This document shows, in pieces, positions 1 to 64,000 of a stretch of DNA of 64,000 bases. The translations under genes and the position numbers were made by a program. The stretch covers positions 124,001-188,000 of the forward strand of contig JAENZQ010000002.1 of assembly GCA_016841185.1 (NCBI GenBank). The letters are read 5' to 3'. The DNA comes from Anaerovorax odorimutans (lineage in GTDB: Bacteria; Bacillota; Clostridia; Peptostreptococcales; JAAYPU01). The stretch's first letter is position 1, and each line of letters opens with the position of its first letter. Under the pieces are notes generated by a model. It did not search any database. It was not told the origin of the DNA and saw nothing but the letters and a program-made list of their open reading frames with translations.

Positions 1-79
1 TAGAAATGTTTACGGCATACATCAGCTCACTTGAAACCACATATTCACTGCTTCCTTGAAATTGTTGCAAATTTTTCAT
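1..79 (-). CDS. MoxR-type AAA ATPase, N-terminal fragment
   Basis: Only the first 26 codons are inside the window; the gene continues beyond position 1. The peptide reads MKNLQQFQGSSEYVVSSELM and goes on AVNIS. This resembles the N-terminus of MoxR-family AAA ATPases, in which a similar QGSxEYxxSxELMxAVN stretch precedes the Walker A loop. A GGGAGGAA ribosome site precedes the ATG. MoxR ATPases usually act as chaperones for metal-containing or VWA-domain partners. The Walker motifs themselves are not visible, so the family call rests on a short match. Confidence 0.6.
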   Translation of the reverse strand, partial: MKNLQQFQGSSEYVVSSELMYAVNIS

Positions 80-112
80 GTTTTATTCCTCCCAATATGT
101 TGCGTCACGTGT

Positions 113-140
113 ATTATACCCAATATATTTTATGAAGCAA
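113..140 (-). promoter_or_regulatory. Promoter of the MoxR-type gene
   Basis: On the minus strand a TTGCTT box (135-140) and a TATAAT box (113-118) are 16 bases apart. They lie 34 bases upstream of the start codon. This fits a housekeeping sigma-A promoter, placed between the V-ATPase terminator and the MoxR-type gene. Confidence 0.6.
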
Positions 141-159
141 GGATTGTGCCAAAAAAAAA

Positions 160-200
160 ATAAGAGAAAACAGCATTCTTTCGTCTGTGTTTTTCTTATT
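160..200 (-). terminator. Intrinsic terminator after the V-ATPase operon
   Basis: The arms AATAAGAGAAAACAG and CTGTGTTTTTCTTATT pair almost completely. On the minus strand the hairpin is followed directly by a run of about ten T. It lies downstream of the subunit D gene and of repeat copy 1, and so probably ends the V-ATPase transcript. Confidence 0.75.
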
Positions 201-269
201 TATGAACAAAATAGTTCGGGTGGGTTTACAACATTGAGTAAGTAACTCCTTCGGAGTAGTATAAGTGTA

Positions 270-485
270 AGATAGAAGCAGATTATGGAGTATAGATTAA
301 GTCAGAGGTTAGAGGCAGAAATAAGATAATTGATAAAGGATAATAGATAACAGTTATGGTCAGAAACTATGACAAAGTCATAGTTTCTGCCATTATTTAT
401 ATTATTTATAATGATATTTTGTGAAACAAAATTGTCATTAACTATTATTTTTTATCTGTTATCTTTTATCTTTTCCTATACTTCT
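270..485. repeat. Hairpin-rich intergenic repeat, copy 1
   Basis: This is one of three very similar elements of about 200 bp in the V-ATPase operon (also 1195-1440 and 6215-6425). The core is a perfect 12-bp stem with loop AAA at 362-388 (AGAAACTATGAC / GTCATAGTTTCT). A second hairpin (ATTTTGT-GAA-ACAAAAT) follows. The outer arms, rich in GATAA-type runs on one side and TTATC-type runs on the other, form a long imperfect terminal inverted repeat. No reading frame is present. It resembles a MITE-like non-coding element and fills the gap between subunit D and the terminator. Confidence 0.8.
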
Positions 486-489
486 GGCC

Positions 490-1101
490 CTATTTTAGAT
501 TTTTGACGCGTTTGAGACGAAAAAAATCCTCTCTTTCCTTTTCCTCAAGAATCTCTTCCATATATTTAACCTGTTCCTCGTATTTGGGAATCTGAATTTT
601 TTCCAGAGCATTGGCTCTCTTTTGAGTTTTTTTAATTTCAATAGCCAGCTTATAAACAGAGTTCTCGATCTCTGCGATTTCATATATCAGGTATTTGACT
701 TCCCTGAATTTTATAAAAGCAAGGTCCACTGCCGGATTAGTACGATAAAAACCATATTGAGCCTTTAGATCGGTTTCTTCATATTTCACTGTGGGAATTT
801 CAACACCCATAACACTTCTGGTTAATATCCTGAAATCCTCACGGGTAGGTATGGATAAGGCTATTTCCCGTAATTCATGAACCCCCATACTGACATTTGC
901 CACTTGCAAGGCTTCAAAAGCTTCCTTAAAAGTATCCGCCATTCTCTTTTGAATGTCTTTTACTCTTTCCATCAGGTCCATCATTTCTCGTATCAATACA
1001 TTCCTTTTTTTATCTAATAATTCAAATCCGCTTCTGGAAAATTCCAGAAGGCTTTTTGCCTTAATGAGGTTTGCTTTGGTAGGTGCTATATTAATATCCA
1101 A
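490..1101 (-). CDS. ntpD: V-type ATPase subunit D (central rotor shaft)
   Basis: The 203-aa product matches V/A-type ATPase subunit D in length, in its N-terminal pattern (INIAPTKANLIKAKSLL) and in its long alpha-helical, charged ends. Subunit D is the central rotor stalk that turns inside the A3B3 head and connects it to the membrane ring. The start is a TTG codon, chosen because GGAGGGGAAGAC lies just before it and no ATG is suitably placed. It is the last gene of the operon, separated from subunit B by 343 bp holding repeat copy 2. Identification is firm; the start is likely. Confidence 0.93.
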   Translation of the reverse strand: MDINIAPTKANLIKAKSLLEFSRSGFELLDKKRNVLIREMMDLMERVKDIQKRMADTFKEAFEALQVANVSMGVHELREIALSIPTREDFRILTRSVMGVEIPTVKYEETDLKAQYGFYRTNPAVDLAFIKFREVKYLIYEIAEIENSVYKLAIEIKKTQKRANALEKIQIPKYEEQVKYMEEILEEKEREDFFRLKRVKNLK

Positions 1102-1194
1102 GTCTTCCCCTCCAGTTCAAGTAAAAAGTAAAAACAGATTTCCAGGCTGTTTGAAATCGCCGCGCATTCGCTCGCGATGACATAAAAGCAGAGT

Positions 1195-1440
1195 ATGGAT
1201 TATGGAGTATAAAGTATAGAATAAGTTAGGGGTTAGAGGCAGAAATAAGATAATAGATAAAGGATAATAAATAACAGTTGTGGTCAGAAACTATGACAAA
1301 GTTATAGTTTCTACCATTTTTTATATTCTTTATAATGGTATTTTGTGAAACAAAATTGTTATTAACTATTATTTTTTATCTGTTATCTTTTATCTTTCTA
1401 TCCTTCTGCCCCTCTATCCTTCTGCCCCATTTTAATCTTA
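1195..1440. repeat. Hairpin-rich intergenic repeat, copy 2
   Basis: Second copy of the V-ATPase operon element, filling most of the B-D gap. The central stem at 1286-1312 has GTTATAG where copies 1 and 3 have GTCATAG, so one C-G pair of the hairpin becomes a U-G wobble and the stem still folds. The copy is flanked by TTCTGCCCC-type sequence on one side and GGGGTTAGAGGCAGAA on the other, which extends the imperfect inverted repeat. No gene is visible here. Confidence 0.8.
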
Positions 1441-1444
1441 ACCG

Positions 1445-2824
1445 TTATGCTTCTTCCTTGTAGTATTTGTCCAGAATTTCAGGGTCTATACGTTCTAATT
1501 CATCTTTGGGCAGGAGGCTCAATATCTCCCATGCCAGATCCAAGGTCTCCTCAATGCTTCTGTTGTCATCGAAAGATTGCCTGATAAATTTTTCTTCAAA
1601 AACACGGCCAAACTTCATATATTGATTATCCAACTCGGATAAATCATCTTCTCCTATGATCTGTGCCAGTGCCCGAATATCCTGAACTTTGGAATAAGAG
1701 GCAAATACCTGATTGGCTACATCCGGATGATCTTCTCGGGTAAAGCCTTCACCAATACCATCTTTCATCAGCCTTGATAATGAAGGCAATATGCTGATGG
1801 GGGGATAAATATTCTGCTGAAAAAGTTCTCTGCTCAGTACAATCTGTCCTTCGGTAATATATCCGGTCAAATCCGGTACCGGGTGGGTAATATCATCATT
1901 GGGCATGGTGAGAATAGGCAGAAAGGTAATGGATCCTCCTGATTGTTTCATCATGCCTGCTCTTTCATAAATGGAAGCCAGATCAGAATATAAGTAGCCC
2001 GGGTATCCTTTTCTGCTGGGTACCTCTTCCCTTGCTGAAGATATTTCTCTCAGTGCTTCACAGTAGCTGGTAATATCGGTCATAATAACCAATATATGCA
2101 TATTTTTTTCAAAGGCCAGATATTCTGCTGCAGTCAATGCACACCGCGGTGTCATAACCCTTTCTACAATAGAATCATTAGCCAGGTTTATATACATGAC
2201 CACCCTTTCAAGAACACCGGATTGTTCAAATGTTTTTCTGAAATAATCCGCATCATCATGCTTTACACCTATGGCAGCAAAGACAACTGCAAATTCTTCC
2301 CCCTCTTTTTCACTAATGTTGGCCTGCTTTACGATTTGTGCCGCAATCTCATTATGAGGAAGTCCATTTCCGGAAAAAATCGGGAGCTTTTGCCCTCTGA
2401 TAAGAGTTGCCAGATTATCTATAGAGGAAATACCTGTTTGGATATAGTTTCGGGGATATTTTCTGGCTACCGGATTAATAGGTCTGCCGTTTACATTATA
2501 GATGTCATTGGAGAATATGTTCCCGCCCTGATCAATGGGCTCTCCAATTCCATTAAAGGTTCTTCCCAGTATTTCTTTTGACATTGGAAGTTCAAATGGC
2601 TTTCCTGTAAATTTAACCGATGCATTCACAACAGAAAAACCCGATGAACCTTCAAAAATCTGTGCAACGATGGCATCCTTCTCGATCCTTATAACCCGGC
2701 CCCTTTTTTTACTTCCGTCATTCAAAGTAATATCAATTACTTCCCCATAAGAAACATTTTCCGCATGGGAAAGAAATATCAATGGCCCTTCAATTTTATC
2801 CAGAAGCAAATATTCTTTGCTCAT
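1445..2824 (-). CDS. ntpB: V-type ATPase subunit B (non-catalytic head subunit)
   Basis: The 459-aa product ([18 protein letters not shown]) is the regulatory B subunit of the A3B3 head. It has the ATP-synthase beta-barrel, the [19 protein letters not shown] region where a true Walker A loop is replaced, and the conserved [22 protein letters not shown] stretch. An upstream reading-frame extension exists, but the ATG at 2824 is preceded by GAAGGATG at suitable spacing and aligns with family starts. It follows subunit A by 57 bases. Together A and B bind and hydrolyse or make ATP on the cytoplasmic side. Confidence 0.95.
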
Positions 2825-2881
2825 TTCATCACATCCTTCAATAAATAGCTCGCCCAATTTGAGAAGCAAATTGAACATCTA

Positions 2882-4660
2882 CTAACTGTATTCCTCGATT
2901 AAATAATCATAATATTCCATAATACTTTTCCGTATCTCCTTAATGATACTAAGATCATCGTTGGGTACTGTATATTTCATTTTAGTTACTTCGCCATATA
3001 ACTTCTCGTCTTTGATTTTTGATATGGGAATGCCCCTTTTTATGGCAGCATATGCTCTGTCATAAAGCAGTTCGATACACTTAAGCATCTCATATTGTTT
3101 CTCCAACGGAACAAAAGTATCTTCTTTATGGAAGGCATTTTGTTGTAAAAACCCAATTCTCAAAACTCTTGATATCTCCAAAACAAGTCTTTGGTCATCG
3201 GGAAGAACATCTTCTCCTACTAATTGAACAATTTCCTGTAGTTTGTCCTCCTCGTGGAGTATCCTGATCATCTTGGCTCGTAATTCCAGCACATCCTCAT
3301 CCAAATGTTCCTGATACCAGTCTCCAAGCATTTTGACATAACCGCTGTAGCTGTTCAGCCAGTTGATTGCCGGATAATGGCGTGCATAGGCAAGTTTTTT
3401 ATCCAAAGCTAAAAACGCATTAACGTATCGCTTGGTATTTTCTGTTACCGGCTCAGAAAAATCTCCTCCTGCAGGAGATACCGCACCAATAATTGTAATA
3501 GAAGCTTCCTCCTTGCTCAATGTCTGAACATAACCGGCTCTTTCATAAAATTCTGCCAATCTTGAAGGCAGATAGGCCGGGTAGCCTTCTTCGGCAGGCA
3601 TTTCTTCAAGGCGGCCTGAAATCTCTCTCAAGGCCTCTGCCCATCTGGAAGTGGAATCAGCCATTATAGCCACATTGTAACCCATATCTCTGAAATATTC
3701 CGCTATAGTAATGCCTGTATAAATACTTGCTTCTCTTGCGGCTACCGGCATATTAGAAGTATTGGCAATCAGTATCGTACGCTCCATGATGCTCTTTCCT
3801 GTCTTGGGGTCAATAAGCTTTGGAAAATCTTCCAAAACTTCCGTCATTTCATTTCCTCTTTCGCCGCAGCCGATATATACAATAATATCTGCATCAGACC
3901 ATTTTGCAAGCTGATGCTGTGTCATGGTCTTACCGGTTCCAAAACCACCGGGAATCGCTGCAGTTCCTCCCTTAGCCACCGGGAAAAACATATCAAGAAC
4001 TCTCTGTCCGGTAACCAGCAGGCTGCTTATGGCAAGTCTTTCCCTAACCGGCCTGGGTATTCTTACCGGCCACTCATGACTAAGTTTCAATTCATGAGTT
4101 TTCCCTCTATCATCCTCAATGGTCACCAATGTCTCTTCAATATTGTAAGTACCATCCTGTTTCTTTTCTTTTACCTTCCCTTTGATGCCATAAGGGACCA
4201 ATATTTTGTTGGTGATAAGCGAGGTCTCTTCTACTGTAGCAAAACATTGACCTGCCTCAAGAATGTCATTCTCAGAAACATTAATCTTGACCTTCCATTC
4301 TTTTTCTTTATCAACGGACAACAGACCAATACCTTCAGGAATAAAACCTTCTGAGATTCTATTGATCTCCAGCAAAGGCCTTTCAATACCATCAAAGATA
4401 TTCCCTATTAATCCGGGTCCCAATTTTACGGATAACGGCCTTCCGGTGGAAATAATAATTTCTCCAGACATGAGCCCTTCTGTCTCTTCGTAGACCTGAA
4501 TAGTTCCCTGGTCTCCTTCCAAAGCAATTACTTCTCCAATCAACTTTTTATTTCCTACCATAACCATTTCGCGCATTTTAAAACCAGTCATGCCCACGGC
4601 CTTAAGCACCGGACCATTGATCATGGTAATAGTTCCTTTAAGTTCAACCATCCGTGCCAT
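2882..4660 (-). CDS. ntpA: V-type ATPase catalytic subunit A
   Basis: The 592-aa product is the catalytic subunit. It has the N-terminal barrel ([13 protein letters not shown]), the long A-type insertion at about residues 110-190, and a P-loop GGFGTGKT at about 237-244. It also has the [22 protein letters not shown] block that marks catalytic A subunits. The frame overlaps the end of subunit E by 17 bases, implying translational coupling. The first ATG lies only 3 bases after AAAGGAG, while a second ATG three codons later is 12 bases away, so the exact start is uncertain by three residues. Confidence 0.96.
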
Positions 4661-5285
4661 CAGCTCCTTTCAGCATATTAAACAATTCCGTTCCGATATA
4701 GTTTTCATTATTTTTAATAATATATCTAATAGATAGATCTATTTTGTAAGTTTTTTTATCATCCGTACATACCAAGCCGCCTATAATGTCCTCATTAGAT
4801 ATATTAATCTGAATGGAATCTTCCTGAAATTGATTTTCTTCTCCTGCTTTATAAATAACCTCACTAAATCGATGGTAATCCTTCTCACTGACATAAAACA
4901 TCAAGCCTTGAACATCAGAAAAGCTATCAATAACTTTATAAACGGCTTTATTAAAGAAGCTTTCATATTCCTCACTGTCCGTATAAGAACGTGCCTTCTC
5001 GGTAAGAGCCTTGAAGACATCCTCCAATATTTCCTTTTTCTTGTTATGCATCGCCTTCATTTTACTGATGTTGGCATGGGAAATGAGTCTTGCTTTTTCT
5101 TCCTTTCCCTTTTTCTCCATGTCATGAATCAGTTTTTCTTTTTCCTCATTCAATTCTTTTGTATAGGCTGCTATTTTTTCTTTTATCTCTTCATTCAGTC
5201 TTTCGGCTTCCATATCATATTCTTTTTTTGCTTTATCTAAAACCATATTGGTAAAAAGGTTGAGTTTTTCTTCTATGGTAATCAT
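4644..5285 (-). CDS. ntpE: V-type ATPase subunit E (peripheral stalk)
   Basis: The 213-aa product has a long charged coiled coil at about residues 5-95, rich in Lys and Glu. A compact C-terminal domain with IIGGLVCTDDKKTYKIDLSIRY follows, typical of V/A-ATPase subunit E. In the family, E pairs with a second coiled-coil subunit (here the 108-aa product at 9553-9879) to form the peripheral stators that stop the head from rotating. An AGGTG ribosome site precedes the ATG. The gene sits 13 bases after subunit F and overlaps subunit A. Confidence 0.92.
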   Translation of the reverse strand: MITIEEKLNLFTNMVLDKAKKEYDMEAERLNEEIKEKIAAYTKELNEEKEKLIHDMEKKGKEEKARLISHANISKMKAMHNKKKEILEDVFKALTEKARSYTDSEEYESFFNKAVYKVIDSFSDVQGLMFYVSEKDYHRFSEVIYKAGEENQFQEDSIQINISNEDIIGGLVCTDDKKTYKIDLSIRYIIKNNENYIGTELFNMLKGADGTDG

Positions 5286-5298
5286 TTAAGTCAACACC

Positions 5299-5604
5299 TC
5301 AAATCCGCAATCCAATGGATTCTTTAATGATATCATTCATACGATCGAATCCTGTCATGCCATTTTTTGTTGATATTTCTACAATCAACGGACCTCTGCT
5401 ATTGATCTTAATATCAAGAAGCTTTTCTTCGAGCATGGAATATACACTTTCATTTACTACTAATATCTGAATCTCTTCATTTTCCAAAACTTCTTCAAGT
5501 GCTTTCTCAGCTTCTTTATGGGTTTTAATGAGTTTACCCTCTACACCTGCCAGTCTCATGCCTATTATGGCATCATCATGATCACTAATGATATATGTTT
5601 TCAT
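5299..5604 (-). CDS. ntpG: V-type ATPase subunit F (central stalk)
   Basis: The 101-aa product begins MKTYIISDHDDAIIGMRLAG. It has the alternating beta-alpha pattern of subunit F, a small Rossmann-like protein that binds subunit D on the central shaft, and the family's conserved stretch near its end (GPLIVEIS). Length fits the family (about 100 aa). It starts 11 bases after subunit K with an AGGTGAT ribosome site. In Enterococcus hirae nomenclature the equivalent gene is ntpG. Confidence 0.9.
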   Translation of the reverse strand: MKTYIISDHDDAIIGMRLAGVEGKLIKTHKEAEKALEEVLENEEIQILVVNESVYSMLEEKLLDIKINSRGPLIVEISTKNGMTGFDRMNDIIKESIGLRI

Positions 5605-5614
5605 AAAATATCAC

Positions 5615-6034
5615 CTATAATCTTCCAAGTATGATGATGGAAATAATCAATCCATATATGGCAATCCCCTCTGCAAGACCAACAAAAATAAGGGTTTTTC
5701 CCAAAATCTTGGGATCCTCTGAAACAGCACCTAAAGCAGCCGAACCTACGGTTCCTACGGCATAACCCGCGCCTATTGCTGCCAATCCTGTACTTAAGGC
5801 TACAGCAATAAATCCCAAACCTGATGTACCGCCGGCTTGGCCTTCACTGACGGCATATACAATCTCGGGGACGACAAATGTTATCGCTACCAGCATGATC
5901 GGGATATAAGCAGCAAGATTAATTCCCAGAATCTTTTTAATTTTTTTGCCGGATGTACCTTTACTTATAAAGTATACACCTGTTCCGATAGTCGCCACTA
6001 CCAATAACATTACTGAAATCAATATTACTTTCAT
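5615..6034 (-). CDS. ntpK: V-type ATPase subunit K (membrane c-ring)
   Basis: The 139-aa product has four hydrophobic segments at about 3-23, 38-60, 72-95 and 113-136. The last two form a c-type hairpin, with the ion-carrying glutamate E122 in VGLAEGIAIYGLI. It is shorter than the 156-aa Na+-type NtpK of E. hirae. The positions that hold Na+ ligands in known Na+ c-rings (a Gln in the first helix of the hairpin; Ser/Thr just after the Glu) are Ala, Gly and Ile here, so proton coupling is more likely. A GAGAGG ribosome site precedes the ATG. The upstream gap of 491 bp holds repeat copy 3. Confidence 0.92.
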   Translation of the reverse strand: MKVILISVMLLVVATIGTGVYFISKGTSGKKIKKILGINLAAYIPIMLVAITFVVPEIVYAVSEGQAGGTSGLGFIAVALSTGLAAIGAGYAVGTVGSAALGAVSEDPKILGKTLIFVGLAEGIAIYGLIISIIILGRL

Positions 6035-6214
6035 CTTTTTTCCTCTCTTTCTATGCTTTTATTCTCTCTATATCTATTTAAAGTCAAATTATTAAGTTAC
6101 TCATTAAAGTGCAAGTATGAGTATAAGTGTAAGTATGAGATAGTCACGCTTGAAGCCCTATCAGTAATTTTCGATTTTATACAATTTTTCAGTTCGCTGC
6201 GATGACAGAAAAGT

Positions 6215-6425
6215 AGTTTATAGAGTATGGATTATGGATTAAGTTAGAGGTTATAGGCAGAAATAAAGATAATAGATAATGGATGATAACAGTTGTGGTC
6301 AGAAACTATGACAAAGTCATAGTTTCTACCATTTTTTATATTATTTATAATGGTATTTTGTGAAACAAAATTGTCATTAACTATTATTTTTTATCTGTTA
6401 CCTTTTATCTTTTTCTAACCTTCTG
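6215..6425. repeat. Hairpin-rich intergenic repeat, copy 3
   Basis: Third copy, within the 491-bp gap between subunits I and K. The central 12-bp stem is at 6301-6327, followed by the ATTTTGT/ACAAAAT hairpin and the same TTATC-rich right arm. A short stretch before it (about 6110-6150, AAGTATGAGTATAAGTGTAAG) also resembles sequence before copy 1 (about 257-275), so the duplicated unit may be longer. The rest of the gap shows no reading frame. Confidence 0.8.
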
Positions 6426-6525
6426 CCCCTCTCCTATGCTCCTCACGATAACAATCGGAATATACCTTAAATCTTCAATCTTAAATCTTTTCATACCCTG
6501 TCGCATGTCACCTGCCCCCTGTAAC

Positions 6526-8490
6526 CTATGAACATTTAAGTGCTACCGGCCTGTATTCGATGCCTTCACCTACGAAATATTTGCTGAACATTTCATAGTA
6601 CTCCAGTCTCAAGCCCTGGATAAACACGATCAGGCCTTCCAATCCAATTACTATAATATTGCCTATAATGTATATCAAGATGCCTGCAGCTTTATTATTG
6701 GCCAGTTCAGCCATCGTGTGGAATGCCATAAACAGGCCTACATGGTTCAAGGCAAATGCACCTACTCTTATAAAAGAAATCGTATTACTTAAAATATTGA
6801 TAATGGTCTCAAGTCCTTCAAAAACGCTTTCCGTATAGTAGTTTGCCGGAGGTTCTTCATATAAAGGCCGTTTGTTAATCAGAAGATGTGTCAGCGGCTC
6901 CCGAATGACGATCAGTAATATGCAGGATGCCATTACCGGGATCAAGAAATTCATTGGTATAGTCTTAAGGCTGATGGTCATTTCCGCTAAAATCATCAAT
7001 AATCCCATAAAGAATACAAAACCACATACGCCGTTTCGCCCAAAAATACCTTCCTTGATATCCTTATTTTTGACTGCATTGATAATTCCAATCGAAAAAC
7101 TGATGAAAAGGAATACAGCGCCTACAATAATAGAACTGTACAGCATGGTATTGATGTTTTCCATTGGTCTCAAAAATAATGCAGGTAAAATATGCTCAAA
7201 TCCAAATATACTGCCGTATAGAAATCCGAAAATAGTAGAACTGACACCTAATCTCATAAATATCTGTCCATATACTGAGTTTGTCATTTTCTTTGTTGCA
7301 ACAAGTCCCATTAGAAAAATAACAATACCCTGACCAACATCTCCAAACATAGCCCCGAAAAGAAACATGTAAGTCAGGCTTAGGAATAGAGTGGGATCAA
7401 TTTCTCCGTAGGACGGTATTCCGTACATTTTGATCAAAGGCTCAAACGGGCTTATTATTCTATGATTCGACAGCTTCGTGGGCGGAATGATATAGTTGTA
7501 AACATCTTTGGTATTCTTGAATACTAATATGACTTCATCGTCAAAGACGGATAACCTCTTATCCAGAAGGCTCTTTTCTTTCTCCGGAACCCAACCGGAC
7601 AAGTAAAAGAAATTATCTGTACAAGCTATGTTGCTTTTTATAACGGTTTTTGCTTCTTCCATTTCATTTTGGGAATAAGCTTTTTCAACGTCCGAATAAT
7701 ACTTCTCTCTTAATTCTTCTTTGTATTTTTCCATTTCAGCAATTTCCGCTCTTAAAATTTCACTCTGCTCATAAAAGATAGTTTCTATTTCAAAAGGCTT
7801 TCCTGCACAGTTTTTGGGTGCCTCCAATCTTCTGAAATTCAGGGATCTGAGAATCCTATCTGTTTCCAGTTTGAATTCTTTAAGGGAAATAATGAGATAA
7901 ACCTCATCTTTTTGATCGTTACCGATGTGCAAAACAATGGCCGGTATATTTTCATAATTTTTCCTTATTTTTTCTCTCCCTTCCTTGGAAAGGATCCCAA
8001 TTTCATAATTAAAATACGCCATGCCATTTAAAGTACTCAAATCAATATTTACATCTTTCATCATTTTAAGACAATTTTGAATGTTATCCAATTGAGTGAG
8101 TTCCTGTTTTTTTGCATCCATTTTTTTCTGTAATGCATCCGCTTCGTGAAATATGTCATTAACGGCATCCATGGTTTTTTTAAATGAATAGTGCCCCGAC
8201 AGATAATCAGGTTTAACCTCTTCAGGAATATTAAAGAATGTCATTAAGCTGTCCAAATGATATTTAAAAGTTTTAAAACTCTGCTGGTCTTTGTAAGAGT
8301 GAATCATCGACATTTCTGCTATTTCTTCAATGTTTTCTTCGTCAACGGCAATCATAAAATTGCTCTCGTCAATTTCAACCATTGCATTGACAATATGCAG
8401 TTTCCCGAACAAAACCATTTCTTTAACGATTTCGTCAATGTACTGGATGGGGGCTACAAGATTAAGCATATTCATTCTTTCAACAGACAT
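6526..8490 (-). CDS. ntpI: V-type ATPase subunit I (membrane stator, a-subunit)
   Basis: The 654-aa product has the two-part build of subunit I/a. Its cytoplasmic half (about 1-350) contains coiled-coil arms. Its membrane half has about seven to eight transmembrane helices, including the conserved FGAMFGDVGQG stretch and the FIRVGAFALNH helix bearing the arginine that faces the c-ring glutamate. It forms the ion half-channels and anchors the peripheral stalks. A TAGGAGGG ribosome site precedes the ATG, and it lies 11 bases after subunit C. Length is normal for bacterial subunit I. Confidence 0.94.
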   Translation of the reverse strand: MSVERMNMLNLVAPIQYIDEIVKEMVLFGKLHIVNAMVEIDESNFMIAVDEENIEEIAEMSMIHSYKDQQSFKTFKYHLDSLMTFFNIPEEVKPDYLSGHYSFKKTMDAVNDIFHEADALQKKMDAKKQELTQLDNIQNCLKMMKDVNIDLSTLNGMAYFNYEIGILSKEGREKIRKNYENIPAIVLHIGNDQKDEVYLIISLKEFKLETDRILRSLNFRRLEAPKNCAGKPFEIETIFYEQSEILRAEIAEMEKYKEELREKYYSDVEKAYSQNEMEEAKTVIKSNIACTDNFFYLSGWVPEKEKSLLDKRLSVFDDEVILVFKNTKDVYNYIIPPTKLSNHRIISPFEPLIKMYGIPSYGEIDPTLFLSLTYMFLFGAMFGDVGQGIVIFLMGLVATKKMTNSVYGQIFMRLGVSSTIFGFLYGSIFGFEHILPALFLRPMENINTMLYSSIIVGAVFLFISFSIGIINAVKNKDIKEGIFGRNGVCGFVFFMGLLMILAEMTISLKTIPMNFLIPVMASCILLIVIREPLTHLLINKRPLYEEPPANYYTESVFEGLETIINILSNTISFIRVGAFALNHVGLFMAFHTMAELANNKAAGILIYIIGNIIVIGLEGLIVFIQGLRLEYYEMFSKYFVGEGIEYRPVALKCS

Positions 8491-8501
8491 ACTAAACCCT
8501 C

Positions 8502-9548
8502 CTATACCTTTCTAATAAGGAATTGCTTGCTGTGTTCCATCGTATATCCATACTTGTGCGATTCAATAATAGAAATAATATCTCTCATTTCATATTCCAG
8601 TAAATGAAGATATATCATGATCTCCATTATATTGAACTGCTCTTTTTTCTTATAGTTTAGTAACAGAAAATATAAAAACCTTTTACTTCTTCTTTCCATA
8701 TATATTTCACGGGTTTCATTATTGTCTACCAAAAAACTATATTTGCTGCCGAGGATTTTATCTATCAGCTCATTGTAACTGTTTAGATAACTCAATTCCT
8801 TAATGGCATCTTCATTAAACCGATATCCTCCAGGTAATGAGTAGTTATAGATTTCTTCAGGTGTGATATTAAAAAGTTTTTTGGCTCTGTAGATCCACTG
8901 TATATTATACAGGTCAATATATGTCCCTATAAACTTTCTTAATACTCTTTTATCCTCAACCTCAAGTCTTGATATGATACCGGTGAGCTTTCTAAAATAA
9001 TATTGATCCAAAGTCATTTCCATATAAAATAATTGCCGATCAGTACTTTCTTCTAAAAATGGTTTGAGAATGTTATAATAAGGCGTTTGCGACATGTTTT
9101 CGATTAGATCTTCTAAAGACTTGGACTGTAACAATTTATTAAAATCAACAGTTGTATGTTTTGTGAATGTTATAAGCGAATGACTGACGGACTGAACATC
9201 TTCTCCTTTAATTGCAGTCTTTATCAAAAGCTTAAGATCAGAAACCTCAAAACGAATGAGAAAAGCTTTTATCAATTTTTTATAGATCCCGGAAAAATAG
9301 AAAAGAAGCTGTTCATAATGTCTTACAATATTTTTCAGTAACAAAAGCTCGAACTCTGCTAAATCATGGTTTTGCTCATCTATATCCTTTAATAATTCAC
9401 CATATACCTGTTTTCCTTTCAGAAAAAACATGATATCTTCAACACGATCTTTGTTAAGAAGCACTTCATAATCTTCATCCGTTAAAAGCTGTCCTTCCAG
9501 ATACTTTATTTTGGTATTGATGGCTGCATATTTTTTGATATCAGGCAT
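8502..9548 (-). CDS. ntpC: V-type ATPase subunit C (central stalk socket, d-subunit)
   Basis: The 348-aa product is all-helical and matches V/A-ATPase subunit C (eukaryotic d), the funnel that couples the D-F shaft to the c-ring. Visible features include the N-terminal NTKIKYLEGQLLTDEDYEVL stretch and the repeated YYFRKL / IYNIQWIYRAKK-like helices. It lies between the small stalk subunit and subunit I. In E. hirae and Thermus, C instead follows E, so the gene order here is rearranged. The start ATG has a GGGAAGTGAT ribosome site. Confidence 0.88.
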   Translation of the reverse strand: MPDIKKYAAINTKIKYLEGQLLTDEDYEVLLNKDRVEDIMFFLKGKQVYGELLKDIDEQNHDLAEFELLLLKNIVRHYEQLLFYFSGIYKKLIKAFLIRFEVSDLKLLIKTAIKGEDVQSVSHSLITFTKHTTVDFNKLLQSKSLEDLIENMSQTPYYNILKPFLEESTDRQLFYMEMTLDQYYFRKLTGIISRLEVEDKRVLRKFIGTYIDLYNIQWIYRAKKLFNITPEEIYNYSLPGGYRFNEDAIKELSYLNSYNELIDKILGSKYSFLVDNNETREIYMERRSKRFLYFLLLNYKKKEQFNIMEIMIYLHLLEYEMRDIISIIESHKYGYTMEHSKQFLIRKV

Positions 9549-9552
9549 ATTA

Positions 9553-9879
9553 TCACTTCCCGAATGAATCCATTTGGATTACTTTTTTAAACATATCTTC
9601 GCAAAAGGAATCCTTTATTCTTTCATATTGTTCTTCCAGTAATTTACATGAGGCTTCTGTATCTTTCTGAATTTTTTCGACTTCTTTTAAGCCTTCCGTT
9701 TTGAGATTTTCAATATTATTTAAGCCTTCTTTTCTGGCATTATCAATTATTTCTTCTCTCAATTTTTCTTTCTTTTGTACCAATTCTTTTTGCGCATCTA
9801 TTTTTAGCTGATCTTTCTTTTCTTTTAAATTATAAGCCTTTGAATCGATTTCTATTATTTTTTTCAATATATGCTCCAT
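9553..9879 (-). CDS. V-type ATPase small peripheral-stalk subunit (G/H-like)
   Basis: The 108-aa product (MEHILKKIIEIDSKAYNLKE) is nearly all charged coiled coil, with Lys/Glu heptads at about 15-95. This is as expected for the small partner of subunit E (called G, H or NtpF). The frame is open ten codons further upstream, but AAAGGAGG sits 7 bases before the internal ATG at 9879, so this start is chosen. It is the first gene of the operon. Sequence alone cannot separate it from other coiled-coil proteins; position makes the call. Confidence 0.8.
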   Translation of the reverse strand: MEHILKKIIEIDSKAYNLKEKKDQLKIDAQKELVQKKEKLREEIIDNARKEGLNNIENLKTEGLKEVEKIQKDTEASCKLLEEQYERIKDSFCEDMFKKVIQMDSFGK

Positions 9880-9920
9880 ACAAAAACCTCCTTTCACAGT
9901 ATCAGACATATAATGTTATT

Positions 9921-9926
9921 ATTATA
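9921..9926 (-). promoter_or_regulatory. Probable -10 box of the V-ATPase operon
   Basis: A minus-strand TATAAT lies 42 bases upstream of the first V-ATPase gene. The -35 region 17 bases further upstream is poor (TTTTCT), so the promoter may need an activator or be weak. Confidence 0.4.
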
Positions 9927-9993
9927 CTACACATATCATATTAAGAAAATTAAAATAAGATTAAAAATTCCTTAAAATATAAAGAGAGAAATG

Positions 9994-11589
9994 TTAATTT
10001 TCGAATATTATGTTCCCATCCATCATGGTTAATATTGTTTTTGTTTCTGATAATTCACAATCGTCCACGTTGAAAATATTTTTGTCAAGCACAATGATAT
10101 CAGCCAATTTACCTGTTTCCAATGAACCAAGATCATTTTCTCTGTACATTTGATAAGCCGATCCCATGGTATAGGCTGTCAAAGCTTCTATAAGCGTCAG
10201 TTTTTCATTTGCGTTCAACGATGAGCAAGAACCATCGCCGGGGTTTCTTGTAACGGCACGATATATGCCTTTCATCGGATCAATAACAGCAATGGGACAA
10301 TCTGTTCCAAAAGCTAATGAAGCCCCACTTAACAGCAGAGACTTAAATGCAAAGGCATATTTCAGCCTTTCATCTCCTATTTTTTTCTTAAAAGCCTCAT
10401 AAACACCCCATATATGCGCCGGTTGTACAGAAGGAATAATCCCTATTTCTCCGAATCTTGAAATATCGTCCGGATGAATATTTTCTATGTGTTCAATGGT
10501 ATGCCTTAATTTTTTTCCAGTAATTTTATGTGAATTCTCATACATATTCAATGCCAATCTGACTGCACCGTCTCCGCAAGCATGAAGCCTCACCCGGATA
10601 TCATTTTTACTGAATTGAATAATTTTGTTTCTTGTTTCTTCTTCGTCAAACAATGCATATCCTTTATAATCAGGCTTATCCGAATAGGGTTCCAATAAAA
10701 GCCCTGTATCCGCCATGGCGGTGCCATCCACAAAACCCTTTGCACCGGAAAACTTTAATTTCTCAGAGGAATAATGATTTTTGAGTTCAAGAAGTTTTTC
10801 AATGCTTTCATCTATCCCCGGAGAAAAATGAATCCTTGTACTCAATTTATTATTGTTTTCAAGTTTACGATATTGTCCATATTTGACAAAATCAAAGATC
10901 TGAACATCACTTATGGAGGTTACACCATAACCGGCTATATAACTGCAAGCTTCCTCAATCATTTGTGATTCTTTCTCAGGATTAAATTTAAATGCTTGAT
11001 CAATTACTAATTTGATCGCCGAAGGCTCAAGCAAATGTCCGGTGGGTTCACCATTTTGGTCCTTTGTGATTTCTCCGTCTTCTGGATCCGGCGTATCTTT
11101 GTCAATTTTGCACAGCTCTAATGACCTGCTGTTAACCCATACACTATGCATTTCTTCGTTAAATAGAATAACCGGTGTGTCAGGAAAAAATTTATCTAAA
11201 GATTTTTTAGTAGGTAACCTTTTTTTATCCCAGTAATGATAATTCCAGCCGAATCCAAACAACCATTCTCCTGTTTGATCCTTTGAAAAGTTATAAAGCA
11301 TTTTAACAGCCTCTTCTTCTGATTTTGCCGTTATTACATTTGCCGAAACCGCTCTGAGGGCAGCAAAAATTAGGTGAACATGACTGTCACAAAAACCAGG
11401 CATAATCAATTTATCTTTATATGAATAAATTTTTGTATTTCTCCCTATCCATTTTTCCATTTGTTTTTCCGTGTCTATCGCTACAATTCTATTCTCTTTC
11501 ACTGCTACAAATCCATCTAACAATTTTTCAGTTGCACCTGTAAAAACCGCATTGGATTTTAATATATAATCTGCATTTAGATAATCCAT
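9994..11589 (-). CDS. YtcJ-like amidohydrolase (metal-dependent hydrolase)
   Basis: The 531-aa product belongs to the amidohydrolase superfamily, YtcJ-like branch. It has an N-terminal beta-sandwich, then a TIM barrel with the metal-binding HxH in FCDSHVHLI (about residue 70). Later come HACGDGAVR, TIEHIE, and a terminal aspartate in GTDCPIAVIDPM. It ends with the usual LETGKLADIIVLD stretch. Family members hydrolyse C-N bonds of amides, N-acyl amino acids or cyclic compounds; the substrate cannot be read. No signal peptide. An AAGGAGAAG site precedes the ATG. A paralogue lies at 20240-21967. It ends the peptide-uptake block. Confidence 0.85.
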   Translation of the reverse strand: MDYLNADYILKSNAVFTGATEKLLDGFVAVKENRIVAIDTEKQMEKWIGRNTKIYSYKDKLIMPGFCDSHVHLIFAALRAVSANVITAKSEEEAVKMLYNFSKDQTGEWLFGFGWNYHYWDKKRLPTKKSLDKFFPDTPVILFNEEMHSVWVNSRSLELCKIDKDTPDPEDGEITKDQNGEPTGHLLEPSAIKLVIDQAFKFNPEKESQMIEEACSYIAGYGVTSISDVQIFDFVKYGQYRKLENNNKLSTRIHFSPGIDESIEKLLELKNHYSSEKLKFSGAKGFVDGTAMADTGLLLEPYSDKPDYKGYALFDEEETRNKIIQFSKNDIRVRLHACGDGAVRLALNMYENSHKITGKKLRHTIEHIENIHPDDISRFGEIGIIPSVQPAHIWGVYEAFKKKIGDERLKYAFAFKSLLLSGASLAFGTDCPIAVIDPMKGIYRAVTRNPGDGSCSSLNANEKLTLIEALTAYTMGSAYQMYRENDLGSLETGKLADIIVLDKNIFNVDDCELSETKTILTMMDGNIIFEN

Positions 11590-11713
11590 TATTACTTCTC
11601 CTTAATCATAATTAACCGGATAATCAACGGCGATTTAATGTTTACTATAATGTTATCAAACTCCGGAAAAAAAATAAACCCGAGTGAACCGGATGCAAAA
11701 TTAGGGCTTGCTG

Positions 11714-11742
11714 CTGAATTGCTCGTTTTACGAGCAATTCAG
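11714..11742. terminator. Hairpin downstream of the PepV-like gene
   Basis: A perfect 13-bp stem (CTGAATTGCTCGT / ACGAGCAATTCAG) with a 3-base loop lies just after the PepV-like stop codon. No T run follows on either strand, so it is a structured 3' end or repeat, not a standard terminator. Confidence 0.45.
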
Positions 11743-11768
11743 TTGTTAAGGCTTAAGTAATCCTGTTT

Positions 11769-13184
11769 TTATCTGCATTTTTCTTCAAGAGTTGCGGTTC
11801 TTGCCAGAAAAAGCGTGTAAATCTTTGCTGCCGTTATCAGCGTATCTACTGAAATCCTTTCATTTTCCTGATGCGCAAAATCTTCATGGTTATGATAAAC
11901 CGGACCGAAACAAACTGTATTAGGCATTGCTTTGGCATAGGATGTTCCATAGGCCAGCTGAAATTCATTTTTCTGTCCACTGATTTCTTCATAAACCTCA
12001 CTCATTATCCTGATGAATTTCTTATCTTTATTCACATATAAAGGTTCCAGATAACCCAGCACCTCTGTTCTGAATGAAAATGTTCCCTTGACTTTATCTA
12101 TAGACTCCTGCAGTTGGCTTAAAGTGGTACCATACCGGGTCCTTGCATTAAGGTTTAGTTGCGTCTGTTTTTCCTGTATCCGTATCATAGTCGGCACAAT
12201 AGTCGTGTAATCCATGTATTCTCCATACTCATACGGATCTTCCCGGTAGATGCCAAATTTTTTTCCATAAAAATCGTCCTTCAAATAGTATTGAATAAAC
12301 TGTATGGCCTGTTGTGCATGATCTGGTCTAATCCGATAATTGCATAAAAAGTCATTCATTAAGAGAATAGCATTGATTCCTTTTTCAGGACGCGAACTAT
12401 GGGTTGTTATACCATCTGCGCTGAGAATGTAATTCCCATTTTCTTTTCTTTTGACATGAATATGATGTTTCTGAGCTTCTTGAAGAAAATCCTCCCCCTC
12501 GTCTTTTAGGGCCATTTCAATTTCCGCTTCGGCATGTGAAGGTATACTGTTGACACTGTCACCGCTTACCAGAGATTTAATGATCATTTTACTATTACTT
12601 CTTTCCTCAGAAGTAAAAGTCATGAGAATATCTGCATAACCTTTCTCACGGTTTTCAATGGGAAAGCTCCCATCCGGTGTAAACCCGAAATCCGGAAGCT
12701 TATAATGCTGTGTATAGTTTTCCATATCAGTCCAGTTAACTTCTTCCTGTGTCCCCACGATCAACTGAATTTTTTTCTTCAGGGGCAGGTTCATATCTTT
12801 AAGCGCCTTCATAGCGTACAAAGCAATGACTGCAGGGCCTTTGTCGTCCTCTGCACCTCTTCCCCATATATTCTCTCCGTCATAAACCCCTTCAAAGGGG
12901 TTTGTTTTCCATTTCGCTGTATCCCCTGCATCTACAACATCCACATGAACCAGAATACCTATGGTTTCATCTCCTTGTCCCATCTCTATAACACCTAAAT
13001 CCTCTTTCGGCGTCATAAAGGTTTTAAATCCATAACTTTCTGCCATGGCAATAAAAGTTTTAAGACACTTGGTTACATCTTCGATTCTGTGAGAAACACT
13101 GGGAAAATTGATAATCTTTATGCAGTCATTGATAATGGCTTCTTTACTGCTCTCAACATATTCCAATAAAGATTGTTCATTCAT
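11769..13184 (-). CDS. PepV-like M20 dipeptidase
   Basis: The 471-aa product matches the M20 dipeptidases of the PepV type, zinc enzymes that cleave a broad range of dipeptides in the cytoplasm. Metal and catalytic motifs are visible: LVHVDVVDAGD (first His and Asp), GRGAEDDKGP (bridging Asp), GTQEEVNWTDM (catalytic Glu) and a C-terminal YHNHEDFAHQENERI. The length fits PepV (about 470 aa). An excellent AGGAGGAG site precedes the ATG. It lies 101 bases after the transporter ATPase gene, which suggests that imported peptides are cut by this enzyme. Confidence 0.88.
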   Translation of the reverse strand: MNEQSLLEYVESSKEAIINDCIKIINFPSVSHRIEDVTKCLKTFIAMAESYGFKTFMTPKEDLGVIEMGQGDETIGILVHVDVVDAGDTAKWKTNPFEGVYDGENIWGRGAEDDKGPAVIALYAMKALKDMNLPLKKKIQLIVGTQEEVNWTDMENYTQHYKLPDFGFTPDGSFPIENREKGYADILMTFTSEERSNSKMIIKSLVSGDSVNSIPSHAEAEIEMALKDEGEDFLQEAQKHHIHVKRKENGNYILSADGITTHSSRPEKGINAILLMNDFLCNYRIRPDHAQQAIQFIQYYLKDDFYGKKFGIYREDPYEYGEYMDYTTIVPTMIRIQEKQTQLNLNARTRYGTTLSQLQESIDKVKGTFSFRTEVLGYLEPLYVNKDKKFIRIMSEVYEEISGQKNEFQLAYGTSYAKAMPNTVCFGPVYHNHEDFAHQENERISVDTLITAAKIYTLFLARTATLEEKCR

Positions 13185-13202
13185 AATACTCCTCCTCGTT
13201 TC

Positions 13203-13223
13203 GGGCGCCCCAATGGGCGCCCC
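13203..13223. repeat. Short GGGCGCC palindromic hairpin
   Basis: GGGCGCC and its complement flank a CCAAT-type centre between the transporter ATPase and PepV-like genes. It is GC-rich compared with its surroundings and could fold on either strand. No T run follows. It may reduce read-through or be a remnant of a short repeat. Confidence 0.5.
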
Positions 13224-13285
13224 TACTTGGTTAAAATTTAAGTATTATTGCCTTTCGATAATAACTTCTACCTTTACTTTTACCT

Positions 13286-14320
13286 TTATTTATTATCTTT
13301 ATATCTTTCCTGTTCGTCTAAACTTCTACCCCTCTCTCCAATCCTGTGGCAGGCCGCAAAGTGTCCTGGAGCAACTTCTGTTAATTCCGGTTCTTCCCGG
13401 CAGCATTTTTCAAAAACCTTTGGACACCTTGGATGAAACCGGCAGCCTTCCGGTAAATGTATGGGGTCCGGGGTCTCCCCATGCAATATGATGCGTTCCT
13501 TCTCTTTATTAACTGCAGGAACCGGCATAACACTGATGAGGCTTTGGGAATACGGATGAAGACATTCATGTATGATGGTATCGGCTCTCCCCATCTCCAT
13601 TATTTTCCCTAAGTATAGGATCGCAATCCTGTCGGATATGACCCAGGCCAATGACAGATCATGAGTGATAAATAGGTAAGAAATACCTTTTCTATCTCTT
13701 AGAGCCATCATCAAGTTGAGGATTCCGATTCGAATGGAAACGTCCAGCATGGATACAGGCTCATCTGCCACAATAAACTCAGGATCCAGTACAATTGCCC
13801 CGGCAATAGCAACCCGCTGTCGTTGTCCGCCGCTGAGTTCATGGGGATATCGGTACAAGAAATCTTCAGCCGGAGTCAAGCCTGCCATTTCCAGAGCATT
13901 AACGACCTTTTGCATCTTTTCCTTTTCATTTTTTATCAAGCCGTTGACTTGCAAAGGCTCCGCAACAATATCCAGAATAATGTCTTTCGGATTTAAAGAT
14001 TGATAAGGGTCTTGAAAGATCATCTGTGCTTTCTGCCTGAATTTTTTCTTTTCCGCTTTGCTTTTATGCTTTAAGCTATCCCCTAAAAATACGATGTCTC
14101 CCTGGGTTGCCGGGATTAAATCTAAAATAGTCTTCCCTATGGTAGTCTTCCCGCTTCCGCTTTCTCCTACAAGAGAAAAAATTTCTCCTTTACCAATAGT
14201 CAGGTCTATACCATCTACAGCTTTTACCTGAAGTTTTTCTTTGGATAGCATATCATCGATAAAGCCTCTTTTGATGTCAAAATATACTTTCAGGTCTTTA
14301 ACTTCCATAACTTGGCTCAT
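13286..14320 (-). CDS. Peptide ABC transporter ATPase (OppF/DppF type)
   Basis: The 344-aa product is an ABC ATPase of the oligopeptide/dipeptide class. It has Walker A GESGSGKTT at about 53-61, signature LSGGQRQRVAIAGA, Walker B FIVADEPVSMLD and the H-loop FITHDLS. It also has the C-terminal Opp/Dpp extension with a Cys-rich motif (GCRFHPRCP...C) that in some relatives binds an Fe-S cluster. Its ATG overlaps the stop of the preceding ATPase gene (ATGA). It powers peptide import together with the partner ATPase and two permeases. Confidence 0.92.
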   Translation of the reverse strand: MSQVMEVKDLKVYFDIKRGFIDDMLSKEKLQVKAVDGIDLTIGKGEIFSLVGESGSGKTTIGKTILDLIPATQGDIVFLGDSLKHKSKAEKKKFRQKAQMIFQDPYQSLNPKDIILDIVAEPLQVNGLIKNEKEKMQKVVNALEMAGLTPAEDFLYRYPHELSGGQRQRVAIAGAIVLDPEFIVADEPVSMLDVSIRIGILNLMMALRDRKGISYLFITHDLSLAWVISDRIAILYLGKIMEMGRADTIIHECLHPYSQSLISVMPVPAVNKEKERIILHGETPDPIHLPEGCRFHPRCPKVFEKCCREEPELTEVAPGHFAACHRIGERGRSLDEQERYKDNK

Positions 14321-15279
14321 TTAAAAACACCTCCGTAATGACAGGCTGCAAAATGCCGATGGCCCACTTCAGCAAGCATCGGTTCTTTTGTTTTGCACCT
14401 TTCGTCGGCGAACTCACACCGTGGATGAAAACGGCATCCTGAAGGTGGTTCCAATAAGTTGGGCGGATTACCCGGAATAGAATCCGATAATTTTCTTTCT
14501 CCATAGATATTGGGAAAAGCATTCATCAACTTATAGGTATATGGATGCTGATGATTTTCAAAAATATCTTCCACTTTTCCTTTTTCAACAATTTTTCCTG
14601 CATACATGACAGCAACATCATCACAGATTTCCCCCAGAACAGACAGATCATGTGTAATAAGGATCAGGCCCATGTTGATTTCATTTTTCAGCTTTTCCAA
14701 CAGATTCAGTATCTGTGCCTGAACCATTACATCCAGAGCTGTTGTAGGTTCATCACCAATAATAATTTTAGGATTACAAGCCAGTGCCATGGCGATCATG
14801 GCCCGCTGCTTCATTCCGCCGCTGAATTCGTGAGGGTACTGATTAACTCGTTCTTCATCGATCTCAACCAGTTTAAACAGTTCCTTTGTTCTGATCATAG
14901 CCTGCTCATAAGTAAGTTTATCATGAAGCATAAGCACCTCCGCTATCTGCAATCCTACCTTCATAACAGGGTTCAAAGCATTCATGGCACCTTGAAAAAC
15001 AATGGATACTTCTTTCCATCTCTTCTTTCTCAACTTGCCCGCACTTAGGCCCATGAGATCCTCCCCTTCCAAGAGGACTTCTCCCCCTACGATCCTACCT
15101 TCAGGAGGCAGCAGATTGGCAATGGACAAAGCGGTGGTCGTTTTTCCGCATCCGGATTCTCCAACCAGACCCAATACTTTTCCATAACTTAGTGAGCAGC
15201 TGACATCATCAACTGCTTTGACCATTCCTTTTTGAGTTTTAAAATATGTTTTAAGATTTCTGACTTCTAATAGTTCCAT
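14317..15279 (-). CDS. Peptide ABC transporter ATPase (OppD/DppD type)
   Basis: The 320-aa product is the partner ATPase. It has Walker A GESGCGKTT, signature FSGGMKQRAMIAMA, Walker B IIIGDEPTTALD and H-loop LITHDLSVLGE. The C-terminal Opp/Dpp segment contains GCRFHPRCEFADERC. It lies 4 bases after the DppC-type permease with an AGGGGAG ribosome site, and overlaps the next ATPase gene by 4 bases. The two ATPases probably form a heterodimer, as in Opp and Dpp systems. Confidence 0.92.
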   Translation of the reverse strand: MELLEVRNLKTYFKTQKGMVKAVDDVSCSLSYGKVLGLVGESGCGKTTTALSIANLLPPEGRIVGGEVLLEGEDLMGLSAGKLRKKRWKEVSIVFQGAMNALNPVMKVGLQIAEVLMLHDKLTYEQAMIRTKELFKLVEIDEERVNQYPHEFSGGMKQRAMIAMALACNPKIIIGDEPTTALDVMVQAQILNLLEKLKNEINMGLILITHDLSVLGEICDDVAVMYAGKIVEKGKVEDIFENHQHPYTYKLMNAFPNIYGERKLSDSIPGNPPNLLEPPSGCRFHPRCEFADERCKTKEPMLAEVGHRHFAACHYGGVFK

Positions 15280-15283
15280 CTTT

Positions 15284-16162
15284 CTATCTCCCCTTAAGTT
15301 TTGGATTCAGTATTTCATCAAAGGCATATCCCAAAAAAGTAAAGGATAATACCACCAGAACAACAGCTAACCCGGGGGGAATAAAAAACCAATATGCACC
15401 GATGCTTGCTGCACCGGATTCAAAGGCATAATGCAGCATCATTCCCCAACTTGGCCGTGTCGGATCGCCCATCCCCAAAAAGCTTAAAGTGGTTTCTGAA
15501 AGTATCGCAACAGCAGAAACTAAAATGGTATTGGCAAAAACCAATGGAAATACATTGGGTAAAATATGCTTTACCATGATATGTTTTCCATCTGAGCCAA
15601 TGGCAACGGCTCTTTCAATAAAAGGCCTTTCTTTTATTGATAATGTCTGTGCCCGGACTACTCTCGTAGTACCTGCCCAGCCGGTCAGCCCGATCACTAA
15701 AATAATATTCCAGACGCTGGTCCCTAAAATAGCAGCCAATACCAGCATTAAAGGCAACCAGGGTATTACCAGAAAAAAATCTGTAAACCGCATGATCAAA
15801 GCCCCAAGCTTATTGTCATAATAGCCTGCAAGTATCCCTAAAACAGTTCCAACCACCATTGAAATCAATGTGGCCAGGACACCGATCAAAAGAGACACTC
15901 TTGCTCCGGAAATCAAACTTCCCAAAACATCTCTTCCCATGTCGTCCGTACCCAGAGGGTGTTCTGAACTGGGAGGATTCATGACTTCTCCGCCCGAGCC
16001 AAAGACCTGAGGGTCATAAGGATATATAATAGGTCCGAAAACAGCTAAAAGCAGAAAAAAAACCAAAATGACGGCACCGATCATGCCCATTTTACTGCTT
16101 TTAAGGCTTTTCAGAAATTGTACCAGCTTCCTGTTTCTTATCTCAGATCTGATATCACTCAA
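15284..16162 (-). CDS. Peptide ABC transporter permease (OppC/DppC type)
   Basis: The 292-aa product is a permease of the OppC class. It has an N-terminal cytoplasmic tail and a first helix at about 25-45. An extracellular HPLGTDDMGRDVLGSLISGARVS stretch is typical of OppC/DppC, and the cytoplasmic EAA loop (ERAVAIGSDGKHIMVKHILPN) contacts the ATPase. Six helices are expected. The start is a TTG codon at good distance from AGGAGGGG. It is 18 bases downstream of the DppB-type gene. Confidence 0.92.
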   Translation of the reverse strand: MSDIRSEIRNRKLVQFLKSLKSSKMGMIGAVILVFFLLLAVFGPIIYPYDPQVFGSGGEVMNPPSSEHPLGTDDMGRDVLGSLISGARVSLLIGVLATLISMVVGTVLGILAGYYDNKLGALIMRFTDFFLVIPWLPLMLVLAAILGTSVWNIILVIGLTGWAGTTRVVRAQTLSIKERPFIERAVAIGSDGKHIMVKHILPNVFPLVFANTILVSAVAILSETTLSFLGMGDPTRPSWGMMLHYAFESGAASIGAYWFFIPPGLAVVLVVLSFTFLGYAFDEILNPKLKGR

Positions 16163-16180
16163 ATTCGACCCCTCCTAACA

Positions 16181-17149
16181 TCACTGTTTTACTCTTGGAT
16201 CCAGATAGCCATAAGTTAAATCTGCCAACAGGTTGGCAATGATCACACAAACAGTAATCATTAAAAAAATGCCCTGAAGCAATGGATAATCCCTTGCCGT
16301 CAGTGCATCATACATCAGCCTTCCGATACCCGGCCAGGAAAAAATGGTTTCCACCTGAATGGCACCGCCGATAACAAGGCCAAGGTTCATTGCAATAATT
16401 GTGATCATAGGCAGCGTGGCATTAGGCACGGCATGTTTCTTAATCACATAGTCCTCTTTGAATCCTTTTGCATAAGCAGTGGTGATATAATCTTCCGTCA
16501 AAACATCTATCAGAGTATTACGCATGAGCAAAGCATATTCGCCGATTAAAACCAGGCTCATGGTCAGCGTCGGCAGTATCAGATGCCTGATACCGTCTGC
16601 AAGCATGGCGAATGTCGAACTATAAGTCTGCCCCGGTGTCAACAGGCCGGTGGTGGGTAAAAGATGAAGGGATACACTGAAAATAGAAACCAAAATAATA
16701 CCCAACCAGAAAGTAGGCATTGCATAAGTAATCAATGAAAAACTCAACGATGCCACGTCCACTGATTTTCCTCTTCTTACTGCAGCCATAATTCCCATGA
16801 TGATTCCTGAAATAATGGCCAATACTTCTGCAAGTCCTACCATAAGAATAGTAGGCAGTAATCGGGTACCAATCACTTCATATACAGGCTTTTTGTATAA
16901 AAAAGACATGCCTAAATCTCCCTGAAACAAATGTTTAATATAGATCCAAAACTGCAGATACCATGGGTCATTGAGTCCATATAAAGCCTTCAGCCTTTCT
17001 ACTGCTTCCGGTGTCGCTTTTGGATTTCTCATAACGGATTGAAGAGGATCTCCGGGCATGATTCTGAAAAGGAAATAATTAAATATTAATATTGCTGCAA
17101 TGGTCAACAGTGCCTGTAAAACCTTTTTTATTACATAACTTCTTTTCAT
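16181..17149 (-). CDS. Peptide ABC transporter permease (OppB/DppB type)
   Basis: The 322-aa product (MKRSYVIKKVLQALLTIAAI) is the OppB-class permease. It has an N-terminal helix, then a conserved RIMPGDPLQ stretch. A large external loop with LYGLNDPWYLQFWIYIKHL follows, along with the EAA loop (YAKGFKEDYVIKKHAVPNATLPM). The frame is open seven codons further, but GGAGGAAGCC is correctly placed for the internal ATG at 17149. Separated from the binding-protein gene by a short hairpin. It forms the channel with the C-type permease. Confidence 0.92.
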   Translation of the reverse strand: MKRSYVIKKVLQALLTIAAILIFNYFLFRIMPGDPLQSVMRNPKATPEAVERLKALYGLNDPWYLQFWIYIKHLFQGDLGMSFLYKKPVYEVIGTRLLPTILMVGLAEVLAIISGIIMGIMAAVRRGKSVDVASLSFSLITYAMPTFWLGIILVSIFSVSLHLLPTTGLLTPGQTYSSTFAMLADGIRHLILPTLTMSLVLIGEYALLMRNTLIDVLTEDYITTAYAKGFKEDYVIKKHAVPNATLPMITIIAMNLGLVIGGAIQVETIFSWPGIGRLMYDALTARDYPLLQGIFLMITVCVIIANLLADLTYGYLDPRVKQ

Positions 17150-17197
17150 GGCTTCCTCCGAACAGATCATAAGATTCTATTACCGCTAATCCTTTTA

Positions 17198-17221
17198 AGA
17201 GCATGGGAGACCCCATGCTCT
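17198..17221 (-). terminator. Stem-loop between binding protein and permease genes
   Basis: A perfect 10-bp stem (AGAGCATGGG / CCCATGCTCT) with a 4-base loop and no T run. Stem-loops at this place in ABC operons commonly protect the 3' end of the binding-protein mRNA or cut read-through, giving more binding protein than permease. That role is inferred here. Confidence 0.6.
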
Positions 17222-17228
17222 ATCATCT

Positions 17229-18983
17229 TTATTCTTCCTCAGTTTTACGTTTTTTTCTTGCCCAAAAAACAGCTGCAATTCCTATAATGACTACAGCACC
17301 TATCATCATACCCATACTTGATGATGTCCCGGTTTCTGTTGCTTCTGAAGCAACAGAAATCGCTGCTGCCGGCTGAACATTCATATAATTATGTATGGTA
17401 GCGCCCAAGAAATATGGACCTCCTTCAGGAACCTGTTTCCATCCGGTACATCTATCCGTTCTCACTGCCTGAAGGGAAACTTCATAGGTTAAAATGATAT
17501 AAGGTACATCTTCATAGAGAATCCTCTGCATTTCCCATACAACATCTCTTCTACTTTCCTCATCCATGATGGCCTGCTGTTCATCCAGAAGCAGGTCATA
17601 AACCGGATTGGAATAGAAACAATCGCTCATGTTTCCAATTTCCTTCGTCGACATAACCGCTAAAATTGTTGTTGGATCTACATCAGCACCCCAGCCCCAT
17701 ATAAACAGGTCATGCTCGCCTGCGACGGTCTTATCCAGCAGCATGGATTCATCAACGGTTTCAACGACCAGTTCAATGCCTGCATCCTTTACCATACCGG
17801 CTATCATCTGCCCTGCCTTGACTTCTTCTGTATTATCTGCAATCAAGGAAAAGGTAAAGCTCAGTCTATTTCCCTGGCTGTCCTCACGGATACCGTCTCC
17901 GTCGGTATCTTCATAACCGGCTGCCGTCAGTATTTCTTTTGCTTTTTCGATATCATAAGTCCTCAGTTCTTCTGCAGAAGGTTCATAATGAAAATAGTCT
18001 CCCGGATCTATAACCGTAGTACCAAAAACACCTTCTCCTGAATAAGCTACATCTATGATCTGCTGTTTATCAATAGCCCACTCAATGGCCTGCCGTATGC
18101 TTTTATCCAGTAACAGTTTATTTCCTTTTGACGCCGGATCATCCCAGCAATTAAAGCCAATCTCCGTATAGCCTTTTACAACACCGGAAATTACCTGAAT
18201 ATTTTCCTCAGCCTCTAAAGACTGTTTCTGAGTAGGGCTAAGATTGGTGGCTACATCTATTTCACCAAGCTTGATAGCCTGAGCCATGGTGTCTTTGCTG
18301 GCAAAGAATACGTAGACCACTTCATCTATATGGGGACGGCCCCCGAAATAGTCGTCATTTGCCTCAATCTTGAGGAACTCTCCCTGTTTATACTCTGCAA
18401 ATTTGAAAGGGCCGCTTCCTACAGGATTTTCATCCGGCCATGTTTCCAGTTCATCCAAAGGGACATTTCCCCAGATATGTTTGGGTACAATGGGCGTATA
18501 TGCCATGAGCATATTGGCTTTTGGTTCTTCCGTATGTATTACGACCGTATAGTCATCCGGACATTCAATGGATGTAATACCGGCCAAAAGAGAAGCATAC
18601 ATGCCCAGTCCTGTTTCAGAAAAGGTGCCCAGAGCAAACTTCACATCCTCCGATGTTAAAGGTTCTCCATCATGGAATTTGACATCCTGCCTCAAATGGA
18701 ATGTCCATTCCAACTGATCTTCGCTGAGTTCCCAACTTTCGGCCAAGTTCGGTATGGGTTTCAGGTTTTCATCAAATTTTACCAACGGATCATAAATCAC
18801 AGAAAAAAACTCTGCCCCTGTAACCAACCAGGATTCAAATGGGTTCAAACTGTCTATTTCCTGTGTCATGCCTATTCTCATGGTATAAATCTCTTCATTT
18901 GTTTCAGCGGCATATACATTTAAAGAAAGGATCAAAAGTAAAATAAGCGTAAAAGAAATGATTTTTTTTAATTTGCATCTCAT
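17229..18983 (-). CDS. Peptide-binding protein (SBP family 5) with C-terminal membrane anchor
   Basis: The 584-aa product is an extracellular solute-binding protein of family 5 (Opp/Dpp type). It has a signal peptide at about 1-25 ending VYAA, RIGMTQEIDSLNPFES near the N-terminus, and the family block LTSEDVKFALGTF followed by NPVGSGPFKFAEYKQGEF. Unusually there is no lipobox cysteine. Instead the protein ends with a Ser/Thr-rich linker, a helix at about 555-575 (MMIGAVVIIGIAAVFWA) and a basic RKKRKTEEE tail. It therefore seems held at the membrane by its C-terminus. First gene of the transporter operon, with a clear promoter. Confidence 0.92.
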   Translation of the reverse strand: MRCKLKKIISFTLILLLILSLNVYAAETNEEIYTMRIGMTQEIDSLNPFESWLVTGAEFFSVIYDPLVKFDENLKPIPNLAESWELSEDQLEWTFHLRQDVKFHDGEPLTSEDVKFALGTFSETGLGMYASLLAGITSIECPDDYTVVIHTEEPKANMLMAYTPIVPKHIWGNVPLDELETWPDENPVGSGPFKFAEYKQGEFLKIEANDDYFGGRPHIDEVVYVFFASKDTMAQAIKLGEIDVATNLSPTQKQSLEAEENIQVISGVVKGYTEIGFNCWDDPASKGNKLLLDKSIRQAIEWAIDKQQIIDVAYSGEGVFGTTVIDPGDYFHYEPSAEELRTYDIEKAKEILTAAGYEDTDGDGIREDSQGNRLSFTFSLIADNTEEVKAGQMIAGMVKDAGIELVVETVDESMLLDKTVAGEHDLFIWGWGADVDPTTILAVMSTKEIGNMSDCFYSNPVYDLLLDEQQAIMDEESRRDVVWEMQRILYEDVPYIILTYEVSLQAVRTDRCTGWKQVPEGGPYFLGATIHNYMNVQPAAAISVASEATETGTSSSMGMMIGAVVIIGIAAVFWARKKRKTEEE

Positions 18984-19001
18984 TGCAAATTACCTCCACA
19001 T

Positions 19002-19031
19002 ATTATAATTTGTAAAGGTATTTTTTATCAA
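19002..19031 (-). promoter_or_regulatory. Promoter of the peptide transporter operon
   Basis: Minus-strand TTGATA (19026-19031) and TATAAT (19002-19007) are 18 bases apart. They lie just upstream of the GGAGG ribosome site of the binding-protein gene. Confidence 0.65.
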
Positions 19032-19072
19032 CAAATAAGCTGCTACGCATACACCTTACATTGAATAAGATT

Positions 19073-20026
19073 TCACAGAACTGTTGCCGTTTCTGTGATA
19101 TAGAGTTTACCTTCTGATGCATTAAGATAAGCTTCAGCCCCTACGGGAAGTGTCGCCATGTCTTTTGTATGCCCGATAGGCAATCCCTGTATTGCCGGAA
19201 TTTTCAATGGTTTTAGGTATTCTGCCATAACATCTTCTTCACTGATATCCACGTGAAATCCCGGGTCCATTATCTTCGGTCTGCAGGCATTAAATTCTCC
19301 AATCACGATACCGGCTGCCTTTTCCAGTTTTCCTGCATTCCTCAAATGGCTGAACATATGATCCAGTATCCATGGTTCCGTATCGGTTTCTTCAATAAAA
19401 AGGATTTTACCTTCTGTGTCAATTTCATAAGGGGTCCCCAATGTTGCACATATTAAAGTCAGATTCCCCCCTATCAATTGTCCTTGAGTCTCACCTTTGT
19501 TTATAATATTTATCCATTTTTTTTCATCTGCTTTTTTTATTTCTCCCACAGGCGCAGCATCTGCAACTGCTTTAAAGAAATAATCCTCTGTATACTCGGT
19601 CAATTCTTCCGGGTTGAATCGGCAGAGCCCAGGACCGTGAAAAGTCATGATGCCCGACTTTTTATTCAGTGCCAGATGTAATGATGTAATATCACTAAAA
19701 CCGATAAATATTTTTGAGTTATGTCCGATCATGTTGTAATCCAGGTGCCTCAATATTCGAGCTGATCCATACCCCCCCTGAGTAATAAAAACTGCATCAA
19801 TATCTTTCCTTCTGAACATTTCATTCATATCATCCGCGCGTTCAAGGTCTGTTCCGGAACAAAAGCCGGTTTTTTTTGAAAGATTCTCTGATAAGACAAC
19901 CTTATATCCTCTTTTTTCAAAATAATCCGCCCCACGAATGATATCGCTTTTATTATACGAAGGACTGGCAGGTGAAATAACACCAATAGTATCTCCTCTT
20001 TGCAGTGTTTTCGGTTTTTTTAGCAT
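19073..20026 (-). CDS. S66 peptidase, LD-carboxypeptidase / MccF-like
   Basis: The 317-aa product belongs to family S66. Features are the N-terminal IGVISPASPSYN, the nucleophile serine in TQGGYGSARIL (about 90), IGFSDITSLH and FHGP, a catalytic Glu in LFIEETDTEPW and a His in IGHTKDMATLPVG. Family members either trim LD-linked murein tetrapeptides in recycling or cleave acyl-sulfamoyl peptide antibiotics (MccF). The absence of a signal peptide agrees with a cytoplasmic enzyme. Its position upstream of a peptide transporter favours murein-peptide or general peptide recycling. An AAAGGAGATG site precedes the ATG. Confidence 0.87.
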   Translation of the reverse strand: MLKKPKTLQRGDTIGVISPASPSYNKSDIIRGADYFEKRGYKVVLSENLSKKTGFCSGTDLERADDMNEMFRRKDIDAVFITQGGYGSARILRHLDYNMIGHNSKIFIGFSDITSLHLALNKKSGIMTFHGPGLCRFNPEELTEYTEDYFFKAVADAAPVGEIKKADEKKWINIINKGETQGQLIGGNLTLICATLGTPYEIDTEGKILFIEETDTEPWILDHMFSHLRNAGKLEKAAGIVIGEFNACRPKIMDPGFHVDISEEDVMAEYLKPLKIPAIQGLPIGHTKDMATLPVGAEAYLNASEGKLYITETATVL

Positions 20027-20239
20027 CCCTCATCTCCTTTCAATTAAAAATTTATTTAGAATTTTTAACAATCTCATATTAGCAGTTTTTGTAAATATAT
20101 TCAATATTCTTTCATTTATTGAAATTTATTCTCCTGAGATTTATCTTTATAATTTATCTTCTTTTTATATATTAAATTCACTTTACACCAATGAGCATTG
20201 TGACTATATTTATATTAGATGGAAAATGGAGGAAATTAA

Positions 20240-21967
20240 ATGAATAAAATTTTTAATGATGAAAGCTTGCCGGGAAAAATAACTGTATGGGCAGATTTAG
20301 TACTTATCAATGGCACATTTTATACGGCAGACAGCAGCCATACCTTTGCAGAGGCCGTTGCTGTAAAAAACCAGAGGATCATTCATGTCGGTAGCAATGA
20401 AGATATAGCTTCCTATATCGGCCCGCCTACAAAAACGATGGATTTAAACGGAAAAATGGTCTTGCCCGGGTTTATCGAAACCCATCTGCATACACCCGGC
20501 AAGGTACTGGCAGAATTGTTTAAAATCAATTTGTATGAAACAAAATCGGTGAAAGATATACTTTCAGCTATCCGAATATATATTAAGAACCATCCGAACG
20601 AAGCTGTATATTATGGAGAAGGCTACCACGGAGAAGTCTTTGAAAGTAATGAATTATTGAAAGGCCCCAGAAAGGAAAGACTGGATGAAATATGCCCCCA
20701 TATCCCTGTCGTCATCGAAACATATGATGGCCACACACTATGGCTGAACAGCAAGGCTTTTGAATATTTTGGCATAACGGAAAATACGGAGATCAAGAGT
20801 GGTATAATTGAAAAAGATGAAGTCGGCAGGTTATGGGGGACACTAAAAGAAGCCGCAGCAGAATTGGTTCCAAAACCATCCTATACGGAAGAACAAATAA
20901 TGATATCCATAAAAAAGTTCCAGCATTTCCTTCATAGTCTTGGGTATACCGGTATCCTCTCCATAGCTGATTCGGAAAACCCGCCTTATTCGGCTTTTAA
21001 ACGCTTGGATGAGCAAGGATTACTGAAAATGCATGTAAACGCTTCTATGGTGATGCTGCCCCATGAAGACTTGACTGTTCAATTGAAGAAAGCAAAAAGA
21101 CTGCGACATACTTATAGCTCAGAAAATTTAAAAATTAAAACGGTGAAATTTTTTGCAGACGGCGTAGTAGAAGGTGTAACAGCTTTTTTGCTTATGCCAT
21201 ACTCTGAGAAGGCACAAAAAGGAGATCATTTTTTCGGTACTTTTTTCTGGGATATAGACAAGTTAAAAGAGGCTTTTATGGCAGTCAACCGGGAAGGCTT
21301 TCAAATCCATGTGCATGCCATTGGAGACGGCGCTACAAGAAATGTACTGGATGCTCTTGAATATTCTGCAGAGAATCTCCCTAAAGAAAATCATCGAAAT
21401 ACCATTACCCATTTGCAAATCGTGGACAAAGAAGATATTAAAAGATTTGCCGAATTGAAGGTCATTGCAAACATTCAGCCTTACTGGCATTTTATAGAGC
21501 CTGAAAAGTGGGAAGCCATTGATTATGCACTTTTAGGGGAACGGGCCTGTTTTGAGTATCCCGTACATTCTTTTATTAAACATGGTGTCGTCATCACCTC
21601 ATCTTCCGACCATCCTGTTACACAATACCCAAACCCGTTTTTAGCCATTCAAATGGGCATAACGAGAAACCTTAGCCATTCAGATGCAAAAACGTATAAA
21701 GTGCATCCCATTGCTGATAAAGATGATCCCAGATGGCTATTGAATAAAGAGGAACGGGCCTCTCTGAAAGATATGCTTCGAAGTTTTACCGCCAACAGCG
21801 CCTACGCGCTATTTCTGGAAACAGAAACAGGAAGCATCGAAGCAGGTAAATTTGCGGACATGATTGTTATCGACAAGAATATTTTTGAAATCCCTGTTAT
21901 GGAACTGGAAAATACAAGAGTCTTTATGACTATTTTCAAAGGAGAAGTGGTTTACCAACGCCCGTAA
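20240..21967 (+). CDS. YtcJ-like amidohydrolase, second copy
   Basis: The 575-aa product is a second YtcJ-like metal-dependent hydrolase and one of the few plus-strand genes. It has ITVWADLVLINGTFYTAD at the N-terminus and HxH in FIETHLHTPGK (about 85). Further on are VKFFADGVVEG, HVHAIGDGATRN, a SSSDHPV active-site Asp and the closing GSIEAGKFADMIVIDKNIFE. It is related to the product at 9994-11589 in architecture and C-terminal wording but clearly divergent. A strong ATGGAGGAAAT site precedes the ATG. The substrate is not predictable. It is divergent from the S66 gene, with a 213-bp shared upstream region. Confidence 0.85.
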   Translation: MNKIFNDESLPGKITVWADLVLINGTFYTADSSHTFAEAVAVKNQRIIHVGSNEDIASYIGPPTKTMDLNGKMVLPGFIETHLHTPGKVLAELFKINLYETKSVKDILSAIRIYIKNHPNEAVYYGEGYHGEVFESNELLKGPRKERLDEICPHIPVVIETYDGHTLWLNSKAFEYFGITENTEIKSGIIEKDEVGRLWGTLKEAAAELVPKPSYTEEQIMISIKKFQHFLHSLGYTGILSIADSENPPYSAFKRLDEQGLLKMHVNASMVMLPHEDLTVQLKKAKRLRHTYSSENLKIKTVKFFADGVVEGVTAFLLMPYSEKAQKGDHFFGTFFWDIDKLKEAFMAVNREGFQIHVHAIGDGATRNVLDALEYSAENLPKENHRNTITHLQIVDKEDIKRFAELKVIANIQPYWHFIEPEKWEAIDYALLGERACFEYPVHSFIKHGVVITSSSDHPVTQYPNPFLAIQMGITRNLSHSDAKTYKVHPIADKDDPRWLLNKEERASLKDMLRSFTANSAYALFLETETGSIEAGKFADMIVIDKNIFEIPVMELENTRVFMTIFKGEVVYQRP

Positions 21968-22319
21968 GAGGCGTGTGGTTCATAGTCGATGAAAGCTTTA
22001 TTATAACTCTTACTTTCAATCATAAATACTAAATCTTAAATCCTAAACCCTTTTGTGGCTTCCGCACACTTTTTTTAAAAATGCGTATTATGGATAAAAA
22101 CAATAGGGGGCTTCTTAAATTGAAAAAAGTTGTTTTTCCTTCCCAAATCATACAATTTTGCCTTCTAATTCTGACGGATTTGCAGGCAGAGTATCCGGAG
22201 TTTTTTGAATGTTTCCTTGCCTTATTTCATATGTCGGAGTATTTTTATAAAGGAATAGAATTTTGCAAATTATCGGAATTCTGGTACATCTACTTAGATT
22301 ATTTTTTTAGAGGATAAAA

Positions 22320-22400
22320 GGATGGAGTATAGAATACAGAGTATGGAGTATATATAGGTAGAAATTCTTACCGAAGCAAGAATTTCTACCTTCATTATTC
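22320..22400. repeat. Hairpin related to the V-ATPase repeats
   Basis: A perfect 13-bp stem GGTAGAAATTCTT / AAGAATTTCTACC (22357-22369 and 22378-22390) follows GAGTATAGAATACAGAGTATGG. The same GAGTATGG-type leader and a GGTnAGAAA...TTTCTACC core occur in the V-ATPase elements, so this looks like a shorter relative. It ends the 442-bp gap after the amidohydrolase. The remainder of the gap (21968-22320) holds an open frame without a ribosome site that I do not accept as a gene. The hairpin may also terminate the M20 gene. Confidence 0.55.
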
Positions 22401-22409
22401 ATTATACTC

Positions 22410-23579
22410 TTATATCTTATTTTGTTGTTCTTTAAATTCTTTTAGGATTTCTTGCTGGAGTTCTTCTGAAGTGATAACATCATAGGCAGTCATAGCCAGT
22501 GAACAAGCCCCTTTTAACATAGCTTCCGTTCCTCTTTCTGTAAGAGTATGCTCTGCAAACTGTCTTGTATGAGGTACTATATTTTCATCTCCCATTCCTA
22601 TCCACGGATGAATGGTAGGCACTACCTGGCTGACATTTCCGATATCCAGAGAGCCCCTTAAAGAAGCATTCTGATATATTTGCTTTTCTCCTAACTGAAG
22701 CAGGTTACGATTAAAGGCTTTTGAAAGTGTTTTATTGGTCCTTAGGTCATCATAAGATTCTTCATAATGCCTCCATGTCATTTTTGCCCCTGTCATGGAA
22801 GCCGCTCCTTCTGCTATGGCAATTACTTTTTCTGTTACTTCATCACGTAGTTCTTTTTTGGGTGCACGTACATAAAAACGGGCTACGGCATGCTCCGGAA
22901 CAATATTGGCTGCCACGCCACCCTCGGAAATAATTCCATGCATCCTGACAGTACTTGATACATGCTGCCTTAAAGCATTAATACCATTAAAGAGAAGTAT
23001 CACACTATCCAAGGCATTAATTCCTTTGTGGGGACTATGCGCAGCATGAGCCGGTTTGCCGCGATAATCAAACTCCAGTGCATTCAATGCTAATGATGTC
23101 CCGCTTTCTTCTGAAAGAGGGCTGGGATGTGCCATCATTACAACAGATACATCATCAAAAGCACCACGCCTTACCATTTCTACTTTTGCACCGCTTGTTT
23201 CTTCCGCAGGTGTTCCCAAAACTATAATATCCCCACCTATATCCTCTATAACTGATTTTAAACCAATGGCCGCACCTAATCCCATACAAGCTATCAGATT
23301 GTGCCCGCAACCATGACCGATGTCTGGCAAAGCATCATATTCACATAGAAAAGCTATGGTCGGCCCGCTTTTACCGCTTTTGTACAAACTTTTAAAAGCT
23401 GTTTCAATTCCATAAACGCCTTTTTCCACTTGAAAACCATGTTCCTCTAAAGCTTCACATAATATTTTTGAGGCCTTGTACTCCTGATACCCTTCTTCCG
23501 GAAAATCAAATAAATATTTACTGATTCTCTTTAATTCCGTTAAATAATCTGTTATTACTGTTTTAATCGTTTCCTTCAT
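22410..23579 (-). CDS. M20 amidohydrolase (AbgB/HipO-like)
   Basis: The 389-aa product is an M20D-type amidohydrolase resembling p-aminobenzoyl-glutamate or N-acyl amino acid hydrolases. Visible are DFPEEGYQEYKASKIL near the N-terminus, the metal site CGHNLIACMGLGAA, ILGTPAEETSGAK, HSPHKGINALDSVI for dimerisation and the late GSLDIGNVSQVVPTIHPW. No signal peptide. A GGAGGAG site precedes the ATG. It lies downstream of the TetR gene on the same strand with a 250-bp gap in which I see no further gene. It fits the amide/peptide theme of this region. Confidence 0.87.
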   Translation of the reverse strand: MKETIKTVITDYLTELKRISKYLFDFPEEGYQEYKASKILCEALEEHGFQVEKGVYGIETAFKSLYKSGKSGPTIAFLCEYDALPDIGHGCGHNLIACMGLGAAIGLKSVIEDIGGDIIVLGTPAEETSGAKVEMVRRGAFDDVSVVMMAHPSPLSEESGTSLALNALEFDYRGKPAHAAHSPHKGINALDSVILLFNGINALRQHVSSTVRMHGIISEGGVAANIVPEHAVARFYVRAPKKELRDEVTEKVIAIAEGAASMTGAKMTWRHYEESYDDLRTNKTLSKAFNRNLLQLGEKQIYQNASLRGSLDIGNVSQVVPTIHPWIGMGDENIVPHTRQFAEHTLTERGTEAMLKGACSLAMTAYDVITSEELQQEILKEFKEQQNKI

Positions 23580-23829
23580 AACTGTTTCTCCTCCGCACCA
23601 TCCGCTTCTCTAAACCTTGGACAGTATTTTTTATCTAAAAAACATGCAATCCATATGCCAAGACTAATCATCTAAAAGCTTTCCCAAACATTGATAATCT
23701 CTTAATTTTATTTTTATTAACTTTCCATTCGAACCATTATAAAAGAAATGTCAAGAAAGATCCGAACCATTTTTGCATCCTTCAGAAAAAACTCTACTCC
23801 TATCATGAATTAAAATTTATTGAATTATT

Positions 23830-24420
23830 TTAACTTGCATATTTTACATTGTTATATATCTTGTTAAATACATGAAACACCTCGTCTTTACCAATATTTT
23901 CACTTACAAGATGACTCATCAGAAAAAGTCCCTCAACCTGGGTAATAATTTGGATGGACAACATAGAAGGCTCAATATCGCTTCTAATCTCACCTGACTC
24001 AACGCACTTTTCAATAAAAGAGTTCAGTTTTTTTACAGATTCTACGTACCATCTGGAAACAAATTCTTTCATCTCAGGAAATAGTTTCATAGCTTCAAAC
24101 ATCAGATAATAGTGATTGGGCCTCTCTTCCTGAATATTAATAAATACATCCATTTGATTAACTGCCAGTTTTTCTATTCCCTTAATGATATCCTGAAAAT
24201 TCCGGGCGGATTCCACAATCTCTGTTAAATAATTTAACTGGTCAATGTAATACTTTTCCATTACTTCTTTTAGAACTTCTTCTTTGTTTTTAAAATGATG
24301 ATAAAATCCGCCTCTTGATATATTTAGGTCTTTCAAAATATGGCTGATATTTACGGAAGTGTATCCTCTTTTCATAAAAAGATTAAAAGAATGTGAAAGT
24401 ATTCTCTCTCGGGTATTCAT
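23830..24420 (-). CDS. TetR-family repressor
   Basis: The 196-aa product has the TetR N-terminal helix-turn-helix (residues about 3-50: RERILSHSFNLFMKRGYTSV then ISRGGFYHHFKNKEEVL) and a divergent helical ligand-binding domain, as in AcrR/QacR-like regulators. Its own promoter carries a 26-bp perfect palindrome directly at the expected transcription start, so autorepression is very likely. Other targets are unknown; the M20 gene immediately downstream is the nearest candidate. An AAAGGAATC site precedes the ATG. Confidence 0.9.
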   Translation of the reverse strand: MNTRERILSHSFNLFMKRGYTSVNISHILKDLNISRGGFYHHFKNKEEVLKEVMEKYYIDQLNYLTEIVESARNFQDIIKGIEKLAVNQMDVFINIQEERPNHYYLMFEAMKLFPEMKEFVSRWYVESVKKLNSFIEKCVESGEIRSDIEPSMLSIQIITQVEGLFLMSHLVSENIGKDEVFHVFNKIYNNVKYAS

Positions 24421-24451
24421 TTAAAAGATTCCTTTCTTAACTATTTTATGT

Positions 24452-24477
24452 TAACAGACCGACGCGTCGGTCTGTTA
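24452..24477. promoter_or_regulatory. TetR-type operator palindrome
   Basis: A perfect 26-bp palindrome with half-site TAACAGACCGACG. It is GC-rich in an AT-rich leader and starts two bases downstream of the -10 box, so bound repressor would block initiation. GACCGAC-type half-sites are typical of TetR-family operators. Confidence 0.85.
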
Positions 24478-24479
24478 TA

Positions 24480-24508
24480 AGTATACATTTTTTGCCATAA
24501 AGTGTCAA
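24480..24508 (-). promoter_or_regulatory. Promoter of the TetR gene
   Basis: Minus-strand TTGACA (24503-24508) and TATACT (24480-24485) are separated by exactly 17 bases, a near-consensus sigma-A promoter. The operator overlaps its start site. Confidence 0.85.
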
Positions 24509-24582
24509 CTTTTTTGAACTGAAAAGTACGATTTTATGTCCAAACTGCACATTATTGAGGCTAAAACACGGAACAGAAGGGA

Positions 24583-24653
24583 AAACAGAAGGGACGGTTC
24601 TTTTTGTTTACCTTAAGCAATTGAGTAAACAAAAAGAACCGTCCCTTCTGTTT
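24583..24653. repeat. GGGACGGTT inverted repeat, copy A (29-bp perfect stem)
   Basis: The arms 24583-24611 and 24625-24653 are perfect complements (29 bp) around a 13-base loop. Copy A has AGGGACGGTTCTTTTTGTTTAC, a variant of the GGGGACGGTTCTTTTTGACA core of the five copies in the hydroxylase cluster. It lies just past the end of the histidine phosphatase gene and could serve as a transcription stop for the cluster. Confidence 0.85.
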
Positions 24654-24664
24654 CTGTGAATGTT

Positions 24665-25273
24665 TTATAAGTTAGGAAAATGCCTGTTGATATATTTTAT
24701 CTTGAGCTGCATGCCCTGTTGTTCGATTCGATTACAACAGCCATGATCTTGTGGTATGGTCATAATATCTTTCAGGGAAACCCCTATCATATCAGACAAA
24801 ATAATTCTGTTAACAGACTTATGACCTACAATGATCATATTCTGATGACTCTGAATCAGGTCGTTAAAAACTTTTTTAACCCTGATGTATAAGTCAACAA
24901 AATTTTCTCCGCCGGGAACCCTATAATTTATAATGTCTTTTCCGCGGTCATCATAACCCTTCGGATCTTCTTTTTTGATCTCTTCAATATATCTTCCGTC
25001 CCATATGCCGAGATTGATTTCATTAAGATCGTCAAGGGACTCAACCCGAATATTTAGAAAAGATGATATGATTTCCGCTGTTTCTTTTGATCTCTTTAAA
25101 GAACTGCAAAAAATATGATGGAATGATTCATATTCCAAAAGTCTCTTACCTATTTCCTCGGCATATGCAATCCCTTCCGGACTAAGTCTGACATCGGACT
25201 GACCAATTAATCTCTTGCCTCTTGAAAGTTCCGTTTGACAGTGCCTGAATAATAAAATAGTCCTTGGCATCAT
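24665..25273 (-). CDS. Histidine phosphatase (PGAM/CobC-like)
   Basis: The 202-aa product is a branch-1 histidine phosphatase. It has the phospho-accepting histidine in LFRHCQTELSRG (His at about 11, with Cys replacing the usual Gly of RHGxT), RSKETAEIIS, the acid residue in NEINLGIWDGR and the second histidine in IIVGHKSVNR. CobC-like members remove phosphate from cobalamin precursors or other small molecules. Here it is the last gene of the molybdenum-hydroxylase cluster, one base from the MocA-HD gene, so a role in handling a phosphorylated cofactor intermediate is possible but unproven. The start may be either of two adjacent ATG codons. Confidence 0.85.
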   Translation of the reverse strand: MMPRTILLFRHCQTELSRGKRLIGQSDVRLSPEGIAYAEEIGKRLLEYESFHHIFCSSLKRSKETAEIISSFLNIRVESLDDLNEINLGIWDGRYIEEIKKEDPKGYDDRGKDIINYRVPGGENFVDLYIRVKKVFNDLIQSHQNMIIVGHKSVNRIILSDMIGVSLKDIMTIPQDHGCCNRIEQQGMQLKIKYINRHFPNL

Positions 25274-26386
25274 TTATAACTCACCTGTTACTTTCTCTTT
25301 TATCAAATCCTTTACCGGTTTTTGGAGCACTTTCTCAATATTTTTTTCAATGACTCCGGCATCGGCCATTCTCTTTGCAGCAAAAGCATTTATCTTCTTT
25401 TTTTCTCTGGTTCTATCTTCAAGGCTCACAATACAAGTCTCTTGAACAATTTTATCGGCATAATACAGTACGGAAACTTCTGACAGGCTTTCCAGATAGC
25501 TTTTCTCTATGTTCATGTGATTTCCTACAATGACAGAAAGGTCTTTAAATCCCATTTTATAAAGAATCTTAGCCCCTTCACCTGCATGATCCGCTGTTCC
25601 CTTTTTAAAATCATGCAGCAGTCCGCTGACATAGACCAGATCTGAGTTGATTTGAATATAATGTTCTTTGAGGGCATCCGAAATTACCCTGGCCACCTGT
25701 CCAACTCTTTTGCAATGCTCAATAACTCTTTGCGGTACATGATGATAGTTTATAATAAAATCGCATTCTTCAGAACTCGGTATTTTCCGGGACTCGAAAT
25801 GCTTCAGTGCATTAGTATAATCCTGCTTTGTGTCGATATCGATAAGGACGGTATTATTCCCAATTTCTACGTAAACAGCCTCTTGATCATACTGTTTCAG
25901 TATGTTTTTTAAACCGCCCTCCCCCTTATAGTGGATAATTGCATGGCAAAGGCTGCATGATATCAAAGGAGGATGGCCCTTGCGGCTTTTATGTATGGGG
26001 TATACCGTCTTAACACCGGTATGGAATTCATTGATAAGAATTTCAAGGGTATAAGGCTGAACGAGAGGATAATCCACAGGCATAAGAAAAAAAGCATCAT
26101 ATCTCTTATTACAGATGCCCTTAACCCCTGCCTGAACAGAAGAAAGCATGCCTTCTGCATAACCTTCGTTTATAATGAATTGCACAGCTTCTTCATTTTT
26201 TAGAGCAGCTTTGATTTCATCAGATCTATGGCCTAATACGACATAAACATCCGAAATTCCTGCTTCTTTGAAGCATTGAATCTGCTTTTTAATGAGTATT
26301 TGATTTTTAAAAGGCAATAATGCTTTTAGACTACCCATTCGTGATGAATATCCGGCAGCTAAAATAAGCCCTGCAATTTTATACAT
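25274..26386 (-). CDS. MocA-like nucleotidyltransferase fused to an HD domain
   Basis: The 370-aa product has two parts. Residues about 1-195 are a MobA/MocA-like nucleotidyltransferase (LILAAGYSSRMGSLKALLPF; FFLMPVDYPLVQP). MocA transfers CMP to molybdopterin, making the dinucleotide cofactor used by xanthine-dehydrogenase-family enzymes. Residues about 205-335 form an HD phosphohydrolase-like domain with HCKRVGQVARVI, GLLHDFKKG and NHMNIEK, so metal ligands are retained. From memory, this fusion is what NCBI calls the DVU_1551 family. It overlaps the xdhC stop by 8 bases. The HD activity has no known substrate. Confidence 0.88.
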   Translation of the reverse strand: MYKIAGLILAAGYSSRMGSLKALLPFKNQILIKKQIQCFKEAGISDVYVVLGHRSDEIKAALKNEEAVQFIINEGYAEGMLSSVQAGVKGICNKRYDAFFLMPVDYPLVQPYTLEILINEFHTGVKTVYPIHKSRKGHPPLISCSLCHAIIHYKGEGGLKNILKQYDQEAVYVEIGNNTVLIDIDTKQDYTNALKHFESRKIPSSEECDFIINYHHVPQRVIEHCKRVGQVARVISDALKEHYIQINSDLVYVSGLLHDFKKGTADHAGEGAKILYKMGFKDLSVIVGNHMNIEKSYLESLSEVSVLYYADKIVQETCIVSLEDRTREKKKINAFAAKRMADAGVIEKNIEKVLQKPVKDLIKEKVTGEL

Positions 26387-27407
26387 TCTTTTCAGCCCTT
26401 ACCTGGATCAATTCCGCTGCAATGCTGATAGCAATCTCTGCAGGCGTTTCCGCTTTTATTGAAATTCCTATAGGAGAATGGACTTTTTCCAATTCGAAAG
26501 AAGCATAACCTTGGGCCATAAGTCTGTTATAAATCTGATCTCTTTTTCCTCTGCTTCCAATCATACCAATATAAGCAGCATGGGTTCTCAGTGCCTTTGC
26601 CAACACTTCCCCGTCATACATATGACCTCTTGTAACGATGATGACATAACTGTTTTCATCGATATCCAATTTTTTAAACAGCGAATCTGTTGCCATATCT
26701 TCACAGATAACCGTATCTGCCATTGAGAATCTTTGCAGGTCCGCAAATTCTTTTCTGTCGTCTATGACGGTAATTTGAAATTCGAGCCTTTCCAGAGCTC
26801 GTGCAATCTCCAGGCCCACATGACCGCATCCAAATATGTATGCTTTACTGACTTTTGTCAAAGGTTCAATATAATACTGCCTGTCTTCTTTATCAAGAAA
26901 CATCCTTTGAGCAGTAAGATAACGCTTTAAGTCGATACCCAAATCAATATCAGCATTATTTATATTATCCCAAGTGCAGCAGTACTGTTGGTAAGCCTTA
27001 CCTCCTTCTTTTATAACGGTTACCAGCCAGGCTTGCTTATTGTTCTTATACGCTTCCGATATCTTTTCATAAAAGTATTCTGTTTCATTGTCCTCTTTAT
27101 GGATATATTGAAGATAAACGGTAATATTCCCTCCGCAGATCATTCCCAGCTTTGCAATATCTGCTTCTGTCAAAGTAAAATCTTTTATTACAGATTCTCC
27201 GGTTTTATAAATGTCTGCTGCCTTGTCCTGAACCTTTTTTTCCAAAACACCTCCACCTATTGTACCAATAACTTTCCCGTTTTCTCTTATGATCATTTTA
27301 GCTCCCGTTCCCCTTGGTGTTGAGCCGGATTGCCTTATTACAGAAGCAAGTACAATACTTTCGCCATTTTTTATAAAATCAAGCACAGTCCCATATAAAT
27401 TGGTCAT
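26379..27407 (-). CDS. xdhC: XdhC-family molybdenum cofactor insertion protein
   Basis: The 342-aa product has the XdhC/CoxI N-terminal domain (SVIRQSGSTPRGTGAKMII, GTIGGGVLE at about 20-60) and a C-terminal Rossmann domain (AYIFGCGHVGLEIARALERL at about 187-207, MIGSRGKRDQIYNRL). XdhC proteins bind molybdenum cofactor, have it sulfurated and hand it to the hydroxylase. The start at 27407 is chosen because AAAGGAG lies 8 bases before that ATG; a GTG three codons upstream overlaps the ribosome site. It overlaps the MocA-HD gene, consistent with joint cofactor maturation for the two Mop enzymes. Confidence 0.92.
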   Translation of the reverse strand: MTNLYGTVLDFIKNGESIVLASVIRQSGSTPRGTGAKMIIRENGKVIGTIGGGVLEKKVQDKAADIYKTGESVIKDFTLTEADIAKLGMICGGNITVYLQYIHKEDNETEYFYEKISEAYKNNKQAWLVTVIKEGGKAYQQYCCTWDNINNADIDLGIDLKRYLTAQRMFLDKEDRQYYIEPLTKVSKAYIFGCGHVGLEIARALERLEFQITVIDDRKEFADLQRFSMADTVICEDMATDSLFKKLDIDENSYVIIVTRGHMYDGEVLAKALRTHAAYIGMIGSRGKRDQIYNRLMAQGYASFELEKVHSPIGISIKAETPAEIAISIAAELIQVRAEKNV

Positions 27408-27459
27408 ACTTTTCACTCCTTTCCTCAGTGGACAGTCTTACAAGTGCAAGGTAAGGAAG

Positions 27460-28647
27460 CTATGCCGTGACCACTTGCTCATTGACGTCTTTTTTGATAA
27501 CTACCCACATATTGGCAGTGTTATTGATAATTTGATAATCTGAAATACCCAAATCCTCCAAAAGTTCCTGATAATTGATTTTTGTCTTTTCAACTTTTTG
27601 TGTCATATTCCTTCTCCAGCATTTATCTCTTTTCTGCATTTCAATATCAATTCTTCTCTTCAGCTCTTCAGTACCAAAACCGCCGCCTATATAAGCCGTC
27701 CCCTCCGGCACCAGTACTCTGTAAATTTCCTTAAATGCTCTTTTTTTGTCTTCCCAGAAAAATAAAGAACCCCGGCTTATTACCAAATCCACAGACCCGT
27801 CATCGATTAGCAAATGATGTACATCACCAGAAGTAACATTAACCCGATCTTCTAAACCGTTATAACGAATGTTCTGTTCTGCTATAAGAAGCATATCTTC
27901 CGATTGGTCCAGTAATGTCACCTGAAGGTTGGTTATCTTAGCCAGTTCAATTCCCAAATGTCCTGTCCCGGCACCAATATCCAAACATAAGCCATTGGTC
28001 ATCTGTGTAACATCTTTTATCTGCTTTGCAATGACCGGGTAAACCGGCGCAAAAACTTCCCGGGTGGTCTTTTCAAAAGCCACTGCATCAATATTGGGCT
28101 TATGTTCGGATTCTTGTCTGCATAATTCTTTTTCAATCTTTTTTGACAATACCGAGCACATTTCATCCCTGTTGTCAGGTGAAATAGTAATAAGATTTAC
28201 ATCTTTTCGGTTTCGGATTATATCAAGAAAAGTCGTCTGCTTTTGTTTCAAAACACCTAAAACAGGTATTTCGGAATCCAAAACTCTTAAAACCATTTTT
28301 TGAAATATGTCTGCCTCATTTTCAAAAAACCCCAACTCGTCCATGATAATAAGACGCGGATTCATTTCAAGAGACCTTTTCAATATTTCAACACCATAAT
28401 CATCAAATGTGGAAGGTATAGAAATCCAATTGTCTTTATTGATACATCTTCCGATAAATTTGTCTTTAGGGTTTTCATACTCGCTACGAATATCTTCAAT
28501 ATAAAAGCCCTCTAACTTTTTATCCCTATAGTAGCGTGAAGTTCTGAATCCTGCTATATCCGAAAAACTGAAATCATCTAAAATCCGATTGATCAAAGTG
28601 CTCTTTCCAACATGTAAATCTCCGGTTATAAAAAAATTATTCTTCAT
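27460..28647 (-). CDS. P-loop NTPase fused to a SAM methyltransferase
   Basis: The 395-aa product joins two domains. Residues about 1-175 look like a THEP1-type nucleoside triphosphatase, with Walker A GDLHVGKST at 9-17 and Walker B RLIIMDELGFFEN. Residues about 195-385 are a class I methyltransferase (LCLDIGAGTGHLGIEL at about 214-229, LLDQSEDML, LVISRGSLFFWEDK). It overlaps the ligase gene end by 11 bases and precedes xdhC. YqeC-like or MobB-like P-loop proteins accompany other molybdenum hydroxylase clusters, so a cofactor role is plausible. The substrate of either domain is unknown, and I know no characterised protein with this fusion. Confidence 0.82.
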   Translation of the reverse strand: MKNNFFITGDLHVGKSTLINRILDDFSFSDIAGFRTSRYYRDKKLEGFYIEDIRSEYENPKDKFIGRCINKDNWISIPSTFDDYGVEILKRSLEMNPRLIIMDELGFFENEADIFQKMVLRVLDSEIPVLGVLKQKQTTFLDIIRNRKDVNLITISPDNRDEMCSVLSKKIEKELCRQESEHKPNIDAVAFEKTTREVFAPVYPVIAKQIKDVTQMTNGLCLDIGAGTGHLGIELAKITNLQVTLLDQSEDMLLIAEQNIRYNGLEDRVNVTSGDVHHLLIDDGSVDLVISRGSLFFWEDKKRAFKEIYRVLVPEGTAYIGGGFGTEELKRRIDIEMQKRDKCWRRNMTQKVEKTKINYQELLEDLGISDYQIINNTANMWVVIKKDVNEQVVTA

Positions 28648-29977
28648 GATTCTCGCCCCTCATATCCACAATCTTACGTTTTTTTACGGCTTTTATATCC
28701 AGTTCTTTGTTTAACTTTTCCTCAATGCTGATTTTTAGCTTACCCTTTGATATCTGGTATCCTAACTCAGATGCCTTCAGAACCTCTAATATTTTTTCTT
28801 TTGTTTCCTCTGTAAAAAAAAGCGTGTTCAGATAAATTGTTAAGCAGTCCCTCTTATATTTTAACTTTAATATCGCATCAAAATCAAGTACACCTTCTAT
28901 GTTAAACAATATTTCTTCCAGTTTCGACATGGTCAAAATATATCCGTCCGTCAGCTTAACAGATGAGTTTATTCGATACTGAATTTTATCCATGGTTTTT
29001 AAGACTGTTCCACATTCACATGGATGCTTTATAAACCTGCTTATATCTCCGGTCCTGTATCTTATAAGGGGCATTCCTTTCCTTGTCAATGTCGTAAATA
29101 CCACTTCACCAAATTCATCATCTTTGACAGGCTCTCCGCTTTCAGGATCAATAATTTCAAACAACATGTCTGCCTCTCTTAAATGGTAACCCTGCATGGC
29201 CTTACAAAACACACCACCACCTAAGCCCATTTCCGTCATTCCATAATGCTCATAAATCTGGCAGCCCCAATTTTCTTTTATCCGCTTTACTGCAGAATCT
29301 GAGACGTAGTCGGTACTGAGAAGCACATTTTTCAGCTTATGCATTTCTTTTATTTTCGGGGCTTTTTCTGACATGGAAAGAGCAAATATCTGTTGAGGTA
29401 TGCCGACAATTCCATTGATTTCTTTATCTATAATAATACTTTCAACTTTTTCAGGTTCATCAACAATACCATATACCACAGATGAAACATCCATTCGATT
29501 TAATGCCCTTTGAAGCAAATCGCCAATACTTCCCGGTCGTGTTCCCGGCAGCAAAATCAAAATTTTCTCACCGGGTTTTGTAAAAGTAGACATGCCTGCC
29601 TGGAAAAAATCTGTTGTCAGTTCTTGATCCTCTTCTGTAAAATAGATTCTTTTTGGCAATCCTGTTGTTCCTGATGTATCCAATGTAACAACACGGCTGA
29701 TTTCGTTCTGAGAAACACAGGCCATCTGTAGGTTGTATTTCTTTATGTCATCTGCCGTGGTAAAAGGAATTCTGCGTATGTCATAAAAAGATTTAATATC
29801 ACAAGGAGAAACATCCGACAACAAATTATGATAAAATGTACTGTTATTTTGTACATAGGAAATATTTTCAATGATTTTTTTAAGTTGATATGTTGTCAGC
29901 CTTTCTCTGGTTAAATCAGGCGTTTCAGGTACTATTTTTCTCCGGATCCATTCTTCCAATGGTGTTTTTTCAATCAT
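28637..29977 (-). CDS. AMP-forming CoA ligase-like protein (DVU_1553-type)
   Basis: The 446-aa product is related to phenylacetate-CoA ligases. It has the adenylate-forming P-loop TLDTSGTTGLPKRIYF at about 93-108, YEHYGMTEMGLGGG at about 243-256 and YRTGDISRF near 309, then a C-terminal hinge domain. Such enzymes activate a carboxylic acid with ATP and transfer it to CoA or another thiol. It sits between the NTPase-methyltransferase and a methyltransferase. From memory, NCBI labels similar cluster members the DVU_1553 family AMP-dependent CoA ligase. A carboxylate made by the Mop enzyme could be its substrate; this is inference. Confidence 0.85.
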   Translation of the reverse strand: MIEKTPLEEWIRRKIVPETPDLTRERLTTYQLKKIIENISYVQNNSTFYHNLLSDVSPCDIKSFYDIRRIPFTTADDIKKYNLQMACVSQNEISRVVTLDTSGTTGLPKRIYFTEEDQELTTDFFQAGMSTFTKPGEKILILLPGTRPGSIGDLLQRALNRMDVSSVVYGIVDEPEKVESIIIDKEINGIVGIPQQIFALSMSEKAPKIKEMHKLKNVLLSTDYVSDSAVKRIKENWGCQIYEHYGMTEMGLGGGVFCKAMQGYHLREADMLFEIIDPESGEPVKDDEFGEVVFTTLTRKGMPLIRYRTGDISRFIKHPCECGTVLKTMDKIQYRINSSVKLTDGYILTMSKLEEILFNIEGVLDFDAILKLKYKRDCLTIYLNTLFFTEETKEKILEVLKASELGYQISKGKLKISIEEKLNKELDIKAVKKRKIVDMRGENHEE

Positions 29978-30031
29978 AATAATCCCGCCTCTTACGATGG
30001 CATAAAAACAGATTACGGATTCGTCTATGCC

Positions 30032-30760
30032 CTATTCTCTTTTCTCCATTTCTGCTATGCATAGAAAATAACCCAATTTTATATCTTTCATAGCATAACT
30101 TATCTTTTCACAGTCAACAGGCTTATTGGCAACCCTTTCCCAAAAATAATCCATGGATCCGTATTCCATTATAATAGAAGCCATCAACTCCTGAAGGCGA
30201 TAGGTGTAATCAATGAATCTAAGTACTTTGAAACCGTTTTCACTAAGAAAGTTTTTCAGTTCCTCCACTATAAATGCATTTAATATGCAAGTTTCTATCA
30301 TAATACCCTGTGAAAAATGTCTGGGCTTATTGTTTCTTAGATACATGTCGCTGATAATAAATTTACCATTGGGTTTTAGTACTCTTTTGATTTCATTTAA
30401 TACGACCTTTTTATCCTCCATAAGAGAAAAACTGCACTCTGTCAATATGCCATCCATTGTTTCATCATTGAAAGGAAGCGCTTCCGCCTTCCCAGCATGT
30501 AAGTTTAAACTATAATTTCTCTTAAGCCCTTCCTTTATTAATATTTCTGATAAATCTATCCCTGTACAATGATAACGGTATTCTTTTTCAATATATTCTA
30601 CAGTCGCTCCCTTTCCGCAACCGATATCCAATAGAAAAGCATCTTGATCAAACCGACAGAAATCCACAGCGGTTCTTGTGATCTCGAATCCCCCGGGCCG
30701 GATGGCATCTCCAGTAAAGTTTTCAAATAACGGATCCTCATACAGTTTGATCTTTTCCAA
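30032..30760 (-). CDS. SAM-dependent methyltransferase (DVU_1556-like)
   Basis: The 242-aa product is a class I methyltransferase. Its glycine-rich motif FLLDIGCGKGATVEYIEKEY is at about 37-56, motif II resembles TGIDLSEILI, and LTECSFSLMEDKKVVLNEIKRVLKPNGKFIIS completes the fold. The start is a TTG preceded by GAAGGAGAAA; no better ATG exists. It resembles the adjacent methyltransferase at 30797-31597 (shared DIGCG-G-TVEYLEKEY wording), so the pair arose by duplication or both belong to the TrsM/DVU_1556 family recalled from other anaerobes. The substrate is unknown. It lies between the ligase and the second methyltransferase. Confidence 0.83.
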   Translation of the reverse strand: MEKIKLYEDPLFENFTGDAIRPGGFEITRTAVDFCRFDQDAFLLDIGCGKGATVEYIEKEYRYHCTGIDLSEILIKEGLKRNYSLNLHAGKAEALPFNDETMDGILTECSFSLMEDKKVVLNEIKRVLKPNGKFIISDMYLRNNKPRHFSQGIMIETCILNAFIVEELKNFLSENGFKVLRFIDYTYRLQELMASIIMEYGSMDYFWERVANKPVDCEKISYAMKDIKLGYFLCIAEMEKRE

Positions 30761-30796
30761 AATATTTTCTCCTTCATATATTCATTGTTCATTGAT

Positions 30797-31597
30797 TTAC
30801 ATTGGTTTCTCGGCAGTCAGCATAAAATACCCTGTCTCATATTTATCAACCGGATCAAGATTTTTCCGGCACTTCCCAAGAGTGCCCTCCTTCATCATCT
30901 TTTTTGCCAAATCCTGATCAAGCGCTTCTGTACAATCCTTCCAAGCAATGTTTATAAATCCAATTTCCTGTAATTGCTTAACTAAAGGCGTAAGTAAAAA
31001 TTTACCTCCACTCCTGAAGTTAACAGCTCTGTATCTATGCTCTTCTTCCAACTGACTTTTGTCCTCTTCTTCAGTACAGCTGTCACAATCAGAACAATCT
31101 TGTCCTTCGTTATGATCATCACATCTCTCTTCATTGTGCTCGTGTTCGGCATGAGGCATATATTTTTGTCTTTCTGCCTCCATTTCCACTGCCTTCATAA
31201 ATTCAGGACCAGGATCTTTGATATATAGGTCACTGATGAACAATTTGCCCCCCTTTTTAAGTACACAGTACGCCTCGTGAAGGGCTTCATCCGGCAATCC
31301 AATCAGAGAAAGTATACACCCCATCATAACGCCATCAAATGAATAAGAAAGAAAACCATCCAAAAATTCTCCATCGCCATGTTGTATATTCAGCTTTGGA
31401 TTTCTTTCCAAACCGCTTTGGATAATTTCCTTGGAAATGTCTATCCCCGTTGTCTTATATCCATATTCTTTCTCGAGGTACTCTACTGTTTCTCCTTGTC
31501 CGCAGCCTATATCAAGAACTTCCGCTCCTTTAGACAGTTCCCAGATCTTTAAAGCTTCATCGGTTATTCTTAATTTTCCATGTATCAAATTGCTCAT
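30797..31597 (-). CDS. SAM methyltransferase with Cys/His/acid-rich insert
   Basis: The 266-aa product (MSNLIHGKLRITDEALKIWE) is a class I methyltransferase with VLDIGCGQGETVEYLEKEYGY at about 29-49 and CVLKKGGKLFISDLYIKD. At about 148-178 it has a hydrophilic insert with many His, Cys, Asp and Glu residues (HAEHEHNEERCDDHNEG then DCSDCDSC), unlike its neighbour, which suggests metal or metalloid binding. Arsenite methyltransferases combine a similar fold with reactive cysteines. The ATG at 31597 is chosen because TAAGGAGAG precedes it; the longer open frame upstream runs into repeat copy B. It is two genes from the ligase and followed upstream by the radical SAM gene. Confidence 0.83.
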   Translation of the reverse strand: MSNLIHGKLRITDEALKIWELSKGAEVLDIGCGQGETVEYLEKEYGYKTTGIDISKEIIQSGLERNPKLNIQHGDGEFLDGFLSYSFDGVMMGCILSLIGLPDEALHEAYCVLKKGGKLFISDLYIKDPGPEFMKAVEMEAERQKYMPHAEHEHNEERCDDHNEGQDCSDCDSCTEEEDKSQLEEEHRYRAVNFRSGGKFLLTPLVKQLQEIGFINIAWKDCTEALDQDLAKKMMKEGTLGKCRKNLDPVDKYETGYFMLTAEKPM

Positions 31598-31621
31598 TTT
31601 TTCTCTCCTTAATCTTGCCAT

Positions 31622-31702
31622 TGTCATTGGGGATGGTTCTTTTTGATCATACCACACTATATTCCTTCGATAGCGTGTCAAAAAGAACCGTCCCCAATGA
31701 CA
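31622..31702. repeat. GGGGACGGTT inverted repeat, copy B
   Basis: The arms 31622-31646 and 31678-31702 match at 24 of 25 positions. They are built on TGTCATTGGGGACGGTTC followed by TTTTTGA. The copy fills most of the gap between the radical SAM gene and the second methyltransferase. Confidence 0.85.
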
Positions 31703-31713
31703 CCCAATGACAT

Positions 31714-33123
31714 CTATTTTCTGTACAAGCTGTTATACGCACAAAAAGGTATCAGCCTGTTATCAGGAGATAACACCTGAACTCTGCATCTTTTAAGTCT
31801 TTCAGCATCAAGATTACTTCTATCCTGAAAAGCCATACCCGTAACAGTAAACATATTGCTTTTCATTTCATTGATAAACTGGTCAAAATCCATGGTCTGT
31901 GACTCACAGCAGCATGTGCTGCCATGGGATTCGGAGGTATTGCCGTCACAACAGGCACTGTAATTTTCTTGTTCCGGCAGATTCCACTTATTCAATACAT
32001 AGTCCCTGGTTTTTTTCATAATATCAGGAGGAGTAGTATTGCAGCAGCATGCTTTCGAATCATAGTTCTTATCATTTATAAGTGGCTTCACTGTTCCGTC
32101 ATTTTGATTTATATAGGAACCGTGAAAGCTGCACAGCGTATGTCCGATAGAACTTGGACGAAAATCCTCGTATTTAAACTTGCTGCCTGTCTGTTTTTCT
32201 ACCTCACGCATGACATCAAAAAGAGTGACTCTGTTTTCAAAATCAGTCCATTTTTTGCCGTTCTGATATACCTTTTCAGGATATCTGCCAAAAAAACTGA
32301 CAGGCTGAAAATGGATACCCTTTACTACCGACAAGTTATCCAATAAGAATTCCATCATGGAACCGATGTTATGTAAATTTACATTTTTAGCGATGGTCGG
32401 CACCAGTATCACAGGGATCCTTGCTTTTTTGCAGTTCTCAATGGCTTTCACCTTTATATTTAAAAGAGGCTCGCCTCTTAACGTCTGGTATATCCTGTCA
32501 TCCGTACCGTCAAACTGAAGGTATATGACGGAAGCGCCCGCCTCCTTGAGTACTCCTGCATATTCATTGTCTAAAGCAAGCCTTCTGCCATTTGTATTGA
32601 TCTGGATATATACAAAACCTTTTTTTTGTCCCATTTCAATGATCTCAGGCAAATCTTCACGCACAGTGGGTTCTCCGCCTGAAAGATGTATGTTGAATGG
32701 CCTCTCTTCTTCACCTAATTCCAACAATAGATCATATTTTCTACCGATTTCATCCAGTCCCGGTTCTAAAGCAGCATCCTTTTCAGATTTTGCAAAACAA
32801 TATGGGCAATGCTGGTTGCATCTTTTTGTAACCTCCATGAGTACACAACAAGCTGTCTGTAAATGTTTATCACAAATACCGCAATCTAAAGGGCATCGGT
32901 CATCTGTTCCTTTTGTTATCGTCTTTTCAGGGCGAACATTCACCACAGAATGCGCTGTCCAATCCGTATAATCTTTTACACAACATGCTATATATGCCTC
33001 CCAACTGCCATGATCCCGACAGGTTTTCCTAATAAAAACTTTACCGTCTTTTTCTACATACTCCGCCTCAACGGGTTTTTGACATACCGGACATATACTC
33101 CGGGTTTTTACTAATAATTTCAT
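31714..33123 (-). CDS. Radical SAM protein, Tes/MJ0619-like (TrsS-type)
   Basis: The 469-aa product starts with a zinc-ribbon-like segment (SICPVC at about 10-14, then KTCRDHGSW) seen in MJ0619/Tes-type radical SAM enzymes. It continues with DCGICDKHLQTACC, then the radical SAM motif CNQHCPYC at about 103-110, and a GGEPTVR SAM-binding motif. The C-terminal third has clusters of cysteine (KACCCNT; SACCDG; STCCCES) that probably bind extra iron-sulfur clusters or a metal. From memory, NCBI names cluster-associated homologues TrsS, some with selenocysteine; this one is all-cysteine. The reaction is unknown. The ATG at 33123 is favoured by AGGAG at 6 bases. Confidence 0.87.
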   Translation of the reverse strand: MKLLVKTRSICPVCQKPVEAEYVEKDGKVFIRKTCRDHGSWEAYIACCVKDYTDWTAHSVVNVRPEKTITKGTDDRCPLDCGICDKHLQTACCVLMEVTKRCNQHCPYCFAKSEKDAALEPGLDEIGRKYDLLLELGEEERPFNIHLSGGEPTVREDLPEIIEMGQKKGFVYIQINTNGRRLALDNEYAGVLKEAGASVIYLQFDGTDDRIYQTLRGEPLLNIKVKAIENCKKARIPVILVPTIAKNVNLHNIGSMMEFLLDNLSVVKGIHFQPVSFFGRYPEKVYQNGKKWTDFENRVTLFDVMREVEKQTGSKFKYEDFRPSSIGHTLCSFHGSYINQNDGTVKPLINDKNYDSKACCCNTTPPDIMKKTRDYVLNKWNLPEQENYSACCDGNTSESHGSTCCCESQTMDFDQFINEMKSNMFTVTGMAFQDRSNLDAERLKRCRVQVLSPDNRLIPFCAYNSLYRK

Positions 33124-33132
33124 TTGCAACTC

Positions 33133-33327
33133 CTATTTATCTTCCAGCATTTTCTCAACTTGGCTCATACGCCCTTTGACGAGTTCCTCAGAAATATATA
33201 CCTGACCGCACTCCGGGCAACGCTTTACCTTATGGCGAAAAGATTTACCCAGATAGCTGAACTGGACTTCTTTGTCCACCATCTCAACCTTGCATCTATC
33301 ACAGATCAGCTTCTGTTTTTTTTCCAT
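33133..33327 (-). CDS. Small double-CxxC redox or zinc-ribbon protein (DVU_1557-like)
   Basis: The 64-aa product has two CxxC pairs (ICDRCKVEM at about 8-16 and RCPECGQVYI at about 36-45), separated by a beta-rich stretch. It thus forms a zinc ribbon or rubredoxin-like site, with a helical charged tail. It is very like the YgiT-type small zinc-finger proteins in form. It overlaps the end of the upstream oxidoreductase gene by 29 bases and lies 9 bases before the radical SAM gene, so all three are translated together. In homologous clusters a protein of this type is annotated as a redox protein; an electron-carrier role is inferred. Confidence 0.8.
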   Translation of the reverse strand: MEKKQKLICDRCKVEMVDKEVQFSYLGKSFRHKVKRCPECGQVYISEELVKGRMSQVEKMLEDK

Positions 33328-35584
33328 TCCAAACAGCCTCCAATTCTATCTTCATTCTGTGTGAATAAACATTTACCACTTCAAAAGCATCTCCTGCCTG
33401 GCAATATTCTACCCAGCAGGTAATATGACCTATTTCCCGATAGCAGAGATATGTCTTCTTTTGTGGATCAAATGTCCTGCGATTGGATTTCTGACTGTAT
33501 TCCACAACATTACAGACATCTTCCTTTAGCAGTTTCAAAGTATTCATTTTTTCTTTTATTTCAGGTCTTATGACGATATTAAGCTTGCACTTTTCAGGTT
33601 TTGATTCCATTTTTTCACCCCATATTTCCGAAAGCAGCGTTTCTTTGAGCCTAACTCTGTTCTCCCGGCGTTGAGTCACATCCGGGAGCACGCTTTCTTG
33701 TGTATTGATATTAAATAGCAAATCCAGAACGTGTACAACAGGCTTATTTTCTCCTTTAAAGACATCCCGGCAATTAATACAGTATGCAATATAGAGATTG
33801 TCACTCAGTGCACTACGCTTTTTTGCTACATGCTCTGCAAACTTAGGATTGGCTATGGATACGTGACCGCCGTAACCACAACACCCGTGCTGATCGCCCT
33901 TTGGCAGCTCTTCCAAGGTAACTCCCGACTGTTCCGCCAATCTCCTGACTGCCTGCTGAATCGGATCTATATGCCTTGCGGAACACGGGTCAAAGACTGA
34001 ATATATTTTTTTCGTCTTCTTTACACTCTTCTGCTCAAATTTCCATTGTTCTAATACTTCATAAAGAGACACAGTTTGGATCTCCGGAAGATATTCCGCA
34101 AAATTCCTGATGCAAGTAGGACATGCCATTATCAGCACCGGTTCGCCTAAAGCTTGCCAATCTTCTCGGAGACTTTGGATCTCTTCACCATGAAGGGCTT
34201 CATTCCCTGCCCAGTCAGCCGGGACACTGCAACAGCGAAGCAAAAGCCCTGTCTGCGGTTTTTTTGACAACAGCCACTTATAGGGTTCTATGACATACTC
34301 CGGATCCGCAGCTCCAAGATGACATCCGGGAAAAAATGCATAGTTACATTGTTTCTCTCCCGGAGCCGTCTTTTTAACAGCAGCAAATTTACTATTGGCA
34401 AATGCCATATCTCTTAACCAGAATTGATGGTAAGCTCCAGGCATTTTATTCAGTTTATGCAACCTTTTACGGGCTTCCTTTATCATATCCGATAATTCAA
34501 TGTCTTCGGGGCAGGCCTCCTCAAAAAGCCCGCACTGGGTACAGGTATTGATCAACCGGATAGCGGGTGTCTTGTGAATCATAGATTCAGATGACATGAC
34601 TGTTGTCATAATTTCATCACGCATTTGCAATGGCCATTTATTGAAGAAATCGCACAAATCACAATAAGTTTTACAGGCATCACATTGGCAGCGTATACAC
34701 CGGGCAGCCTCCTCCACCGCTTCCTCGTCGGTAAAGAGACCATTATCGGTGGGAATAACTGCTTCCAATCTCCAAAGCTTATCTTGATTAGAAACAGCTT
34801 TGCTTGGTTGCCTTTTACCGGGGTATTCCAGTTTACCGGTGCTCAACCAGACCTCAATGGCCCATGCCATACTGAGACCATCTGCCAAAGCAAACATAGG
34901 GTCTTTTCCTGTCAAGCTTCCTCCGGCAAAAACGCCAGTATCACCATTGATATAACACTGTCCTTTCTCCCGGTTCAATGTGCCAAAATCAAAACCATTT
35001 TTTCCTGTAGCCACATAAAGAGCATCAAATCCCTGATCCTTTAATTGTTCTATATCATCAACACTTGTGTTTAATTGCAAAGTGTAATTTTCATGCTTGA
35101 ATTGTCTTTCAATATCCTTGAGGAAAATTTCCTGAGGCATCAGATTCCAAAGCTGACCGCCTAATTTATCAGTTTTTTCGAAAATCGTCACGTTAAATTT
35201 TTTTGAACATAGACGCAAAGCACAGGCAAGACCGCTTATGCCTGCTCCTATTATCCCGATTTTACCTTTTTTTGCAGGAAGGTTATAGTCCGTAGGGTCT
35301 TTTTTTACAGCTTTATTGACACATGTTCGTTCAAGAAGGTTTAACTGAACAGACTGATCCAGATCTTTTCTGGGACATTTCGCCGCACAATATTCCGGGC
35401 ATAATTCTGCAACAATATCAGGGAATGCCACTGCATTCCTGTATGTCCTGTAAGCTGCATTGTAGCTTTTTCTTGATATTTTCTCCTGAAAATCCAATAC
35501 ATCCAAATGGAAAGGACATGCATCCGTACAGAAGGGTTTCTCTGATTGTCGGCAACTCTCAAATTGTTTAAAATACTTTTCCAT
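33299..35584 (-). CDS. FAD/Fe-S oxidoreductase with CCG domains, copy 1
   Basis: The 761-aa product combines several modules. An N-terminal GltD-like cysteine region (FCTDACPFHLDV; LCPEYCAAKCPR) is followed by an FAD fold (IGIIGAGISGLACALRL, about 109-125). A Cys-rich ferredoxin-like region follows at about 297-362 (RCIRCQCDACKTYCDLC; NTCTQCGLFEEACPEDI). Then come two heterodisulfide-reductase CCG modules (FFPGCHLG...LRCC; DPCSARH...GCCGYGG...YCINCRD). A final domain of about 90 residues is one I do not recognise. It is adjacent to Mop copy 1, which lacks FAD, so it probably receives Mop electrons. NCBI calls similar proteins pyridine nucleotide-disulfide oxidoreductase/dicluster-binding proteins. 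Confidence 0.88.
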   Translation of the reverse strand: MEKYFKQFESCRQSEKPFCTDACPFHLDVLDFQEKISRKSYNAAYRTYRNAVAFPDIVAELCPEYCAAKCPRKDLDQSVQLNLLERTCVNKAVKKDPTDYNLPAKKGKIGIIGAGISGLACALRLCSKKFNVTIFEKTDKLGGQLWNLMPQEIFLKDIERQFKHENYTLQLNTSVDDIEQLKDQGFDALYVATGKNGFDFGTLNREKGQCYINGDTGVFAGGSLTGKDPMFALADGLSMAWAIEVWLSTGKLEYPGKRQPSKAVSNQDKLWRLEAVIPTDNGLFTDEEAVEEAARCIRCQCDACKTYCDLCDFFNKWPLQMRDEIMTTVMSSESMIHKTPAIRLINTCTQCGLFEEACPEDIELSDMIKEARKRLHKLNKMPGAYHQFWLRDMAFANSKFAAVKKTAPGEKQCNYAFFPGCHLGAADPEYVIEPYKWLLSKKPQTGLLLRCCSVPADWAGNEALHGEEIQSLREDWQALGEPVLIMACPTCIRNFAEYLPEIQTVSLYEVLEQWKFEQKSVKKTKKIYSVFDPCSARHIDPIQQAVRRLAEQSGVTLEELPKGDQHGCCGYGGHVSIANPKFAEHVAKKRSALSDNLYIAYCINCRDVFKGENKPVVHVLDLLFNINTQESVLPDVTQRRENRVRLKETLLSEIWGEKMESKPEKCKLNIVIRPEIKEKMNTLKLLKEDVCNVVEYSQKSNRRTFDPQKKTYLCYREIGHITCWVEYCQAGDAFEVVNVYSHRMKIELEAVWNGKKTEADL

Positions 35585-35620
35585 AAGAACTCCTTTAGTT
35601 GGGACGTCCTGTTTTATTTC

Positions 35621-35718
35621 GTGTTATCGGGGACGGTTATTTTTGACACGATTTCTAATTCTTTTCGATCCTTTTCATTATCCATTATCGTGTCAAAAAT
35701 AACCGTCCCCAATGACAC
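35621..35718. repeat. GGGGACGGTT inverted repeat, copy C
   Basis: The arms 35621-35652 and 35687-35718 (32 bases each) pair at 30 positions. Both arms carry TTATTTTTGACACGAT in place of TTCTTTTTGACA, so the two arms share the same sequence change, as expected if pairing is conserved or the arms were copied together. It lies between Mop copy 1 and oxidoreductase copy 1. Confidence 0.85.
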
Positions 35719-35726
35719 TCATTTCT

Positions 35727-38585
35727 TTACCAGCTTAGCGGATTTGCTTTTATTTTTTCCATTTCATCATAAAAATCAGAACCCAGGTAATACTTCTTTG
35801 GAGGCTCTATCTTACCGCCTGCAGCCAAGGTATCCAGACCGGCCTTGATTTTTTCCGGAGCAGCCGGTAGTTCATAAATCCTGACACCGCAAGCATTATT
35901 GATTGCGTTGATAACTGCAACGTGATCGGATGATTGGAAAGCTTCGGAAGCACCGGAAGAACCGAAAGGTCCTCTCTCATCAAAACCATCCAAGTGAATA
36001 ACTTTGATGTCATCCGGAATATCCTTGATATATGGAACTCCGGCAGCATACATATTGGTATGTTTCTTAACATCATCATAGTTTTCTTTAAGCGCAAAAC
36101 CGATGGCATGTGAAATACCGCCATACGCCTGACCGTCTACAGCCTGAATATTTCCGACCTTGCCAACCCAGTCTACGCAAGTCATTCCGATAACTGTCGT
36201 CCTTCCAGTTGCTGCTTCCACTTCAACCTCTGCCAAAAATAGGGCATAAGTATAAGCATAAGTTGGATTTCCCGAACCGTCATTGGGATCCAAGAAGTCA
36301 AATTCATCCCATTCATCTGCAGCCGTCCAGTTGCCCTCATGCCTTGTAGGGATACCTTCAGCGACCATTTCATCATAAGTACGATACGTACCGTCTTCCT
36401 TACGCATAGCGTTGGCAAGATTTTCAGCCGCTAAAATACTGGCTTTACCATTTGCAAAGTGAGAACGTGAACCTGCAGATTCACCTGTATTTGGACAATA
36501 TTTGGTATCTGCCTGAACCAGCTTAATATCATCGGGCATTACATCAGGAAAATAAGGTTTTAACGCTTCCAGTGTACAGATCAGAGATCCCTGATCACCG
36601 CCCTGGCCCTGATCCTGCCATGTATCATATTTGATGAATTTATTGTCAGGTGTCAGCTCTATAGCAACACTGGCTTCATCAACGCCGCCAAGTCCGACAT
36701 TATAGCCGCCCCAGGCCAAACCGACCCCTCGCCGGACTTCCTTGGTATCGGCAGCCTTAGCTTTTTTAACTGCTTCCTCATAATAGGGCTTCATGATATC
36801 CATCATTTTTTCCATAGGGTATTGAAGGAAGGGACGCTGATTCAGGTTCGTCTGACCCGGTCTTGCAATGTTTCTATATCTGAATTCAAATGGGTCCATT
36901 CCTATTTTCTCAGCCAGCATATCGATGAGGGCTTCCCCACAGGTATACGCCTGAGGTCCTCCGTACCCTCTATAAGCAGTTCCGTAAGCATGGTTGGTTA
37001 TGGCTACTCTGGCCAATCCCAGTGCATTCGGTACATAATATGGGAAAAACATAAAACGAAGGATCTTGGTGAGTTTGTCATCCCCAAGTTCCGGATAAGC
37101 ACCGTGATCCAATCCGGCATCAAATTCTCCGGCAATTATTTTTCCGTCTTTATCACAGGCTAATCTTCCATTGATATGCGCTGGAGAGCGTTTACCGCTG
37201 AACGCCATGAACTGCGCATAATCCATTGACAACGCAACTGGCATTCCTGTTACTTTACATGCAATCGCTGCCAATGCATAAGAACTGGCACTCATAGCCC
37301 ATCCGAAAGAACCTCCGGTTGGATTTTCAACAACACGAATCTTTTCCGCAGGAAGGCCTACTGCTTCTGCAATATCATCCCGGTCAAAATAAGTGGTCAT
37401 CGCCTTACATTGAACTGTCAACAGACCGTCTTCATCATAGTAAGCCTGTACCGTATCTCCTTCAATGGACATATGGGGCTCTCTTGTAGAATAGAAACTT
37501 CCTTCTACAGAGTATGCCGCTTCCTCGATCAATTCGGGAACTTGATCTGCTTCACCTTTTCGCAGCGGCTGTATACTGTAAACATTATCCATTGACGGAT
37601 GGATCCTCATAGCATCCGGCATAACCGCATCTAAATAATTCATATATTCAGGAAGCTGCTCGATTTCAACCTTGACTTTTTCTGCTGCAGCTTTTGCATG
37701 CTCTTTTGTATCAGCGGCAACCATGGCAACAACGTTACCCCAGGAAAATATCTTTTCATCCTGCAATAGCTTATGAACCTGATCATAAACCACTGTTCTG
37801 GGTGAAAACTGATAAGCCATGAGACGATTAGCACCTTCTATATCTTTTGCTGTGATGACTTTTACAACACCCGGCATTTTCTCAGCTTCGCTATAATCAA
37901 TGTGTAATATCTTGGCATGATTTGTGATCCTTGGCATAACAAGAGCAACTTTCAAAGTTTCAGGAGGCATTTTCAGTTCGATGTCGTCACCAAAGTCACA
38001 AACACCGCATGCTTTTGCCATTGCATTTGGCCGAATAATAGGTTTGCCGTAAAAGTTTCCTACATCCTTTTTAAAATCGTATGTAATATCCTCTAAAGTT
38101 TTTTCACCGCGCATGATTGCTGCAGCTGCCATAACAGCATCTACAATTTGCTTATAACCGGTACATCGACAAACATTTCTGTGTTTCTGGAACCAATCAC
38201 GTACTTCCTCTCTGTTAGGCTTTGGGTTTTCCTGTAAGAGTGCATACGCAGATACGATAAACCCGGGGACACAGAAACCACACTGTACAGCACCAAGGTG
38301 AACCCACGCATATTGAAGAGGATGAGGATTCAGAACAGTTCCGATCCCTTCAATGGTCAATACTGAACTGTAATCTTTAACTGTCTTTATTTTTCTTGTG
38401 CAGGAACGAATGACTTTCCCGTCTAAAATTACAGAGCAGGCACCGCATACGCCTGTTCCGCATCCTATTTTTGTACCGGTAAGTCCAAGCCGACGCAAAA
38501 CAACTGCCAAAGTATCCTTTTCAGGATCACATATGAACATACGGTCTGCACCATTGATGTTGAGTGTCATTTTCCTTAAATTCAT
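35727..38585 (-). CDS. Mop-type molybdenum hydroxylase (aldehyde oxidoreductase-like), copy 1
   Basis: The 952-aa product has the build of Desulfovibrio Mop. An N-terminal plant-type [2Fe-2S] domain (GCGTGVCGACSVILDGKV, last Cys in RSCTRKI) leads to a second helical [2Fe-2S] domain (QCGFCVPGF...NVCRCTGYKQI). The molybdopterin-binding domains follow from about residue 180, including YRGYGGPQAY and the catalytic Glu in GSSGASEAFQS near 890. There is no FAD domain and no signal peptide. Such enzymes hydroxylate aldehydes or N-heterocycles with water-derived oxygen. A clean AGGAGGT site precedes the ATG. Oxidoreductase copy 1 lies downstream; copy 2 of the pair lies upstream. Confidence 0.92.
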   Translation of the reverse strand: MNLRKMTLNINGADRMFICDPEKDTLAVVLRRLGLTGTKIGCGTGVCGACSVILDGKVIRSCTRKIKTVKDYSSVLTIEGIGTVLNPHPLQYAWVHLGAVQCGFCVPGFIVSAYALLQENPKPNREEVRDWFQKHRNVCRCTGYKQIVDAVMAAAAIMRGEKTLEDITYDFKKDVGNFYGKPIIRPNAMAKACGVCDFGDDIELKMPPETLKVALVMPRITNHAKILHIDYSEAEKMPGVVKVITAKDIEGANRLMAYQFSPRTVVYDQVHKLLQDEKIFSWGNVVAMVAADTKEHAKAAAEKVKVEIEQLPEYMNYLDAVMPDAMRIHPSMDNVYSIQPLRKGEADQVPELIEEAAYSVEGSFYSTREPHMSIEGDTVQAYYDEDGLLTVQCKAMTTYFDRDDIAEAVGLPAEKIRVVENPTGGSFGWAMSASSYALAAIACKVTGMPVALSMDYAQFMAFSGKRSPAHINGRLACDKDGKIIAGEFDAGLDHGAYPELGDDKLTKILRFMFFPYYVPNALGLARVAITNHAYGTAYRGYGGPQAYTCGEALIDMLAEKIGMDPFEFRYRNIARPGQTNLNQRPFLQYPMEKMMDIMKPYYEEAVKKAKAADTKEVRRGVGLAWGGYNVGLGGVDEASVAIELTPDNKFIKYDTWQDQGQGGDQGSLICTLEALKPYFPDVMPDDIKLVQADTKYCPNTGESAGSRSHFANGKASILAAENLANAMRKEDGTYRTYDEMVAEGIPTRHEGNWTAADEWDEFDFLDPNDGSGNPTYAYTYALFLAEVEVEAATGRTTVIGMTCVDWVGKVGNIQAVDGQAYGGISHAIGFALKENYDDVKKHTNMYAAGVPYIKDIPDDIKVIHLDGFDERGPFGSSGASEAFQSSDHVAVINAINNACGVRIYELPAAPEKIKAGLDTLAAGGKIEPPKKYYLGSDFYDEMEKIKANPLSW

Positions 38586-38701
38586 AAATTACCTCCTATC
38601 ATAATTTACTTTTAATTACTATTTTCAAACAACAAAAGCTTTTTAGCTTTTATTATTGTTGAATCAACATTAGCAGTGTCATTGGTGTCAGTTGTCATTG
38701 A

Positions 38702-38784
38702 GTGTCATTGGGGACGGTTCTTTTTGACACGCTTGCTTTCAACACATAACTTCAATAACGAAAAAGAACCGCCTCCAATGACAC
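38702..38784. repeat. GGGGACGGTT inverted repeat, copy D
   Basis: The left arm 38702-38730 (GTGTCATTGGGGACGGTTCT followed by TTTTGACAC) pairs imperfectly with 38761-38784. The copy ends exactly next to the stop codon of the C-GCAxxG-C-C gene. The 199-bp gap also contains an AAAGCT/AGCTTTT hairpin near 38631-38660; nothing else is visible. Confidence 0.8.
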
Positions 38785-39168
38785 TCATCCATAGTCTTCC
38801 AATATTTCTATTACTTTTTCGTATGTTTTATTGACAATAACAGGACATTTTTCAACTTTATTAAAAGGATCATCGCCTAATATATCCTTACAGTTGCAAG
38901 ACTCGAAATTATCTTCAAACCATTGGACTAATAGAGGAATCATTTGGTCAGAAGCTTTATCCGGTTCAAAAAAAGACAGTAAGCATGCCCCTCCTGATAA
39001 CGCCCCGCAAAGCAAACCGCTATACAATCCACTGCACAATCCCTTTACAGCATTGATTAAATCAGCATTTTTCAAACCTTTCTCATCAAGCCCCATCTGC
39101 AATAATATTTGAGAACAGCAATATCCTTTCAGCTGATACTCAAATATTTTGTCGGTATAATCTTGCAT
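38785..39168 (-). CDS. C-GCAxxG-C-C family protein (DVU_1555-like)
   Basis: The 127-aa product has the cysteine pattern of the C_GCAxxG_C_C family. C17-C18 sit in GYCCSQ, C45 in KGLCSGLYSG, and a CGALSGGAC core at about 54-62 replaces the usual GCAxxG. C91/C93 lie in ESCNCKDILG and C108 in KCPVIV. Members are thought to bind a redox cofactor or Fe-S cluster, and some are exported, but this one has no signal peptide. It lies between the two Mop/oxidoreductase pairs. NCBI names a cluster-specific branch DVU_1555. A small electron-transfer role is inferred. The ribosome site AAGGAGGTG is ideal. Confidence 0.87.
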   Translation of the reverse strand: MQDYTDKIFEYQLKGYCCSQILLQMGLDEKGLKNADLINAVKGLCSGLYSGLLCGALSGGACLLSFFEPDKASDQMIPLLVQWFEDNFESCNCKDILGDDPFNKVEKCPVIVNKTYEKVIEILEDYG

Positions 39169-39234
39169 ACAACACCTCCTTGTTCGATCTATCTTTAAGT
39201 TAATACAATGTTTTTTAACTTTCTATCTGTTGAG

Positions 39235-39293
39235 GTGTCATATAGACGGTCCGTTTTGGACTCGCATCATTAAAGAACCGTCCTATTGACACA
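39235..39293. repeat. Degenerate GGGGACGGTT inverted repeat, copy E
   Basis: GTGTCATATAGACGGTCCGT on the left and AAGAACCGTCCTATTGACAC on the right pair only in part. This is a decayed member of the family, in the gap between oxidoreductase copy 2 and the C-GCAxxG-C-C gene. The rest of that 214-bp gap is featureless. Confidence 0.65.
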
Positions 39294-39382
39294 CTCATTA
39301 AGAATTAGAAAGGAACCTGCTATTTCTATATCTGGTTCAGTACTTTTCAGAAAAATGATTTTAAGTTATTGGTTTGGTATTT

Positions 39383-41659
39383 TTACGTATCAACATCTGT
39401 TCTTTTTCCATTCCAAACCAGCTCCAAATCAATTTTCATTCTATGACAATATGCATTTACAAGTTCAAACCCACCTTCTATTGTGCGATATTCTGCCCAA
39501 TATGTCATATTTCCGATTTTTTTATATCCGGAATAATAACCGCTTTCCCAATCACGAGTTCTTTTTTTAGTTTTATTACAGTACAGAATTACTTGCCGGA
39601 TATCATTTTCCAAGATTCGCTCCGAATCAAGCTTTTCTCTGGTTTCCGGTGAAATAACCAACTTCATCTTATCCTCTGTTGATTTTTGCTCCACATTGGC
39701 CTCATCTTTCCAATATTTTTTTAATAAAGTATTTTTTAACTCGAATCTATTTTCATGACGTTGAGTCACTGTTTTAGGCTTCGAATCTCTGTCTTGTATG
39801 TCGAATAAAATATCTAAAATATGCAGCACAGGCTTTCCTTCGGAAGCAAATACATCCCGGCAGTTAATACAATAGGTCATATACGGATTATTGCTTTTTT
39901 CAATTCTCTTTTTTACGACTGTTTCTGCAAATTCAGGATTGGCAATGGATACCTGACCGCCAAAACTGCAGCACCTTGGATGATCTTCGTAGATTTCTTC
40001 GATTCTATATCCTGCTTGTTTAATAAGCGACCTTATCTCATTGCGAAGCTGCGGCTCATACCGACTGCTGCACGGATCAAAAACTGAATATATTTGATTA
40101 TCTTCGTTTCTTCTCGCTTCGATTCCAAACTCCGTTATAATATCGTAAAGAAACATTACAGGTAAATCCGGTAAAAATTTATTGAATTTTTGCTTACATG
40201 TCGGGCAAGCCAGAATAATCTTGGGCATACCCAAATCTGTCCAACTTTTTTTTATTTTTTCAATAACCTTTTTATGTTTCTCCTCGTCTCCTGCCCATTC
40301 AGCAGGAGCACCGCAGCAGTGAAGTATCAAAGCTGTACTGGAATCATATTTTAAAAGATATTCATAGGTCTCAAGCACATATCGAGGATCTGAAGCCCCG
40401 AGTTGGCATCCGGGGAAAAATACATAATTACTTTTTGAAAAATCATTTGGTGCTTTTGCTATTTCAGCCATTTCACCATTAGCAGAATCCATGTCCCTAA
40501 GCCAGTATTCATGAAAAGCCCATGGTTGTTTTCCCTGTCTATGAAGACTTCGTCTGCTTTCCATGATCATTCCATCCAGATCTATGCTCATGGGACAGAC
40601 TTCCTTAAAAATACCATCCATCATATGTGTATTGATAAGTCTTTTTGCCGGTGCAGCTTTGAGATCTGCATTCCCCGGCAAGATGGTAGCTACTACCTCA
40701 TCCCTTACTCTTGAAGGCCATTTATTATAAAATGCTATTAGGTCCGAATAATTTCGGCATGCATCACATTGACACCGCAAGCAACGATTTGCTTCAGCCA
40801 CTGCTTCTTCTTTACTGAAAAATCCGTCCTTTTCAGGAACAACAGGTTTTGAGCAGATCAGCTTTGCCGGATCAAGTTCCATCTTTGTTGTACGGTTGTC
40901 TTCATAAGGTAATACAACACCTGTCCTCAAATACCTTTCTATAGCGGCTGCATTGTTCAGCCCGTCGGCGATCGCCTCTATCGTGTCCTTGCCAAGTATG
41001 GATCCTCCTGCAAAAACAGCGGTTCTCTCATGCAGTAATCTTGGCAGTTTGTCATTCAACAACCCAAAATCCGTTCCGCCTTTCCCGGTAGCCACATAGA
41101 TAACATCATAGTCCTGAATCTCCTCAAGGCTATTGATTTCTGTATTTAAAAACAAAGTATAATTTTCAAATTTAAATTGCTGTTCAATATCCTTCATAAA
41201 CACTTCTTCCGGCAGCTTATCCCAAAGATGCCCGCCAATCCTTCCGGATTTTTCATATACGGATAATGAATATTTTTTAGCACTAAGCCTTAAAGTACAG
41301 GCCAGCCCGCTGATTCCTCCGCCAACAACAGCTATATTCTTATTTTTTGCTGGTAGATTATAATCATTTGGATCTATTTTAGTTGCATAGGAAAGACATG
41401 CTTTCTCAAGCAAATTCAAATTTATTGAACTGTCTGTCTTTTCACGGGGACATACATCTCTACAAGGTTCATGGCATAAAGCAGCGACAATTTGAGGAAA
41501 GCCTACTGCATCACGATATACTTTATAGGCCGAATTGCAATTCCCGCGGCCCATCTTTTCTGTAAATCCTCTTACATTTAAGTGAAATGGGCATACTGCA
41601 GTACAAAAAGCTTCTTCATTCTGCAGGCAGTTCTTGAATTGATCGATATATTTCTTCAT
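39383..41659 (-). CDS. FAD/Fe-S oxidoreductase with CCG domains, copy 2 (cluster ligands lost)
   Basis: The 758-aa product is a paralogue of the protein at 33299-35584 with the same domain order. It has FCTAVCPFHLNV, the FAD motif IAVVGGGISGLACTLRL, RCLRCQCDACRNYSDLI, two intact CCG modules (FFPGCQLG...LHCCGAPAEWAG; DPCSSRY...CCSFGG...YCINCRD) and the same C-terminal domain. The segment matching NTCTQCGLFEEACPEDI in copy 1 reads NTHMMDGIFKEVCPMSI here, and YCDLC reads YSDLI, so at least four Cys are gone and one Fe-S cluster is probably missing. The ATG at 41659 is chosen by alignment with copy 1. It likely serves Mop copy 2. Confidence 0.86.
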   Translation of the reverse strand: MKKYIDQFKNCLQNEEAFCTAVCPFHLNVRGFTEKMGRGNCNSAYKVYRDAVGFPQIVAALCHEPCRDVCPREKTDSSINLNLLEKACLSYATKIDPNDYNLPAKNKNIAVVGGGISGLACTLRLSAKKYSLSVYEKSGRIGGHLWDKLPEEVFMKDIEQQFKFENYTLFLNTEINSLEEIQDYDVIYVATGKGGTDFGLLNDKLPRLLHERTAVFAGGSILGKDTIEAIADGLNNAAAIERYLRTGVVLPYEDNRTTKMELDPAKLICSKPVVPEKDGFFSKEEAVAEANRCLRCQCDACRNYSDLIAFYNKWPSRVRDEVVATILPGNADLKAAPAKRLINTHMMDGIFKEVCPMSIDLDGMIMESRRSLHRQGKQPWAFHEYWLRDMDSANGEMAEIAKAPNDFSKSNYVFFPGCQLGASDPRYVLETYEYLLKYDSSTALILHCCGAPAEWAGDEEKHKKVIEKIKKSWTDLGMPKIILACPTCKQKFNKFLPDLPVMFLYDIITEFGIEARRNEDNQIYSVFDPCSSRYEPQLRNEIRSLIKQAGYRIEEIYEDHPRCCSFGGQVSIANPEFAETVVKKRIEKSNNPYMTYCINCRDVFASEGKPVLHILDILFDIQDRDSKPKTVTQRHENRFELKNTLLKKYWKDEANVEQKSTEDKMKLVISPETREKLDSERILENDIRQVILYCNKTKKRTRDWESGYYSGYKKIGNMTYWAEYRTIEGGFELVNAYCHRMKIDLELVWNGKRTDVDT

Positions 41660-41669
41660 AAAATATTCT

Positions 41670-41742
41670 ATATCGTTGGAAACGGTTCTTGGCACCTGAC
41701 GAATAATGATTTCGTGTCAAAAAGAACCGTCCCCAATGACAC
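41670..41742. repeat. GGGGACGGTT inverted repeat, copy F
   Basis: The right arm 41713-41742 (CGTGTCAAAAAGAACCGTCC then CCAATGACAC) is intact. The left arm (about 41670-41697) is degenerate (GTTGGAAACGGTTCTTGGCA). It fills the gap between Mop copy 2 and oxidoreductase copy 2. Confidence 0.75.
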
Positions 41743-41764
41743 TTTCTCCCTGATGAATTATTAT

Positions 41765-44605
41765 CTATAGTGGATTTGACTTGATATTATCCAGTTCTTC
41801 ATATAATTCCGAACCGAGGAAATATTTCTTAGGCGGTTCTATTTTTCCGCCCTTTTCAATGATATCAATACCTTGTTTTACCTTTTCAGGGTATGCCGGT
41901 AGCTCGTAAATGCGTACCCCGCATGCATTGTATATCCCATTGATAACCGCCATATGTCCACCGGACTGGAATGCTTCAGAAGCTCCGGATGAACCCCAAG
42001 GTCCATTATCCCGCGGCGTACAATGGAATATCAACTGAATGTCATCCGGTATATCTTTAACATACGGAATACCAGCACCATAAATATTATTATGTTTCTT
42101 CACATCATCATAGTTTTCCTTAAGAGCAAAGCCAATGCTGTGAGAAATGCCGCCATAAGCCTGCCCCTCAACCGATGCAAGATCACCAATAACACCTACA
42201 TCTGCTACACAAGTGTATTTGAGAACTGTTGTTTCACCCGTGGCCGTATCTACTTCAACCTCTGCAAGGAAAAGTGCATAAGTATATGCCGGTGTGGGTT
42301 CTCCTTCTCCTGTATTGGGATCTAAATCGCTGAGTGTCGGATCTGTAGGATTTGCATACTGACCTTCGTACTTTGTCGGAATTTTTTCTTCCACCATCTC
42401 ATCATATGTACGATAGGTGCCATCCGGTTTTCTCATGGCTGTCAAAAGCTTATCTGCTGCTATAATACTTGCTTTGCCATTCATATAGTGTGAACGGCTG
42501 CTGGCTGAACTTCCGCTGTCCGGACAAAATTTATTATCGTTTTGAATCAGCTTGATTTGGTCCGGAGTGAGTCCCAGCGGTTTCAATGCCTGCAGTGTTA
42601 CCTGAAGGGATCCTACATCTCCACCCTGGCCTTGATCCTGCCATGTATCATATTTTGTGATGGTATTATCCGGATTAAGCTCAATTGCAACTGTGCACTG
42701 ATCAGCAGTTCCTTCCGTAACATTGTAACCGCCCCATGCAATTCCCACACCCCTTCTTTTTTCCGGTGTGTCATTAGCTTTGGCATCAGCAACTGCTTTT
42801 TTATATATTGGACGTAATTTATCCATCATTTCTTTCATCGGATAATCGCGGAAAGTGCGCCGATTAAGATTTAAATCTCCCGGCCGCGCAAGGTTTATAT
42901 AACGGAATTCAAACGGATCCATCCCTATTTTTTCTGCCATCATGTCCATCATGGATTCTGAATGGGTATATGCCTGAGGTGACCCGTAACCGCGATACGC
43001 ACAGCCAAAGGCATGATTTGTATTTGCTACCCTTGCTAAACCGGCCACATTGGGCACATAATATGGGAAATATGTAAATCTTGCAATTCTGGTAGTAAGG
43101 TCGTCCCCCAACTCTTCATATGCACCATGATCTAACCCGGTATCAAATTCGGCAGCAATGATCTTGCCATTTTTATCACATGCAAGCCTTCCGTTTGAAT
43201 AGGAAGGGGCACGCTTTCCACTGAAAGCCATGAATTCTTGATATGAAAAAGAAAGTGCAATGGGCCTGTCACATGCTACTGCCGCAATTGCAGCCAATGA
43301 AAAACTGGGAGAAGAAGTTCCCCACCCAAAGCTGCCGCCTGTTGGATTTTCGATTACTCTTACTTTCTCAATAGGAACACCGGTGGCTTCTGCAATTTCT
43401 GTAGCATTAAAATATACGGTCATGGCTTTACAATGAACAGTCAACATACCGTCATCACCCCAATAGGCCTGGATCGTATCTCCTTCAATGGACATATGGG
43501 GCTCCCTTTGTGAATGGAAACTACCCTCTACAACATATTCAGCTTCATCAAACAGTTCTTGTATATCTTCTTCGCCTTTAATAACAGGCTGTAATGCAAA
43601 GATATTCGGGGTATCATCATGGACACGCATTGCATCAGGTACTACTGCATCAAGGTAGTTTAAATATTCAGGAAGCTGTTCTATTTCCACCTTCACCTTA
43701 GCTGCAGCCGCCCTTGCATTTTCCTTAGTGTCTGCTGCAACCATCGCGACAACATCTCCATAGTTAAAGATCTTATCCTCCGCCAACAAGACGTGTGTCG
43801 GCTGCAAAGCCGTACAGCGCGGGATGAATTGAAACATATTTAAACGGTTAGACCCTTTAACATCTTTATGAGTAATAATTTTATAGACTCCCGGCATCTT
43901 TTCCGCTTCGGAAAAGTCTATTTCTATAATTTTTGCATGATGTGCAATTCTGGGTTGTACAAGTGCTACATGAAGCGTACCCGGAGGCATCTTCATTTCT
44001 ATATCATCACCATAATCAGTTAATCCTGTTACCTTTCCAACAGCCGACGGACGAACAAGAGATTTTCCATAGTATTCCTTATCTTCCGGTGGATAAATCA
44101 TAATCTCTTCAATACTGCACTCTCCGCGAACAACTTTTGCCGCCGCCATGACAGCATCTATGATTTGTTTATAACCTGTACACCGGCACACATTACGGTG
44201 TTTTTGAAACCAATCCCGCACTTCTTCCCTATTAGGATTATTATTCTCTTGAAGCAGCCCATACGCCGAAACTATAAATCCGGGCACACAGAATCCGCAT
44301 TGTACTGCTCCATAGTGCATCCAAGCCACTTGAAGAGGATGAAGGTGCTGTGGCGTACCAATTCCTTCAATTGTGGTAACGGTACTATATTCTTCAATTG
44401 TACTGATTTTTTTCGTACAAGAGCGAATAACTTTGCCGTTTAGGATAACCGAACAAGAACCGCATACTCCTGTCCCACATCCTATTTTCACACCAGTCAG
44501 TCCAATTCTCCGTAGTACATCCGATAATTTATCATTTTCCGGATCACAAATAAACATCCTCTCAACACCGTTAATGTTAAGAGTCATTTTTCTGAATTTC
44601 ATCAT
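41765..44605 (-). CDS. Mop-type molybdenum hydroxylase (aldehyde oxidoreductase-like), copy 2
   Basis: The 946-aa product is a close paralogue of the protein at 35727-38585, with the same two [2Fe-2S] domains (GCGTGVCGSCSVILNGKV; QCGFCVPGF...NVCRCTGYKQI). The molybdopterin domains include YRGYGSPQAY and the catalytic Glu in GSSGASEAFQSGGH. No FAD domain. It is the first gene of the cluster, 164 bases downstream of a probable molybdenum-cofactor riboswitch. An AGGAGGTAGAA site precedes two adjacent ATG codons, so the start is uncertain by one residue. The substrate is unknown; the two copies may act on different compounds. Confidence 0.92.
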   Translation of the reverse strand: MMKFRKMTLNINGVERMFICDPENDKLSDVLRRIGLTGVKIGCGTGVCGSCSVILNGKVIRSCTKKISTIEEYSTVTTIEGIGTPQHLHPLQVAWMHYGAVQCGFCVPGFIVSAYGLLQENNNPNREEVRDWFQKHRNVCRCTGYKQIIDAVMAAAKVVRGECSIEEIMIYPPEDKEYYGKSLVRPSAVGKVTGLTDYGDDIEMKMPPGTLHVALVQPRIAHHAKIIEIDFSEAEKMPGVYKIITHKDVKGSNRLNMFQFIPRCTALQPTHVLLAEDKIFNYGDVVAMVAADTKENARAAAAKVKVEIEQLPEYLNYLDAVVPDAMRVHDDTPNIFALQPVIKGEEDIQELFDEAEYVVEGSFHSQREPHMSIEGDTIQAYWGDDGMLTVHCKAMTVYFNATEIAEATGVPIEKVRVIENPTGGSFGWGTSSPSFSLAAIAAVACDRPIALSFSYQEFMAFSGKRAPSYSNGRLACDKNGKIIAAEFDTGLDHGAYEELGDDLTTRIARFTYFPYYVPNVAGLARVANTNHAFGCAYRGYGSPQAYTHSESMMDMMAEKIGMDPFEFRYINLARPGDLNLNRRTFRDYPMKEMMDKLRPIYKKAVADAKANDTPEKRRGVGIAWGGYNVTEGTADQCTVAIELNPDNTITKYDTWQDQGQGGDVGSLQVTLQALKPLGLTPDQIKLIQNDNKFCPDSGSSASSRSHYMNGKASIIAADKLLTAMRKPDGTYRTYDEMVEEKIPTKYEGQYANPTDPTLSDLDPNTGEGEPTPAYTYALFLAEVEVDTATGETTVLKYTCVADVGVIGDLASVEGQAYGGISHSIGFALKENYDDVKKHNNIYGAGIPYVKDIPDDIQLIFHCTPRDNGPWGSSGASEAFQSGGHMAVINGIYNACGVRIYELPAYPEKVKQGIDIIEKGGKIEPPKKYFLGSELYEELDNIKSNPL

Positions 44606-44710
44606 TTCTACCTCCTAAAGGAATATAATTGACTATAACTCTAATTTATTCAAATTATTTCAAAAACAGTCTTTATCTTCTCCCTTCATAAGGTAAATTG
44701 GTCATAATCT

Positions 44711-44745
44711 ATAATAAAAAATCTGACCCTCGGAAAGGTCAGATT
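44711..44745 (-). terminator. Terminator of the riboswitch leader
   Basis: On the minus strand the stem AATCTGACC / GGTCAGATT (44737-44745 and 44720-44728, 9 bp, 8-base loop) is followed by TTTTTATTAT. It lies between the aptamer-like leader and the Mop copy 2 gene, the right place for a cofactor-controlled stop. Confidence 0.8.
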
Positions 44746-44771
44746 AAATATAACAAAAAAATCTGCTGATC

Positions 44772-44877
44772 ATTCATTCCTTTCCAATACGGGAGGCTTA
44801 TTCGTTTCCAAATAAACCCTATCGGTTTGCTGCCATAGTATCTCAGCGTATACCACAGGTCTACAAACTCGGAATCT
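44772..44877 (-). promoter_or_regulatory. Molybdenum cofactor (Moco/Tuco) riboswitch-like leader
   Basis: Read on the minus strand, the leader begins ATTCCGAGTTTG and ends GCCTCCCGTATTGGAAAGGA followed by ATGA. ATTCC and GGAAT can form the closing stem. GTTTG pairs with CAAAC, and TTATTTG-GAAA-CGAATAA forms a hairpin with a GNRA tetraloop. The CCGAG, GCCTCCCG and TTGGAAAG elements and the GNRA loop are what I recall of the Moco RNA motif. Upstream is an AT-rich stretch with a possible TATAAT (44885-44890); downstream is a terminator and then a molybdopterin enzyme gene. Whether it prefers Moco or the tungsten cofactor cannot be told. Confidence 0.78.
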
Positions 44878-45140
44878 TTATTAAATTATATAATTTTTTA
44901 AACTCTTTTTAAATACTTTAATATTATAATTGTTTATGTTTTATGTGTTCCAAAAATAAAATTATGTATTTTAATTTCGAAGAAGAAATCCTTGTAATAT
45001 TTGAGTATTATCATGCAAAATAAATGCCAGAAACCTGATTGTTTAAATTTCAAGAACACAATAAATACAAAGTGATTTAAAATTTTCACTTTTGAGATTT
45101 TTTCTCTGATTTCTCTCATATTTTATAAATCTTTTCATTT

Positions 45141-45305
45141 TTAGATCTGCTTGAAAAGCAAACTACTCAGGTTTTTTTCCATTTTGTCCAGTTTAAATAT
45201 GATGGTTTGAATCTGATCCAGATTTAAGTTCACCAATACTTTTAATGACTCTTCCAAAGCAGCAACTTTTTCTTCCAGATTTAATATTTTTTCATTCTGT
45301 TCCAT
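45141..45305 (-). CDS. 54-aa coiled-coil protein of unknown function
   Basis: A short reading frame begins MEQNEKILNLEEKVAALEES, contains an LNLDQIQTIIFKLDKMEKNL stretch, and ends LLFKQI. A very strong TAAGGAGGAAATA ribosome site lies directly before the ATG. Leu, Ile and Val repeat at heptad spacing, so a coiled coil that dimerises is expected. There are no cysteines and no membrane segment. It lies between the riboswitch leader and an XRE regulator on the same strand, and may be co-transcribed with that regulator (99-bp gap). I do not recognise a family. The 260 bp between this gene and the riboswitch holds no accepted gene. Confidence 0.75.
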   Translation of the reverse strand: MEQNEKILNLEEKVAALEESLKVLVNLNLDQIQTIIFKLDKMEKNLSSLLFKQI

Positions 45306-45404
45306 TATTTCCTCCTTAGGGGGACATGTCTATTTTAGCACATTAAATAGCTATAAGGTATAACACTAATATTAAATAATGTGCAAACTATACACGTCCC
45401 ATGT

Positions 45405-45587
45405 TTAAAAAAAATAAGTCCAGTCAAATTTCAAATAATCTGCTATTCTTTTAGCCGTTTCTACAGAGGGTCTTCTTATTCCTCTCTCTATCTGAGTATA
45501 ATAAGCCCTGGAAATGCCTGTAGCATCTGCAACCTGCTTTTGTGTTTTATGGTTTTCTCGTCTTATTTTATTTAACCATCTCCTCAC
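45405..45587 (-). CDS. Short XRE-family DNA-binding protein
   Basis: The 60-aa product is a helix-turn-helix domain and little else: MRRWLNKIRRENHKTQKQVA, then GISRAYYTQIERGIRRPSVETAKRIADYL. It matches Xre/Cro-type regulators. The start is GTG, placed 7 bases after AGGAGG. It is transcribed divergently from the XRE gene at 45763 and has its own near-perfect promoter. Cro-like minimal repressors of this size often act as antagonists of a larger neighbour. Confidence 0.85.
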   Translation of the reverse strand: MRRWLNKIRRENHKTQKQVADATGISRAYYTQIERGIRRPSVETAKRIADYLKFDWTYFF

Positions 45588-45656
45588 TTTATCACCTCCT
45601 CATAACACAAAAGCAAAGATATGTATTTTTTACATATATTGTAAAAATCTACTTAT

Positions 45657-45685
45657 ATTTTAGTGTAGCACAATGTGACTGTCAA
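45657..45685 (-). promoter_or_regulatory. Promoter of the short XRE gene with operator-like spacer
   Basis: Minus-strand TTGACA (45680-45685) and TAAAAT (45657-45662) are separated by 17 bases. The spacer holds TGTAGCA on the plus strand and a GTCACA/TGTG symmetry, sharing TGTAGCA with the divergent promoter. Confidence 0.75.
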
Positions 45686-45714
45686 TACATTTTTGCAACT
45701 TTTTGGAGAAATTA

Positions 45715-45743
45715 TTGTATGTAGCAATTTGCCACAGTATAAT
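45715..45743 (+). promoter_or_regulatory. Promoter of the longer XRE gene with operator in the spacer
   Basis: TTGTAT (45715-45720) and TATAAT (45738-45743) are 17 bases apart. Between them, 45720-45736 is an inverted repeat (TGTAGCAA-T-TTGCCACA, 7 of 8 pairs), well placed for repressor binding. Confidence 0.7.
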
Positions 45744-45762
45744 TTTCCCAAGAGGTGTTAAA

Positions 45763-46155
45763 ATGCTTGGCGAAAAACTTAAGAAATTAAGAACAGAAAA
45801 AGATCTGACTCAAAAAGAAATTGCAGATATTTTAGGAATTCCCCGGGGCACTTATGCACATTACGAAATCAATAAAAGAACTCCGGATTATGATCTGCTT
45901 AAGGAAACTGCAAGGTATTTTCATGTTTCTTTAGACTATTTGCTTGACCGAACAGATCAACGGAATGGTGCCCTCATTGAAAACCCTGAAAAAGATATCA
46001 GGATTTATATTCAAGATTTGCTTGATAAATTAGAAAAAACCACAGGTTTAATAATAGAAGGGGTGCCTGCTTCTCCCGAAGCTGTTGAAGCCCTTACAGA
46101 TGCTGTACTTTTCGGCTATGAACAGGCAAAGAAAAGGAACAGGAGACAGGTCTAA
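45763..46155 (+). CDS. XRE-family transcriptional regulator
   Basis: The 130-aa product ([20 protein letters not shown]) has an N-terminal Xre helix-turn-helix at about 3-60, including [21 protein letters not shown] and [15 protein letters not shown]-terminal helical region (about 75-125) with [17 protein letters not shown] probably mediates oligomerisation, as in SinR-like or phage-repressor-like proteins. The frame is open 20 codons further upstream across the promoter, but AAGAGGTG precedes the ATG at 45763. It is divergent from the short XRE gene. The promoter operator suggests autoregulation. Confidence 0.87.
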
Positions 46156-46314
46156 GGTCTCAGGTGTCGGACCTAAGATCAAATGATTGATGGGTTTGCT
46201 GATTCTTAATACTTCTAAATCATTCAAAGGGATTCCGCCTTCTATTTTTTTGATGAGCTTTGCTCTTAGAATGCATATTTGAAACAATGCTTCATATAAA
46301 TCCCCCTCTGCCAC
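46048..46314 (-). CDS. Possible Spo0E-like aspartyl-phosphate phosphatase, doubtful
   Basis: A minus-strand frame of 89 codons with GTG start contains [20 protein letters not shown] followed by [16 protein letters not shown]. This resembles the Spo0E-like pattern (helix with LR..L, then L-D-E-VL..S..LD.LI) that removes phosphate from Spo0A. The usual SQELD core reads SKPIN here, and the last 35 codons run antisense into the XRE gene. It also overlaps the end of the EAL remnant. It could be a decayed gene or coincidence. Confidence 0.28.
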
Positions 46315-46820
46315 ACCCCCTGATTTTCTGGGTTTTTCTGAGATACTCTTCAACAGCTTTGGAATCTTTCGGACGGCTCAGTAAATATCCCTGTATCAGA
46401 TTACAATTGTTCCTTTTTAGAAAATTTAATTGTCCGATGGTTTCTACTCCTTCTGCGATGAGTTCCAGATTCAAGCTTTCTGCCATAGAAATAATGGTTT
46501 TTACAATCTTTCGCATATTGCCATTCTCACAAACACTCCCGATAAATGATTTGTCAATTTTATATTAAGTTATTTTCATGTTAATAAGCTGAGAAGTGCC
46601 TTTTTCATTTCTCCCTTTTTTTCTGCTGCCTTTCTTCTTCTTTAATTTTACTTAAGTCTGAATAAATACAGTACACACCTATTTTTTCTTTGTTCAGATG
46701 AATAGGGCACCCTAAGAGGGAAAACTCTATCAGCTTACCACCTTTTCTTTTTCTTAAAGTTTCTTTCCTGATAAATTCCCCTCTGTCATCGACACCGTCA
46801 GTGGTGTAGGTTATCGATTC
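46292..46820 (-). pseudogene. Decayed PAS-EAL cyclic-di-GMP signalling gene
   Basis: Two remnants lie in series on the minus strand. At 46820-46605 a frame with EFIRKETLRKRKGGKLIEFS and IGVYCIYSDLSKIKEEERQQ reads as the second half of a PAS domain and ends in TGA. At 46569-46292 a frame with LNIKIDKSFIG, LIAEGVETIGQLNFLKRNN and LIQGYLLSRPK is the C-terminal third of an EAL phosphodiesterase domain; it has a stop just before it. The PAS start, any GGDEF domain and the first two thirds of EAL, including the EAL motif, are missing. A deletion plus stop codons has inactivated the gene. Confidence 0.8.
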
Positions 46821-46840
46821 AGGGAGTAAAAAGTATTATT

Positions 46841-46866
46841 AAAGCGCTTCGAAATCGAAGCGCTTT
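46841..46866. terminator. Terminator after the S-layer protein gene
   Basis: A perfect 11-bp stem AAAGCGCTTCG / CGAAGCGCTTT with a 4-base loop lies 14 bases after the stop of the 3018-aa gene. A T-rich tail follows on the plus strand and a weaker one (AATAATACTTTTT) on the minus strand, so it may work in both directions. Confidence 0.75.
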
Positions 46867-46879
46867 ATTTTTTTATTTT

Positions 46880-49800
46880 TTAGATCTGTTGTATCGCCGA
46901 CAGCAATCTGTAAAGCATGACGGCTGCTTCTTCTCTTGTGGCATTATTCTGCGGTCTGATCTCATGTCCATAACCATTGATGATGCCTAATGCATTAAGA
47001 GCCTCAACAGCTTCTCTTGCATAATCGGAAATTTGGACGGTATCGCTGAATCCCATCTCTCCGCCGGTTCCCCGAATATTTCCAAATCGATCTGCAACTC
47101 TGTACAGTATGGTACAAATCTGTTCTCTGGTAATCTGAGCATCCGGTGCAAAGCTTCCGTCACCCATACCACTGACAAGGCTTAATTCTACAGCCCTCTG
47201 GACTTCATCCGCATACCATGCAGCCCCTTGGATATCTCTAAAATCATCAGAATATGGAGACTGCCCTTCGTATAAAGCTCTGATAATCAATGCCGTAAAT
47301 TCAGCTCTTGTAATGGATGACTCCGGATCAAACAGATTCTCTCTTTTTCCTTTTATGACTTCTCTTGAAGCCAATATTTCCACTGCTTTTTTAGCCCATT
47401 CATGAACAACATCAGCAAAAGATTTGTTCCCTTCCAGAACAATAAATGTACCAAACCTGTCTGTCCTCACTCTAAATGTACCCGTCTGCTCATCATATAC
47501 ACCGCCTGAAGGGATCCATTCTCCCTTTTCGTTCTGATAATACGCAACTGCTCTTTCTGGGTCATTAATCTTATCCGTATTAATAGGTATTTCTATATAT
47601 ATTTTCTCTTCTGTATTGGACATAGGCTCCCCGTCCACCATCAAGGTATATCCATATCCGCCGGATACAATGGTTTTATCCTGGGGAGTATCGCTGTTGC
47701 TGAAGGTTTGTTCTTCCACACTCATTTGGATTTTTTGTGCGTTCATGCAATATTTTTTTATATATTCATTGGGCAGCAGGATCTGTCCTGCCGCAAATTC
47801 TATCCGGATTCCATTTCCGCCATCCATTGCTTCATCGATTTGGTCTTTAGTCAGTTCATAATCATTACCGGAAGCACTTATGATCATATAGCTGTCGGAA
47901 ATAATATTTAAAGTAATTTCCTCTGCCGTATCCTCTTTTACTCTTGGTCTGTGTGACCCGCCGTCGGTCTGTACAGCTTTTGTATCAAAGGTAATAGCAT
48001 AGTAATTTTCTAATGGTTTGTTCGAAATATCATATAAGGATACTTCCGGTATTTCCACTGTATAAGTGGAATTACCTCTCCATTCGCTGCGGGGTGTAAT
48101 TCTTAGTGCGCTTCCCGATATCTGTTTCTCTATACTCGCTTCACGCTGGTTTTGATCCAATACTTTTATTTGGCCGAACTGATCGCCCTCTTTAATGTCA
48201 TTGGTGAAATTCACCATAATAGAATCATCCTGTTCAACTCCGGTCATTCCCTGAGTGGGATAAGACCCTGTCACTCCAAGACTGTCGGTATCCACTGTAA
48301 TCAACTTCATGAAATAGTCTTCCGAAAGTGTACTTCCATACGTGGTTTCAACTGCATTTGCAGGAACGGATAAGGTATACATAGTCCCACCTGATAAATC
48401 TGACTGAGGTGTTATTTTCAGAATCGATCCTTCCAAAGACGTATTTACAGGATGGTCCGTACCCTCCATGTCATATAGCTCAATATCATTTATTTTTGTG
48501 CCTGAGCGAATTTCCTTGTTAAACTGTAATTCTATTGTCTGGTTCAATGGCACATTGAAAGACTCATTTCCTGGAAATGCCGCCATTACTTTCAGTCCTT
48601 CAGGTTTCAGCTCAAACCAATAGCCATTTTCCTCTTTGGCCTGTGCCGATGCATTATGCGCAGCCGCCATAACTTGTAGTTTCTCATAGCTTTTAAACAA
48701 TGTTGATGCATCCAACTCAAAGCTGAAAAGTCTACTCTCACCGCTTTCCACATCTCCTGCAGGATATGATAAAATCAAGCTGCCTGACAAACCTTCATGA
48801 TACAACGACAACTCGCAGTCACTCATTATTTTTCCTGTCGGGTTAAATACTTCTGCGGTAATACTGTATGTGTTATTGCCTTTTTTTACTGCCTCAAGGT
48901 TTTCCACAAAAAGCTCATACTCTATGAGAGCGAAACCCGATGTATTATTGTTTCTGTCTATATCCTGAATCTTACGGTCCGGATCTATTATAACTACTGC
49001 CGTATCATCCTGGTAATCTTCCGGTACGATCCATTCTACCTCCGTAGTAACATAATCATTTGCAGGTATGGTGTCCGCCGTGAAGATCTGAGAAACAGGA
49101 TTACCGTTTGTATCGGTAAATCTGAATTCAACGTTGCTTTCCGGGTAATCTCCCTCATTATGAATGGTAACCGATACCCTATTTGTTGAATCTGCTGCAC
49201 CGTTGCCTGTACTGATCTCAATATCATCTGCTCCGACTTTTAAATCATGTATCAGCTGTTTTCTGATAACAACTAAATCTGTCTCCCCGACATTTCTATA
49301 TTCCTCTCCGTCAATGGTTTCTGTTATCATGTTTGTTTCTGTCAGAGCGATCATTATTTCATCATTATCTGTAAAATCAGGTGTTAATTGGCTGTAACTA
49401 TTTTTACCGCTTATGAGCGTTGAAGGATAACTAACTGACTGTTTATGGATATCGTATAGCAGCAGACTTAAATTCTTGATACCGTCTAAACCTGTTGTGG
49501 CATAAGTCAGAGCAATGAGACCATCATTATTTTGCGCTATTTCGAAACTTGTCACCATGTCCTCAACACCTTCATTCAACATTTCGGATTGACCATTTAT
49601 ACCTTTTTTATAGTATATTTGTCCATCCTGCAGCCAATAAATCATTTCTCCATCATTGTCAAAAGCTACTCTCGGATTACCGTCAGAAAGTGTGTTGTCT
49701 GTCAGCCGCACAGGTTCCGCCCAGGCTCCATCCTGATAGACAGCGGCATAGACTTCCCGGTCTGCATCGGTCAGAATATTGCAGTCAGTATCTATCGTAT

Positions 49801-52800
49801 AGACAGCAACTGTTTTTTCTCCGTTACTTTCCGCATTCAGTTGAACGATGGGATCAAGGTTTCCTTCTATAAGAAGAGGTGCTTCCCATCCTGTACCTGT
49901 ATTGATGGAATAATATAAATCATATGTTTCCGAGTCCGGTGACAGTATCGTATTTGACCTGTTTTTTACCCATACGATCATGTCTTTTTCCTCTGTCTCT
50001 GTGACTTGAGCCATGTAATCGTAGTAATCATCATTTGTAAGTGTTGCTTTCTCTTTGATGCTTACATTTTCCAAAATAGCTGTGGTAATCTCTCCGGCAG
50101 CAAAATTATCTTCCATTGTTGCATCTTCCCCGAAGATCTTATTCATATCCGTCCAGGCGGTTATTGCACCATATGTCCTTGTTTCTGTTCCTATTGCACC
50201 TATCGTTCTTACTGATGCATCTACGGCGAAATCCGCCGTACCATCTATGCCGAAGGCTTGAGGATCACTCCACAGTCCTCCATTGTATTGAGAATAATAG
50301 ATTTCCGTTCTGTTTTGCGATGTTCTTTCAGGATTATCATCCGCCCATATCAATGTTGCATTTCCATTAAGGCTTACAAGCTTCGGCTCAGCATTAGGAA
50401 AGATATTGCTCTTCAAAACTTTTCGGGTGATATCCGAAGGTGTACCGCTGAATCCCATAACAACAGGAGAATTTGCTACCCATTTGCTGTCACTGCCGTT
50501 ATTCCTTCCCATAAGGGTAAAGTTTTCCTTATTAAAGCTATATCTTTCTTCCGATTCATTTGCAGCCAGAACATTTGCACCTAAAAGCATACCTTCCATG
50601 GTCATGGCGTTCGGCATCAGTGATGCTGAACGATATATATCAAATGTATACTCAATGGCTTTCTTTTCCCATGACCAGAACAGAATAGTGGCCCTTGCCC
50701 CGCCTTCTACTGTACCTTCAGCAGCAATATCACAGCTGGGAAACGCAAACTCTGTCCCGATATAGCCGCCTAAAAAGCCTTCCAGATTCAATCCTTCTAC
50801 GCCTGCTCCAAGTGCGATCTCAACACCCGGTTCAATACCCAATGTCCCACTGAAATCATAAGTGTTATGGGGTCTGTCCACTTGCAGGGTGGCTGCTACT
50901 TCTGCACTGAGAGTACCTCTGAAGTAAGCCGGCACAACAAACAGCCAGAAATATTGGGTATAGCTTATTTCTCCCTCAACTCTTACTTCCACTTCACCGT
51001 GCCTGAAGTACCAGGCGTTTTCATCTGCCTTATACTTCCATTTGACTTTTCCGTCTAAGGACATCCCAAAATCCTTATCTCCGCTTTTGTATTTGCCTCC
51101 TTTTCTCATGTCATTGAGTTCTTTGAAATTTCCTGCGATATTTCCGCTATCACTTATCTGCTCCAGTATGCCCGGTGTATATCCGAAATTGAAGGTAATA
51201 CTGCCGTCATCAGTCATGATCCCTCCAAATCTTAAGGTTTCCAAATCAAGCTCCAGATCATCTCCTCCAACCAGAGGAAACCCTTCCGGAATGGTCACGC
51301 CGCCGATATCGGAAAGATTCATGCTCAAATTGACCAGGTATTTTCCATTTTTCTGAATAACACTCCCCACCGGGAAATTAGGTGCAACCTCAAATCCCAG
51401 ATCATGAGAAGCCGAAACGGAGCCGTCTTTGCTGACAGCCCGGACAATCATGGTAGCACTTGGTCCTAAGTCTTTTCCGACATTAATCTTTAATTTTCCG
51501 TCTTTTGAGTAGAATTTTTTCTCAGTAATGTTTCCGTTTCTGTCAGGTATGCTTGCGATAAATTCAAACTGTCCCGGCTCATGCCCTTTCCAGTCGTAGT
51601 GAGTATCAAAGGTAAGAGTATTGTGAGCACCGCTGATAAATATTTTTTTCTCGCTGTTACGGCTGTTTGTCTGGCTTGATGAAATATATCTTATAATCGG
51701 CTTATCAGATGGTATATCCCGTTCAATGGGAATAGTAATTTCATTTTCAAAAGTCCATAGATCCTCTTCAATGGTCTCATCATAATAATATGAATGACTT
51801 ACTTTTATAGTGGACATCAGCGGCAGCAAATCCTCTATAATATATTGATCGTCCGAATTTTTCGAGGCCTTGTAGACTTCCCCATTTATAACAACTTGAA
51901 TCTCCTGATCTGAAGCAACAACCTCATCCGTATTCTTATCCACCAGATTGATTTTGATACTGGCCATATCGGATAATTTTTTAATCTTCAGATAATGTTC
52001 CGGAAGGCTTCCTGCACAAGGTGCACTGTAACTGACATTATATTCTCCGGATTCCAATGAATCAATGTCAAATTTGAACTGTGCAGTTCCTGTATTGTCT
52101 GTCCTTTGGGTCTGTGAAATAACTGTATCGTACCCAGTTGGAATCTTGATGGTGGTAATGAATAAATCCAGTATATAATAGGTACGTTTACCTATCTTTG
52201 CCGTTACCTCTTCATTATCCAAAACAATACCTCTGTTTTGCAAGGTAATGCTGGTAGCGTATTCATCTTCTATCTCCGTATGGTTATAAAGGCTTTCCTG
52301 TTCCGGTTTCGGAACATTCCCTTGAGTATTATACTTTAAAAATTTCAGGACATCTATGGTCCTGGTAAATGAATAGGAATAACCATAGGAATCCACTACA
52401 TCCAATTTCACCTGTCTTTTTCCTGAAGCGGAAGTATCGGGGGTATAAGTCGTTGTAATATCATTTGATATTTCCCTTCCGTCAATTTTAAAACTATGAC
52501 TTCTGAGGTTTCTGCCCAAGGCAGCAAAAAAGTTTTTCAAATTCTCCGCACTGATGCTCACCGGCTTTGTCTCGAAAACCCGGTCTTTAGATACATCAAA
52601 ACCGGTATTCTCGGTATATAATTTATCCGGCACTTTAACATATGTATGTAACGGTGAACTTTGGATTCCCCGGTATTGAACAGCTCCTTTAGGGACACTC
52701 AAATAGTAACTGACATAAGGTAACCATTCACCTTCCGGCTTTATCAAAAGCCTATTGCCGCTGACGGTTTTATTAATGGGGACATTCTGCCCTCTCGAAT

Positions 52801-55800
52801 TGGTCAAACTGATGCTTCCCGCCGATTCCCCCGTGACAATACCCATGGGGTAAACCAATACGATCGAACCGTCTAAAGCAATATATCTTCCCGTTTCAGG
52901 CCCTATAGATGTCGCCCCATAACCAGCTGCTTGGACATAAAACTCATAGCTGACTTCTTTTGTAAACCAAAATCCTGTTTCGACCTTTCTCCAGAATTTG
53001 TCGGAAGGAAATTCGGCTTCTTCGCCTGCCATACTTGTAACAGCACCCTCCTTGAATGTAAATCTATTATCTCCTCGAGGCAACAAGTATAGCTTATTTC
53101 CATCATAATAGCATTCTGCTCTTCTGTGTCCGTTTAATATCTTGCTTAGGTCTACTCTTATCTGCTTATCAAACTCGATCAATATAGGGGTACGTCCAAA
53201 AGTTTCAAAATCATAAGATGTTACTTTTGGTCTTCCTGTTACATTGACTGTGAAAAATGCCGTATTAATTGCTTTGCTAAGTGTCTTTGAAGCTTGGTTC
53301 TTTACAGCATCACTTTTAATCGTAATGATATATTTAGTGTTTTCTCTGAGAGGTTCGGTAGGAATAATATCCAATACATTGCCTGCGACATCTGTTTGAA
53401 ACCCTACAGATAGCTTTATATTCCTGCTGCCCCCGAAAAATGTTTTTTCTGTAATTTCTTTTGCTAAATTTATTTTTGAAGCGTTCACGGTTATATTTTC
53501 ATCAAATGTAAATGAAATTGGTACACTGACAGGTATATTCTTAGATTTATTTACAGGATTGGCCGATGTAAGCTCAGGGCGTTTAGCTCTGTAATAATAT
53601 TCTTTTTGTATTAAACTTCCATAATGATTTCCCGAAAAATCCTCTATGGTATCTGCCGGAATGTTGATTTGCAAGTCATAATCATCCGCTTCACCGATGA
53701 CATCCATCTCAAGATTATTTCCAATTATTCTCGCCACACCAAAAACAGGCTGAGTATAACCGGCATCCGTCTTCTTGAAATAGGTAATAGCGTTCAAATT
53801 ATTGCTTTGAATGGGCTCATCGAATGTTAATATGATTTTATTCAGTTCACTCAAAATCACTTTTTCTTCCGGTATTGAAGAAATCATAACCGGTGCTTGA
53901 TAATCCGGAAGCGGAAGAACTGTAAAATCAAATTCGATGGACTCTGACTCTGCCCCGCTGCTAATATCAGCTGTCAAGGTAACTTGCTTGCTTCCTTCAT
54001 CGTTATCCGGTCTGATGACATCACCGCTGTTGCTAATGACACCGGTATCCGATGATGTCCATACAATAGTAGAACCGTTTGGTGCATTCGGTGGTAGATC
54101 CAGATCGTTGATTAGATTGAACTGGGAATCGTTCTCTCTTAATATGCTGCTATTGATATGATTATAAAGGGAATCGTCTCCGAGCCTGTCTTCCGAATAC
54201 AGCCATTTCTTATCTTCTGAAAGAATATCCGCATCTGTAGGTAGATCCTTCTTAACATTAAAAGAAAAATATTTGGTTTTCTCCAAAGACTCATTTTTGA
54301 TGACTGCACTTACTTCTACTACTTGATTACCTTGAATATAGGAAGGTCTGCTAACAGTACCGTCATTGCCGATATAGCTTGCATTACTGCTGTTCCAGAT
54401 TATATCCGATCCCTTTGGCGCTATTGTCGGGAATGTCAAAGAAGAGAGGATATCATCCATGCTTATGTTTCCATTTAATATCTGCTCTGCTGTAAGCCAT
54501 GAAAAGTCTGCCTCCAAAGCATCTTTTGCGTCTATATCCAAACATTTTACCGTCAGATTAAAAAACTTTTCCGCCGATTCTTCCCCCTTGGAGATAATTG
54601 CCGTTAGCGTAACCTTTTGATCTCCTAAAACATATTCAGGACGTGTAACGGCTCCGTCGACACTAATAATACTTGTATCACTTGAATTCCAAGTAATAAT
54701 GCTGCCTGTATCTCCTGCTTCAGGAAAACATAAATCTGTTAATATGGAATCTTTGCTTGTATTTCCGTTTAAAATATCATTGACTGTAAGACCGTCATAA
54801 TCCAATTGTACGATTTCCGAATCCGTCAAAGATGTATCTAACACAATGGTCTTTTCCAATTCGATCCCAGTTTGTGTTTCAGCCGTTATGGTCACTTCAT
54901 TATTAGTGGTGTCGGTCAAATCTAATATGACCTGCCCATTAGAATCCGTAGTGCCAATGGTACTTGACAATACACCATTATCTGCGGAGACATTTAGCGC
55001 TGTATTCTGAACAGGGTCTCCATTATGATCCGTTACGGTAAAAGTGATTTCCGTCCTGTCTGCATATTGAATCGAAGATGCTAACAGCAGCGCAGCTTCC
55101 GTATAGGCCGTAGCAACATCTATAGGATTGTATTCATTATCAAAATACCATTTGTCTATGATATGGTTCTGTCTTGCCGAGCCGGATGCTGCTGAAAAGC
55201 CTGCATAAAGAGGCACATCACCAAACTTGCTCTGCAAATCGAAATTACTATATGTCAAAGTCGGGGTGGATGGTCTTGTGTCCGAAGTAGCAAGCCTTAC
55301 TTCCACTGTATTGTTTGTCCCGTCATAATCAATCCAAACGTGATATGCAGTGCCTTCATTAAAACCGGATACTTCCTTTGTTGTTAGAGAGACAGCACTC
55401 CCGCTTATATTGACACCAATATGAGAAAAATTATAGTAAGGGTCATTTGCCGTATCATTATAATAAGTATCAAACTCTATGGCTGCGGATGTTCTTACTC
55501 CTTTTAAACCCATTTCGTTTGAACCGATAAAGCCAATAGTCGAAGAGGACATGGGCTGTAAAGCGAAGGTAAAACCGTCTCCGCCTTTGCCGTTTTTACT
55601 GCCATTCCAATCATATTTTTCCGTCAGTCTAAAGGAAAAGTACGTGCTGAATGAGTTACCATTTTTCAGATTGACCGCCTGCTTAGAAAATATAGTCCCC
55701 TTGTTATCCTTAACGCTGGGTGAGACGATAATACTACTTGCAGACTGGGATGCGTTTCCATTGAATTGCAGCCTCTCGGCATTAGAAAAATCATCGTATT

Positions 55801-55936
55801 TGATGGGCAGTTCCGTATCTCCCAGGGCATAGACTTCATTTTCTCCAGAAAGAAAAGGTATCTGGATGGGATACCCAAAAATTTGCGTGAAAATTAATAC
55901 TAATATAAGAATATAGCTGATACTTTTTCTTAACAT
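46880..55936 (-). CDS. Giant S-layer-anchored surface protein with lectin and Ig-like domains
   Basis: The 3018-aa product starts with a signal peptide (MLRKSISYILILVLIFTQIF). Reading along: an L-type (legume-like) lectin domain at about 45-270; a Big_1-like Ig domain at about 288-370; and three aBig-like Ig repeats at about 372-672 (IITWNSSDTSIISVDGAVTR; IIWNSSNASYIGNDGTVSRP; IVWTSSDTGVISNSGDV). SbsA-type Ig domains follow from about 675, then a large unclassified middle. A BNR/propeller-like region lies at about 1840-2230, a CARDB domain at about 2230-2335, two more SbsA-type domains at about 2445-2660, and three SLH repeats at 2835-3018. The SLH domains tie it to cell-wall polymers. A carbohydrate adhesin role is inferred. 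Confidence 0.92.
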   Translation of the reverse strand: MLRKSISYILILVLIFTQIFGYPIQIPFLSGENEVYALGDTELPIKYDDFSNAERLQFNGNASQSASSIIVSPSVKDNKGTIFSKQAVNLKNGNSFSTYFSFRLTEKYDWNGSKNGKGGDGFTFALQPMSSSTIGFIGSNEMGLKGVRTSAAIEFDTYYNDTANDPYYNFSHIGVNISGSAVSLTTKEVSGFNEGTAYHVWIDYDGTNNTVEVRLATSDTRPSTPTLTYSNFDLQSKFGDVPLYAGFSAASGSARQNHIIDKWYFDNEYNPIDVATAYTEAALLLASSIQYADRTEITFTVTDHNGDPVQNTALNVSADNGVLSSTIGTTDSNGQVILDLTDTTNNEVTITAETQTGIELEKTIVLDTSLTDSEIVQLDYDGLTVNDILNGNTSKDSILTDLCFPEAGDTGSIITWNSSDTSIISVDGAVTRPEYVLGDQKVTLTAIISKGEESAEKFFNLTVKCLDIDAKDALEADFSWLTAEQILNGNISMDDILSSLTFPTIAPKGSDIIWNSSNASYIGNDGTVSRPSYIQGNQVVEVSAVIKNESLEKTKYFSFNVKKDLPTDADILSEDKKWLYSEDRLGDDSLYNHINSSILRENDSQFNLINDLDLPPNAPNGSTIVWTSSDTGVISNSGDVIRPDNDEGSKQVTLTADISSGAESESIEFDFTVLPLPDYQAPVMISSIPEEKVILSELNKIILTFDEPIQSNNLNAITYFKKTDAGYTQPVFGVARIIGNNLEMDVIGEADDYDLQINIPADTIEDFSGNHYGSLIQKEYYYRAKRPELTSANPVNKSKNIPVSVPISFTFDENITVNASKINLAKEITEKTFFGGSRNIKLSVGFQTDVAGNVLDIIPTEPLRENTKYIITIKSDAVKNQASKTLSKAINTAFFTVNVTGRPKVTSYDFETFGRTPILIEFDKQIRVDLSKILNGHRRAECYYDGNKLYLLPRGDNRFTFKEGAVTSMAGEEAEFPSDKFWRKVETGFWFTKEVSYEFYVQAAGYGATSIGPETGRYIALDGSIVLVYPMGIVTGESAGSISLTNSRGQNVPINKTVSGNRLLIKPEGEWLPYVSYYLSVPKGAVQYRGIQSSPLHTYVKVPDKLYTENTGFDVSKDRVFETKPVSISAENLKNFFAALGRNLRSHSFKIDGREISNDITTTYTPDTSASGKRQVKLDVVDSYGYSYSFTRTIDVLKFLKYNTQGNVPKPEQESLYNHTEIEDEYATSITLQNRGIVLDNEEVTAKIGKRTYYILDLFITTIKIPTGYDTVISQTQRTDNTGTAQFKFDIDSLESGEYNVSYSAPCAGSLPEHYLKIKKLSDMASIKINLVDKNTDEVVASDQEIQVVINGEVYKASKNSDDQYIIEDLLPLMSTIKVSHSYYYDETIEEDLWTFENEITIPIERDIPSDKPIIRYISSSQTNSRNSEKKIFISGAHNTLTFDTHYDWKGHEPGQFEFIASIPDRNGNITEKKFYSKDGKLKINVGKDLGPSATMIVRAVSKDGSVSASHDLGFEVAPNFPVGSVIQKNGKYLVNLSMNLSDIGGVTIPEGFPLVGGDDLELDLETLRFGGIMTDDGSITFNFGYTPGILEQISDSGNIAGNFKELNDMRKGGKYKSGDKDFGMSLDGKVKWKYKADENAWYFRHGEVEVRVEGEISYTQYFWLFVVPAYFRGTLSAEVAATLQVDRPHNTYDFSGTLGIEPGVEIALGAGVEGLNLEGFLGGYIGTEFAFPSCDIAAEGTVEGGARATILFWSWEKKAIEYTFDIYRSASLMPNAMTMEGMLLGANVLAANESEERYSFNKENFTLMGRNNGSDSKWVANSPVVMGFSGTPSDITRKVLKSNIFPNAEPKLVSLNGNATLIWADDNPERTSQNRTEIYYSQYNGGLWSDPQAFGIDGTADFAVDASVRTIGAIGTETRTYGAITAWTDMNKIFGEDATMEDNFAAGEITTAILENVSIKEKATLTNDDYYDYMAQVTETEEKDMIVWVKNRSNTILSPDSETYDLYYSINTGTGWEAPLLIEGNLDPIVQLNAESNGEKTVAVYTIDTDCNILTDADREVYAAVYQDGAWAEPVRLTDNTLSDGNPRVAFDNDGEMIYWLQDGQIYYKKGINGQSEMLNEGVEDMVTSFEIAQNNDGLIALTYATTGLDGIKNLSLLLYDIHKQSVSYPSTLISGKNSYSQLTPDFTDNDEIMIALTETNMITETIDGEEYRNVGETDLVVIRKQLIHDLKVGADDIEISTGNGAADSTNRVSVTIHNEGDYPESNVEFRFTDTNGNPVSQIFTADTIPANDYVTTEVEWIVPEDYQDDTAVVIIDPDRKIQDIDRNNNTSGFALIEYELFVENLEAVKKGNNTYSITAEVFNPTGKIMSDCELSLYHEGLSGSLILSYPAGDVESGESRLFSFELDASTLFKSYEKLQVMAAAHNASAQAKEENGYWFELKPEGLKVMAAFPGNESFNVPLNQTIELQFNKEIRSGTKINDIELYDMEGTDHPVNTSLEGSILKITPQSDLSGGTMYTLSVPANAVETTYGSTLSEDYFMKLITVDTDSLGVTGSYPTQGMTGVEQDDSIMVNFTNDIKEGDQFGQIKVLDQNQREASIEKQISGSALRITPRSEWRGNSTYTVEIPEVSLYDISNKPLENYYAITFDTKAVQTDGGSHRPRVKEDTAEEITLNIISDSYMIISASGNDYELTKDQIDEAMDGGNGIRIEFAAGQILLPNEYIKKYCMNAQKIQMSVEEQTFSNSDTPQDKTIVSGGYGYTLMVDGEPMSNTEEKIYIEIPINTDKINDPERAVAYYQNEKGEWIPSGGVYDEQTGTFRVRTDRFGTFIVLEGNKSFADVVHEWAKKAVEILASREVIKGKRENLFDPESSITRAEFTALIIRALYEGQSPYSDDFRDIQGAAWYADEVQRAVELSLVSGMGDGSFAPDAQITREQICTILYRVADRFGNIRGTGGEMGFSDTVQISDYAREAVEALNALGIINGYGHEIRPQNNATREEAAVMLYRLLSAIQQI

Positions 55937-56039
55937 GCAAAGACCTCCTCAATACATTTCCGGATATATTTATAGTTATTTTACATTTTACTGCAACTGA
56001 TGGTTTTTGTCGGATTTTGTAGTGTAAGAGGTCAATGGG

Positions 56040-56170
56040 GCTGTATGAAAGGTACATAAAAGAGGGTTAGAGGGAATAGAGTATGGGTTAGATTATAGGG
56101 CAGAGGTTAAGGAAACAGAGTATAGAGTATGGAGTATGGAGTATGGGTTAAAGTCTGTAGTCCGTAGTCC
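56040..56170. repeat. GAGTATGG-rich repeat tract upstream of the surface protein gene
   Basis: GAGTATGG and GGGTTAGA-type units recur (AGAGTATAGAGTATGGAGTA, then TGGAGTATGGG), and GGGCAGAGGTTAAGG appears once. The same wording forms the left arm of the V-ATPase repeats, so this is probably a partial or decayed copy without the central hairpin. It lies between the response regulator stop and the surface-protein start. Confidence 0.55.
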
Positions 56171-56200
56171 GGTCCGTATAAATACTTTTTCATCTCTCAT

Positions 56201-56914
56201 CTATTGAATGCCTATTAGCTCCAGCAATTCCTTACCGTATTTTCTGCTTACGGGCACTTTATAGGGAACTTCTTCAAATTTTATAACATAAGTCCTATTA
56301 AACAAAGGCTCTATTTTACTGATTTTTTGAAAATTCACCAGAAAACTTTTATGGCACCTGATAAAATCTTTATTCAACTTTTCTTCCAAAGACAGAAGAG
56401 TTTCTCTGGTTTCATATTTGCTATTTCTTGTATATATCACTGTTTTGCGGCCGCATGCCTCCATGAGATAGATGTCTTCAATTTCCAATAAAATGATGGC
56501 ATCTTTTTCATGAACTGATATTTTAGAAGTATTACTGTTTTTAGTTTTTCTTTGACTGATCCTGATCCTTGCTTTATCGATGGCTTTATAAAGCCTTTCT
56601 TTGGAATACGGCTTCACCAGATAATCGATAGCATCCAGATCAAATGCTTTTACCGCATAGCTTTCGTATGAAGTCGTAAATATAATAGCAGGCGGTTTCT
56701 CTATATTCTTGATATGCTCAGCCACTTTGATTCCTGAAAGACGGGGCATATTGATATCCAGAAAAACCATATCCGGTTTTTTTTCATTTACAAGCAGCAT
56801 TCCTTGCTCAGCATCACATGAATCGGATATTTCCTTTATTTCAGGATGCTCAAGAAGCATTTCTCCAAGCAATTCGATCTGCATATGATCATCATCAATT
56901 ATGACTGCTTTCAT
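56201..56914 (-). CDS. LytTR-family response regulator
   Basis: The 237-aa product has a receiver domain (acidic pocket IIDDDHM, phospho-acceptor D53 in VFLDINMPRLSG, TSYESYAVKAF, then K in YLVKPYSKE) and a C-terminal LytTR DNA-binding domain at about 135-235 (DIYLMEACGRKTVIYTRN; FIRCHKSFLVNFQKI). LytTR regulators bind direct repeats upstream of surface-protein, bacteriocin or virulence genes. It lies 28 bases after the kinase gene and just upstream of the giant surface-protein gene, a natural target. The ribosome site is AAAGGGGAAA. Confidence 0.92.
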   Translation of the reverse strand: MKAVIIDDDHMQIELLGEMLLEHPEIKEISDSCDAEQGMLLVNEKKPDMVFLDINMPRLSGIKVAEHIKNIEKPPAIIFTTSYESYAVKAFDLDAIDYLVKPYSKERLYKAIDKARIRISQRKTKNSNTSKISVHEKDAIILLEIEDIYLMEACGRKTVIYTRNSKYETRETLLSLEEKLNKDFIRCHKSFLVNFQKISKIEPLFNRTYVIKFEEVPYKVPVSRKYGKELLELIGIQ

Positions 56915-56942
56915 ATCATTTCCCCTTTCATTTCGACAGGTA

Positions 56943-58784
56943 TTATTCTATGGGAAGTGAGAAATAGAATATACTTCCTTTCCCTTTTTCACTTGTACAA
57001 CCGATATTTCCCCCATGCTTTTCAACGATACCCTTTGCAATAGATAATCCAAGCCCTGTCCCCTGTTTTTTATTTGTAGTGAAACTGCTGAAAATCCCAG
57101 CCTGCTCCTCTGCAGTCATTCCGCATCCGGTATCCTCTATTTCAAAATATACGGTTTCATTATCCTTTTTTGATCTGAATACAATCTCTCCATGTTCAGA
57201 GGCATCCAGGGCATTGGAAGCCAGATTCATTATGACTCTTGACAGCATTTCTCTGTCAGCATATACATACAAATTATCGGATTTAATATCCATCCGTATC
57301 GACACCTGTTTTTTAACGGCTTCATTTTCTATAACGCCTTTTACTTCTTCCAGTATTTCTCTGATATTGACCCTGGATTTAATAAGCAATATCTCCCCAA
57401 ACCGAAGCTTAGACAATTCTATAATATTATTGATCAGATTCTTTAATCGGGCCCCTTCATTTTCAATGATTGCAATCCTGTGTTCGATTTCTCTGTAAGG
57501 TTTCTTTTTCTCATGATGGATCGCATGTGCATTTATACTTTCTCTTATATGTCTTAAATGGCCCATGATAAGCATCATTGGTGATTTTAGATCATGGGAA
57601 ACGGTCATGAGAAAATCTGATTTCATAAGTTCGATTTCCCGGACCTTTTTATGATATTTCCTCAATATAATAATTAATGCTGCGGCAAATGCTAAAATCG
57701 CAAAATTTCCCAGAAAATAAAGCAATATTTTGTCCTGGCGTCCATAGCTTAATATGGAGTTTCGGGCAACGGTAATCAACATCCAATTGGTATTTTTAAA
57801 TTTTGAAGAAAAAAAGTATAACCCTCTTAATTCTTTTTCCTTTGAATTTATGATCTGGCCGTACTCATCCAAAGAAATCCCGTAGGCATCATGAAATACT
57901 ATTTCTGAGTCTATCAATTCACTATTGAAATTTCCGTTGTCATATATCACTTTCCCACTGTTATCGACTATATACATCTCCAAATCAGGAGGTTGAGAAA
58001 TAAAATCCTTTATATCCTCCACACTCATATTACAAGTGATGATCCCTGTAATCTTCCCTCCCTTTTGTACAGGAAGACTTTTGGAGAACATCAATACCTG
58101 TTGAGTCATATCATAGAAAGCATCTGTTTCCCATCCGTGTTGTAAAATGGTCGGATCCTTTTCCGACAAAATCTCCTTTATAGATTCAGCTACCAGTTCC
58201 TTAATTTGAAATTTCTGCCCTTCAGGTATACACTCATTTAAAGATGCATATGGATAAATCAGTAAATAACCTTCTCTTGAATAATAGACGCTCCAGATAT
58301 CAAAAACCGTATATTTTTGAAGTAAGTTCTGTATATCGAATAAATGATACAGATTATTGATTTCTTTTTTTTGATCTGCTGTATATTTATGGATATCACC
58401 TTCAACAAGAATATTTCCTGAAAAGTTGATTTTTTTGTCATTAAGAAAGGATGTATGATAGGCTTTGTTATACTCCAATTGATCAGCTATAGCAACAGAT
58501 TGATCTGCTTCTTCAGATGACAAAAGGCCTTCCAGCGCTCCCCGCTGGATGTATACGTTATTGAGCATACTTTCCATGCCCCTGTCAATATTGTAAGTCT
58601 GGCTCCTTGTATAAGTTCTTATTTCATTGACTGCAGCTTCCTTATACTGTTGGATCCTGTTGCAAACCAGCATATTAAACAAAAGCAGGATGAGTAAACA
58701 CATACCTGCAATTACAATATAATATATCTTATAGACATTCGCACGGTTATCTGATTGTCTGATCCGCATTTCTTTTTCCGCCAT
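56943..58784 (-). CDS. Membrane sensor histidine kinase with extracellular sensor
   Basis: The 613-aa product has a transmembrane helix at about 20-41, a large extracellular region of about 300 residues with a Cache-like pattern (ITGIITCNMSVEDIKDF; MYIVDNSGKVIYDNGNFN), and a second helix at about 348-370. A HisKA domain follows, with the phospho-accepting His in VSHDLKSPMMLIMGHLRHI (about 395). The ATPase has N box VIMNLASNALDASEHG and G boxes IEDTGCGM and GTGLGLSIAKGI. It is paired with a LytTR regulator, although such regulators usually pair with LytS/AgrC-type kinases. Its promoter is visible upstream. The ribosome site is weak, so the exact start is uncertain. Confidence 0.9.
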   Translation of the reverse strand: MAEKEMRIRQSDNRANVYKIYYIVIAGMCLLILLLFNMLVCNRIQQYKEAAVNEIRTYTRSQTYNIDRGMESMLNNVYIQRGALEGLLSSEEADQSVAIADQLEYNKAYHTSFLNDKKINFSGNILVEGDIHKYTADQKKEINNLYHLFDIQNLLQKYTVFDIWSVYYSREGYLLIYPYASLNECIPEGQKFQIKELVAESIKEILSEKDPTILQHGWETDAFYDMTQQVLMFSKSLPVQKGGKITGIITCNMSVEDIKDFISQPPDLEMYIVDNSGKVIYDNGNFNSELIDSEIVFHDAYGISLDEYGQIINSKEKELRGLYFFSSKFKNTNWMLITVARNSILSYGRQDKILLYFLGNFAILAFAAALIIILRKYHKKVREIELMKSDFLMTVSHDLKSPMMLIMGHLRHIRESINAHAIHHEKKKPYREIEHRIAIIENEGARLKNLINNIIELSKLRFGEILLIKSRVNIREILEEVKGVIENEAVKKQVSIRMDIKSDNLYVYADREMLSRVIMNLASNALDASEHGEIVFRSKKDNETVYFEIEDTGCGMTAEEQAGIFSSFTTNKKQGTGLGLSIAKGIVEKHGGNIGCTSEKGKGSIFYFSLPIE

Positions 58785-58816
58785 TCGAGTATAATCTACA
58801 TAATTCTACATATCAT

Positions 58817-58846
58817 ATTATACTTGAAAAAGCTTTGCTCTGGCAA
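58817..58846 (-). promoter_or_regulatory. Promoter of the kinase-regulator operon
   Basis: Minus-strand TTGCCA (58841-58846) and TATAAT (58817-58822) are 18 bases apart, 33 bases upstream of the kinase start codon. Confidence 0.6.
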
Positions 58847-58890
58847 CTGTTAAGGCCCTAAATTACAGCAAAAAAAAGAAATAGGAAAAA

Positions 58891-58918
58891 GCACCTCTGA
58901 AATAAATTTCAGAGGTGC
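58891..58918 (-). terminator. Terminator after the HesB-like/permease operon
   Basis: A perfect 13-bp stem (GCACCTCTGAAAT / ATTTCAGAGGTGC) with a 2-base centre is followed on the minus strand by TTTTTCC. It closes the permease and HesB-like gene pair. Confidence 0.8.
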
Positions 58919-58952
58919 AAAACTTAGAACTAAGTCTAAAACATTAAGGGCT

Positions 58953-59282
58953 TTATTCTATGATGGTCTTTATCCCTTCCACATTCAGCTTTTTGCTGAA
59001 AAATACCTTTTCAATAAAAACGGTTACGGTATCTGCGTTACCAATTTGACTTGATGCCTTATTATCAATAAGAACTTTGACCCCATCCGCTTCATATTCA
59101 GCATATTTTTTACTCATATTGTCCTTTTCCTTGCTTACCCGTATATATGGCGTATAATACTTTTTCGTGATTCCACAGGAACATCCGCCGCTGGTTTCAT
59201 CTTTTATCATATCTATAACGATACATTCAGCATCATGTTTTTTTAAATATTCCTTCACGCCTTTTTCTATGATCAGTTTCAA
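58953..59282 (-). CDS. Small HesB/CC-Se motif-like protein
   Basis: The 109-aa product has an N-terminal IIEKGVKEYLKKHD and a Cys pair in TSGGCSCGITK (C34, C36). A central VSKEKDNMSKKYAEYEADGV leads to KVLIDNKA, and the end reads FFSKKLNVEGIK. This wording fits the HesB/IscA-like fold and, from memory, the CC/Se motif family, whose members have Cys-Cys or selenocysteine at the same glycine-rich turn. Function in that family is unknown. Here the pair is C-S-C. The start is TTG after AGGAGG. It is downstream of the permease gene with a 27-bp gap, so the two are linked. Confidence 0.7.
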   Translation of the reverse strand: MKLIIEKGVKEYLKKHDAECIVIDMIKDETSGGCSCGITKKYYTPYIRVSKEKDNMSKKYAEYEADGVKVLIDNKASSQIGNADTVTVFIEKVFFSKKLNVEGIKTIIE

Positions 59283-59309
59283 AATATGCCTCCTGTCAAA
59301 ATAAAATGA

Positions 59310-60692
59310 TTAAGCGGTTTTTTGCTCAGCTGTCTTATTTTCTTCAAAGATTAATGTATCGTATTCAGGTTTATGGAAAATGTTAATCAGTATACATAAT
59401 ACGATACCGGTTGCCAATCCCCATGCTGCTCCACGAGTTGCAAGCACGGCACCCATAACACCTGCAATTCCTAAATCATTGAAGGTTCTTGCTTTCATTA
59501 CGCCGACACGTACGGATACATAACCCTGAATCAGCATAGTGGAAGCTAAAGCAATACCTAATATAGGTTTAACAAGTGTTACGATAGGAAGAATCAGATA
59601 TCCTGTGAATGTACCAAATCTAAAGGAAGCTGCTCCTCCAAAGATGGAATCCATTGCTTTTCTTCCTTGTTTATAACGTTCACAGACAACAACCTGCATA
59701 GCTGCCCACAAAGGTCCGCACATGGTGATATCAGGCCCGAAGAAAGACATGATCGTATTTCTGAGACCGAAAACTAAATGTGACCGGTTGGAGTTATAGT
59801 CGATATGCTCATCGCCTCTGAATTTTTCAGCATCTTCAATCAATGCTCGTGATTGAATCATATCGCCGAATAAAACGATATAGGCGGAGAAAACCATTGG
59901 TAATCCGCTGATGAACATCCCAAGTGAAGGAAATGGAATGGCGCCAAATATCGTCCATTCACTCCACAGAGCACCAAAAGCCGGTTTTGTAATTCCCCAT
60001 TCAATTTCGGGCCATGGTACTTCGCCCACCAAAGGTGCAATAATAACGGCTAATACAATAACAGGTAAGATGCCTAAACTTGATAAAACTTTTAATAACT
60101 TGTTTTTATCCCTGATGCTTTTAAAATGAGTAGAGAACAATAAATAAAATCCTACACCAATACAAACCGTTATTGAAATAGGAAAGCTGTCAAATCTTGC
60201 ACCTGCATTGAATATGACCATTACCGCAGCAAATCCTGAACCCAGAATAATTCCTGACTGCATTGCGTTGGGAACGGCAGAAACAATTTTTTTACCTAAA
60301 CCGGTAATACCTAAAATAATTGCTAAAAGACCTAAAGATAATTCAAATGCAATAAGTGCCTGCATTCTTTCCACACCCATTTCAAATTGACTGACATAAA
60401 TCATCAGCAATGGAATCGCAGGTGTAACCCACCCGGGAACCACCGGATCCCCCAGAAAAGTATGCAAACAGTACAATGCTCCATTTAATACGACGATGGC
60501 GATTGCAACTTCAAAAGGCATTCCCAGATATTCCTGCAACATAGGAATGGCACCCAGACATACTGCGCACATCAGGAAACCTTGGATATAATCCGCAAAT
60601 TCAAAACGATAATGAATAAAAGGAAAACGGATTTTAAAAGGTCCTGCCGGAATGTAAGGTTGTTCTTTACCATACTCTCTTTTCATTGCCAT
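59310..60692 (-). CDS. NCS2/SLC23-like permease
   Basis: The 460-aa product is a polytopic membrane protein with about 12 to 14 hydrophobic segments. The order and wording are like the xanthine/uracil permease group: PNAMQSGIILGSGFAAVMVI for the substrate-binding helix pair, a loop with GDMIQSRALIEDAEKF, then MSFFGPDITMCGPLWAAMQV. It starts with a hydrophilic N-terminus (EQPYIPAGPFKIRFPFIHYR). It is followed by the small HesB-like gene, a pairing I do not know from characterised systems. The substrate could be a nucleobase, but that is unproven. The ribosome site is AAGGGAGG. Confidence 0.72.
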   Translation of the reverse strand: MAMKREYGKEQPYIPAGPFKIRFPFIHYRFEFADYIQGFLMCAVCLGAIPMLQEYLGMPFEVAIAIVVLNGALYCLHTFLGDPVVPGWVTPAIPLLMIYVSQFEMGVERMQALIAFELSLGLLAIILGITGLGKKIVSAVPNAMQSGIILGSGFAAVMVIFNAGARFDSFPISITVCIGVGFYLLFSTHFKSIRDKNKLLKVLSSLGILPVIVLAVIIAPLVGEVPWPEIEWGITKPAFGALWSEWTIFGAIPFPSLGMFISGLPMVFSAYIVLFGDMIQSRALIEDAEKFRGDEHIDYNSNRSHLVFGLRNTIMSFFGPDITMCGPLWAAMQVVVCERYKQGRKAMDSIFGGAASFRFGTFTGYLILPIVTLVKPILGIALASTMLIQGYVSVRVGVMKARTFNDLGIAGVMGAVLATRGAAWGLATGIVLCILINIFHKPEYDTLIFEENKTAEQKTA

Positions 60693-60831
60693 AAAAAAAC
60701 CTCCCTTAAAATAATAATTTCGAGTTTTATATTGAGCAAGAAGGATGCCAGCTTATGAAACCCTTGAATTTTTGCGATTTGTTTGTAATTCACTCTCTTA
60801 TTCCATTCCCATCGAGCGATTACGAACATAA

Positions 60832-60868
60832 AAAAGAGCGTTCCTGATACAGATGTTCGGAAATGCTC
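60832..60868 (-). terminator. Terminator-like hairpin in the permease leader
   Basis: On the minus strand GAGCATTTCC and GGAACGCTC can pair around a 14-base loop, followed by TTTTTT. It sits about 140 bases upstream of the permease start and far from any minus-strand gene end. The rest of the 271-bp gap shows no recognised aptamer. It could be an attenuator or simply insulate the divergent promoters. Confidence 0.4.
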
Positions 60869-60925
60869 ATGGTTAATTTTGAAAAATATGAATGATAATA
60901 ATAGGGGAAAAACAAAAAAATGGTG

Positions 60926-60931
60926 TATAAT
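60926..60931 (+). promoter_or_regulatory. Probable -10 box of the symporter operon
   Basis: A TATAAT lies 32 bases upstream of the small membrane-protein gene. No clear -35 box is found at 17 bases, so confidence is limited. No sigma-54 -24/-12 pair was seen here either. Confidence 0.4.
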
Positions 60932-60963
60932 ATTTGTTAAAAGATATTTTAAGGAATGGTTAT

Positions 60964-61101
60964 ATGAAAGAGAATATTTTAATCATGGGTCTTCCTCTTA
61001 ATACTCTGATCATTGTCGGGGGTTTATTCGTTTTGTCAATGTTTCTTCCTACCATTATCGCTCTTATACTGAAACACCTGGAGGATAAAAAAAATGAATA
61101 A
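60964..61101 (+). CDS. 45-aa membrane protein, partner of the symporter
   Basis: The product starts MKENILIMGLPLNTLIIVGG, has one hydrophobic helix at about 11-36, then LKHLEDKKNE. An AAGGAATGG site precedes the ATG. Its stop overlaps the symporter ATG by 8 bases, so translation is coupled. Several SSS transporters have a short helical partner gene directly upstream; this may be such a subunit, although the sequence is too short to place in a family. Confidence 0.75.
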   Translation: MKENILIMGLPLNTLIIVGGLFVLSMFLPTIIALILKHLEDKKNE

Positions 61102-62557
61102 AATTATCATGTATATGTTTTGCTTTACAGTCTATACTATTGTTTTTTTATTTTGGGGCAAAAATGGTTTTAAGAAAACAAATAATGCAAGAGACTTCTG
61201 CGTAGCAGGAAACAGTCTCGGATTATTTACCGGTGTCTGTACCTTTACCGCCACCTGGTTCAGTGCGGTATCCATGCAGAGTGTTACAGGTTCCGTCTAT
61301 GCTTACGGCTACTCTACGATTTTATACTCCGTAGTCGGGTGGCTTTTAGGCGCATCCTGCCTGGTTTTTGTAGCAAACAGAATCAAGCGCCATGACATCA
61401 TAACAATTCCTGAATATTTTAAGATCCGATACAACAGTAAAGGCTTTCAGGCTTTTACCGGACTAATTATTGTCATCTGCTATATTCTCTATATTATTAT
61501 CCAGATAAAAGGTTTCGGGATCGTTGTATCCACTCTTTTAGATATTGATTATACCATCGCCATATTACTGATTTATCTTTTTGTCGTCTACACAAGTTTC
61601 GGCGGATTGTTTTCAGTATCTAAAACAGACTCTCTTAATTTTATCATCTTAGCAGCAGGTATTTTCTTTGCCGCGGTTTTTATTGTAAGTGATGTAGGCG
61701 GCATTACCCTAATGCACGAAAAAGCAGCTGCCATTATGTCCAAAGTCTCTCCCAAATACAGTATTACTCAGGGTGCTTTACTGGATCCTTCCGCCAATAA
61801 TCTGTTCAGCCCTATGATGATCATCACCACAGGCCTTGCCTGGGGACTGGGTACTGCTTCTAACCCACAGTACATCATTCGGATCACTTCAACTAAGAAT
61901 AGAAAAACCGGAATCCAGATGGTCTGTCTTTCGGCAATCGTTTTAGGGATCCTGTATGTAGGGCTTATGTTCATCGGAATAGGTTCCCGAGTACTTGTTC
62001 CCGAGATCAGTCAAATAAGCTCGGTAGATGAAGCACTTCCATTTATCATTAACAGCAAAATGGCTTTAAATCTCAGTGGCCTTGTTTTTATCAGCATCAT
62101 TGCGGCAGCCATCTCAACTGCAAACTCAGAGCTCCTGATCCTGGCAAGCAGTTTTAGTTACGATATATATATCAATCTTTTCAACAAAGAGATATCAGAT
62201 GAAAAGTTCTTGGGAATCAGCAGGGTAACGATCTTTATTGCAGGCACCATATCTTTGCTGCTGTCTGTCAATCCTCCTGATATTCTTTTGATTTACGGCA
62301 GTTATATATGGAGCATATTTGCGGTCTCCTTTCTTTTTCCTCTCTATGGAGGGCTATATTGGAAAAAAGCCACAAAGAGAGGTGCTGTTATGTCGGCCAT
62401 AGGCGGTATTCTGACCATATGTGTTTTCTATCTGTTAGATATCAGCGGTGTTTATAATATGATGCTACATCCTGTCTTTCCGGGCCTGATTGTATCCTTC
62501 ATTATTTTTTATTCGGTGAGCAAGTTAACTTACAAGGAAACAGGTGATGTGTCATGA
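61094..62557 (+). CDS. Sodium:solute symporter (SSS family)
   Basis: The 487-aa product has about 13 transmembrane helices of the LeuT fold. SSS family wording is visible: TWFSAVSMQSVTGSVYAYGY near residue 60, IITIPEYFKIRYNSKGFQAF near 105, then ITTGLAWGLGTASNPQYIIR and AAAISTANSELLILASSFSY. Such transporters use Na+ to import sugars, carboxylates, amino acids or proline. No feature fixes the substrate. The gene overlaps the small membrane-protein gene (8 bases) and the kinase gene (ATGA), so a sensor-linked transporter operon is likely. The ribosome site CTGGAGG lies within the small gene. Confidence 0.9.
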   Translation: MNKIIMYMFCFTVYTIVFLFWGKNGFKKTNNARDFCVAGNSLGLFTGVCTFTATWFSAVSMQSVTGSVYAYGYSTILYSVVGWLLGASCLVFVANRIKRHDIITIPEYFKIRYNSKGFQAFTGLIIVICYILYIIIQIKGFGIVVSTLLDIDYTIAILLIYLFVVYTSFGGLFSVSKTDSLNFIILAAGIFFAAVFIVSDVGGITLMHEKAAAIMSKVSPKYSITQGALLDPSANNLFSPMMIITTGLAWGLGTASNPQYIIRITSTKNRKTGIQMVCLSAIVLGILYVGLMFIGIGSRVLVPEISQISSVDEALPFIINSKMALNLSGLVFISIIAAAISTANSELLILASSFSYDIYINLFNKEISDEKFLGISRVTIFIAGTISLLLSVNPPDILLIYGSYIWSIFAVSFLFPLYGGLYWKKATKRGAVMSAIGGILTICVFYLLDISGVYNMMLHPVFPGLIVSFIIFYSVSKLTYKETGDVS

Positions 62558-64000
62558 AGCTGGACATAGAGAATAAAATACTAATCCCTTTCATGGTTTT
62601 AGCCATTATACCCATTCTGATCATGGGTATAATATCCTACTGGAATGGTTATCAGCTTTTACTCAATGATAAAATTATGATTCTGGAAAATAATTTGAGT
62701 GAATCCATTGCATATATGGAGATACTGAATGAAAAAGTCGAGAATGGCATAATGACTATCAACCAGGGAAAAGCAGAAGCCAGAAAATACTTCAGCGGCA
62801 TCGATAAAGAAAACATGATCATTCTTGACGGTGAGAATACAATCTTTAATAATACAAATTTTAATATTGATTCATTGAAAAATATGATATCTTCTGAACC
62901 GGGACAAGTTCATAATCAAAATCGCCTGTTGTTTATGCATGATACTTTTGATAATTGGAATTGGACCTTTATATTTGGGATTGATAAGACCATTTTTTCC
63001 AATGAACTCCTAAGAATACAAAAATATATTCTTTTAATAGCCGTTATTTCATTGGTTATTTCCATGCAAGCCATTATTTTTATTGCCCACAGCATTTCAA
63101 AACCTATCAAGAAATTTGCGGACATTTGCAAAAGGATCGAAATCAACAACCTAAAAGAAAAAATCACTATCAACAGAAGCGATGAAATCGGTATTCTGGC
63201 AAACTCCTTCAACAATATGATCGATCAATTGAATACCAGTACGGAAAAATTGATCGAAATGAAAAAATTCAATGAAAGTATATTAAAAAACATCTATATC
63301 GGTATCATGACAACTGATAAAAATGGTAAATTGATCTCTGTGAACGAAGCCGGTCAAAAGATATTTGATCATTACGGAAACCATAAAGATATATACGATC
63401 AACTGAATAAGCAGATTAATAAAACCATTAATGAAGAAAATAATATCAATACTATGATTACTTTCAACACAGTTGAGAAAGGCCGAACCCTTTATTTTGA
63501 CGTAAGTACTTCTCTATTGAAAATGGAAAACGGGCAAATTAACGGTGCCATTTGCAGCTTCAATGATATTACAAGGAGAAAAACTCTGGAAAATAATCTG
63601 GTAAGAGTTGACCGTCTGGCATCCGTAGGTCAATTTGCAGCAGGGCTGGCACATGAAATCAGGAATCCGCTGACAGGTATAAAAACAAGTATCCAGGTGA
63701 TAAAAAACAGAGTCTTGAATTTTACAGATCAGTCAAGCCTGGAATTGCTTGACGGTATTATTTATGAGATCGACAGAATCAATAATCTGGTTGCCGAGCT
63801 TTTGGATTTTTCAAAACCAAAAAAATCTCAAAGAGAAAAAGCAAATCTTGCAGATATTCTGCAGAAGTCGTTGGATTTAAATAAGGAAGGTATTATCAGA
63901 AAAAAAATTATAGTCCATCAGGATGTGGAATGCATCCATTTATTTGTTTTCGTTGACCGGGGTCAGGTGGAACAGATATTTTTGAATATTATCAATAATG
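62554..64000 (+). CDS. Sensor histidine kinase, NtrB-like (runs off the window)
   Basis: The frame starts MKLDIENKILIPFMVLAIIP and is open to the window end (482 codons seen). It has a helix at about 10-32, an extracellular region, a second helix at about 161-183, then HAMP (SISKPIKKFADICKRIE), a PAS domain at about 245-345 (IYIGIMTTDKNGKLISVNEA) and HisKA with the phospho-accepting His in AAGLAHEIRNPLTGIKTSIQ (about 367). The ATPase N box is just beginning at the edge. PAS-HisKA kinases of this wording often work with sigma-54-dependent activators such as AtoC. Its ATG overlaps the symporter stop. Confidence 0.88.
   Translation, partial: MKLDIENKILIPFMVLAIIPILIMGIISYWNGYQLLLNDKIMILENNLSESIAYMEILNEKVENGIMTINQGKAEARKYFSGIDKENMIILDGENTIFNNTNFNIDSLKNMISSEPGQVHNQNRLLFMHDTFDNWNWTFIFGIDKTIFSNELLRIQKYILLIAVISLVISMQAIIFIAHSISKPIKKFADICKRIEINNLKEKITINRSDEIGILANSFNNMIDQLNTSTEKLIEMKKFNESILKNIYIGIMTTDKNGKLISVNEAGQKIFDHYGNHKDIYDQLNKQINKTINEENNINTMITFNTVEKGRTLYFDVSTSLLKMENGQINGAICSFNDITRRKTLENNLVRVDRLASVGQFAAGLAHEIRNPLTGIKTSIQVIKNRVLNFTDQSSLELLDGIIYEIDRINNLVAELLDFSKPKKSQREKANLADILQKSLDLNKEGIIRKKIIVHQDVECIHLFVFVDRGQVEQIFLNIINN

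Follow-up and report, generated by a model that had tools for sequence, protein, structure and literature searches.

The minus-strand leader of an aldehyde oxidoreductase cluster in Anaerovorax odorimutans carries an aptamer of the Moco/Tuco riboswitch class (RF01055) that lacks stem P3, followed by an intrinsic terminator that can form only when a competing fold is given up. With rather better than even confidence, we take this leader to be a transcriptional OFF switch whose likelier ligand is the tungsten form of the cofactor and whose purpose would be to repress a molybdenum enzyme once tungsten AOR-type enzymes can replace it.

A P3-lacking Moco-class aptamer ahead of an oxidoreductase cluster

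In a cmscan search of the window, that is, the whole 64-kb stretch of DNA analysed, the leader matched RF01055 over positions 1-135 of 135, the full model, at 69.4 bits, the gathering threshold being 36 (E 1.2e-14). RF01055 was the sole Rfam family above threshold in the 64 kb, and no further match to it was found there. Other Rfam families were rejected as the identity of the leader, their matches being sub-threshold, with E 0.75 or worse. The first-pass annotation, which had called a Moco RNA motif on this strand and proposed the RF01055 model as its check, is borne out: all of the pieces that it named are present in the order given, namely, CCGAG (44872-44868), a P4 stem capped by GAAA (loop 44808-44805), GCCTCCCG (44797-44790), and TTGGAAAG (44787-44780). 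It had placed the element at 44711-44877; the element is indeed located there, though the 5' end of the RNA lies at 44886 rather than 44877.

The conserved core (CCGA, P4 with its GNRA loop, GCCUCCCG, and UUGGAAAGG) and stems P1, P2, P4, and P5 are all present. The P3 columns of RF01055 are a gap for this RNA in the cmscan alignment, and CCGATAGGG links P2 with P4. The RNA is 126 nt long, has CC/GG at P5, and is separate from its terminator. As regards the tetraloop receptor, GAAA and UAUGG are present, and the other P2 strand reads CCUGUG instead of CCUAAG; the CCUGUG strand is seen again in relatives, ahead of the same oxidoreductase gene. The leader folds better than 200 of 200 dinucleotide shuffles (z -3.4). 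Moreover, 25 of 30 pairs vary on both sides among 36 related RNAs, in an alignment fitted to the RF01055 model and mixing both of the subtypes described below, and none of 500 shuffles matches the observed score. Both the model match and the covariation by which the first-pass call was to be judged were thus found. Judged from its sequence, the RNA is a genuine RNA switch from an established class, one that responds to the cofactor in its molybdenum or tungsten form, and an ordinary new member of RF01055. It resembles the described Moco RNA motif (PMC2408646) in its full-length match, P1/P2/P4/P5, GAAA loop, terminator platform, and downstream Moco-enzyme gene, and differs in lacking P3 (the minority form) and in heading a tandem aldehyde oxidoreductase cluster. 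A possible promoter upstream is graded weak because promoter-like sites around the leader are as frequent in shuffles; its position fits the edge of P1.

The hydroxylase cluster stands directly downstream, as previously annotated (Table 1). Close homologues come mostly from Clostridiales Family XIII and Anaerovorax relatives. Of the 54 homologous gene starts for which upstream sequence was long enough, only 14 carry the canonical RNA. A cofactor-using enzyme had been regarded as an unusual target; however, the founding paper already lists Moco-using enzymes among the genes controlled by Moco RNAs (PMC2408646), so this point of novelty is already published. Adjoining the cluster, a 3018-aa minus-strand ORF (46880-55936) reads by eye as a series of Ig-like repeats with a C terminus resembling S-layer homology.

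Table 1. Features of the leader and its gene cluster in the window, and related loci in other Clostridiales
Feature	Position	Strand	Evidence
Possible sigma-70 promoter TTTAAA-N17-TATAAT; transcript start at 5' edge of P1	44885..44913	-	10/12 matches, weak
Moco/Tuco RNA aptamer (RF01055), P1-P2-P4-P5, without P3, GAAA tetraloop on P4	44761..44886	-	full-length match, 69.4 bits vs 36
P1 5' strand and core start, UUCCGAG	44868..44874	-	sequence and cmscan alignment
3' switching strand CGUAUUGGAAAGGAAU	44776..44791	-	partner when ligand-bound: P1 5' strand; partner in antiterminator: terminator 5' arm and loop
Intrinsic terminator AATCTGACCTTTCCGAGGGTCAGATT, then TTTTATT; loop and arm CCUUUCCGAGG resemble P1 5' strand	44720..44745	-	11 pairs; same loop in C7 paralogue
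First controlled gene: molybdopterin-dependent aldehyde oxidoreductase, xanthine oxidase family, 946 aa	41765..44605	-	NF045668 1233.6 bits, cut-off 1100; Pfam MoCoBD_1/2, Fer2, Fer2_2, Ald_Xan_dh_C
Pyridine nucleotide-disulfide oxidoreductase/dicluster-binding protein, probable electron-transfer partner	39383..41695	-	NF045663 745 bits, cut-off 530
DVU_1555-family C-GCAxxG-C-C protein	38785..39168	-	NF045669 126.4 bits, cut-off 103
Second aldehyde oxidoreductase copy, 952 aa, without own riboswitch	35727..38585	-	NF045668 1180.8 bits
Subtype RNA and antisense candidate	L051:13617-13728	-	complementarity to NF045668 mRNA
Subtype RNA and antisense candidate	L064:13983-14094	-	complementarity to NF045668 mRNA
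Subtype RNA and antisense candidate	L058:5585-5695	+	complementarity to NF045668 mRNA
Subtype RNA and antisense candidate	L053:14156-14266	-	complementarity to NF045668 mRNA
Subtype RNA and antisense candidate	L089:5601-5711	+	complementarity to NF045668 mRNA
Subtype RNA and antisense candidate	L076:5698-5809	-	complementarity to NF045668 mRNA
Subtype RNA and antisense candidate	L077:3545-3656	-	complementarity to NF045668 mRNA

Terminator, exclusive folds, and predicted direction of the switch

The classical terminator noted in the first pass does follow the aptamer; it is strong and is one of four terminator-like sites observed in 1.3 kb against 0.3 expected. Its loop, CCUUUCCGAGG, is identical in a paralogous leader on contig C7 of the same genome. 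The leader has two mutually exclusive complete folds, one with P1 and the terminator (-49.2 kcal/mol) and the other with a 12-bp antiterminator (-51.5 kcal/mol). In particular, GGAAAGGAAU either closes P1 or, as CCCGUAUUGGAAAGG, pairs with CCUUUCCGAGGG of the terminator. Folds of the truncated leader pass from the P1 form, when it is shorter, to the antiterminator as the RNA grows. In the oxidoreductase leaders of relatives, the terminator mostly stands apart from the aptamer. In 9 of 20 leaders, the 5' half of the terminator can pair with GGAAAGG in the 3' strand of the aptamer with an energy of -9 kcal/mol or stronger, a count made by a script that missed the window's own terminator, which was seen by terminator search and folding. 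The length of the antiterminator match does not differ significantly from shuffles in single leaders (0.20 for the window), whereas 16 leaders pooled by Fisher's method give about 0.002.

The leader anatomy predicts a transcriptional OFF switch, a direction that is well supported but not proven, because the folds and the relatives agree while the single-leader match length is not significant. Since the terminator competes with the aptamer 3' strand, ligand binding is predicted to free it. The cofactor, more likely in its tungsten than in its molybdenum form, would bind and close P1 using GGAAAGGAAU; the downstream terminator would then form, and transcription would halt before it reached the aldehyde oxidoreductase genes. 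In the ligand-free RNA, GGAAAGGAAU would pair with CCUUUCCGAGGG and the cluster would be transcribed. The switch thus probably turns the molybdenum aldehyde-oxidising enzyme off when cofactor is plentiful, the reverse of a rise in enzyme supply with cofactor level, which the link suggested in the first pass would imply.

An AOR-type subtype and a candidate antisense RNA in relatives

In a survey of 391 Clostridia genomes, 54 had RF01055 matches, and the 134 RNAs extracted were sorted by their P5 pair. One subtype, with G-C/C-G at P5, is about 110 nt long, often has GCGA, GUGA, GUAA, or GCAA as the GNRA loop of P4, and shows no clear P2 receptor (e.g., L116:1501-1612, L105:1501-1615, and several in L121-L149); part of this set was retrieved with a model of the subtype itself. 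An AFOR gene, an identity confirmed by Pfam for examples, comes next in 15 of 16 G-C/C-G RNAs as against 2 of 118 other forms (Fisher 8e-17, kinship ignored), and a second RF01055 form is also present in 12 of the 13 genomes that hold the subtype. Its stems are covarying or invariant. In 25 of 27 subtype RNAs, drawn from the class sample and the family loci, the 5' arm of the terminator is the aptamer's own 3' strand, a geometry that predicts an ON switch. Because most G-C/C-G RNAs pass the RF01055 threshold, with some scoring below it, they are regarded as members of RF01055 and not as a new family. The Moco-II motif was rejected as their identity, only RF01055 being matched in the loci scanned. 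The window RNA falls outside the subtype (P5 CC/GG, 126 nt, separate terminator), and a search of its own genome with subtype model R2 returned no true member.

In seven Clostridiales loci related to the window organism (Table 1), the subtype RNA is followed by a first terminator, 62-80 nt, a segment such as AAAAAAGUGCGCAG that is able to pair with the 3' arm of this terminator, and, in the majority, a run rich in U. Within these 62-80 nt lie two to four pieces, each 9-22 nt long, that complement sequence in the 5' region of the oxidoreductase mRNA (tested over -80..+45); they cover the Shine-Dalgarno sequence or start codon in six of the seven loci and, in L089, codons just past the start and the leader. 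In six of the seven loci, none of 300 mononucleotide shuffles reaches the best complementarity score. When 42 oxidoreductase mRNAs from loci lacking the element are scored alongside, the locus's own mRNA comes first in four of seven, because oxidoreductase mRNAs share start sequence; the complementary stretches vary among species, yet each matches its own mRNA. A purely cis-acting leader is unlikely, since in most of the seven loci a promoter-like TTGACA/TATAAT pair can be seen by eye before the oxidoreductase gene itself, and the elements of L076 and L077 are divergent from this gene. In most species the stretches do not follow the order of their targets along the mRNA; the two longest of L058 do. 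In L051, L058, L064, and L077, both RNA subtypes are paired, divergently or in tandem, within about 150-400 nt.

The 62-80 nt, which lie between two terminators, are described here as a candidate riboswitch-controlled antisense RNA. In these relatives, bound ligand would lead to antisense synthesis and so to a silent oxidoreductase gene, which would be an independent route to repression by ligand, with the same output as the predicted OFF switch of the window. Small or antisense RNAs controlled by riboswitches are known from EutX/Rli55 and from S-box and B12 antisense systems. Moreover, 24 antisense-oriented MOCO cases have been counted among antisense-acting riboswitches (PMC9943018). The relatives' loci are like these systems in that a riboswitch precedes an RNA able to act on another transcript, and unlike them in that the match is limited to short segments against the 5' region of an mRNA with a promoter of its own, these segments being encoded upstream, in tandem or divergently, with no full antisense overlap. 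No earlier account of the G-C/C-G subtype was found among the open papers searched, which is not proof of absence; from computation alone, the subtype and the antisense device look new.

Ligand, alternative readings, and proposed metal-isozyme switching

The first-pass annotation named Moco as the ligand. The class assignment stands; however, the ligand may be Tuco, because P3 is absent and RNAs without this stem tend to accompany tungsten-cofactor metabolism (PMC2408646). P3 was missing in 58 of 176 Moco RNAs in that study, and the P3-lacking form, which correlated with tungsten-cofactor genes, was proposed to sense Tuco (Regulski et al. 2008, PMC2408646). Exceptions were P3-lacking RNAs before Moco enzymes in Syntrophomonas wolfei, for which it was suggested that Tuco represses if an alternative pathway uses Tuco (PMC2408646); by analogy, this exception case would be the one that fits the window RNA. 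The leader is like the Tuco-type variant in lacking P3, in the AFOR genes of its genome, and in the Tup-like genes behind the same form in relatives, and unlike it in heading a gene for a hydroxylase of a molybdenum family, the exception class of PMC2408646. For the window RNA, P3 was called from the cmscan alignment, and for the family loci by reading them, because automatic scoring was unreliable (34 of 134 left without a call).

The genome holds six AFOR-family (AFOR_C) genes, and the switch is read as an isozyme switch for this reason. The family consists mainly of tungsten aldehyde oxidoreductases (PMC12096430) and also includes the molybdenum protein YdhV of other bacteria; tungsten use by the organism is thus indicated only by genes of a family with some molybdenum members elsewhere. 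Searches of the genome for transporters returned no TupA, no WtpA, and no confident ModA. In relatives, the P3-lacking CC/GG form precedes genes that we presume, from a known N-terminal motif, to be TupA/TupB-like tungstate-transporter genes, the Pfam check having confirmed the broad binding-protein family only. Such Tup-like genes follow 36 of 134 Moco-class RNAs in the class-wide Clostridia sample, and their place behind the P3-lacking CC/GG form fits a tungsten signal.

Two further RF01055 RNAs, both without P3, lie on contigs C7 and C65 of the same genome. The C7 RNA (L001, G000:C7:90292-90409; L004:12943-14262) closely resembles the RNA that precedes a tupA-like gene in relative G002 (L013), but a MATE-like transporter gene lies about 540 nt downstream of it instead. 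The C65 RNA (L002, G000:C65:144341-144462), of P5 U-A type, precedes genes for an FMN-binding protein and an Oxidored_molyb-domain protein.

Since the controlled enzyme belongs to the molybdenum-using xanthine oxidase family, Moco itself might be the ligand of the same OFF architecture, which would then act as negative feedback lowering the cluster when free Moco is abundant, and the S. wolfei precedent (PMC2408646) would suit this. We consider it unlikely, if still a serious alternative: P3 is absent in all three RNAs of the genome, the same RNA form stands before tungstate-transporter-like genes, and repressing a consumer while its cofactor abounds would be poor logic. That bound cofactor instead permits expression of the cofactor-using enzyme, as the first-pass logic implies, has metabolic logic on its side, and ON-type geometry occurs in the related AOR-type subtype; it is nevertheless improbable for the window, whose terminator is separate, with the aptamer 3' strand as its competitor. 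A degenerate, constitutive leader that retains the aptamer fold and a merely attenuating terminator, to which the CCUGUG receptor strand might point, is very improbable given the intact RF01055 core positions, the covarying stems of relatives, and the recurrence of CCUGUG before the same gene.

The B12 riboswitch represses metE, so that a cofactor shuts off the isozyme not needing it. The preferred reading, an OFF switch answering to the tungsten cofactor, shares this proposed isozyme logic and differs in that the choice would be between two metals of one pterin cofactor and not between presence and absence of a cofactor. In a Sinanaerobacter genome, a P3-lacking Moco-class RNA (L119:1501-1620) precedes a PF00171 aldehyde dehydrogenase, of a family without molybdenum or tungsten, which is also consistent with isozyme switching.

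More tentatively, and with somewhat less than even confidence, a see-saw on one tungsten-cofactor signal can be proposed, in which P3-lacking CC/GG RNAs would turn the molybdenum oxidoreductase and tungstate uptake OFF and the G-C/C-G subtype would switch ON the operons for tungsten AOR; this subtype would also, in several Anaerovoracaceae, drive an antisense RNA against the start of the oxidoreductase mRNA. The same genomes hold RNA subtypes with opposite predicted outputs that differ in a core P5 base pair. An OFF anatomy before a cofactor-using enzyme would be most sensible as metal-isozyme switching and, if this is true, the discrimination of molybdenum from tungsten cofactor by Moco RNAs would become directly testable.
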